A DNA stretch of 37,074 nt. Source: Acidimicrobiia bacterium (GTDB lineage Bacteria > Actinomycetota > Acidimicrobiia > Spongiisociales > Spongiisociaceae). A model generated the notes under the pieces. It saw only the letters and a program-made list of their open reading frames with translations, searched no databases and had not been told where the DNA came from. Each line of letters opens with the position of its first letter. Positions within the stretch are counted from its first letter, which is position 1. The stretch covers positions 1-37,074 of the forward strand of contig WTGI01000037.1 in NCBI GenBank assembly GCA_011523635.1, given 5' to 3'. This document shows, piece after piece, positions 1 through 37,074 of the stretch. The translations under genes and the position numbers were made by a program.

Positions 1-126
1 AAATCTTGTAAACACCCTCAAGGCGTATCAGCCCGTCAACGGCCACCGCCGCTCCCTTCCCCACTCGTCACCACGCCTCGCGCGCATGACTCGCATGACC
101 TAACGCCTACCCATGACCCTAGTGTG

Positions 127-194
127 AGACGGGCAGTTCTGCCCGTCTGACCACCCGTGCTTTCTCACGATGCGGAACAGTACCGCATCGTGAG
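127..194. promoter_or_regulatory. Two strong dyads upstream of fhs
   Basis: The 260 bases before fhs hold no convincing gene. They contain two perfect inverted repeats. The first, at 127-148, has 10-bp arms (AGACGGGCAG and its complement) around a TT centre. The second, at 164-194, has 12-bp arms (CTCACGATGCGG and its complement) around a 7-nt loop. Neither is followed by a T-run, so neither is a typical intrinsic terminator. They may end transcription from an upstream gene, act as operators, or fold in the fhs leader. The fhs ribosome site (CGGAG) lies at about 250-254. Function is inferred only from position. Confidence 0.5.
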
Positions 195-260
195 CAAACT
201 GATGGGAAGGATTCTGCGGGTAGGATTCGCATTCGGCAGTTCACCTTCAACGGAGATTGC

Positions 261-2030
261 ATGAATGCTTCCGGTAGGTTTCCCTCCGATCTCGAGATTG
301 CTCAGGCCGCTCCGGTCACACCGATAACCGAGATCGCCGAGTCGATCGGGGTCCGTGCCGACGAGTTGATTCCGTACGGTTCCACCAAGGCCAAGGTCCA
401 CCTCGACATACTGAAGCGGGTCGGCGCCCGTCCACCCGGTAAGTACATCGACGTCACCGCGGTTACACCCACACCTCTCGGGGAAGGCAAGACCACCACC
501 ACGATCGGCCTGGTTCAAGGACTGGGACTCCTCGGGAAGAAGGCCGTCGCCGCCATCCGCCAGCCCTCGATGGGACCCACATTCGGGATCAAGGGCGGGG
601 CGGCAGGGGGTGGCTACAGCCAGGTCATCCCTATGGACGAGTTCAACCTGCACCTCACCGGCGACATGCACGCCATCAGCGTGGCCCACAACCTGGCGGC
701 CGCGGCCATGGACGCCCGCTGGTACCACGAGGGACGTATGAACGACGCCCAGCTCGAGGCGATCGGGCTGGAGCGGCTCAACATCGACATGTTCCGGGCC
801 CAGTGGCGCCGGGTGGTCGACGTCAACGATCGGGCACTGCGCAACGTGGTGCTGGGCCTGGGCGGTCGTATCGACGGCCGGCCCCGCGAGACGGGTTACG
901 ACATCACCGTGGCTTCTGAGCTGATGGCGATCCTGGCGCTCACCGACGGTCACGACTACGCCTCGGCGCTCCGCGACCTCAGGGCCCGCTGCGGGCGGAT
1001 CGTGGTCGGGGCGGACACCGACGGCAACACCATCTCCCTCGACGACCTGGGCGTGGGCGGCGCGGTCACCGTCCTGATGAAGGACACGCTGCATCCCACG
1101 CTCATGCAGACGCTCGAAGGCCAGGCCGCCTTCGTCCATGCGGGTCCGTTCGCCAACATCGCCCATGGCAACTCGTCGATCCTGGCCGACCGGGTGGCGC
1201 TCCAACTGGGGGAGTACGTGGTGACCGAGTCGGGGTTCGGGGCCGACATGGGCATGGAGAAGTTCTTCAACATCAAGTGCCGCGCCTCCGGCTTGAAGCC
1301 CGACGCGGTAGTCCTGGTGGCCACGGTGCGGGCGCTCAAGACCCACGGTGGCGGCCCTCGGGTGGTGGCCGGCCGGCCGCTCGCCCCGGCCTACACGGAG
1401 GAGAACCTGCCACTGCTGGAGGCCGGCCTCATCAACCTGGTGGCGCATATTGAGAACGCCCGCCGCTTCGGGATCGAGGTGGTGGTGGCGGTCAATACCT
1501 TCCCGACCGATACGGAGAACGAGCGCCGGGTGGTCGAGCGGGCCGCCCGGGAGTCGGGAGCGCTGGCGGCGGTCACGACCAGCCACTGGGCGGATGGCGG
1601 GCGCGGTGCGCTGGAGTTTGCCGAGGCGGTGGTGGACGCCTGCGAACGGCCTTCGGATTTCCGTTTCCTATACCCGTCGGAGCGGTCGATCAAGGAGAAG
1701 ATCGAGACCGTCTGCCGGGAGATCTACGGCGCCGGTGGGGTCGACTTTTCCGCCGCCGCGGCGCGCCAGATAGCCGACTTCGAGCGGGCCGGGATGGGGA
1801 ACCTGCCGATCTGCATGGCCAAGACCCCCCTCTCGATCTCGCACGATTCCTCCATGAAGGGGCGGCCGCGCGGGTTCACCGTGCCGGTTCGTGAGGTCAG
1901 GGCGTCGGTCGGCGCCGGTTTCCTGGTGGTGCTCCTGGGCGAGATCCGCACGATGCCGGGACTGGGGGCGCGGCCGGCATACATGAATGTGGACATCGAT
2001 GAAGACGGCAAGATCATCGGCCTGTTCTGA
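261..2030 (+). CDS. fhs: Formate--tetrahydrofolate ligase (formyl-THF synthetase)
   Basis: This cytosolic enzyme joins formate to tetrahydrofolate with ATP, giving N10-formyl-THF. It also runs in reverse, releasing formate and making ATP. The 589-residue product is slightly longer than the usual 550-560. It shows the family ATP-binding loop TPTPLGEGKTTTTIG (residues 69-83), the block RQPSMGPTFGIKGGAAGGGY and the segment DEFNLHLTGDMHAI. The ATG follows CGGAG at a usual spacing. A VOC gene and a formate dehydrogenase follow on the same strand. The context therefore suggests either formate assimilation into folate C1 units or oxidation of C1 units through formate to CO2. The sequence does not show which direction dominates. 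The family assignment is secure. Confidence 0.97.
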   Translation: MNASGRFPSDLEIAQAAPVTPITEIAESIGVRADELIPYGSTKAKVHLDILKRVGARPPGKYIDVTAVTPTPLGEGKTTTTIGLVQGLGLLGKKAVAAIRQPSMGPTFGIKGGAAGGGYSQVIPMDEFNLHLTGDMHAISVAHNLAAAAMDARWYHEGRMNDAQLEAIGLERLNIDMFRAQWRRVVDVNDRALRNVVLGLGGRIDGRPRETGYDITVASELMAILALTDGHDYASALRDLRARCGRIVVGADTDGNTISLDDLGVGGAVTVLMKDTLHPTLMQTLEGQAAFVHAGPFANIAHGNSSILADRVALQLGEYVVTESGFGADMGMEKFFNIKCRASGLKPDAVVLVATVRALKTHGGGPRVVAGRPLAPAYTEENLPLLEAGLINLVAHIENARRFGIEVVVAVNTFPTDTENERRVVERAARESGALAAVTTSHWADGGRGALEFAEAVVDACERPSDFRFLYPSERSIKEKIETVCREIYGAGGVDFSAAAARQIADFERAGMGNLPICMAKTPLSISHDSSMKGRPRGFTVPVREVRASVGAGFLVVLLGEIRTMPGLGARPAYMNVDIDEDGKIIGLF

Positions 2031-2031
2031 C

Positions 2032-2436
2032 TTGTCGGCTGCAGCGGCAGACGGGCCGACAGCCTCGATCCGGTACCTGGTCATAGACTGCCTCGACCTG
2101 GACCGATCGGCTGCCTTCTGGGGCTCGTTGCTCGGCCTGGCGCCCCGGCGGCGGCTCGACAACTACCTGTTCATGGGGCTGGTGCTACCCGGGTGCGAGT
2201 TGGTTCTCCAGCAGGTGGACCGTGTCACGGCCGACAAGAGTCCGGTCCACTTCGACATCGAGGGCTCGAACGAGGAGGACTTTGACAGGATCCTCGCCCG
2301 TACGGTCCGACTTGGTGGCAGAATCGTGGAGACGGTCACGGAGGCCGAGTACGAACTGACGGTATTGGCGGATCCCGACGGAAACGAGTTCTGCGTGAAC
2401 AGGATCCCGTTTCAACCGACTGTCGGTGTTAACTAG
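2032..2436 (+). CDS. VOC-superfamily (glyoxalase/bleomycin-resistance fold) protein
   Basis: This is a small protein of about 134 residues with the betaalphabetabetabeta vicinal-oxygen-chelate pattern. The N-terminal strand IRYLVIDCLDLDRSAAFW and the C-terminal ADPDGNEFCV are typical of actinobacterial VOC proteins. The Glu of the GNEFC strand is the usual metal-ligand position. I chose the TTG at 2032, one base after the fhs stop, because the VOC domain starts just after it. An ATG at 1987 inside fhs would add a 15-residue tail of unrelated sequence. No clear Shine-Dalgarno separates these options. The gene is probably co-transcribed and translationally coupled with fhs. Its substrate cannot be read from the sequence, so a C1-related role is only a guess from position. 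Confidence 0.75.
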   Translation: MSAAAADGPTASIRYLVIDCLDLDRSAAFWGSLLGLAPRRRLDNYLFMGLVLPGCELVLQQVDRVTADKSPVHFDIEGSNEEDFDRILARTVRLGGRIVETVTEAEYELTVLADPDGNEFCVNRIPFQPTVGVN

Positions 2437-2470
2437 GCGGGCGTGAACAGCCGTTGGTGGAGAGTGAGGG

Positions 2471-2482
2471 AAAGGAGGTGAT
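2471..2482 (+). promoter_or_regulatory. Full-length Shine-Dalgarno before the selenoprotein gene
   Basis: AAAGGAGGTGAT lies 3 nt before the ATG at 2486. It is complementary to essentially the whole anti-SD end of 16S rRNA, far stronger than other sites in this window. It fixes the start of the formate dehydrogenase catalytic gene. An ATG at 2481 is in another frame. Confidence 0.8.
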
Positions 2483-2485
2483 GGA

Positions 2486-4420
2486 ATGCCGCGGGTGACC
2501 CTTCCCCGATTGACCACCCCGTACGTGCGACGGGACGGCGAGTTGGCGCCGGCGACATGGGACGAGGCGCTCGACCGGGCGGCGGCCGGGTTGAGCCGCC
2601 ATACCGGTGACGCCTATGCCATGTTCTCGTGCTCCAAGGCGACCAACGAGATGAACTTCCTGGCCCAGAAGTTCGCCAGGCTGGTCATGGGGTCGAACAA
2701 CATCGACTCGTGTAACCGCACCTGACACGCTCCCTCGGTCGCCGGTCTGGCGGCAGTGTTCGGAGTAGGAGGCGGGACATGCTCCTACGAGGAGATCGAG
2801 ACCACGGACGTGATCCTGCTCTGGGGTTCCAATGCCCGGGAGGCCCATCCGATCTTCTTCCATCACCTGATGAAGGGCGTCCGTAGCGGCGCCCGGCTGT
2901 ACGCCATCGACCCGCGCCACACCACCTCGGCCATGTGGGCCGACGTCTGGCTCGGGCTGGAGGTGGGCTCGGACATCGCGCTGGCCAACACGGTCGCACG
3001 CGAGATAATCGCGTCCGGCCTCCAACACGAGGAGTTCATCCGGCACTCCACTACGGGTTTCGAGGCCTATGCCGAATCGGTGGAGCCCTGGACGTTGCAG
3101 CGGGGCGCCGAGGTGACCGGCCTACCCCCCGAAGTCATCCGCCGTATGGCCCACGACTATGCCACCGCGGAGCAGGCCCAGATCTGCTGGACGCTCGGCA
3201 TCACCGAGCATCACAACGCCACCGACAATGTCCTCGCCCTCATAAACCTGGCCCTCCTGACCGGCCATGTGGGTCGCTACGGATCGGGATTGGTTCCGAT
3301 CCGCGGCCAGAACAACGTCCAGGGCGGGGGCGACATGGGCGCGCTGCCCAACCGGCTACCCGGTTTCCAAGAGATCGAGGACCCGGTCTCGCGCGGCAAG
3401 TTCGAGGCCATCTGGGGCCGCTCCGTGCCAGACCGGCCCGGCAAGCATCTGTCGCTGATGCTGGAGGCGATGGAGCACGGCGAGATAACCGCCCTGTACG
3501 TGATCGGCGAGAACCCTGCCCAGTCGGAGGCTCGCTCCGACCATGCCCGCCACCTCCTGCGCGGGCTGGACTTCATGGTGGTACAGGACATCTTCATGAC
3601 CCGGACTGCCGAGTTGGCCGACGTGGTGCTCCCGGCGGCGGCAGGATGGGCCGAGACGGACGGTACGGTGACCTCCTCCGAGCGGCGGGTGCAGCGGGTC
3701 CGTAAGGCTCTCGACCCTCCGGGGGATGCTCGAGATGACCTGCACATCATCTCGGCTCTAGCCGAACGGATGGGCCGGGGCTGGGGGTATCCGACCGCCG
3801 AGGAGGTTTGGGACGAGCTCCGCAGCCTCTCACCCAACCACACCGGTATGTCGTACCGCCGGCTCGCCGAGGCGGGTGGCCTGCAGTGGCCCTGTACGGA
3901 CGAGGACGACCCCGGCACCCTGTTCCTGCACGGTGATCTTTGGGACGATCCGCTGCCTCGCGACCCGGCCCCCTTCTTCCCGACGCCGTGGGCCCCGCCG
4001 GTGGACGAGTTGAGCGAGGATTACCCGATCCGGCTCACCACGGGTCGCCGGCTCGACTCGTACAACACCGGCGTCCAGTCCGGGGGCTACTCATCCCCGC
4101 TGAGGACCTCGGTCGCAGTCGAGGTGGCTCCGGCGGACGCAGCCGCTCTCGGCGTGGCCGAGGGTGACCTGGTCCGTGTCGTATCGCGCCGGGGGTCCGT
4201 GGAGGCGCCCTTGATGATCGACCGGTCGCTCCGTAGAGGCCTGGCCTTCATGGCCGTTCACGATCCCGATGCGGTGGACGTGAACCTTCTCACCATCGAC
4301 GCCTGGGATCCCAAGTCGGGTACTGCCGAGTTCAAGGCCACCGCGGTCCGTATCGATCCGTTGCGCAAGGATGCCGGGAGACGATCGGAGCTCCGTCCCG
4401 TGGCAAACTACCGGGCATGA
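2486..4420 (+). CDS. fdhA: Formate dehydrogenase, selenocysteine-containing molybdopterin catalytic subunit (C-terminal part of a split alpha chain)
   Basis: This is the catalytic part of an NAD-linked formate dehydrogenase that oxidises formate to CO2 at a Mo/W-bis-MGD centre. The reading frame is continuous from 2486 to 4420 except for one TGA at 2723, which I read as Sec80. The context CNRT-U-HAPSVAGL matches the family's active site (Sec or Cys followed by His). Further blocks agree: GITEHHNATDNVLALINLALLTG, PIRGQNNVQGGGDMGALPN, a C-terminal molybdopterin dinucleotide-binding domain from about residue 510 (LTTGRRLDSYNTG), and 644 residues in total. The usual N-terminal Fe4S4 domain is absent. 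The protein starts at LPRLTTPYVRRDGELAPATWDEAL, which normally follows that domain. The missing part is encoded at 6294-7283. Treating the two open frames as separate genes would be an annotation error. Confidence 0.93.
2723..2760 (+). promoter_or_regulatory. UGA(Sec) codon and bacterial SECIS hairpin
   Basis: The TGA is at 2723-2725. Exactly 18 nt later the apical loop GGTCT (2744-2748) sits on the stem CGCC/GGCG (2740-2743 with 2749-2752). A T at 2739 on the 5' side is bulged or wobble-paired. The loop sequence and its distance from the UGA match the E. coli fdhF SECIS recognised by SelB. This supports recoding rather than a nonsense mutation. It predicts selA, selB, selC and selD elsewhere in the genome. 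Confidence 0.88.
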
Positions 4421-4454
4421 GAGCTGTCGGCCACCACAGAGCTGTCGGCCACCA
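4421..4454 (+). repeat. Tandem direct repeat between fdhA and the NuoEF fusion
   Basis: GAGCTGTCGGCCACCA occurs twice in perfect form, at 4421-4436 and 4439-4454, an 18-nt period starting immediately after the fdhA stop. A small CCCC/GGGG hairpin follows at 4461-4475. The function is unknown. The repeat could be a replication-slippage duplication, or it could affect spacing or translation between the two genes. Confidence 0.7.
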
Positions 4455-4519
4455 AGCCATCCCCTTTGTCAGGGGTTTCCCGGCCACCGTCTAGGAGAAC
4501 TCCCATAGACCTGCGACTC

Positions 4520-6301
4520 ATGTCCGCCGAGCCGACCTCCGCGGAGCGGTTGGCCGTTGACGCGTTGCTAGGACCCCCCTCCCCGTCGGGGGATGGGGAA
4601 CCTTCGCAGCCCGCCGAGCGGCGCGTGGCGTTCGGTGGCTATCGCCGCTCGGTGGAGAGCCGCCACATGTTGCTGCCGGCGCTCCATGCGGTGAACGACG
4701 CGATCGGATGGGTCAGCGCCGGGGCGCTCAACTACATTTGCGAGCGGCTTCTGGTGCCGCCCGCGGAGGCGTACGGGGTGGCGGGTTTCTACGCGCTGCT
4801 GTCATTGGAGGAACGACCGGCCCGGGTGGCTCACGTGTGTGACGACGTGGCCTGCCGGACCATGGGCGGCGCCGAGATCCTGGAGGGCCTGGGAGGGCGC
4901 CCCGATGTGCATCCCAGCCCGTGCCTGGGTCAGTGCGACCAGGCCCCGGCTGTCTTCTTCCAGCGGGCCGGCGAGGAGGACACGGTGCTGGTCGGCGCTA
5001 CTTCTGACCGCGTCGAGGAGGTGCTCGACGGCGGCTCCGCCGGGGAGATCCCGCCCAGCGCGCCGCAGGCGGGCGATCCGTCCTTGCGCCTGCTCAAGCG
5101 TATCGGCACGGTCGATCCGACCTCCCTGGAGGCCTACAGGGAGTCCGGCGGTTACCGGGCGCTGGCCCGGGCAGTAGAGATGGGGCCGGATGGGGTCATC
5201 GCCGAGATTAAGGCGTCCGACCTCCGGGGACGGGGGGGTGCCGCCTTCCCGATGGGGATCAAGTGGGAGGCGGTGGCGCGGTCACCTGCCATGCCGCACT
5301 ACCTGATCTGTAACGCCGACGAGTCGGAGCCGGGCACGTTCAAGGACCGGGCGATCATGGAGGGCGACCCCTTCGCGGTGATCGAGTCGATGACCATCGC
5401 CGGGCTGGCCACCGGGTCCGAGCGCGGGTACCTGTACATCCGGGCCGAGTATCCCCTAGCCCAGTCCCGCCTCGAGAACGCCATCGACCGCGCCCGGGCG
5501 GAGGGTCTCCTCGGCGCGGACGTGGCCGGCTCCGGCCGCGCGTTCGAGATCGAGATCCGGCGGGGTGGAGGCGCCTACATCTGCGGTGAGGAGACCGCCC
5601 TGATGGAGTCCATCGAGGGCAAACGGGGAGAGCCGCGCAACAAACCTCCCTTCCCGACCCAGGTGGGCCTGTTCGGACGTCCCACTGTGATCAACAACGT
5701 CGAGACCCTGATCAACGTGCTCGACATAGTGCTCGAAGGGGGAGCCGCGTTCGCGGAGATCGGAACCGGGGAATCGACCGGACCGAAGCTGTTCTGCCTG
5801 GCGGGCGCCGTGGAGCGACCCGGCGTGTACGAGGTGCAGTTCGGGAGGACGTTGGGAGAGCTGATCGATCTGGCCGGTGGCGTCACCGGAACCGGCCGTA
5901 TAGGAGCGGTGATGCTCGGGGGCGCGGCCGGGGTGTTCGTCGGCGAGGACCATCTCGACATGCCGCTGACCTTCGAGGATGCCCGCGCCCGCGGCGCCAC
6001 CCTCGGCTCCGGCGTGATCCTCGTGTTCGACGACCGCACCGACTTCCCGGACATAACCCGGCGGATCGCCCAGTTCTTCCGGGACGAGTCCTGCGGCCAG
6101 TGTGTACCCTGCCGGGTCGGCACCGTCCGCCAGGAGGAGTTGCTGGCTCGGCACGATGGCGGCGAGCCGTTGGACGAGGATCTGTTCGAGGAGGTGGCGC
6201 GGGTGATGATGGACGCCTCGATCTGCGGGCTGGGGCACACTGCGTCCACCGCGATCCGGTCGGTCATCGATCTGGGCCTGCTGGAGCGGTCTCGTGGCTG
6301 A
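4520..6301 (+). CDS. NuoE-NuoF fusion, NAD-linked diaphorase subunit of formate dehydrogenase
   Basis: This fused electron-transfer subunit passes electrons from formate through FMN to NAD. Residues 1 to about 170 form a NuoE-like thioredoxin-fold [2Fe-2S] domain (CDDVAC ... CLGQC). The rest is NuoF-like. It has the nucleotide/FMN motifs LRGRGGAAFPMGIKW, CNADESEPGTFKDR and GGGAYICGEETALMESIEG, then the SLBB region, then the C-terminal 4Fe-4S ligands CGQCVPCRVGT and SICGLG. I favour ATG 4520 because the NuoE domain begins nearby. A TTG at 4466 would add 18 Pro/Arg-rich residues. AGGAG at 4493-4497 is unusually far from 4520, so the start is uncertain. The stop overlaps the next gene by 8 nt, which indicates an operon with both halves of the dehydrogenase. 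Confidence 0.92.
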   Translation: MSAEPTSAERLAVDALLGPPSPSGDGEPSQPAERRVAFGGYRRSVESRHMLLPALHAVNDAIGWVSAGALNYICERLLVPPAEAYGVAGFYALLSLEERPARVAHVCDDVACRTMGGAEILEGLGGRPDVHPSPCLGQCDQAPAVFFQRAGEEDTVLVGATSDRVEEVLDGGSAGEIPPSAPQAGDPSLRLLKRIGTVDPTSLEAYRESGGYRALARAVEMGPDGVIAEIKASDLRGRGGAAFPMGIKWEAVARSPAMPHYLICNADESEPGTFKDRAIMEGDPFAVIESMTIAGLATGSERGYLYIRAEYPLAQSRLENAIDRARAEGLLGADVAGSGRAFEIEIRRGGGAYICGEETALMESIEGKRGEPRNKPPFPTQVGLFGRPTVINNVETLINVLDIVLEGGAAFAEIGTGESTGPKLFCLAGAVERPGVYEVQFGRTLGELIDLAGGVTGTGRIGAVMLGGAAGVFVGEDHLDMPLTFEDARARGATLGSGVILVFDDRTDFPDITRRIAQFFRDESCGQCVPCRVGTVRQEELLARHDGGEPLDEDLFEEVARVMMDASICGLGHTASTAIRSVIDLGLLERSRG

Positions 6302-7283
6302 GGTCACCCTGGCCGTCGACGGGACCGCCGTAACGGTTCCGGGCGGGTCGACCATCCTCGACGCCTGCCGCGCCCTGGGCAACGACCAGCCCACCCTCTG
6401 CTACCTGGACAACCTGACCCCGGTCAACGTCTGCCGGGTATGCGTGGTGGAGGTGGAGGGCAACCGCACGCTAGTGCCCTCATGCAGCCGCCCGGCCGAG
6501 GAGGGGATGGAGGTCGCCACCGACAGCGAGCGGGTGCGCCACTCCCGCAAGATGGTCTACGAGTTCCTGGCCTCCTCGGTCGAGCTGGACCTGGTCGATG
6601 ACGAAACCGTGGCGTGGATGGACCGCTACGGCTGCGATCCCGACCGCTACGGCCCGCCGGCGGATCCGGCCGGCGACCGCGATCGGCGCAAGGCTGGCCA
6701 TCACCGGATCGGGCCCGGGACCGCGGCCGAGACCGTGCACCAGCCTGTCAAGGTGGACAACGAGCTCTACGTGCGGGACTACTCCCGGTGCATCCTCTGC
6801 TACAAGTGCGTGGAGGCCTGCGGGGAGGACGCCCAGAACACCTTCGCCATCGCGGTGGCCGGGCGGGGCTTCGACGCCCGCATCTCGACCGAGTTCGACA
6901 CCGGGCTGACCGACTCGGCCTGCGTCTTCTGCGGGAACTGCATCGGCGTGTGTCCCACCGGCGCCCTCATGTTCCGCAGCGAGTACGAGTTGCGTCAGGC
7001 AGGCATGTGGGAGGAGGAGGGCCAGACCGTCACGCGTACCATCTGCTCGTACTGCGGGGTCGGTTGCAACCTGGACCTCCACGTCCAGGACAACCGGATC
7101 GTGAAGGTCACCTCGCCGATGGACCACTCGGTCACCTCCGGACACCTCTGCATCAAGGGACGGTTCGGTTACGAGTACGTCCAGGAGGTCGGCGACCTAG
7201 CCGTCACGCCCATCGACGAGATTCTCCGGAGAGCCAGGATTGACGACCGAGGGCCGCGCCGGCGCCCCGAGCCGCGCGCCTGA
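6294..7283 (+). CDS. Fe-S subunit equal to the N-terminal part of formate dehydrogenase alpha (2Fe-2S, 2x4Fe-4S, Molybdop_Fe4S4)
   Basis: This is a 329-residue electron-wire protein. Residues 1-80 are a plant-type/NuoG [2Fe-2S] domain with Cys36, 47, 50 and 64. A bacterial-ferredoxin pair follows (SRCILCYKCVEAC and CVFCGNCIGVCPTGAL). The last 80 residues hold the Molybdop_Fe4S4 motif CSYCGVGC ... GHLCIKGRFGYEYV. In ordinary FdhA/NuoG-like chains this block continues directly into the catalytic domain. Here it ends after about 35 non-conserved residues, and the catalytic domain is encoded upstream at 2486-4420. The GTG start follows CTGGAG and overlaps the NuoEF stop by 8 nt. The two proteins presumably assemble into one functional alpha unit, with the Fe4S4 domain supplied in trans. 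Confidence 0.92.
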   Translation: MAEVTLAVDGTAVTVPGGSTILDACRALGNDQPTLCYLDNLTPVNVCRVCVVEVEGNRTLVPSCSRPAEEGMEVATDSERVRHSRKMVYEFLASSVELDLVDDETVAWMDRYGCDPDRYGPPADPAGDRDRRKAGHHRIGPGTAAETVHQPVKVDNELYVRDYSRCILCYKCVEACGEDAQNTFAIAVAGRGFDARISTEFDTGLTDSACVFCGNCIGVCPTGALMFRSEYELRQAGMWEEEGQTVTRTICSYCGVGCNLDLHVQDNRIVKVTSPMDHSVTSGHLCIKGRFGYEYVQEVGDLAVTPIDEILRRARIDDRGPRRRPEPRA

Positions 7284-8478
7284 GGAGTTCATCGGGCCGG
7301 GCCGGGCCGCGGTCCTCTTCTGCGCCGTGATCATGGTCACCCATGGCTTCGGCAACGGCCTGGTTCCCGCCCTCCTACCCCGCATCGGCGAGAGTTTCGG
7401 GTCCGGCTACGGCACCCTCGGCCTGGCCGTGTCCTCCGGACTCCTCGCCTATGGCATGGGCTCCGCCGTGGGCGTCAGGGTCGTGGACGTGTTCCCGCTG
7501 CGGGGAATCATCCTGGCCGCGCTGGCGGTCTGCGTGGTCGGGTTCCTGGTGGCGGCGTGGGCCAGATCGCCGGTCGCTCTGGCCGGCTCGGTGGTGCTCA
7601 TCAGCCTGATGGCGCCGATCAGCTGGTCGGCGTCGGTACGGCTCATCGCCCGGGTGGTGAAGCCTTCATCCCTCGGCCGGGTCACGGTCGTGGCGAGCTC
7701 GGGCGCAGGAGTCGGCGGCGGCATCAACGGTGTGTTCGCCGTCTTTCTGGCCGGGCTGGACGAGTGGAGGCTGGCCTTCGTGATCACAACCGTCGTGTCC
7801 GTGGCGACCGCGCTGGCCATCCTCGTGCTGCTACCGCGCGCTCCTGTCTCGGAGCCCCGCCTGGCCAGGACAGCCGTGCGGCAAAGGGACTGGAGGGATA
7901 CCTGGGCGGTCCGGACCGGTCGGATGGTGATCCTGTTCAGTGTCGCGGCGGGCCTCGGCGGCTTCACGTTCGTCAGCTACATGTCGGCCACGGCGGTGGA
8001 CGAGTTCGGCGTGTCGCCGGTGGCGGTGGCCGGGCTGTGGTGGATCGCATCGTCGGTCGGGCTGATGGCGGCCGTGGTCATGGGCGCCTGGTCGGATCGG
8101 GTGTCGCCGGTGCTGGTCATAGGCGTGATCTCCCTCGTCTACTTCTCCGGCCTGGTCGTCCTGGTCCTGACCTGGTCGTACTCCGGCCTGATGCTGGCTG
8201 CCGTGGGATTCGGGTTCTTCAACTACCCGATATGGGGATTGCTGGGCCACCTGGCCGGGCAGGGCATGGAACCGCGGCTGGCGGTGCGGGCCTTCTCGGG
8301 AGGCCTGACCGCGGCGGCCTGGTGTGCCACGTCGGGAATCGCCCTGGCCGGTTGGTGGATCGACCGGACCGGCAGCTTTCGCATCCCCGTCATCGCGCTG
8401 GCCGCCCTGAGCGGTCTGGTCACCGCCTGGATCACAACCGAGTACCTCCGCCAGCGGGCCAGGGGGTGGAGCGGGTGA
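7240..8478 (+). CDS. MFS transporter
   Basis: This 412-residue integral membrane protein has about 12 hydrophobic segments in two halves, separated near residue 200 by a basic cytoplasmic loop (RLARTAVRQRDWRD). That is the major facilitator layout. The TTG start is preceded by GGAG with 8-nt spacing. It overlaps the end of the Fe-S subunit gene by 44 nt, so it belongs to the formate dehydrogenase operon. The substrate is not evident. Operon context makes formate, oxalate or another one-carbon-related acid a fair guess, but I saw no OFA-specific signature. Confidence 0.85.
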   Translation: MTTEGRAGAPSRAPEEFIGPGRAAVLFCAVIMVTHGFGNGLVPALLPRIGESFGSGYGTLGLAVSSGLLAYGMGSAVGVRVVDVFPLRGIILAALAVCVVGFLVAAWARSPVALAGSVVLISLMAPISWSASVRLIARVVKPSSLGRVTVVASSGAGVGGGINGVFAVFLAGLDEWRLAFVITTVVSVATALAILVLLPRAPVSEPRLARTAVRQRDWRDTWAVRTGRMVILFSVAAGLGGFTFVSYMSATAVDEFGVSPVAVAGLWWIASSVGLMAAVVMGAWSDRVSPVLVIGVISLVYFSGLVVLVLTWSYSGLMLAAVGFGFFNYPIWGLLGHLAGQGMEPRLAVRAFSGGLTAAAWCATSGIALAGWWIDRTGSFRIPVIALAALSGLVTAWITTEYLRQRARGWSG

Positions 8479-8500
8479 AGAAACACTTGGTGGTCGTGCC

Positions 8501-8666
8501 TAGTGGTCTGTCTGCGAAACAACCGGGTGCTCTGGCGGCCATCGGCGTCCCGTCGCTGCGTTCCGCTTCCTCAACGTACCACTGCGGGTACGCTTTCGTC
8601 AGCGGGCCTTGCGAGAAACACCGCTGCCTCGCCATACCACACCGCCATTGCACAGACAGACCACTA
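8501..8666. mobile_element. MITE-like inverted-repeat element, copy 1
   Basis: The element is bounded by TAGTGGTCTGTCTG at 8501-8514 and its exact complement CAGACAGACCACTA at 8653-8666. If the outer TA is a duplicated target dinucleotide, the terminal repeat proper is GTGGTCTGTCTG, which would fit IS630/Tc1-type mobility. It has no coding capacity of its own. The interior holds a hairpin with 6-bp arms, CGTACC/GGTACG (8575-8592). A second copy of the same orientation lies at 9232-9400, close to 90% identical by eye. The element fills most of the gap between the MFS gene and the Yip1-like gene. Confidence 0.82.
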
Positions 8667-8760
8667 GACGCTCGCCGTCGCGGTGGTAGCCTGTTTGATA
8701 TCCCGCCGGCCCTAGTCGCTCCGCTTGTTTCTGCCGGGAGGCCGTAATCTCAAGGACGTC

Positions 8761-9234
8761 ATGCTTGCCCAGATGATCCGCGCCGGCCGCCTCGATCGGC
8801 CTTTCTACGAGTCGCTGCTCTTCGACCAGTACGCAACCGGCAACGCGGTGGTGATGATCATCATCGCCGGGATCCTCCCGCAGCTGTGGCCGTTCTCGCT
8901 GGTCGGCGCGGCGTTCGCCATCCTCGCCAGCATCCTCCGGGCCCTTCTGGTGACCGCCGCCGTGTGGGCGGCTTCGGTTTACATCTTCAAGCGCCACGGA
9001 AATCACCGGGCCACCTTCAGGATGGTCGGTTTCGCCAACGTCGCCTTCTTCCCGCTGGTCCTGGCCGGCCGGCCGGGCCTGCTGGGGTTGGTGGCTCTGC
9101 TGATCACCGCCGTGTGGTTCTTCCTCGCCATACGAACCGCGGTCGGTGCCCAGTTCGACCTCGAGCATCCCGAGAACAGCTTCGTCGCCGCCACCGGCCT
9201 GCTCGGCTGGTACCTGTCAATCATCCTCTTTTAG
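8761..9234 (+). CDS. Yip1-like multi-pass membrane protein
   Basis: This 157-residue membrane protein has about five hydrophobic segments. Its N-terminus (MIRAGRLDRPFYESLLFD) resembles actinobacterial Yip1/YIF1-domain proteins; the function is unknown. I start at ATG 8761, preceded closely by AAGGA. A TTG at 8725 would add 12 residues of no apparent similarity. The TAG stop is the first three bases of the second inverted-repeat element, so the present C-terminus (WYLSIILF) may have been set by insertion. Identical-orientation repeats on both sides make the gene look like the cargo of a composite unit. Confidence 0.75.
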   Translation: MLAQMIRAGRLDRPFYESLLFDQYATGNAVVMIIIAGILPQLWPFSLVGAAFAILASILRALLVTAAVWAASVYIFKRHGNHRATFRMVGFANVAFFPLVLAGRPGLLGLVALLITAVWFFLAIRTAVGAQFDLEHPENSFVAATGLLGWYLSIILF

Positions 9235-9400
9235 TGGTCTGCCCGCGAAACAGCTTGGCGTGCTCTGGCGGTCATCGGCGTCCCGTCGCTGCGTTCCGCT
9301 TCCTCAACGTGCCGCTGCGGGCACGCCTTCGTCAGCGGGCCTTGCGAGGAACGCCGCTGCCGACGCCATACCACACCGCCGTTCCACAGACAGACCACTA
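9232..9400. mobile_element. MITE-like inverted-repeat element, copy 2
   Basis: The 5' end TAGTGGTCTG and the 3' end CAGACAGACCACTA match copy 1. The left arm has diverged slightly (GCCCG for GTCTG). The internal hairpin at 9308-9325 has arms CGTGCC/GGCACG. Relative to copy 1 (CGTACC/GGTACG), an A-T pair has become a G-C pair on both sides. That compensatory change suggests the folded form matters. The first three bases form the stop codon of the upstream membrane-protein gene, and truA starts 17 nt after the element ends. Confidence 0.82.
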
Positions 9401-9416
9401 GCCCGCCTCCGCCCGG

Positions 9417-10148
9417 ATGCCGACCTACCGTCTCGATCTCTCCTATGACGGATCAGGATTCCACGGCTACGCCCGCCAACCCACCGTCCGCACCGTCCAG
9501 GGTGAGTTGGAGGCCGTCCTGGCCCGCATTCTGGAGCCGGTGGACACGGTGGTGGCCGGGCGTACCGATGCCGGAGTCCACGCCCGCCACCAGGTGGTGT
9601 CCTTCCCCACCGCCAAGCCGGTCGATCCCGACCGCCTGGCCCGGTCCCTCACCAAGCTCCTGGCGCCCGAGATCGTGGTGTACGCCGCGGCGCGAGCGCC
9701 GGACGGTTTCTCGGCCCGCTTCTCCGCCACTCGCCGCACCTACCGGTACCGGGTCCTCAACCGTCCGTATCCCGACCCGCTCCGCCGGACGACCTCATGG
9801 CACGTCCGGGAGCCGCTCGATCTGGGTGCGATGAACCGGGCGGTGGGTTACCTGGTCGGTGAGCACGACTTCGCTTCCTTCTGCCGCCGCCGGGAAGGGG
9901 CTTCGACCGTTCGCACCGTCCTCTCGGCCATGTGGTCCGCCCAGTCCGGCGGCATCCTCGAACTGGAGATCGCAGGAACAGCGTTCTGCCACCAGATGGT
10001 CCGGTCCATCGTCGCCTTCTCGGTGGAGGTCGGTAGGGGACGGATCGAACCCGGCGCAACGCTCCGGGTCCTCCGTGCCAGGGACAGGAACGAGGCCAGG
10101 GGGGCCGCCCCGTCCCACGGCCTGGTGCTGTGGCAGGTCCACTACTAG
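9417..10148 (+). CDS. truA: tRNA pseudouridine(38-40) synthase
   Basis: TruA converts uridines 38-40 of the tRNA anticodon arm to pseudouridine. The 243-residue protein is of normal length. The N-terminal YDGSGFHGYARQP and the catalytic motif VAGRTDAGVHA, with nucleophile Asp51, are intact, as is the C-terminal FCHQMVRSIV block. In many actinobacteria truA sits between rplQ and rplM. Here rplM follows as expected, but the upstream side is occupied by the inverted-repeat element and the Yip1-like gene, so the usual ribosomal-protein linkage is interrupted. No obvious Shine-Dalgarno precedes the ATG. Confidence 0.96.
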   Translation: MPTYRLDLSYDGSGFHGYARQPTVRTVQGELEAVLARILEPVDTVVAGRTDAGVHARHQVVSFPTAKPVDPDRLARSLTKLLAPEIVVYAAARAPDGFSARFSATRRTYRYRVLNRPYPDPLRRTTSWHVREPLDLGAMNRAVGYLVGEHDFASFCRRREGASTVRTVLSAMWSAQSGGILELEIAGTAFCHQMVRSIVAFSVEVGRGRIEPGATLRVLRARDRNEARGAAPSHGLVLWQVHY

Positions 10149-10371
10149 AGGATCGTTCTAAGGGGTGGTGGCCGGCTGGAGAGAAACTAATCCGGCGGCT
10201 GGCAACCGGCTGCCGGGCTCGCTACAATCCGGCGGCCTGCCCGTGGGCTACAGGTCGGTCCCGGCGAGGTATCAGCGTGGACCGATCGCTGTTTCTAGGG
10301 GCTGCCGGTCATTTCCGGCCGCCGCGGCTCCCCGGTCCCCTTCCAGTATCCCGATCCGTAACCGAGCGACG
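10149..10371 (+). promoter_or_regulatory. rplM-rpsI leader with promoter-like site and hairpin
   Basis: This 223-nt leader has no good coding potential. A hairpin at 10192-10216 pairs 11 bp (two G-T wobbles) around a CAA loop. Just after it TACAAT (10223-10228) resembles a -10 box, with the weak -35 TGGCAA 17 nt upstream (10200-10205). If that promoter is used, a leader of about 135 nt precedes rplM. It contains further GC-rich complementary blocks around 10300-10335 and could host autogenous control by the ribosomal proteins. That role is an inference. Confidence 0.45.
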
Positions 10372-10833
10372 ATGGTGAAGCGACAAACCACCTACACCCC
10401 CAAGCCCGATGACATCAGCCGCCGCTGGTTCGTGGTGGACGCGGCCGACGTGCCGCTGGGGCGCCTCGCTTCGCGCCTCGCTCCGATACTGGCCGGCAAG
10501 CATAAGCCCACCTACGCGCCCCACATGGACGGCGGCGACTTCGTGGTGGTCGTCAATGCGGAGAAGGTGGCGGTCACGTCCACCAACAGCCAGAACAAGA
10601 TCTACTACCGGCACTCCGGTTACCCCGGCGGCCTCAAGGAGGAATCGTTCGAGAGCCTGATCGAGCGTAGACCGGAAGCGGTCATCGAGCGGGCGGTCCG
10701 CGGTATGCTCCCCAAGACCAAGCTGGGACGCCGGATGATCCGCAAGCTCAAGGTTTACGCGGGTCCGGACCATCCTCACCGGGCCCAGTCTCCGGAGGTT
10801 CTCGACCTCGCCATAAGGAAGGTGAGTTTCTGA
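10372..10833 (+). CDS. rplM: 50S ribosomal protein uL13
   Basis: This is a large-subunit ribosomal protein of 153 residues. Recognisable blocks are [61 protein letters not shown] and [21 protein letters not shown]. The open frame extends about 69 codons further upstream, but family alignment places the start at ATG 10372 because uL13 begins near TYTPKP. The stop overlaps the ATG of rpsI by one base, the standard coupled arrangement of this pair. Confidence 0.97.
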
Positions 10834-11237
10834 TGGCCCGAGCCGTGGCCCAAGTCGTGGCCCAAGCCACCGGGCGCCGCAAGGAAGCGGTTGCCCAGGT
10901 ACGCCTCTACAACGGTACGGGGATTTTCAACCTCAACGGTCGGTCCCTGGAGCGTTACTTCCCCACCATGGCCCGCCGCATGCGGGTGCTGGAGCCGCTC
11001 CGGGTCGCCAACCTGGAGGGCCGCTACGACATCGTGGCCAAGCTGCACGGTGGTGGTGTGAACGGCCAGGCCGATGCCCTCCGCCTCGGCATCGCCCGCA
11101 GCCTCGCCAGCATGGATCCGAGCCTCCGCCACGACCTCAAGCGCGCCGGGTTGCTCACCAGGGACGCCCGGGTCGTGGAGCGCAAGAAGTACGGTCTCCG
11201 CAAGGCTCGTCGGGCACCTCAGTACACCAAGCGGTAG
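10833..11237 (+). CDS. rpsI: 30S ribosomal protein uS9
   Basis: This is a small-subunit ribosomal protein of 134 residues. It has the family core ATGRRKEAVAQVRLYNGTG, the block GQADALRLGIARSLA and the basic C-terminal tail KARRAPQYTKR, which reaches the decoding site and ends in the conserved Lys-Arg. AAGGAAGGTGA precedes the ATG inside the end of rplM. Start and stop codons overlap by one base. Confidence 0.98.
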   Translation: MARAVAQVVAQATGRRKEAVAQVRLYNGTGIFNLNGRSLERYFPTMARRMRVLEPLRVANLEGRYDIVAKLHGGGVNGQADALRLGIARSLASMDPSLRHDLKRAGLLTRDARVVERKKYGLRKARRAPQYTKR

Positions 11238-11263
11238 GAGTGTGCCGCTAGCCCTTATCCTCG

Positions 11264-12640
11264 ATGTCCCCATCTGGGCCGCACCCCACCTTGCCCGTTA
11301 ACTCCTCTCCTCCCCGCAGGCTCTTCGGTACGGACGGCGTGCGCGGGGTAGCCAACTCCGAACTGGGCGTCGATCTCGTGATGGGCCTGGCGCGTGCCGC
11401 CGGCGAGCCGGTGGGAGGAGGCGTGGTCGTGGTCGGCCGGGACACCCGCCGCTCCGGTCCGATGCTGGTCGCCGCGCTGGCGGCCGGATTTCACTCGGTC
11501 GGCGTAGACACCTTCGACGCGGGCGTGATTCCGGTAGGCGGGGTGTCCGCCCTCGTGACCGAACTCGGCGCCGACCTGGGAGTGATGGTCTCGGCCTCGC
11601 ACAACCCGGCGCCTGACAACGGGATCAAGTTCCTGGATGCCGACGGTTTCAAGCTCGATGACGAGCGGGAGGCGGATATCGAGGCCCGGCTGTCCCTGGG
11701 AGCGCCCTGGCGTTGCCCCACCGGGGCGGCGGTCGGCGCCGGCTGTGCCCTTCCGGACGCGACGGACCGCTACCTTGCCTCGATCGGTTCCCATGCGTCC
11801 GGGTCGCTGGAGGGGGTGCGCCTCGCCCTCGATTGCGCCAACGGCGCCGCCTACCGGGCTGCTCCCCGGTTGTTCGCATCGCTCGGCGCTGACGTGGCGA
11901 CCTTCTTCGCCGATCCCGACGGGATGAACATCAACGACGGCTGCGGCGCCACCTCGCCCGAGCGCCTGGCCTCGGAGATGGGGGACGGAGGGCAGATCGG
12001 GTTCTGCTTCGACGGCGACGCCGACCGCCTCATCGCCCTCGACGAGGATGGCCGTGTCGTGAACGGGGACGTGATCATGGCCATCATCGGCCTCCACCTG
12101 AAGAGCCGGGGGGAGTTGGCCGGCAACCGGGTGGTCACCACGGTGATGTCCAACCTGGGGTTCCGCAGGTCCATGCGGGAGGCGGGGATCGAGCTGCTGG
12201 AGACTCAGGTGGGCGATCGCTACGTCGTGGCGGCGATGCGCGAGCACGGCGCGGTGCTGGGCGGGGAACAGTCCGGCCACGTCATCCAGCTCGACCGGGG
12301 GACGACCGGCGACGGCCTACTCACTGCCCTGCGGCTCCTGGAGGTGGTGGTCCGGGAACGACGCCCGCTCGCCGACCTGCGGCGGGAGGCGATGACCGAG
12401 TTCCCCCAGGTGCTGGTCAACCTGCCGGTCCGGTCCCGGGACCTGGACCGGGCGAAAGGCCTCGAGGAGGCGATTTCCGCTGCCGAGGCCGAGCTCGGAG
12501 ACGACGGACGGGTCCTGGTCCGGGCTTCGGGAACCGAGCCCCTGGTCCGGGTGATGGTGGAGGCCGCCCGGGCGGAGACCGCCGAATCGATCGCCCACCT
12601 GCTGGCCGGAGTGGTCCGCGAGGAACTCGGCCGCGTATAG
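11264..12640 (+). CDS. glmM: Phosphoglucosamine mutase
   Basis: GlmM converts glucosamine-6-phosphate to glucosamine-1-phosphate for UDP-GlcNAc and peptidoglycan synthesis. The 458-residue protein has the expected four-domain layout. It shows the N-terminal RLFGTDGVRGVAN, the phosphoserine loop VMVSASHNPAPDNGIK, the metal-binding loop DGDADR, the sugar-binding GEQSGH and the C-terminal phosphate-binding RASGTEPLVRVMVEA. The ATG at 11264 lacks a clear ribosome site and carries a 10-20-residue non-conserved tail. Together with the next gene, glmS, it encodes successive steps of the same pathway. Confidence 0.97.
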   Translation: MSPSGPHPTLPVNSSPPRRLFGTDGVRGVANSELGVDLVMGLARAAGEPVGGGVVVVGRDTRRSGPMLVAALAAGFHSVGVDTFDAGVIPVGGVSALVTELGADLGVMVSASHNPAPDNGIKFLDADGFKLDDEREADIEARLSLGAPWRCPTGAAVGAGCALPDATDRYLASIGSHASGSLEGVRLALDCANGAAYRAAPRLFASLGADVATFFADPDGMNINDGCGATSPERLASEMGDGGQIGFCFDGDADRLIALDEDGRVVNGDVIMAIIGLHLKSRGELAGNRVVTTVMSNLGFRRSMREAGIELLETQVGDRYVVAAMREHGAVLGGEQSGHVIQLDRGTTGDGLLTALRLLEVVVRERRPLADLRREAMTEFPQVLVNLPVRSRDLDRAKGLEEAISAAEAELGDDGRVLVRASGTEPLVRVMVEAARAETAESIAHLLAGVVREELGRV

Positions 12641-13096
12641 CCGGTCGATGCTGATGGTCCGCGTCGGTGCGGATCGGCGTTAGTCTGGATCCGACAACCG
12701 ATCACGGACAACCGTTTCTTCAAGCGCCTGGCCCCGGCTGCCGAATCGAGATCGGCTCGGCAGACCGGGGTGACGAGGAAGAGGGATCATCGAGTACTCG
12801 GCGGATGCCCTCTCGGCCCTTCCACGGTCGTGACGGTTCGGGGCAAAAGCCACGGGCAACCGGGGTGACAGAGACCGGGCCGGAGTGGAGCGTGTGACCG
12901 GCGCGTGGCGCGCCCCTGGCCGGGTCCCCGGCCGGGCGGATGCGACCCGCGTGCCGTCCGGCCTCTCCGGCCGCACGCACGCCGCCCGGCGAGCAACTGC
13001 TCCGTGTCCTGACCGAGGTCACGAGCGGGTGCGTTCGCCCAGCATCCTTGCGGGTCCGGCATCGGTTCGCAGCAGACCCGAGGTTGGGAGGCGAAG
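12641..13096 (+). other. 456-nt non-coding, GC-rich region before glmS
   Basis: No convincing gene is present on either strand. The stretch contains several complementary blocks. One is a perfect 7-bp hairpin with a 2-nt loop (GGCCGGG/CCCGGCC, 12918-12933). Others are AGAGGG/CCCTCT arms around a CGAGTACTCG palindrome near 12780-12815, and a GCCGA/TCGGC pair near 12740. The phrase CCGGGGTGAC occurs twice, about 100 nt apart. It may be a structured leader or small RNA controlling glmS. I could not match it to glmS ribozyme, RNase P RNA, tmRNA or any riboswitch I know. Confidence 0.4.
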
Positions 13097-14935
13097 ATGT
13101 GCGGCATCGTCGGCTATGTGGGTCCCCGCCAGGCTCAGGACGTTCTGATGCACGGCCTGGCCCGGCTCGAGTACCGGGGATACGACTCCGCCGGGTTGGC
13201 GGTCGCCGACCGCGGCAGGGTGGCCGTCGCCAAGGCGGAGGGGAAGCTCGCCCGGCTCATCGGACGAGTGGATCAGTCCCCCCTTCCCGGCCACGCCGGC
13301 ATAGGCCACACCCGGTGGGCCACCCACGGGGTTCCTTCGGACCGCAATGCCCATCCCCACTCCGACACGACCGGCGATTTCGTGGTCGTGCACAACGGGA
13401 TCGTGGAGAACTTCCGGGCCCTCCGGGACCGGCTCGAGGCCGATGGGGTCGCGTTCCGCTCCGACACGGACTCCGAGGTTCTGGCCCATCTGGTCGCCCG
13501 CGCCTTCGAAGGAGACCTGACCGAGGCGGTCCGGCGGACCATAAGCCAGGCGGAGGGCGCCTACGCGCTGGTGGCGATGACCTCCCGCCAGCCGGATCGC
13601 ATCGTGGCGGCCCGGATGATCAGCCCGCTGGTGGTGGGCCTGGGGGAGGGAGAGAACTTCCTGGCATCCGACATCCCCGCGGTCCTCGAGTACACACGGG
13701 AGTTCCTGCTGGTGGAGGACGGGGAGATCGCCACCGTCACCCGCGACGGCACCACCCTCGAGACCATCGCCGGTAGTCCGGTCCGTAAGCAGCCCTTCAC
13801 CGCCGACTGGGAGACGGATTCGGTGCGCAAGGGTGGGTTCGACCATTTCATGGCAAAGGAGATCCACGAGCAACCCGACGTGATCTCCCGGACCCTGGGG
13901 GCGCGGATCCGGCCGAGCGAGGACGGGGGTGAACAGGTGGCGCTGGAGGGCTTGGAGTGGTCCGACCGGGACCCGGCGGAGATCGACCGGATCTGGATCA
14001 CCGCCTGTGGCACCGCCTACCACGCCGGCCTGGTGGGCCGGGTGTTGTTCGAGCAACTGGCCGGAGTCCCCGGCGAGGTGGCGTTCGCCCACGAGCTTCG
14101 CTACGGCAAACCGCTGTTCCGCGACGGATCGCTGACGCTGGCCATCAGCCAATCGGGAGAGACCGCCGACACGGTGGCCGCCGCCCGCCTGGCCCGCCGG
14201 CGCGGGTCCCGCCTGCTGGCCCTGACCAACGTGGTGGGATCGAGTCTGGCCCGGGAGGCGGACGATGTCCTGTACACGTGGGCCGGACCGGAGATCTCGG
14301 TTGCTTCGACCAAGGCGTACGTGGCGATGCTGGTGGGGGCGAGCCTGCTGGCTCTCGAGCTCGGTCGCAGGCGTGCAACGCTCTCCCGGGCGGAGGAGCG
14401 GGAGCTGGTGGCCGAGCTGCGGACGCTTCCCGGTAAGGCGGCCCGCGTGCTGGAGGGCATGGATGAGGTTGCCCGCCTGGCGGACGTGCTGGCGGGATCC
14501 CCCGATGCTTACTTCATCGGCCGCGGCCTGGACCTTGCCTCGGCCATGGAGGGCGCCCTCAAGCTGAAGGAGATCTCCTACATCCATGCCGAGGCGATGC
14601 CGGCCGGCGAGCTCAAGCACGGAACCCTGGCCCTCATCTCGGAAGGCACCCCGGTGGTGGCGGTGGTCACGCAGGAGGACGTGCACAGCAAGGCCATGCT
14701 CGGCCTCCAGGAGGTCAAGGCCCGGCGCGGCCTGGTCATCGCCGTGGCCTACGAAGACGATGAGGAGATCGGAACCGTTGCCGACCACGTGCTGCGGATC
14801 CCTCGGGTCGCCGACGTCTTCTCGCCGAGCCTGGCCGCCATACCCCTCCAGTTGCTCGCCTACTTCGTGGCCCGCCGTCTGGGCCGGGACATCGACCAGC
14901 CGCGCAACCTGGCGAAGAGCGTGACGGTCGAGTAG
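13097..14935 (+). CDS. glmS: Glutamine--fructose-6-phosphate aminotransferase (isomerizing)
   Basis: GlmS makes glucosamine-6-phosphate from fructose-6-phosphate and glutamine, the first step towards UDP-GlcNAc. The 612-residue protein has the N-terminal glutaminase domain, with nucleophile Cys2 (MCGIVGYVG) and RLEYRGYDSAG, HTRWATHG and HNGIVENF. Two SIS domains follow (TACGTAYHAG, SQSGETADT, EISVASTKAY, GRGLDLASAMEGALKLKE), ending at LAKSVTVE. GGGAGG precedes the ATG. It sits between glmM and acpS. Confidence 0.98.
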   Translation: MCGIVGYVGPRQAQDVLMHGLARLEYRGYDSAGLAVADRGRVAVAKAEGKLARLIGRVDQSPLPGHAGIGHTRWATHGVPSDRNAHPHSDTTGDFVVVHNGIVENFRALRDRLEADGVAFRSDTDSEVLAHLVARAFEGDLTEAVRRTISQAEGAYALVAMTSRQPDRIVAARMISPLVVGLGEGENFLASDIPAVLEYTREFLLVEDGEIATVTRDGTTLETIAGSPVRKQPFTADWETDSVRKGGFDHFMAKEIHEQPDVISRTLGARIRPSEDGGEQVALEGLEWSDRDPAEIDRIWITACGTAYHAGLVGRVLFEQLAGVPGEVAFAHELRYGKPLFRDGSLTLAISQSGETADTVAAARLARRRGSRLLALTNVVGSSLAREADDVLYTWAGPEISVASTKAYVAMLVGASLLALELGRRRATLSRAEERELVAELRTLPGKAARVLEGMDEVARLADVLAGSPDAYFIGRGLDLASAMEGALKLKEISYIHAEAMPAGELKHGTLALISEGTPVVAVVTQEDVHSKAMLGLQEVKARRGLVIAVAYEDDEEIGTVADHVLRIPRVADVFSPSLAAIPLQLLAYFVARRLGRDIDQPRNLAKSVTVE

Positions 14936-14971
14936 GCCCGGTCGCCCAGCACCCTCCTAACCTTGCAGTCC

Positions 14972-15346
14972 ATGCGGATCATCGGGTTGGGCGTGGACAT
15001 GGCCGAGATCGACCGGGTCGAGCGGGTCCTCGCTCGCTATCCGCGGTTCGCGCAGCGGTGCTTCACGCCTCACGAGCAGGCATATGCGGAGCGGTTCTCC
15101 AACCCGGCCCGCCGGTACGCCGCTCGCTTCGCTGGCAAGGAAGCGGTGATGAAGGCGCTGGGTACCGGATACCGGATGGTGCGATGGCGCGATGTCGAGA
15201 TCACGGGCGGAGGCAAGCCGGTGGTGAACCTGACCGGCACCGGAGCGGCGCGCGCCGCCTCGCTCGAGGTCACCCGGGTGGAGATAACGATCACCCATAC
15301 CGATCGCCAGGCCCTCGTGTTCGCTATCGCGCTGGCGGAGCACTAG
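14972..15346 (+). CDS. acpS: Holo-[acyl-carrier-protein] synthase
   Basis: AcpS transfers phosphopantetheine from CoA to the serine of acyl carrier protein. The 124-residue chain has the N-terminal IIGLGVDMAEIDRVERV, with the Mg-binding Asp, and FAGKEAVMKALGTG, with the family's Glu and Lys. It ends at the usual ITHTDRQALVFAIA strand. ATG 14972 fits the family start; a TTG three codons earlier is less likely. It is convergent with the aminotransferase gene, 30 nt apart, and a short AAGGC/GCCTT dyad lies between them. Confidence 0.95.
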   Translation: MRIIGLGVDMAEIDRVERVLARYPRFAQRCFTPHEQAYAERFSNPARRYAARFAGKEAVMKALGTGYRMVRWRDVEITGGGKPVVNLTGTGAARAASLEVTRVEITITHTDRQALVFAIALAEH

Positions 15347-15376
15347 AAGGCCGGACGGGCCCAAGCCTTCAAATCT

Positions 15377-16579
15377 CTACCAGGCTTCGGCGCCGGTAAT
15401 CAGCCTTCGGGCCAGCTCGGTGGCCTGGTGGTCTTCCAGGTTGGCGAAGGCCAGCCGCAGGTAGCGGTCCTGGCCGGGGCCGAACATCTCGCCCGCCAAC
15501 GACAGGATGCCGAGCCGGTCGAACAGCCGCCAGGCCACTTCCTTGCTCGCCATTCCTTCGAACGGATGACGGACGTACGCGAAGTAGCCACCGGCCGAGG
15601 CCACTGAATAGGGGCTGCCCTCCATGGCCGCCACGAAGCTCTGGACCCTGCGGTTCAGGGTGCGGCGATTGGACTCCACCCACGGCTGTAGGTGCGCCAG
15701 CCCGTAACGGGCAGCCTCCTGGCCGATCCGGCTGGGGCAGATCGTGAGGCAGTCGGCCGCTTTGTCCACTTCGTGGAGCACTTCGGGGGAGGCCGCCATC
15801 CCGCCCACCCGGAAACCCGGGATCGCGTACACCTTCGAGAAACTGTGGATATGGATGACGGACCGGTCCCAGCCGGGATCCTGGAACAGGTGGTGGGCGG
15901 GCCCGGTGGTGGTCCGGAAGTCCCGGTAGGTCTCGTCAAGGATCAGGTACAGCCGCCGCTCGGCCGCCAGGCGGGCGAACCGGGATAAGAGCTCGGGGGG
16001 ATACACCGCCCCGGTCGGGTTGTTGGGGGTGACCAGAACGATGGCCCGGGTGCGATCGTCGATCAATGCGGCGGCGGCGTCCACCGAAGGGAGCATCCCG
16101 TCCGAGCAGGCCAGGTAGTCCCGCTCCACACCGCTCATGCTGAGCCACATGTCGTGGTTGAAGTAGTAGGGGACGGGCAGGATGACCCGGTCGCCGGGCT
16201 CGCACAGGACCGCCACCGCCAGGCAGAAGGCCTGGTTGGCGCCGGCCGTGACGGCCACCTGTTCGGGCCGCACCGTTCCCCGGTAGACGGCCGAGAGGTC
16301 GGACGCCAGGGCGCTCCGCAGTTCCGGGTCGCCCAGGACGGGTCCGTATCGCGAGATGGCGGCCGGATCCAGCCCGGATAGGTGCCCTGTGAGGCGGGTC
16401 GGGGGTGGATAGCCGGGAACAGCCTGCGATACGTCGAGCAGCGGGTAGCCGTGATCGCGGGCGCCTTTCGCCACCCAAGCCCGCACCTCGCTCACCGGCG
16501 ATGTCATGGTGGCCCGGACCCGGGTGCTGAAGGCGGGAGGAGATCGGTCCATGCGGCGGCCTCGCTGTTGCTCGCTCAT
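15377..16579 (-). CDS. PLP-dependent aminotransferase, class I/II
   Basis: This 400-residue fold-type I aminotransferase resembles aspartate/aromatic aminotransferases. Visible landmarks are the N-terminal DVSQAVPGYPPP, YGPVLGDPELRSALA, the cofactor-contacting NNPTGAVYPP, DETYRDF (Asp to the pyridine N) and the Schiff-base lysine in SFSKVYAIPGFRVGG. The translation start overlaps the upstream CoA-transferase stop (ATGA), so the two form an operon. A second in-frame ATG nine codons in is an alternative start. The amino donor is not identifiable from the sequence. The pairing with a class III CoA-transferase hints at catabolism of an amino acid-derived acid, but this is speculative. Confidence 0.9.
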   Translation of the reverse strand: MSEQQRGRRMDRSPPAFSTRVRATMTSPVSEVRAWVAKGARDHGYPLLDVSQAVPGYPPPTRLTGHLSGLDPAAISRYGPVLGDPELRSALASDLSAVYRGTVRPEQVAVTAGANQAFCLAVAVLCEPGDRVILPVPYYFNHDMWLSMSGVERDYLACSDGMLPSVDAAAALIDDRTRAIVLVTPNNPTGAVYPPELLSRFARLAAERRLYLILDETYRDFRTTTGPAHHLFQDPGWDRSVIHIHSFSKVYAIPGFRVGGMAASPEVLHEVDKAADCLTICPSRIGQEAARYGLAHLQPWVESNRRTLNRRVQSFVAAMEGSPYSVASAGGYFAYVRHPFEGMASKEVAWRLFDRLGILSLAGEMFGPGQDRYLRLAFANLEDHQATELARRLITGAEAW

Positions 16580-17688
16580 TTCGGTCCGTCCGGCGCGGCC
16601 GGCCGGATCGGGGAATCGTCATGGGCTGATAGCTTGATCGGGTTCCCTGCGATCTCCAGTCTCGTCCCGTCGGGGAGATCGACCCCGACGATCATGTTCC
16701 GGGCCCGCACGGCCGGGTCGGCCATCACATCGGCGATGTCGTTGATCGGGCCACTGGGAACGCCCGCCTGTTCCAGCCGTTCCAACCAGACGTCGGCCGG
16801 CTCGGTACTCAGCACGGTTTCCATCTCTTCTTCCAGTTCATCGGCATGGCTGGTGCGGGCGTCGTTGTCGAGGAACCGGGGATCGTCGGCCCACTCCGGC
16901 CGGCCCAGCGTCGCGCACAGGCTCCGGAAGAGGTTGTCGTTGCCTGCTGCGATCACGATCGGCCGGTCGGCGGTCAGGAAGGCGCCGAAGGGGGTGATGG
17001 ACGGATGGCGGGCGCCCAGCGGTCCGGGTACCTCCCCGGTTGCCGAGTGCCGGGCGACGGCGTTCTCGAGGATGGCCACCTGGCAGTCGAGCATGGAGAT
17101 GTCGACCATCTGGCCCTGCCCGGTCCGCTTCCGGTCATGGAGGGCGCCAAGGATGCCGGCCACGGCGAACAATCCGGCGGTGATGTCACCCACCGATGTT
17201 CCCACCCGCACCGGCGGCCCCTTCGGCACGCCGGTAAGGCTCATCAGGCCTCCCATGCCCTGGACCACCATGTCGTAGGCAGGACGTTCGGCGTAGGGTC
17301 CGCGGTGCCCGAACCCGCTCACCGCCGCGTACACCAGTCCGGGCCAGCGCGCCGACAGCTCATCCCACCCGTAGCCGAGCCGTTCCATGGCGCCTGGGCG
17401 GTAGTTCTCGACCAGTACGTCGGCTCCGTCCAGCAGCGCCTCGAAACGCGACCGATCTTCTGCGTCCTTGAGGTCGAGGGTTACGCCTGTCTTGCCCCGG
17501 TTGAGGGATTCGTAATAGACGCTACGCCCGCCAACGAAGGGCCCGAACCGGCGAGCGTCATCTCCGCCTCCCGGCGGCTCGACCTTGATTACGCGGGCAC
17601 CGAGGTCGGCCAGCACCATGGTGGCGTACGGGCCGGCCAGCACCCGGCTCAGGTCCACGACAGTGACGTCGGAGAGCGGACCGCTCAT
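16576..17688 (-). CDS. Class III CoA-transferase (CaiB/BaiF family)
   Basis: This 370-residue enzyme moves CoA between carboxylic acids, like formyl-CoA:oxalate and carnitine CoA-transferases. The family hallmarks are present. They are the N-terminal VTVVDLSRVLAGPYATMVLADLGARVIKVEPP, the segment LNRGKTGVTLDLK, VENYRPGAMERLGYGWDEL, and the region GQMVDISMLDCQ that bears the active-site Asp. The C-terminus ends soon after the LPDGTRLEIAGNPIKL segment. GAGGGC precedes the ATG. It is the first gene of a two-gene minus-strand operon with the aminotransferase. The acid substrate is unknown. It lies about 10 kb from the formate dehydrogenase locus, so a formyl-CoA role should not be assumed. Confidence 0.92.
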   Translation of the reverse strand: MSGPLSDVTVVDLSRVLAGPYATMVLADLGARVIKVEPPGGGDDARRFGPFVGGRSVYYESLNRGKTGVTLDLKDAEDRSRFEALLDGADVLVENYRPGAMERLGYGWDELSARWPGLVYAAVSGFGHRGPYAERPAYDMVVQGMGGLMSLTGVPKGPPVRVGTSVGDITAGLFAVAGILGALHDRKRTGQGQMVDISMLDCQVAILENAVARHSATGEVPGPLGARHPSITPFGAFLTADRPIVIAAGNDNLFRSLCATLGRPEWADDPRFLDNDARTSHADELEEEMETVLSTEPADVWLERLEQAGVPSGPINDIADVMADPAVRARNMIVGVDLPDGTRLEIAGNPIKLSAHDDSPIRPAAPDGPK

Positions 17689-17746
17689 GGCGCCCTCAGC
17701 GGCACACGCGATCCGAAACGCCTCTGGCGGTCACCGACGTTTAAGG

Positions 17747-17783
17747 CAGCATAAACCCCCATTTAGGTGGCTGTTTCATGCTG
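17747..17783. other. Imperfect hairpin upstream of the CoA-transferase operon
   Basis: CAGCATAAAC (17747-17756) pairs with GTTTCATGCTG (17773-17783) apart from one bulged C. Inner C-runs pair with GG-T-GG around an ATTTA loop. It lies about 60 nt upstream of the minus-strand CoA-transferase start. It could be a terminator for the minus-strand gene further upstream or a regulatory site. The surrounding 250 nt (17689-17942) hold no gene I can support. Confidence 0.4.
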
Positions 17784-17942
17784 AGCTTCCCACACGTAGC
17801 CCCCACAATACCTTCATGACGGCCTCGACCCGACCCTCCGAGTAGGGCACAACCCCATGGGGCCGAGCAGGGTTGCCGGTTCTCTGACATCCCCGAGCGC
17901 ACGTTCCAGATGCAACGAACCGTTGTGCCCGGCTCCGGCCGC

Positions 17943-18203
17943 TCATTCGTCGCCGGCTTCCGGCACGTATTTCTTGCGTGTCAGCCACAGGATCGCCGAG
18001 CCAACCGTAAGCGGGAGGCCGATGACAATCCCCGCCCATAGGGCAAACGCCACCGCTATCGCCTGACCGAAACTGCAGACTGCCTGATCGGCGGGTGTGC
18101 AATCGGGTGTCGCCAGCCACAACCATAAGGTTGGGACAACCGTGAAAGCCGCGAAAGCCAGCGTCAGCGCGAACCATACGACCCGGGCCCGGTTCCGCCT
18201 CAT
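17943..18203 (-). CDS. Small two-helix membrane protein of unknown function
   Basis: From ATG 18203 the product is 86 residues. It has a basic N-terminus (MRRNRARVV), a first hydrophobic helix (WFALTLAFAAFTVVPTLWLWLA), and a short loop with two Cys (DCTPADQAVCSF) that could form a disulphide outside the membrane. A second helix (AIAVAFALWAGIVIGLPLTV) and a charged C-terminus follow. GAGGA lies upstream at a longish spacing. An upstream ATG at 18320 would add 39 residues without features. The membrane pattern argues it is real. No family is recognised. Confidence 0.55.
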   Translation of the reverse strand: MRRNRARVVWFALTLAFAAFTVVPTLWLWLATPDCTPADQAVCSFGQAIAVAFALWAGIVIGLPLTVGSAILWLTRKKYVPEAGDE

Positions 18204-18612
18204 GCCCGGCGGTGGGTTCCTCACCGTCTCGTGCGCCACACGACAGCCGCTGTCGCCGTCAACGCGGCCACCGATGAACCCCGGCCGCATCCAGATCAGA
18301 AGACCCCTCAGAGGCAGCACCTACCACACCAGCACCCGGCCCCGACACCGAGCCCCCCAGAGCCGCAACTACTACTAACCCCACGACACGCCGACAAGAA
18401 ACCCTCACGACCCCACCTTCCGGCCCACGACCGCATCGCTCGGTACCACAATGCTCGAACCATCCCACTCATCGCGGGCTACGGTGCGTCGCCGCTACAA
18501 ACGAACCACCGAAGGCACGATCGCGACTTCCACGTCCTCACATAGTAACTACTATGTATATTACTAGGATCACGTCTGCGATGTCTGCGATGGCTCACTA
18601 TTGTCACTCTTA
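18204..18612. other. Intergenic region between small membrane protein and tetR
   Basis: This stretch of about 400 nt holds no gene I can support. Its base composition is C/A-rich on the plus strand and turns markedly AT-rich near 18541-18570, immediately before tetR. The only clear structure is the nested dyad listed separately. Confidence 0.5.
18542..18566. promoter_or_regulatory. Nested AT-rich dyads, probable TetR operator/promoter
   Basis: ATAGTA (18542-18547) and TACTAT (18550-18555) form a perfect inverted repeat around AC. TAGTAA (18543-18548) and TTACTA (18561-18566) form an overlapping second one. The TATGTATATT between them looks like a -10 region. It lies about 50 nt before the tetR start, where an autoregulatory operator would be expected. 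Confidence 0.55.
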
Positions 18613-19269
18613 ATGAGCGATTCCGCGGACACTCACACCGCCGATAGTGGTCGTCCACGTATCCGAAGGGATCCGGAAGCGACGACCGCGCGCTTGTTGG
18701 AAGCCGCCGCTACGGAGTTCGTGGAGTACGGGTATGAAGCGGCTGTTATCAGCCGCGTCGCACGCCGAGCCGGGGTGACCGTAGGCGCGGTCTACTCGCG
18801 ATGGCCCACGAAGAGCGAGGTGATGGTTGCCGCCCTCGATTACATCTTCGAACGGCTGCTGCCCACAGAACGGATGAACGAGCTCGATGTTGCCGAGCTC
18901 CCGACGCCGGCCGTCCTGGAGCTTTGGTCAGCGCATTTGTTGTCCTCTGATGCAGTCCAGGACGTTTTGATCCAGGTCTTCGGTAGCGCCCGCAACCACC
19001 CGGCGGTCCGCGAGCGGCTGCAGCGCTTCCTCAATGACCAATCCGACCAGCTGACCTACCTGATCGAGAAGGGCAAGGCCGAGGGGCCCTACAACGCCGA
19101 ACTGAGCACCGTCGCGGTGACCCTGTTGTGCCAAGCCATCGGGATCGGCACCCACTTGCTGATATCTGCCGGGCTGGACGATCGTCACATCCCAGCCGAA
19201 GAGGAGTGGACCGAGCTCCTCAGGCAGGTGATCGCCCTCCTGTACCCACCCACCGAGCAGACAACCTGA
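18613..19269 (+). CDS. TetR/AcrR-family transcriptional regulator
   Basis: This is a 218-residue regulator. The N-terminal DNA-binding domain (residues about 17-63) shows the TetR pattern: TTARLLEAAATEFVEYGYEAAVISRVARRAGVTVGAVYSRWPTKSEVMVAAL. The C-terminal two-thirds is a variable helical ligand domain. I use ATG 18613. A TTG at 18601 adds four residues. Neither has a clear Shine-Dalgarno. The gene converges with the sterol-methyltransferase-like gene. It probably represses itself through the AT-rich dyad upstream. Other targets are unknown. Confidence 0.9.
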   Translation: MSDSADTHTADSGRPRIRRDPEATTARLLEAAATEFVEYGYEAAVISRVARRAGVTVGAVYSRWPTKSEVMVAALDYIFERLLPTERMNELDVAELPTPAVLELWSAHLLSSDAVQDVLIQVFGSARNHPAVRERLQRFLNDQSDQLTYLIEKGKAEGPYNAELSTVAVTLLCQAIGIGTHLLISAGLDDRHIPAEEEWTELLRQVIALLYPPTEQTT

Positions 19270-19407
19270 CCAGCCGTGCGCTACCGCCGCTCTGACCGAC
19301 CGACCCTTCAGGAGTCCTAGAGAGTTGAACGGCCAAGCGACTGTCCGGCCCAGCGAATCGGGCGGCACCGGGGTGACAGCGGCGCCGCATCCGGCGGGTC
19401 GTATCGC

Positions 19408-20457
19408 CTAAAGGGGTTTGCGAGCCAGGAAGCAGTAGAGCGGTGTGAAGATATCGGTCCTGCCGCCTGCGACATATGCATCGGCGGTCTGATCCAGCAG
19501 CCTGATGACATCCTTGGTTCCCTTCGGGAGCACCCGCAGCACCTCGGCCACGCCGGCCATCCCGGTGTACGCCTTGCGGCTGAGCGATCCGAGAGGGGTG
19601 TCCATGGGCTGGTACCAGGGTTTCGTCGGACCGGCCCCTTCGACGCCCCGGTTCATCCCCTCGAGAACCTGGAACCCCGCCGTTTCGAGGGCACGGTCCA
19701 CCTCACCCGTCGTCGCGATGTCCTTGAGCGCGATGCCGTGCATCAAGGCCTGCTTTATGGTCCGGTGCTCGCTGTCATGGGGATCGAACCGGTCTGTGAG
19801 ACACATTTCCTGGCCCCAGAAGAGCGAGCCGGGTTTCAGAACTCGGTAGATCTCGGCGAACGCCCCCACCTTGTCCGGCGCATGGCATGTCGACTCGATC
19901 GCGTAGGCCCCGTCGCACGTGCCGTCTGCGATGGCGCCCATGTCCATGAAGCTGGTAGCGAAGTATTCGACCATGTGGTCGATTCCCGCCTCGGCGTTCA
20001 ACGATCTGGCCTTGGCCAACTGGACTTCGCTGTAGTTGACTCCCAAGACCCTGACGCCGGCCTCACGAACGACACGACGCATCGGGCCACCGATGCCGCA
20101 GCCGACATCGACCACCGTCATACCCTCTCGCAACTCCAGCTTGGAGATCATCAGTTGTTGATGCCGGATCTTGGACTCCTCCAGGCTCTCCCGAGGCGAG
20201 AGCGGAGCGAAGTGCAGCGACTCGCCCCAGCCGAAGATCATCAACTCGCTACAAAGGTCGTAGTATTCCCGGACGGTTTCGGCGTGCTCGTAGCCCTTAG
20301 CATTCGCATCGTCCGCTGATGCTCGGTCGGTCCAGCCATCGAAGCGTTGCACGCGACGGGTGATGTCCGAACCGCGATATGTGGACCTCAGTCCCTTGTA
20401 GAGCTGAAAAAGTTTCAAGGGTCCCTTACAGGGTGGCGATACGGTAAACGCATTCAT
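19408..20457 (-). CDS. Sterol C-24 methyltransferase homologue (Erg6/SMT-like, SAM-dependent)
   Basis: This is a class I SAM methyltransferase closely resembling eukaryotic sterol 24-C-methyltransferases, which alkylate the sterol side chain. From ATG 20457 it is 349 residues. All SMT signature regions are visible in order. They are a WDG-like N-terminus (FDGWTDR), sterol region I IFGWGESLHFAP, SAM motif VDVGCGIGGP, YAIESTCHAP, the VLKPG strand followed by EMCLTD, and the C-terminal GTKDV ... AGGRTDIFTPLYCFLARKP. SMT homologues in some uncultured bacteria are known. No other sterol-pathway gene lies in this window. A GTG at 20544 would give a 29-residue extension. Related tocopherol or other lipid methyltransferases remain possible. 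Confidence 0.85.
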   Translation of the reverse strand: MNAFTVSPPCKGPLKLFQLYKGLRSTYRGSDITRRVQRFDGWTDRASADDANAKGYEHAETVREYYDLCSELMIFGWGESLHFAPLSPRESLEESKIRHQQLMISKLELREGMTVVDVGCGIGGPMRRVVREAGVRVLGVNYSEVQLAKARSLNAEAGIDHMVEYFATSFMDMGAIADGTCDGAYAIESTCHAPDKVGAFAEIYRVLKPGSLFWGQEMCLTDRFDPHDSEHRTIKQALMHGIALKDIATTGEVDRALETAGFQVLEGMNRGVEGAGPTKPWYQPMDTPLGSLSRKAYTGMAGVAEVLRVLPKGTKDVIRLLDQTADAYVAGGRTDIFTPLYCFLARKPL

Positions 20458-20682
20458 TCTGGCACGGATTGTTCTGCCCTCGGAGAGTTCTTGTGTGATG
20501 TCCAGGTAGCGGCCGCATGAGACGTGAGGCGGGTTCGTCTTCACGACGTGATAAGGCCGGCTGCAGTCGCACCTAAGCTGTCACGAACTTGAAGAAGCCT
20601 GGTACCCGGGTGGGCTTCGGACCCCAGACCCCCTGGGGCAGCGGAGTTCAATCGTTTCGGTCGACACTCTTGATGGTTATCC

Positions 20683-21288
20683 ATGAGCCCTAGCACAGCA
20701 TGGCTTGCGACGGCTGCCAGAAGGCATCCCGCGCTCACCGGAGTGACGGCGCTATACGTGGCCGTATGGACCGGATACGGCATCGCTACCGATGCGGCCG
20801 GGGTGTACGCCTATCTGGTCTGGATGGTCTTCGCCGTAGGCCTCATGGCATATCTCGACGGACGGGTTCGCTTCTCCACTCACGTGCTCGTATTGCTGTG
20901 CGTAGTCGGCTTCTCCCACATGGCGGGTGCCAACCTCGAAGTCTCCGGAGCCATCCTCTACAGGCAGGTCTGGTTCGGGTTCATCCGCTACGACCACCTG
21001 GTCCATGTCTTCGGTCTCGGCGCCGCCGGGCTGGCCGTCTGGGAGGCGACACGCCGGATGCTGGCCGCCGGTGGTGGTATGAGAGCAGCGGTGGTGGTGA
21101 TCCTCGGCGGCAACGCGGTCGGCGCCGTCATCGAGATCGGGGAGTACCTGGCCACCCTGATCTTCTCTGAAATCCGGGTTGACGCCTATACCAACAACAT
21201 GCAGGATCTGATAGCCAACCTCCTCGGCTCGCTGGTCGCCGCCTGGTGGGTTATGCGACGAACCGGGCCAGCACGATCCCCAGGATGA
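20683..21288 (+). CDS. DUF2238-like integral membrane protein
   Basis: This 201-residue protein has about five to six membrane segments. The conserved pattern YDHLVHVFGLGAAGLAVWE, GNAVGAVIEIGEYLA and DAYTNNMQDLIANLLGSLVAAWW matches the DUF2238/YjdF-type family, in which His, Glu and Asp lie at membrane borders. Function is unknown. It is divergent from the sterol-methyltransferase-like gene (225 nt from ATG 20457), so the two could share control, and its last 38 bases overlap the convergent CPBP gene. No Shine-Dalgarno is obvious before the ATG. Confidence 0.8.
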   Translation: MSPSTAWLATAARRHPALTGVTALYVAVWTGYGIATDAAGVYAYLVWMVFAVGLMAYLDGRVRFSTHVLVLLCVVGFSHMAGANLEVSGAILYRQVWFGFIRYDHLVHVFGLGAAGLAVWEATRRMLAAGGGMRAAVVVILGGNAVGAVIEIGEYLATLIFSEIRVDAYTNNMQDLIANLLGSLVAAWWVMRRTGPARSPG

Positions 21289-22039
21289 CCATGTCGGTGG
21301 CGGTATGCGCGATGACCGGTACGGCCAAGCCTTCGGAGCGCCGACGTAGTAGGCCGAGCACCAGGCCGTAGAAGAAGGCGAGTCCGACCCCTGCGAATCC
21401 TTGCAGGATGCCGGTGGGGAAGTGCAGAGCCGCGAAGACTGCCGCCTGCATCACCAGGGCCGTGGCGCCCGGTCGGAGAACCTTCTCGAGCGAGTCCTGG
21501 ACGATCCCGCGGTAGACGGATTCTTCGACCACCGCGTTGATCACCGCTGCCAGGACTCCGAGGGACACGAGGGTCCAGATGGACCAGTCCCGGGCTATAT
21601 CGACGATGACGTCCAGCTGCTCCGGTGTCCGCTCGTACCACGCCCAGAGGGCCAGTCCTGCGACGAGGCCGACCGCGGCGCCGAAGGCTCCCTGCCGGAG
21701 GTTGCACGACCAGACACGGTGCCAAGGGGCTAGCTCGCGCAACCACGGCAATCGCGATGCGGCTACAACGTATACGACAAAGGCCAGGCCGAACAGCAAC
21801 CGTTTCGGCCGCAGGCCCGTGAACCAGAGCACGAGAAAGGCCACCAGAAGGACGCCGATTGCACTCGCCGCGGGCATCTTCCGCACCATGGCGACGGCCG
21901 TCAGCAGGATCGCAGCAATCCCACCCGCGGCAAGCATGCCGGTCGACCTCGCGAACGGTAGGACGATCGCCAGACCCGTGAGCAGTACGACGACAACCGC
22001 GTCGCTCCTCATGCCGGTGAGCGGCCTCATGGCCGTCAT
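21251..22039 (-). CDS. CPBP-family intramembrane protease-like protein
   Basis: This 262-residue membrane protein has about seven to eight hydrophobic segments. The CPBP (CAAX protease/bacteriocin-processing, Abi) motifs are present: motif 1 EESVYRG (the Glu-Glu...Arg), motif 2 FAALHFPTG (His) and motif 3 HTATDM (His). This suggests an active metalloprotease-type fold. The target is unknown; family members process prenylated or bacteriocin-type peptides or act in defence. The gene converges with, and overlaps by 38 nt, the DUF2238-like gene. It is divergent from the MBL-fold gene at 22191. Confidence 0.85.
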   Translation of the reverse strand: MTAMRPLTGMRSDAVVVVLLTGLAIVLPFARSTGMLAAGGIAAILLTAVAMVRKMPAASAIGVLLVAFLVLWFTGLRPKRLLFGLAFVVYVVAASRLPWLRELAPWHRVWSCNLRQGAFGAAVGLVAGLALWAWYERTPEQLDVIVDIARDWSIWTLVSLGVLAAVINAVVEESVYRGIVQDSLEKVLRPGATALVMQAAVFAALHFPTGILQGFAGVGLAFFYGLVLGLLRRRSEGLAVPVIAHTATDMVILGIVLARFVA

Positions 22040-22190
22040 GTTTGCAGGTGAGCCGATACCTCCCGGTCACCACCATGTGAAGGGGTCGGTCCCGATGGAC
22101 GGGTGGCGGTACTCTGGACGCACGCGCCGGCAGGGAGCGAGCGGCGTTGGCCGGCGCAGGATCGGGACTGCGGGTGGTGGAGAGGAGCGC

Positions 22191-23051
22191 ATGAGCAGGC
22201 TCTATGTCATCGGCGCCGGGACGCCGACACCGACGCCGCAACGTTTCGGCACGGCTTTTGTGGTCGATACCGGATCTGACCTGGTCATGTTCGATTGCGG
22301 TCCAGCCGCCACCCACAAGCTGGTGAAGACCGGCCTGTGGCCGACTCGCATCGACCATCTCTTCTTCACGCACCATCACTTCGATCACGACGCCGACTAC
22401 CCCTGTTTCCTTCTGTGCAGGTGGGACCAGAGCATCGGCCGGGAGAACATGCTCAAGGTACGGGGACCGACGCTCACGGCCAGCATCACGGAGGGCCTGA
22501 TCGGCGAGGACGGGGTCTTCGCCCACGATTGGAAGGCCCGTGTCAATACGCCGGTTAGCCAGCGAGTCTTTGTGAACCGAGGGGGCGTCCTACCGCGCCC
22601 CGCTCCTGTCGTGGACGCCGCCGATATCGGTCCCGGTTCCGTGATCGAAGGCCCCGACTGGCTGGTGCGGTCCGCGGAAGCCGTTCACGTGCAGCCGTTC
22701 CTCGACTCTCTCGCATACCGGATCGAGACGCCGACGGCGAGCATCGTCGTGACCGGGGACACGCAGCCGTGCGACTCCGTGGTCGCTCTCGCCAGGGGGG
22801 CGAGCGCCCTGGTGAGCATGTGCTGGGACCACGAGGAGGCGATGCATGAGTGCGGTGAGGCTCCGGGCCAGACCGGGACGAAGGGTGCGGCTCGGATGGC
22901 TCGTGAGGCGGAGGTCGGAAAGCTGATCCTGGTCCATAGGGGACCCGGACTGGAGGGCGAGGAGTCGGAGGCACGGGCCAGATCCGACGTCGAGGGTATC
23001 TTCGACGGCGAGGTGATCCTGACCGATGAATTGGATGTGATCGACATCTGA
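22191..23051 (+). CDS. Metallo-beta-lactamase-fold hydrolase (RNase Z/arylsulfatase-like)
   Basis: This 286-residue MBL-fold hydrolase has the zinc motif THHHFDHDADYP (His61, His63, Asp65, His66), a later GDTQPCDS strand and a distal His (LILVHRG). The N-terminus IGAGTPTPTPQRFGTAFVVD, close to the GSG.P of tRNase Z-like enzymes, suggests that branch rather than true beta-lactamases. GGAGAGGAG precedes ATG 22191. The frame is open further upstream, but the ribosome site and domain fix this start. It is a distant relative of the MBL gene at 30396. It starts the plus-strand catabolic region but is separated from the ABC genes by about 300 nt. Confidence 0.87.
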   Translation: MSRLYVIGAGTPTPTPQRFGTAFVVDTGSDLVMFDCGPAATHKLVKTGLWPTRIDHLFFTHHHFDHDADYPCFLLCRWDQSIGRENMLKVRGPTLTASITEGLIGEDGVFAHDWKARVNTPVSQRVFVNRGGVLPRPAPVVDAADIGPGSVIEGPDWLVRSAEAVHVQPFLDSLAYRIETPTASIVVTGDTQPCDSVVALARGASALVSMCWDHEEAMHECGEAPGQTGTKGAARMAREAEVGKLILVHRGPGLEGEESEARARSDVEGIFDGEVILTDELDVIDI

Positions 23052-23101
23052 CCGGCAACCCGCCGACACGCGAGGATGTGAGGGCACTTCGACCGCTCCC
23101 G

Positions 23102-23143
23102 GGTCGATTCCACTCCACCTCCAAGCGGTCAACAGAATCGACC
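23102..23143. other. Long-loop inverted repeat downstream of the MBL gene
   Basis: GGTCGATTC (23102-23110) and its exact complement GAATCGACC (23135-23143) are separated by 24 nt. No T-run follows directly. It could be a weak terminator or a pair of operator half-sites for the ABC operon. The rest of 23052-23230 shows nothing I can support. Confidence 0.35.
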
Positions 23144-23230
23144 TGTACCCAGGCACAACATCGGATGTGAGGCCGCAACCCTTCGGGAGATTTTTGCCGC
23201 TCCACCCCGCATGTCCGCGCCGGGCTCGTT

Positions 23231-23332
23231 AGGCTTTCCTTTGACCCATATGCATTCGACCATACGATCGGACTACCGGCTGTGTGGCTTCTGCCCCAGG
23301 CCTATAGGCGAGAGGCTCCGCTGGAGGTCTAT
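23231..23332 (+). pseudogene. Decayed fragment of the MBL-fold gene at 30396
   Basis: The stretch 23257-23332 matches 30704-30779 at 67 of 76 positions by hand count. Weaker similarity with small indels extends back to about 23231 (30678 in the parent). The parent segment encodes residues about 95-128, including the zinc motif THLHSDH. Here that part is out of frame after single-base indels. The downstream part still reads WLLPQAYRREAPLEVYR, in frame with the ABC substrate-binding protein. That creates a false N-terminal extension of that gene. Confidence 0.85.
23241..23268 (+). promoter_or_regulatory. Candidate promoter of the ABC operon inside the MBL fragment
   Basis: TTGACC (23241-23246) and TACGAT (23263-23268) are separated by 16 nt and look like sigma70-type -35 and -10 boxes, about 85 nt before the ABC substrate-binding protein gene. 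The intact MBL gene has the same two hexamers with a 17-nt spacer. If used, the promoter was recruited from coding sequence. Confidence 0.45.
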
Positions 23333-23353
23333 CGAAGACTGGGGAAGTTGAGC

Positions 23354-24703
23354 ATGAGAAGCAAGCTACGGTATCTGTTCGTCTTCGTCCTCGCATTTTC
23401 GTTCGCTCTTACTGCCTGTCAGTCGGCTGATGAAGAACCAGCACCGGCTGAGGAAGCCGAGGCGGTTGCCCCGGTCGAGGAGGCTGCTCCGGCCGAGGAG
23501 GTGGAGCCCGTTACGCTCCGCTTCATGTTCCCTGAAGGCGCTGGTCGCGGACCCGGCTTTGAATCCGCAATCGCTGTCTACGAGGAGATGAATCCTCACA
23601 TTACGATCGAGATGGAATCAGTTCCGTTCCGGGAGTATGGCGGCCTCCTGCCCGTCCAGTTCGCCGGCGATAGCCCAGCGGATGTCGCCTTGGTTGATAG
23701 CTCTGCGGTGATCTCCTACGCGTATAACGGAGCCATCGTTCCCTTGGATGGCATCTTTGATCAATCCGATGTGGATGATTTCCTTCCGAGCCTGGTAGCT
23801 CAAGCAACTTACGAAGGTAGCATGTATGCCGGACCGTTCTTCATATCAACGCAGGGCGTGTTCTACAACGTGGATATGTTCGCGGCAGCAGGAGTCGAAC
23901 CTCCGACCACTGTGGAGGAGGCCTGGACCTGGCCGGAATTCGTAGAGAATGTCTCTAAGGTAGCGGCGAGCGCAGAGAGCGATGAGGGTGATGTCTGGGG
24001 GCTGGTCTTCCTGTCGAACCCTCCAGGAAGCATCTCATGGTCGTTGCCGGTGATCCGCAGCAATGGCGCGCCGGGCTCGAACACTTTCATGGCCCTCTCG
24101 CCTGACGGTACAGAAGTGTCGGGATACCTGGACACCCCTGAGGCCATGGAAGCCTATCAATTCTGGCAGGACCTGTATGTGGAACATGGTCTTGCGCCTC
24201 AAGGTGATGTACCGGACGCGTTCGGTAACGGACAAGCCGCGACGATGATCTCGTTCTCAGCATGGGGCAGCGTGCTCAATAACGTGTTCCCGGACCTGAA
24301 TTGGGACATCATGCCGATCCCTTATCTCGAGACGCATGTCGTCCACGCCAGCCACTTCATGCCCACTGTCGCGTCCAAGAGCGACAACCAGGAGGAGGCC
24401 AAGGCCTTTGTGCAGTTCCTCTCAAGCATCGAGGGCTTTATGGCTTACTACGATGTAACGAGTGACATGCCCGCACGCGTTTCCTTGCTGAACGAGCTCG
24501 AAGAGTTTCAGGTCCGGCCGCTCAGCATCTTCAAAGATGAGCTCCTCACGGTTGCCTACGCAGCACCTGGCGGTCCCGGCGGCGCGATATACGCCGAAAT
24601 CGTCGGCGACTTGATGCTGGACATCGCCCAGGGAGCGGACATTGAGGCAGCTGTAGACGCAGCTGTAACCGAACTCGATGCCCAGCTGGCTCAATTCGGA
24701 TAG
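23354..24703 (+). CDS. ABC transporter substrate-binding lipoprotein, family 1 (carbohydrate-type)
   Basis: This 449-residue extracytoplasmic binding protein has a lipoprotein signal, MRSKLRYLFVFVLAFSFALTAC, with the lipobox Cys at residue 22. A Glu/Ala/Pro-rich linker (to about residue 50) leads to a MalE/UgpB-type solute-binding domain (VTLRFMFPEGAGRGPGFESA...). The open frame begins upstream at 23282, but those residues come from the MBL-gene fragment. ATG 23354, followed by the signal peptide, is the true start. Two MalF/MalG-type permeases follow. The ligand is unknown; neighbouring nucleoside enzymes suggest a nucleoside or a related glycoside. Its base composition looks lower in G+C than the housekeeping genes, consistent with acquisition. 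Confidence 0.9.
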   Translation: MRSKLRYLFVFVLAFSFALTACQSADEEPAPAEEAEAVAPVEEAAPAEEVEPVTLRFMFPEGAGRGPGFESAIAVYEEMNPHITIEMESVPFREYGGLLPVQFAGDSPADVALVDSSAVISYAYNGAIVPLDGIFDQSDVDDFLPSLVAQATYEGSMYAGPFFISTQGVFYNVDMFAAAGVEPPTTVEEAWTWPEFVENVSKVAASAESDEGDVWGLVFLSNPPGSISWSLPVIRSNGAPGSNTFMALSPDGTEVSGYLDTPEAMEAYQFWQDLYVEHGLAPQGDVPDAFGNGQAATMISFSAWGSVLNNVFPDLNWDIMPIPYLETHVVHASHFMPTVASKSDNQEEAKAFVQFLSSIEGFMAYYDVTSDMPARVSLLNELEEFQVRPLSIFKDELLTVAYAAPGGPGGAIYAEIVGDLMLDIAQGADIEAAVDAAVTELDAQLAQFG

Positions 24704-24726
24704 TCCTAGTCCAGGTACGCGCTCTA

Positions 24727-24768
24727 CCAGATTGCCGCTCTCGATTCGCTCGGAGAGCGGCAATCTGG
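24727..24768 (+). terminator. 16-bp perfect hairpin between substrate-binding and permease genes
   Basis: CCAGATTGCCGCTCTC (24727-24742) pairs perfectly with 24753-24768 around a 10-nt loop, starting 23 nt after the stop of the substrate-binding protein gene. TTAATCCAAGTTT follows rather than a clean T-run. Such hairpins commonly act as partial terminators or 3' stabilisers, giving more binding-protein mRNA than permease mRNA. Confidence 0.75.
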
Positions 24769-24835
24769 TTAATCCAAGTTTCGTGATCCCTATTCAGGCC
24801 CGGGAGCGGCCTCGGGCGTCCCGAGGACCGACAAT

Positions 24836-25711
24836 ATGGACATAAGGAGACCTAGTGCGCACGCGATCGAGCGCTATCGTTCTGCACTCCTCTTAAGCCT
24901 ACCGGCGCTCGTTGGCCTTGCCATCTTTTGGTACTGGCCAACGATTCAAGCTGTAATCCTGGGCTTTCAGGACTACAACCTGATGTCCGGGAGCCAGGCA
25001 TGGACTGGTTTCGACAACTATCGAACCGCAGCAAGCGACCCGCTGCTCGGGCTTACCTTCTTGAACACTGTGATCTATTTCCTGATGGAGGTTCCGCTCC
25101 AAATGGCGCTGGCCCTCGCCCTGGCACTACTCGTCCGGCGTGGCCCGGCTTGGCTCCGCACCATCATATTGGTCCCAACTGTTACGTCGATGGTTGTCGT
25201 GAGTGTCATATGGGGGTTGATGTATCACCCGAACAGCGGGTTGATCAACAGTCTGCTGGCAGGTGTCGGTGTTCCGCCTCAGCCGTTCCTGACCAACGCG
25301 CAGCAGGCCATGCCCTCAATTGCGCTGCTCATGATCTGGAAGAACGTCGGCTTCAGCATGCTGTTCTTCCTGGCCGGCTTGGTGAGCATCCCGCGTAACT
25401 ACTATGAGGCGGCCGCGACGGACGGTGCGAACAGCCGCCAACTCTTTCGTTATGTCACCCTTCCGCTGCTGCGCGGTACTGTTGTGTTCTTGCTCATCAC
25501 TAACACGGTTTCTGCGTTCAAGGTGTTCACCCCCATCTTCTTGATCACAGAAGGGGGACCCATCAATGCTACCCGGGTTGTTGTGCTCTATATATTTGAG
25601 AACGCCTTTCGCTTCAACAAGATGGGATATGCCGCAGCGATCTCAGTCTTGCTTGCCCTGTTCTTGCTAATCCTAAGCGTATACTCGCTTCGCGCTTCCC
25701 GGGCGAAGTAA
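24836..25711 (+). CDS. ABC transporter permease, MalF/UgpA type
   Basis: This 291-residue inner-membrane permease has six predicted membrane segments and the cytoplasmic EAA loop YYEAAATDGANSRQLFRYVTLP, which docks to the ATPase. GAGGA lies about 10 nt before the ATG. It contains a TTA leucine codon (24893-24895), rare in high-G+C genomes and read by the tRNA-Leu(UAA) encoded in this window. It is paired with the next permease. Confidence 0.93.
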   Translation: MDIRRPSAHAIERYRSALLLSLPALVGLAIFWYWPTIQAVILGFQDYNLMSGSQAWTGFDNYRTAASDPLLGLTFLNTVIYFLMEVPLQMALALALALLVRRGPAWLRTIILVPTVTSMVVVSVIWGLMYHPNSGLINSLLAGVGVPPQPFLTNAQQAMPSIALLMIWKNVGFSMLFFLAGLVSIPRNYYEAAATDGANSRQLFRYVTLPLLRGTVVFLLITNTVSAFKVFTPIFLITEGGPINATRVVVLYIFENAFRFNKMGYAAAISVLLALFLLILSVYSLRASRAK

Positions 25712-25739
25712 TCGACATGACTAGAACCTGCCGGCGCTC

Positions 25740-26618
25740 ATGTACTCGAGAATAGTCGGGCGGCGATCTGATCGCCTGGCTGGCCCACGGCGGGGCACCT
25801 GGGCCGTGCTCCGGCTGCCGGTAGTTATCGGAGTTGCCTTCTTCTTCGTGTTTCCGTACCTCTGGTTGGCAGGTTCGGCCTTCAGGCCACGGGAGGAGAT
25901 CTTCCGTTATGTAAGTCCGGTCTCATGGCGAACCTTCATTCCGTTGGCGCCGACGCTTGACAACTTTCGCCACTTGTTTTTCGAGCGCAATTTCGGGCGG
26001 GCACTGGGTAACAGTCTGGTCATCGCACTCGTCACAGTGGTCATTACTCTATTCATCGGCAGTATGATTGCCTTCGCCCTTGCCCGAATTAAGTTCCCCG
26101 GGCGCGAAGTCGTGTTCTTGTTGATCCTCGCCACGATTCTGATTCCGTTTGAGACGATCATGGTCTCGGTGTTCTTGACGATACAGCGCCTGGGACTGTT
26201 CGATACCTATCCAGCGCTATTCTTACCCTGGGTTACGGATGCCTTTATCATCTTCTTGCTCAGGCAGCATTTCCGAGATATCCCCGATGAACTGCAGGAT
26301 GCTGCCATCGTGGATGGTTGCTCGCTGTTCCGGGTCTACTGGAACGTGATGCTGCCAAACATACGCCCCGCCCTGGTTAGCGCTGCCTTTGTCAAGTTCG
26401 TGTTTTCATGGGACGCGTTCCTCTGGCCTCTGATCGTGACACGAGATCCGGATCTAACGGTGGTCCAACTGGCCATCTCTCGGCTCTTCACAGACCAAAA
26501 TGTCTTATGGGAGCTCATCTTCGCGGGTGCGTTCATTGGCACCGTGCCACTCATTGCGCTCTTCCTCTTCCTGCAGCGTTACTACGTCGAAGGAGTGGTC
26601 AGCAGCGGATTCAATTGA
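25740..26618 (+). CDS. ABC transporter permease, MalG/UgpE type
   Basis: This 292-residue permease has six membrane segments and the EAA loop DELQDAAIVDGCSLFRVYWNVMLP. It partners the preceding permease to form the channel. No ATP-binding subunit is encoded next to it; the next gene is an amidohydrolase. The importer probably uses a shared ATPase such as an MsiK-type protein encoded elsewhere. At least two TTA codons occur (26223, 26505). About 186 nt without a gene follow before the amidohydrolase. Confidence 0.93.
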   Translation: MYSRIVGRRSDRLAGPRRGTWAVLRLPVVIGVAFFFVFPYLWLAGSAFRPREEIFRYVSPVSWRTFIPLAPTLDNFRHLFFERNFGRALGNSLVIALVTVVITLFIGSMIAFALARIKFPGREVVFLLILATILIPFETIMVSVFLTIQRLGLFDTYPALFLPWVTDAFIIFLLRQHFRDIPDELQDAAIVDGCSLFRVYWNVMLPNIRPALVSAAFVKFVFSWDAFLWPLIVTRDPDLTVVQLAISRLFTDQNVLWELIFAGAFIGTVPLIALFLFLQRYYVEGVVSSGFN

Positions 26619-26804
26619 GGTAGGCAGGACTCGCGCCTCGTGACGACGCGGTGCGAGAGCCACAAAGCGACGAGCGTACGGAGGATTGGCGTGGCAAGCA
26701 TTGGCGTGCGAGGGCCAAGAGGCATTAAGCCCGTTCCTGGCAACCAGAGGTCCCGGATCGGCTTGCAGCTGCGTAATTAGGATGGGCGTTCGAAGGGCAC
26801 AGCA

Positions 26805-28205
26805 ATGCTTCTGATCACCAATGTGACGGCGGTGACGGTCGATGCGCGGCGGCGCATCATCACCGACGCGGCGATCGCCGTCGACGGCGACCGCATCGCC
26901 GATATCGGCAAGGCGTCCGATCTAAACCTCCGCCATCCCCATGCGGAGCGACTCGACGGCCATGGCATGCTGGCGTTGCCCGGGCTGATCGATGCCCACA
27001 CCCACTCGGATCAGGCGCTGCTGCGGGGCGCCGCCGACGACCTGCCCTGGAAACCCTTTCTCCTGGAGGTCATCTGGCCGCTGCTGAATCAGCGCACCCA
27101 AGAGGATGCCCGGATCAGTCTGAAACTGTGCATGCTGGAGATGATCAAGTCCGGCACGACCTGCTTTGTCGACTCGATCGTGCCGAGCCACTATGACTTC
27201 GACGGGCTGGCGCAGGCGGTGGTCGACATGGGGATGCGTGCCGTGCTGGCGAAGTACGTCCTGCCGGACGCCTTGTTCGCACGCGACGAGAGCATCGTGG
27301 ATACCGGCGGGTTCAGCGGGGAGGAGGAATCCTTGGCCGACGCCGAGCGGGGGATCGGCGCCTGGCACGGTGCGGCTGGTGGCCGGCTGCAGGTGTGGCT
27401 CGGGCCCTTGGTGCCGCGGGAGGAGCCGCCGGCCAGCGCCTCACCGGATTTCTACCGCAGGGTCTCCCGGCTCGCCGCGAAGCATGGTACGGGGATCACC
27501 GTACATTTCGCCGGCACCATCGACGATCCCCCCTTCTTCCAGCGGGAATTCGGCATGCTTCCGGCCGAGTTCGCCCGTCGCTACGACCTCCTGGGGCCCA
27601 ACGTGCTGCTCATCAACGGCACCTGGTTCTCCGAGGAGGAGATCCCGATCCTCGCCGAAACCGACACTCGGGTGGTCCACAGCCCTTCGGCCAACATGAA
27701 GATGGGAGAGGGCTTCGCCAAGGTACCGCAGATGCGGAACGCCGGAGTTACGGTGGCGCTGGGCTGTGATGCCGGGGCCAACAACAACTGCCATGACATG
27801 ATCCGGGAGATGAAAGCCGCCTCGCTGCTGCACAACGTGAGGATGATGGATCCCACAACGCTGACAGCCGAGGATGCCCTGGAGATGGCGACGATCGAAG
27901 GTGCCCGTGCCATAGGGCGCGGTGACCAGTTGGGGTCACTGGAGGTAGGGAAGCAAGCCGACGTGATCCTGGTCGACCTGCGGCGGCCGCACACGATGCC
28001 GGTCCATGATCCGATCGCCAACCTCGTGTATGCCGCGCATGGAGGCAACGTGGACACGGTGATCGTGGCAGGGCAGGTGCTGATGCGGGGCCGGCAGGTG
28101 CTCGTGGCCGACGAGGCGGCAATCCTGGAGGAGGCTCAGGAGCGGGGTCCGGCGCTGTTGAAAAGGGCGGGGATCGAAGTGGCCCCGGCATGGCCCGTGG
28201 AGTGA
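26805..28205 (+). CDS. Amidohydrolase-superfamily protein (AtzB/MtaD-like) with altered active site
   Basis: This 466-residue protein has the ATZ/TRZ and MTA/SAH-deaminase layout: an N-terminal beta-sandwich piece, a TIM barrel starting at DAHTHSD (His65, His67), and a C-terminal SLEVGKQADVILVD block. Two active-site positions differ from the canonical deaminase pattern. HxxE is VHFAGT, with His234 kept but Gly237 in place of Glu. The second metal/base His is Asn271 (LLINGTWFS instead of AHCVWL). Asp322 remains (GCDAGANNN). It may therefore be a different hydrolase or have lost deamination. GAAGGG precedes the ATG. The nucleoside phosphorylase follows 10 nt later, so the genes are coupled. 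Confidence 0.85.
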   Translation: MLLITNVTAVTVDARRRIITDAAIAVDGDRIADIGKASDLNLRHPHAERLDGHGMLALPGLIDAHTHSDQALLRGAADDLPWKPFLLEVIWPLLNQRTQEDARISLKLCMLEMIKSGTTCFVDSIVPSHYDFDGLAQAVVDMGMRAVLAKYVLPDALFARDESIVDTGGFSGEEESLADAERGIGAWHGAAGGRLQVWLGPLVPREEPPASASPDFYRRVSRLAAKHGTGITVHFAGTIDDPPFFQREFGMLPAEFARRYDLLGPNVLLINGTWFSEEEIPILAETDTRVVHSPSANMKMGEGFAKVPQMRNAGVTVALGCDAGANNNCHDMIREMKAASLLHNVRMMDPTTLTAEDALEMATIEGARAIGRGDQLGSLEVGKQADVILVDLRRPHTMPVHDPIANLVYAAHGGNVDTVIVAGQVLMRGRQVLVADEAAILEEAQERGPALLKRAGIEVAPAWPVE

Positions 28206-28215
28206 GGAGGAAGAC

Positions 28216-29004
28216 ATGGGAGATTATCTGACGGAGCGCTTCTTGCGGTTGCCGGACGGTTCGCTGCCGCACATGGGCGTAAAGGGCGGCGGGGACGTTG
28301 CTCCTTATGTCCTGCTCTCGGGCGACCCCGGTCGCGTCGAGAAGATCAAGACCTGGCTGGACGAGGCGGAAGCGGTCGGCAGGGAACGCGGCTACATCGC
28401 CTACACCGGTTCATACCGGGGTACGCCGGTTACGCTGGCATCGAGCGGAGTCGGCGCCCCATCCGTCGCGATCGCGGTCGAAGAGCTGGCGTTGGCCGGG
28501 GGGAGAGTCTTCATCCGGGTCGGCAGCTGTGCGAGCATCGCGGAGGAAATTCCAATCGGTGACGTTGTCATCGGCACGGCCGGCGTTCGGGATGAAGGCT
28601 TGAGCCACACGTACGCGCCCGCCATCTATCCGGCGATCGCTGATCCTGACGTGGTCGCCGCCCTCCGGGCCACCGCGGAGGCGGGGGGCACGTCTTACCA
28701 TCTGGGGCTGGTGCGGAGTACCGATTCGTTCTATGAGGGGGAGCGCAAGGTCGAGATCATCGACCAATGGCGGGAGCTGCGCGTTCTCGTCTTCGAGATG
28801 GAAAGCTCGGCGCTTTTCACCGTGGCCATGGTCCGTGGCCTGGCCAGTGGCTCCATTCTCGTACCCGGCTCCAACCTGGTCACAGGCCAGAAGAGCACCT
28901 ATCAGGGTCAGCAACTGGAGGAGTACACGGCGGGGATCGACGCGGCTATCGCTACCGCATTGGGTGCGGTCGAGCGCCTGCATGCGGCTTCTGAGCAGAG
29001 ATGA
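28216..29004 (+). CDS. Nucleoside phosphorylase (uridine phosphorylase/PNP-UDP family)
   Basis: This 262-residue enzyme of the trimeric/hexameric nucleoside phosphorylase family splits nucleosides with phosphate to base and ribose-1-phosphate. Motifs visible are the phosphate-binding GDPGRVEKI, the segment SSGVGAPSVAIAVEELA, RVGSCASI and EMESSALF, which binds the ribose 2'/3' hydroxyls. The last places it near uridine phosphorylase, though purine specificity cannot be excluded. GAGGAGG precedes the ATG, and the stop overlaps the next start (ATGA). Flanking amidohydrolases make a joint deamination and phosphorolysis route likely. Confidence 0.92.
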   Translation: MGDYLTERFLRLPDGSLPHMGVKGGGDVAPYVLLSGDPGRVEKIKTWLDEAEAVGRERGYIAYTGSYRGTPVTLASSGVGAPSVAIAVEELALAGGRVFIRVGSCASIAEEIPIGDVVIGTAGVRDEGLSHTYAPAIYPAIADPDVVAALRATAEAGGTSYHLGLVRSTDSFYEGERKVEIIDQWRELRVLVFEMESSALFTVAMVRGLASGSILVPGSNLVTGQKSTYQGQQLEEYTAGIDAAIATALGAVERLHAASEQR

Positions 29005-30341
29005 AGGACACATCTTCGATCCTGATCCGGAACGGGTCGCTCATCACGATGAACGCCGACCGCGAGATCCTGGATGGGAGCGTCTATATCGAGGATGGGC
29101 GTATCCTCGAGATCCCTTCCGCTCGGACGAAGGCCGACACGGTCATCGACGCGACCGATTGCCTGGTAGCACCCGGGTTCGTCCAAACCCACGTCCATCT
29201 GTGCCAGACCCTCTTTCGCGGGATGGCGGACGATATGGACGTGATCGATTGGCTTCGTCTGCGTATCTGGCCGCTCGAGCAGGCCCACGATGAGCAATCC
29301 ATATACGACTCGGCGCGCCTGGGCATAGCCGAGTTGATTCGCGGCGGTACAACCTGCGCACTCACGATGGAAACCGTCCGTCACACCGAAGAGGCGTTCC
29401 GGGCTGTGCTCGAAACCGGCTTCCGGGCCATCAGCGGCAAGGCGATGATGGACCGCTGGGAGCCGGGAACAGAGATGGTCGGGGAGGAGACCAAGGCCTC
29501 GCTCGAGGCGAGCCTCGCACTTGTTGAGGAGTTTCATGGCGCGGGAGACGGCCGGCTGCAGGTCGCGTTCTGCCCCCGTGGTTCCCGCAATTGCACCGAG
29601 GGTCTATGGGCGGACATCGTCGCGCTGGCCAGCGAGCACGACACGCTCATCCACACGCACGCCGCCGAAAACGAAACCCAGACCGAGCGTCTAGCGATCG
29701 ATAGCACGACCGATGTCGAGTATCTGCATGGCCTGGGAGCGACGGGCCCGCGATTGGTCGCCGCGCACTGCATTTGGGTGACCAAACCCGAGATCGAGAT
29801 CCTGGCGGAGACCGGCACCAAGGTGGCCCATTGTCCTTCGTGCAACATGAAACTCGCCTCCGGGTTCGCCCCGGTGCCGGAGTTCCTCGAGCGAGGCGTC
29901 GTCGTGGGCCTCGGCGCTGATGGTGCCCCCTGCAACAACAACCTGGACATGTTCCAGGAGATGCGCCTGGCATCGTTCATACACAAGCCCCGGATCGGCC
30001 CTCGTGGTATGCCGGCGATGTCCGTGCTGGAGATGGCCACTCTGGGGGGAGCGAGGGCACTTGGATTGGAAGACGAGCTTGGCTCGCTCGAACCGGGAAA
30101 GCGGGCCGATGTGATCGTGATCCGCCGCGACGGGCTTCACGCCCAACCCCGAGCTGGTGTTGACCCGGTCGCGCAAGTGGTGTACGAGCACAGAGCGTCT
30201 GATGTCGATAGCGTGATCATCGACGGAAGGGTCCTAGTTCGCGGGGGCGAGTTCACAGAGCTCGATCCGATGGAGATCCGCGCCCGTGCGAACGATTCTG
30301 TGGAGCGTGTTCTGGCGCGAGCCGAGCTAGCGAATGGATGA
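29001..30341 (+). CDS. MTA/SAH/5'-deoxyadenosine deaminase-like amidohydrolase
   Basis: This 446-residue metal-dependent deaminase has a complete active site. His64 and His66 lie in VQTHVHLCQTLFRG, His220 and Glu223 in HTHAAENE, His256 in AAHCIWV and Asp307 in GADGAPCNNN. The blocks PSCNMKLASGFAPVPE and GSLEPGKRADVIVI agree with the MTA/SAH and 5'-deoxyadenosine deaminase group. Guanine or 8-oxoguanine deaminases are near relatives, so the substrate is not certain. It overlaps the phosphorylase gene by 4 nt. The canonical site contrasts with the altered one in the gene at 26805. Confidence 0.9.
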   Translation: MKDTSSILIRNGSLITMNADREILDGSVYIEDGRILEIPSARTKADTVIDATDCLVAPGFVQTHVHLCQTLFRGMADDMDVIDWLRLRIWPLEQAHDEQSIYDSARLGIAELIRGGTTCALTMETVRHTEEAFRAVLETGFRAISGKAMMDRWEPGTEMVGEETKASLEASLALVEEFHGAGDGRLQVAFCPRGSRNCTEGLWADIVALASEHDTLIHTHAAENETQTERLAIDSTTDVEYLHGLGATGPRLVAAHCIWVTKPEIEILAETGTKVAHCPSCNMKLASGFAPVPEFLERGVVVGLGADGAPCNNNLDMFQEMRLASFIHKPRIGPRGMPAMSVLEMATLGGARALGLEDELGSLEPGKRADVIVIRRDGLHAQPRAGVDPVAQVVYEHRASDVDSVIIDGRVLVRGGEFTELDPMEIRARANDSVERVLARAELANG

Positions 30342-30395
30342 CTCTTCGCACAAGGGAGTCCAAAGCCGGCCACGAATCGACTTGGGGAGGCTGAG

Positions 30396-31358
30396 ATGAC
30401 TCCGACACGAGGAACTCCGTGGCTGCTCAGCGAGATTCGCTTTGCGCCCGGAGCCCCCCGCAACCTGGCGCCTGACGGGGCGACGACACTTGCAGTCGTG
30501 CTGGGTTCCGGAGGAGTAACACCGAACCCGCATCGGCACGGTCCTAGCGCGGCGGTCATCGTCAACGACTCGACTTACTTGATAGATGCCGGTGAAGGGG
30601 TCTGGCGCAGCCTTGCCTGGGCTGCGGTGTCCCACCCTGATCTGCTCGCCGAACACCTCGCCCCGTACAGGCTTACCAGGCTCTTCTTGACCCACCTGCA
30701 CTCCGACCATACGATCGGACTGCCGGCTGTGTGGCTCATGCCCTGGGCCTATGGGCGCGAGGTTCCGCTGGAGGTCTACGGCCCGGTCGGCACACGAAGC
30801 TTGATGGAGCATTTGGAGGAGGCTTATCAGGGAGATCTGCAAGAACGTAGGTTTGGCCCCGGCGCTCCGGAGAGGATGGTGGATGCGCACAAGACGACTC
30901 CACACGAGATCAAGGATTCAGGCAAAGTCTACGAAGATGACAATGTGAAGATCGAAGCATTTCATCATGCACATGGCAGTTTCGAACAGAACTTTGCCTA
31001 TCGTTTCACATCCCGGGATCGAGTGATTGCGTGGGCAGGAGACGGCCGGGTGGAGGGCCAGCTCGACAAGGCAGCCCAGGATGCAGATCTGTTCTTCTGT
31101 GAGCTATCCACCGAGGATATGATTGCGAACGCTAACTGGGGTGGAGAAACTGTCGAAGAGAAGGCAAGAACGATTTGGTCGTATCACATCCGGCCTAAGG
31201 AACTGGCGGAGTTTGCTACTGAAGTGAACGTCAAGCAACTCGTGACGATGCACGAGCGAAACTATACAGACCCGTATGAACCCGACGCGTTAATGGAGGA
31301 ATTCAAGCGCCACTACTCGGGTACCGTATATTCGGCACGCGACGGCGATGTGTTCTAG
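30396..31358 (+). CDS. Metallo-beta-lactamase-fold hydrolase (RNase Z/AtsA-like)
   Basis: This 320-residue MBL-fold hydrolase has the zinc motif LTHLHSDHTIG (His100, His102, Asp104, His105). It also has a later FHHAHGS, an AGDGRV strand and a distal MHERNY His. GGGGAGG precedes the ATG. It resembles the tRNase Z/arylsulfatase-type branch, which includes phosphodiesterases and lactonases. Within a nucleoside-type cluster a cyclic-phosphate or ester hydrolase is conceivable. A fragment of this gene (residues about 95-128) recurs upstream of the ABC operon. Base composition is lower in G+C than the adjoining PLP-enzyme gene. Confidence 0.88.
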   Translation: MTPTRGTPWLLSEIRFAPGAPRNLAPDGATTLAVVLGSGGVTPNPHRHGPSAAVIVNDSTYLIDAGEGVWRSLAWAAVSHPDLLAEHLAPYRLTRLFLTHLHSDHTIGLPAVWLMPWAYGREVPLEVYGPVGTRSLMEHLEEAYQGDLQERRFGPGAPERMVDAHKTTPHEIKDSGKVYEDDNVKIEAFHHAHGSFEQNFAYRFTSRDRVIAWAGDGRVEGQLDKAAQDADLFFCELSTEDMIANANWGGETVEEKARTIWSYHIRPKELAEFATEVNVKQLVTMHERNYTDPYEPDALMEEFKRHYSGTVYSARDGDVF

Positions 31359-31380
31359 GTCAGCGAAAGGCGCCGGGTTG

Positions 31381-32625
31381 GTGTCAGTCCACGACGATGA
31401 TGCTCCCCGCCCGAAGGGGTTTCCGCTCCGAGCCGAGGGCAGGACCGGATGGTCGATCTTCGACAACGATGTCGCCTATCCGATAGCGGTGCTCCTGCGC
31501 TCCGCGCTCGACCACAACCGTGCGACTATGCGAGCGTTCTGCCTGCGGAACGGGGTGGACCTTGCTCCCCACGGCAAGACCACGATGTCTCCCGAACTGT
31601 TCCGGATGCAGATGGACGACGGGGTCTGGGCGATCACCGCCGCGACGACCTGGCAGGCCATGGTCATGCGGGATTGCGGCGTTCCCAAGGTGCTGATCGC
31701 CAATGAGGTGGTGTCCCCCGGCGAGATCGAATGGCTGGCCGGAGCCCGGAGAGACGGCTTCGACGTCACGTGCTACGTCGACTCGCTCTACGGTGTGGCC
31801 GTCTTCGACCAGGTGCTGGGCCGGCTGCAACCCGACCGGCCCTTCCCGGTCCTGGTGGAGGTTGGAGTTCCCGGAGTACGGGCGGGCGTGAGAACCACTG
31901 AGGAGGGCTTGACGGTTGCCGGCGCCGCAGCCTCCTCCGCGCATCTCTCGCTGACGGGAGTCGCCGGGTTCGAAGGCCTCCTGGGCGCCCGGGGTGACCG
32001 CAGCGCCATAAAGGTGGTCGACGCGTTCCTCGATCAGATCGTGGATCTGGCCTGCGAGGTTGCCGGGCGCGGCTGGTTCGATCCCACCGCCGAACCGATC
32101 CTCACCGCCGGCGGGAGCTCCTACTTCGACCGGGTGGTAGCACGGTTCTCCCGTGCCGACCTGGGCCGGCCCCACCGGGTGGTGATCCGCAGCGGCTGCT
32201 ACCTGACCCACGACGACGGCTGGCTGCATGGCACTTCTCCTTTGGGAGAGACAGGCAGGACCGGTTATCCCGAGCACCTGATCCCTGCCATCGAAGTGTG
32301 GGGGACGGTCCTGTCGCGGCCGGAACCGACCAGGGCGATCGTGGGCGTGGGCCGGCGCGACGTCTCGTTCGACGCAATGTTGCCGGTCGTCAAGAAGGTG
32401 CGCCGGAGGGACGGGTCGGCGGTCGAGGCGGCGCCACCGATGCGGACGGTGGCCCTCAACGACCAGCACGCCTTCATAGACGTGGAAGAAGAGACGCAGC
32501 TGGCCGTGGGCGATCTGGTGGGACTCGGTATCTCGCATCCATGCACCACCTTCGACAAGTGGAGGGCGATCCCGATCGTGGAGGGTGACTACCGGGTTGT
32601 CTCGGTGGCGCGGACCCTGTTCTGA
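31381..32625 (+). CDS. D-threonine aldolase/D-serine dehydratase-like PLP enzyme (alanine racemase N-terminal fold)
   Basis: This is a fold-type III PLP enzyme of about 414 residues. The N-terminal alanine-racemase-like barrel carries the Schiff-base Lys in DLAPHGKTTMSPELF. The C-terminal D-serine-dehydratase-like domain ends with GISHPCTTFDKWRAIPIV, where His and Cys are the usual metal ligands. Members remove ammonia from, or split, D-amino acids. The start is uncertain. GTG 31381 follows GAAAGG at good spacing, TTG 31378 is next to it, and ATG 31348 overlaps the MBL stop by 11 nt. The following Rid-family gene fits a partnership with a PLP enzyme that releases reactive imines. Confidence 0.88.
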   Translation: MSVHDDDAPRPKGFPLRAEGRTGWSIFDNDVAYPIAVLLRSALDHNRATMRAFCLRNGVDLAPHGKTTMSPELFRMQMDDGVWAITAATTWQAMVMRDCGVPKVLIANEVVSPGEIEWLAGARRDGFDVTCYVDSLYGVAVFDQVLGRLQPDRPFPVLVEVGVPGVRAGVRTTEEGLTVAGAAASSAHLSLTGVAGFEGLLGARGDRSAIKVVDAFLDQIVDLACEVAGRGWFDPTAEPILTAGGSSYFDRVVARFSRADLGRPHRVVIRSGCYLTHDDGWLHGTSPLGETGRTGYPEHLIPAIEVWGTVLSRPEPTRAIVGVGRRDVSFDAMLPVVKKVRRRDGSAVEAAPPMRTVALNDQHAFIDVEEETQLAVGDLVGLGISHPCTTFDKWRAIPIVEGDYRVVSVARTLF

Positions 32626-32724
32626 AGCGGGAGCAGTTGCCGACCATGCGGTTGATCGAGGCGACGTGCCCTACGGGGGCGAGGACTGCGAGACTCCGGG
32701 AATCATCCGTCTGAGGAAGTTGCT

Positions 32725-33117
32725 ATGAAGAGAACGTCGGTACCGTCCAACAGGAAGTGGTCCAAGGTCGGGTACTCGAGGGCGGTACGGGCCGGGAGCA
32801 TCATCGAGGTGGCCGGTACCTCATCAAGCGGGCCGGACGGGCAGATCCTCCACACGGGCGACATGTACGCGCAGTCAAAGCGCTGCATGGACATCATCAT
32901 CTCGGCAGTGGAGCAGTTGGGCGGGTCGGTGCACGACATCGTCCGTACCCGCGTTTTCCTGACCGACATGAGCCTGTGGGCCGAGGCGGGTCGCGCCCAT
33001 GGCGAGGCCTTCGCCGACGTGGAACCCAAACCGGCTAGCGCCTTCTTGGGAACCAGCGAACTGCTCCACCCCGACCTGATGGTGGAGATCGAAGCAACCG
33101 CCATCCTGGACGGCTGA
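32725..33117 (+). CDS. Rid-family (YjgF/YER057c/UK114) protein lacking the RidA arginine
   Basis: This 130-residue protein has the trimeric Rid fold (VRTRVFLTDMSLWAEAG, then VEIEATAIL at the C-terminus). In RidA itself an active-site Arg occurs in PAR(S/T); here the segment reads PASAFLG. It therefore belongs with Rid subgroups that lack imine deaminase activity, and I avoid the name ridA. GAGGAAG precedes the ATG. Its position after the D-amino-acid PLP enzyme suggests it handles a product or enamine from that reaction by another mechanism. Confidence 0.88.
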   Translation: MKRTSVPSNRKWSKVGYSRAVRAGSIIEVAGTSSSGPDGQILHTGDMYAQSKRCMDIIISAVEQLGGSVHDIVRTRVFLTDMSLWAEAGRAHGEAFADVEPKPASAFLGTSELLHPDLMVEIEATAILDG

Positions 33118-33197
33118 CGGCAGGTCAAGGGCGATCTTCGCCTATTACTCGAGGTAAGCCCGAACCGCAGAGGAGTTGGTCGGAGAAGCGAGCCCGG

Positions 33198-33282
33198 TGC
33201 CCGGGGTGGGATTCGAACCCACACGCCCCTATGGGGCAGCGGAGTTTAAGTCCGCCACGTCTACCGATTCCGTCACCCGGGC
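33198..33282 (-). tRNA. tRNA-Leu(UAA)
   Basis: On the minus strand the gene folds with a GCCCGGG/CCCGGGC acceptor stem. The anticodon arm is GCGGA-CTTAAAC-TCCGC (anticodon TAA), the long variable arm is GCCCC-AT-AGGGGC-like as in class II tRNAs, and the T arm is GTGGG-TTCGAAT-CCCAC. The discriminator base is A, and CCA is not fully encoded. It decodes UUA, a rare codon in high-G+C actinobacteria (bldA equivalent). Confidence 0.97.
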
Positions 33283-33415
33283 CAAAGGAGTGAGCGGGTT
33301 GGACGGCCGCTGCGAGACGGTTCCTGGTCGCAGGGCCTTGCTCCACCTATCCGCACTCCGGTCCCATTCTCGCACCGATCCGTCGGCTCGGGTGGGTTGT
33401 TGTCCGGTTGATCGC

Positions 33416-33937
33416 TCAGCGGGGCTCCACCCAGTTGGGGTTCTTGGCGGCTTGGCCCTCGGCTTCGATCACGCAGGGGACCGGACAGTCGAGCGGTTCC
33501 ACCCAGGGAGCTACCAGTTCACCGACCGGATTGGCGTTGCCGGCCCGGGTGTCCGCGTAGTGGGCATGCAGGCACTTGACTCCGCTGGTGGCGCCCGCTA
33601 CTCCTCCCCGGGGCTGCGGGTCCGCACCCTCCGGCAGTAAGGCGTCCCGCTGGGCGGCGTAACGGGCGTGGGCCGTTTCCAGGGCGGCGCCGAACGCAGG
33701 GACCCGGTCCGCCCGCCGATCCAGCGCCTTGACCCCGCCGCCGCTCTCGAGGCGGCTGATCCGCTTCACCGCCAGGGGGCACGTCAACCAGTACAGGGTC
33801 GGGAACGGCGTGCCGTCCTCCAGTACCGGGGGCACCCGGACGACGACCGGGAGGTCGAGGTGGCAACGGGATAGGGTGGCGATCTCGGCTCTTGAGGGCC
33901 GGCCGATCTGCGCCGCTACGACCTGACGCTCATCCAT
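33416..33937 (-). CDS. DUF501 domain-containing protein
   Basis: This 173-residue protein matches the actinobacterial DUF501 family by its N-terminal QIGRPSRAEIATLSRCHLDLPVVVRVPPVLEDGTPFPTLYWLTCP and its central GVKCLHAHYADTRAG. The latter has Cys and His residues that could bind metal. Function is unknown. It lies downstream of eno and ftsB, and its start overlaps the ftsB end by 8 nt, the conserved order eno-ftsB/divIC-DUF501. Confidence 0.92.
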   Translation of the reverse strand: MDERQVVAAQIGRPSRAEIATLSRCHLDLPVVVRVPPVLEDGTPFPTLYWLTCPLAVKRISRLESGGGVKALDRRADRVPAFGAALETAHARYAAQRDALLPEGADPQPRGGVAGATSGVKCLHAHYADTRAGNANPVGELVAPWVEPLDCPVPCVIEAEGQAAKNPNWVEPR

Positions 33938-34325
33938 TGCTCATGTCGCGGCCGGTGAGGAAGTCCCAGAGCGCCTCCCAGAACCCGCCCGACTCGGGCA
34001 CCACCTCGCTCGATCCGCCCTGCGAAGGCTCGTGGTCATGGGGTTCGTCGCTCATGATGACCACGTAGCTGGTCTCTCCGGGATTCACGTAGCCGAAGTC
34101 GGCTCGGGCGATGCGCTCTATCTCGGTGGGGGAGTGGAGCAGTTCCACCTCTCGCTCCAGACGGGCGTTCTCCTCCTGGATCTCAGCCAGATGCAGGCGG
34201 AGGTCCTCTGCCTCACCGTTCAGCGCGATCAGCTGGCGTATCGGGAACACGTCCACCGCCGCAACCAGCACTATCCCCAGCATTATCAGGGGAAGGAGGA
34301 CGCTGCGGCGCTGGCGGGCTTCCAC
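33930..34325 (-). CDS. ftsB: Septum formation initiator, FtsB/DivIC family
   Basis: This 131-residue bitopic cell-division protein has a short basic N-terminus (VEARQRRS) and one membrane helix (VLLPLIMLGIVLVAAVDVF). A coiled coil follows (EAEDLRLHLAEIQEENARLEREVELL), then the family motif ERIARADFGYVNPGE. It joins the FtsQLB-type divisome subcomplex. The start is GTG 34325, one base after the eno stop (TGACGTG). An upstream in-frame ATG would lie inside eno. The acidic C-terminal tail is not conserved. Confidence 0.92.
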   Translation of the reverse strand: MEARQRRSVLLPLIMLGIVLVAAVDVFPIRQLIALNGEAEDLRLHLAEIQEENARLEREVELLHSPTEIERIARADFGYVNPGETSYVVIMSDEPHDHEPSQGGSSEVVPESGGFWEALWDFLTGRDMSNG

Positions 34326-34326
34326 G

Positions 34327-35625
<1,299 letters not shown>

Positions 35626-35758
35626 TTAACTTATCACGATGAGCCGCCAACTCCGTGCATCTATGGCTGGCGCCGCCTCTACAACAGAATCGCGGAAGGA
35701 AGCCACTGCTACATGCTTCTTAGCATGGTTGCAGCTGGTTTATGTCACATCCATGGTG

Positions 35759-35779
35759 TATGATACGAACATATGTTCG
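35759..35779 (+). promoter_or_regulatory. -10 box and LexA (SOS) box over a leaderless start codon
   Basis: TATGAT (35759-35764) is a good -10 box. It is followed by CGAACATATGTTCG (35766-35779), a perfect 14-bp palindrome fitting the Gram-positive/actinobacterial LexA consensus CGAAC-N4-GTTCG. The ATG of the HNH gene (35773) lies inside it, only 8 nt after the -10, and no Shine-Dalgarno is present. This indicates leaderless mRNA repressed by LexA. Confidence 0.8.
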
Positions 35780-37074
35780 ACTACCTGCTTGACTACCCGG
35801 AGGCCGACTCGGCCCAACCCAGCCCGGCAGTCACCGCCGGCGCCCGAGGATCGCATCCCGGCATGTTCATGACCCGCTACCAGAAGGAGCGGCAGAGCGC
35901 CTATGACCGGGCTCGCCACGTGGTCGAGGGTCGCGGCCATCTGCCTCCTGATGTGGAGGATGCCAAGGCCGAAGCCGGACTGGTCCGGGAGCAGGCTGCG
36001 GTCAGCCGCGCCAGGGGCGGCCAGTTGCGTTGGGTCAAGAGCATGCTGCGGCGCAACAGCGCGGCGCGGCTCGGGTACGGCAACCTGGTTGACCTCGTGG
36101 CGTCACGCATGGACGTCCACCGCTCCACGGCCCGTGACATGGTGTACCTGGCCCAGCGCCTGGACGACAGCCACATCGAACGGATACGCCGGGGCGAGGT
36201 CTCCTACGTCCGCGTCCTGGAGGAGACCCGCCTGCGAGAAGCCGGAGCATCGGCAGAGGAGATAAGCCGGACCCGGGACATGGACCTCGACTCGGTCGGA
36301 CGGGTCGTCCAGCAGATGCGGAAGGTCACCCGGGAGGACGAGCGGCGGATCTTCGAGGGCCAGCATGTCGCCTTTCAGCCCTCCCTGGATGGGTCCCATG
36401 TGCGGATGAACGGCCGCCTCGGATCGTTCGAGGCCTATGCCGAGAGGCGCTCAACCGCAGAGGCGAGACACTTGTCCCGGCGGGCGAGGAGCGGCCCAAC
36501 GCCGGGCACCGCAGGGCGCTGGCGCTCACCACGCTATGCCAGGACGAATTGGACAAGCACCCCATGGTCGCGCCGGTGGCCGAGCCTGGCACTCCGTCGC
36601 CGCGCAACCGGCGCGAACCTCTGCTCATGGTCGTTGCCAACAATCCCATCGCCGAAGCGTCGGGTTTCGAGCAGGGCGTCTTGGTCCTGGCCGGAGGCCG
36701 GGTCGGTCCCGGCACCGTGGACCTCATCCAATGTTCCGGCCGCATCGAGAACATCACGGTGACCGGACAGGACATCACCCACCACGGGACCACCTCCGCC
36801 ATCCGTCCGGGTTTACGGCGGGCTGTCCTCGCCCGCGACGAAGGATGCACCATCGACGGGTGCAGCTTCACCTACCGGCTGGAGGTCCACCACATTCTCG
36901 AACGATCGAGGGGCGGGAGTCACTCCCCCGAGAACCTCACCACCCTGTGCGGGTGGCACCACCACGTGGCTGTCCAACGCCGAGGCATGCGGATCGACCC
37001 CCAATCCCCACCGCGCCGGAGGCGGCTGCTACCCGAGCGCAGGATCTGCGGCTACCGGCCGCCACCCCCCGACC
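35773..37074 (+). pseudogene. 13E12/DUF222-type HNH endonuclease, frameshifted and running off the window
   Basis: The first frame (35773 to about 36440) encodes a helical DUF222/13E12-like region ending FEAYAE. At 36442-36446 the run GAGAG appears to carry 2 extra bases. In the frame that takes over, translation continues sensibly as ALNRRGETLVPAGEERPN ... through to the window end. It includes the HNH motif LEVHHILERSRGGSHSPENL and LCGWHHH, preceded by RRAVLARDEGC. In the first frame the tail is Arg/Ser/Trp-rich nonsense to 36762. Either the gene is decayed, an assembly error exists, or rarely a frameshift is programmed. Mycobacterial 13E12 genes are known LexA targets, which fits the SOS box at its start. 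Confidence 0.85.

Follow-up and report, generated by a model that had tools for sequence, protein, structure and literature searches.

Soluble NAD-linked formate dehydrogenases (FDHs) of the FdsABG and MeFDH1 kind carry their alpha subunit as one polypeptide, and in MeFDH1 NuoE and NuoF are fused. In the FdhF-type FDHs, represented by E. coli FdhH (PDB 1aa6/1fdi) and by FdhF of the T. kivui HDCR (7qv7), the Fe4S4 domain is found at FdhF's own N-terminus. The metal-adjacent cluster is located on the catalytic chain in the fused NAD-linked FDHs compared here, in FdhF and in most known Mo/W-bis-MGD oxidoreductases. Division of a bis-MGD enzyme is already known from the formylmethanofuran dehydrogenase FwdB/FwdD, whose Mo/W bis-MGD catalytic chain extends over two genes, but at another boundary: the cut lies at the other end, with FwdD forming the C-terminal beta-barrel and the Fe4S4 domain staying on FwdB (PMC3458885). 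Furthermore, a Chloroflexi MAG from Lost City carries a cluster of focA, fdhA, nuoG, hoxF and hoxE (PMC7117926) that, going by its gene names, could be the same split cluster as the one analyzed here; a split goes unmentioned in that paper's passages on the cluster. We found no published description of the alpha cut in the full-text literature searched, which has subscription journals mostly outside its coverage.

Here we analyzed a 37,074-nucleotide stretch of contig WTGI01000037.1 from an Acidimicrobiia bacterium (hereafter the window). Like FdsABG(D) and MeFDH1 (6tg9, 7vw6, 8j83), its split FDH combines a bis-MGD site with Molybdop_Fe4S4, two Fer4, Fer2, NuoF and NuoE domains, which would form a similar chain of clusters. 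The NuoE and NuoF diaphorase genes typical of FdsABG/MeFDH1 are present in the split operon and fused, as in MeFDH1; the split clade lacks conserved extra A5-type cysteines. However, two open reading frames encode the alpha chain, both in the window and in every split homologue, a selenocysteine replaces the cysteine, and the gene order is catalytic - EF - FeS where the fused enzymes have E - F - alpha, so that the re-ordering with the catalytic gene first and the Fe-S gene last, claimed in a first-pass annotation of the window, holds against the fused NAD-linked FDHs. With the FdhF-type enzymes the catalytic half shares the Sec/Cys-His and RGQNNVQG motifs, and 7qv7 was its best sequence match (E 2.4e-152); in contrast to FdhF, the Fe4S4 domain is a separate protein in the split enzyme.

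Gene layout and position of the cut

The three genes of the cluster lie on the forward strand. The first (2486..4420) encodes the catalytic half of the alpha chain, a selenoprotein of 644 aa in which Molybdopterin and Molydop_binding were the only Pfam domains. It is followed by a NuoE-NuoF fusion (4520..6301; an alternative TTG start at 4466 is possible), the FMN/NADH module, with 2Fe-2S_thioredx, Complex1_51K, SLBB and NADH_4Fe-4S domains, and by the N-terminal Fe-S half of the alpha chain (6294..7283), a HoxU/NuoG-like protein with Fer2_4, two Fer4 and Molybdop_Fe4S4 domains, whose start sits within the last codons of NuoEF and overlaps its stop by 8 nt. The Molybdop_Fe4S4 domain (PF04879, 79.2 bits; residues 245-297 of the Fe-S half, 7026..7184, forward strand) is thereby encoded in trans. 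Against the NuoG profile TIGR01973 the Fe-S half reached 138.7 bits, well below the cut-off of 470, and a separate NuoG-like frame of 1155 aa was present on another contig of the same genome.

The first-pass annotation had placed the cut exactly between the Molybdop_Fe4S4 domain and the catalytic domain, and a profile search agreed with this: in TIGR01591 (Fdh-alpha) the cut falls after position 51 and before position 52, within the linker that joins Molybdop_Fe4S4 to Molybdopterin. The Fe-S piece matched positions 1-51 and the catalytic piece 52-672 (E 4.4e-187 for the latter), with no loss and no overlap. The two proteins scored 623 and 57 bits against a curated cut-off of 666, neither being a full-length match; as the pair covers every profile position, it would work like one alpha chain without being one polypeptide. 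A Shine-Dalgarno sequence, AAAGGAGGTG (2471..2480, forward strand), precedes the catalytic half, its GGAGG ending 7 nt before the ATG at 2486; the strength of this signal indicates that the new N-terminus is real and that no upstream domain is missing.

The two halves were also compared with known structures. The catalytic half is only 34-38% identical to the 6tg9, 7vw6 and 8j83 structures, and its predicted model (pLDDT 84.6) matched residues 341-981 of MeFDH1 (8j83_A) with a Z-score of 43.5 and residues 304-937 of R. capsulatus FdsA (6tg9_A) with a Z-score of 39.2. The model of the Fe-S half was weak (pLDDT 63); by sequence, this half closely matched residues 24-305 of 6tg9_A, the N-terminus of a fused alpha chain. 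Placed side by side, the sequence match of the Fe-S half (24-305) and the fold match of the catalytic half (304-937) tile the fused 6tg9_A chain.

The cluster is flanked upstream by a formate--tetrahydrofolate ligase gene (fhs, 261..2030, forward strand), a recurring neighbor in Acidimicrobiia-type loci, and downstream by an MFS transporter gene (7240..8478, forward strand; PF07690 MFS_1), which overlaps the end of the Fe-S gene and possibly encodes a C1-acid carrier. At other loci, the gene upstream of L046 encodes FTHFS, and those upstream of L049, L063 and L069 are 77, 70 and 69% identical to the window's fhs. The neighbors that recur near the cluster, namely fhs, fdhD, a MobA-like gene and an MFS gene, fit the role of a formate dehydrogenase.

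Conservation of the split genes and of selenocysteine decoding

A search with the Fe-S half as query returned 80 homologous loci. The order catalytic - NuoEF - Fe-S on one strand was observed in 79/79 loci with all three genes (77 distinct ones, the window included), which is beyond chance, and median intergenic gaps were 63 nt between catalytic gene and NuoEF and 50 nt between NuoEF and the Fe-S gene. What had appeared as a local oddity, for which a search of related genomes had been advised, is thus an old, clade-wide arrangement. By their depositors' labels, some of which come from single MAGs, the 77 loci belong to nine phyla (Actinomycetota, Chloroflexota, Acidobacteriota, Planctomycetota, Eremiobacterota, Dormibacterota, Eisenbacteria, Spirochaetota and Myxococcota), and nearly all members are uncultured MAGs. 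Relatives of the Fe-S protein at 96-98% identity include MAGs labelled Acidimicrobiia. In Armatimonadota (two genomes, labelled Armatimonadetes and Chthonomonas) NuoEF and the Fe-S gene share one contig and the catalytic gene lies on another. Fe-S halves end a median of 17 residues past an LC[IV]KG motif and catalytic halves begin a median of 6 residues before an RLT motif, with a Shine-Dalgarno-preceded start in 66/79 homologues (some of them near-duplicates); the cut is thus at the same place throughout the split clade. No natural fusion of the two halves was found within the clade among the loci examined.

Residues expected to matter for the two halves were also conserved. The cluster ligands C251, C254, C258 and C286 and the lysine K288, which matches Lys44 of FdhH, were invariant in 55 Fe-S halves, while U80 and R273 were invariant in 48 catalytic halves and H81 was kept in 90% or more.

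U80 is specified by a single in-frame TGA (2723..2725, forward strand) in the context SCNRT-U-HAPS, at the Sec/Cys position of FdhF, where the selenocysteine would be expected to be a Mo/W ligand. UGA is kept in all split homologues that cover this site. A bacterial SECIS hairpin (2738..2754, forward strand) with a 6-bp stem and a GGUCU loop starts 15 nt 3' of the first UGA base; its loop is as in E. coli fdhF and of the kind found in FdhF-type genes. Rfam gave no SECIS match in the window, and the hairpin was instead judged by covariation: in 49 sequences 98.3% of stem cells were paired, three pairs were changed on both sides, and 0/500 shuffles reached as high a covariation score. Furthermore, the GGTCTG loop region was identical in every split homologue examined, and the genome encodes SelB (317.6 bits, neighbor in frame included), tRNA-Sec (77 bits) and FdhD. 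The in-frame UGA, the SECIS and the Sec machinery agree with the initial call of a selenoprotein.

We also analyzed how the halves are distributed across genomes. Among 301 Chloroflexota genomes, 32 contained both halves, five the catalytic half only and none the Fe-S half only, catalytic halves being called at 60% identity or more (37 genomes) and Fe-S halves at E 1e-70 (32 genomes); some of the five catalytic halves lacking an Fe-S half at this threshold lie near contig ends. In the window's family (15 genomes), 13 contained both halves and two neither. Loci with NuoEF and Fe-S genes and no catalytic gene nearby were considered as counter-examples and rejected, since the catalytic gene was present elsewhere in 4/7 such genomes and as a contig-end fragment in a fifth; in genomes G315 and G316 the Fe-S half was present and no split catalytic half was found. 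The distances of the two halves were correlated (0.53; 0/1000 permutations above 0.17), which may reflect shared ancestry only. Failure of the Fe4S4 domain to pair with the catalytic piece had been named at the outset as grounds for abandoning the idea of a split enzyme; co-occurrence in 32/32 and 13/13 genomes, together with the invariant ligands, speaks for pairing.

Proposed assembly of the two halves and alternative readings

Based on these comparisons, the locus very probably encodes a soluble NAD-linked Mo/W-selenocysteine FDH of the same kind as FdsABG/MeFDH1, in which the alpha subunit was divided by a single, ancient fission and a separate protein provides the Mo-proximal [4Fe-4S] cluster in trans. 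Formate would be oxidised to CO2 at the Sec-coordinated Mo/W of the catalytic half, which would contribute the bis-MGD together with the selenocysteine, histidine and arginine. The Fe-S half would dock onto it via its C-terminal Molybdop_Fe4S4 domain and thereby provide the proximal [4Fe-4S] cluster, from which electrons would pass to two more [4Fe-4S] clusters (Fer4) and a [2Fe-2S] cluster, all within the Fe-S half, and then to the Fe-S cluster and FMN of NuoF and on to NAD+. We infer the assembly, the electron path, NAD+ as the partner and the direction in vivo, and do so for each electron step because of homology to the fused enzymes.

Alternatively, the Fe-S half and NuoEF could form a general diaphorase for another enzyme, such as complex I or a hydrogenase, with the catalytic half serving another partner. 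The likeness of the Fe-S half to HoxU, HydA and NuoG N-termini and the location of the Armatimonadota catalytic gene on another contig are in line with this. However, only a Mo/W subunit needs a complete Molybdop_Fe4S4 domain with the electron-relay lysine, and the Fe-S half has both; the co-occurrence of the halves, their fixed order in 77 loci and the complete, separate NuoG of the genome also argue against a general diaphorase, which we regard as improbable. Electron-bifurcating complexes are built from similar parts, and an FDH resembling Hyl/Hyt (Hyl subunits are listed in PMC6085437) would also reduce ferredoxin. The best PDB match of NuoEF is indeed the beta subunit of the bifurcating Nfn-ABC. 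However, HydB-type beta subunits have a C-terminal ferredoxin domain after NADH_4Fe-4S, whereas NADH_4Fe-4S of NuoEF ends at residue 601/611 and Pfam found no C-terminal ferredoxin domain in this protein; moreover, in the Hyl complex the Fe4S4 domain stays on FdhF2. We therefore consider a bifurcating FDH similarly improbable.

Seen in one genome only, the in-frame TGA and the absent N-terminus would suggest decay of a formerly fused fdhA into a pseudogene, or an error of assembly. This reading is refuted by conservation and has a negligible probability, given that the same cut and UGA are kept in about ten phyla, that the genes are under purifying selection and the SECIS covaries, and that a strong Shine-Dalgarno precedes the new catalytic start. 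The dN/dS ratios were 0.10-0.19 for the catalytic gene, 0.13-0.19 for NuoEF and 0.07-0.14 for the Fe-S half, pointing to purifying selection on all three genes. Furthermore, the genome (~3.15 Mb, 97% complete) contained no fused FDH, its other TIGR01591 matches being NuoG and two unrelated Mo oxidoreductases. A second, intact fdhA beside a decayed split one, which had been put forward as a possible refutation, thus does not apply with no fused FDH and dN/dS at 0.07-0.19, and the split is an old redesign and probably a working one, not a broken gene.

Origin and distribution of the split arrangement

The split catalytic halves were at least 59% identical to that of the window, and the next relatives, fused or FdhF-type, at most 46%; the gap between them was empty, although an unsampled intermediate is possible, most of the fused sequences having come from Actinomycetota and plasmids. 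The split catalytic subunits formed one fully supported branch in each of two trees (100 SH-aLRT; 100/100); in the second tree its placement next to the fused and FdhF types had weak support (88/30), and the root is not fixed. As the related enzymes in the comparison carry this domain on the catalytic chain, we prefer a single ancient gene fission over a fusion as the origin of the split alpha subunit. Genes in the inspected fused operons are ordered E, F, alpha, fdhD and delta being close to them, and the split order corresponds to a rotation of E-F-N-C into C-E-F-N. Such a rotation might have proceeded through tandem duplication and loss of the outer parts; no intermediate was found among the loci compared.

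More tentatively, the split enzymes may constitute a separate, widespread subfamily in which the catalytic and proximal-cluster proteins are exchangeable parts, derived from one fission with a rotated operon and spread over about ten phyla. Dividing the chain in this way may allow the cofactor to be loaded ahead of attachment of the electron chain, or unlinked catalytic genes to be served by a single Fe-S module. With the split lineage it can be tested whether cofactor insertion, electron transfer or oxygen tolerance depends on having the cluster on the catalytic chain, and CO2-reduction work gains an FDH that is modular by nature. Annotation is likely to end the catalytic gene at its UGA and to list the Fe-S gene as NuoG-like; as a result, formate use may be underestimated among uncultured bacteria.

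Several variations were observed within the clade. The Fe-S half of the window's genus extends 40 residues beyond the KG motif, compared to the clade median of 17; in the window's own protein, residues 301-329 lie in this region. In the Chloroflexota loci L079 (3243-6030), L080 (4908-6004), L085 (3854-5991) and L184, 1-8 kb separate the catalytic gene from NuoEF, and the open reading frames tested in this interval in some Chloroflexota had no Pfam match. The MAG RHO1_bin_22 carries a full split cluster on each of two contigs (L064, L071), representing two copies or a strain mixture.

Elsewhere in the window, a 75-nt direct repeat (23257-23331 and 30704-30778; 89% identical, 7.4 kb apart) is possibly paralogous coding sequence. 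Furthermore, a dispersed repeat of ~170 bp, present at 8500-8672 and 9232-9401, was absent from the plasmid collection; with its terminal inverted repeats CTAGTGGTCTGTCTG ... CAGACAGACCACTAG and about 40 copies in the genome at 79-100% identity, it looks like a MITE.
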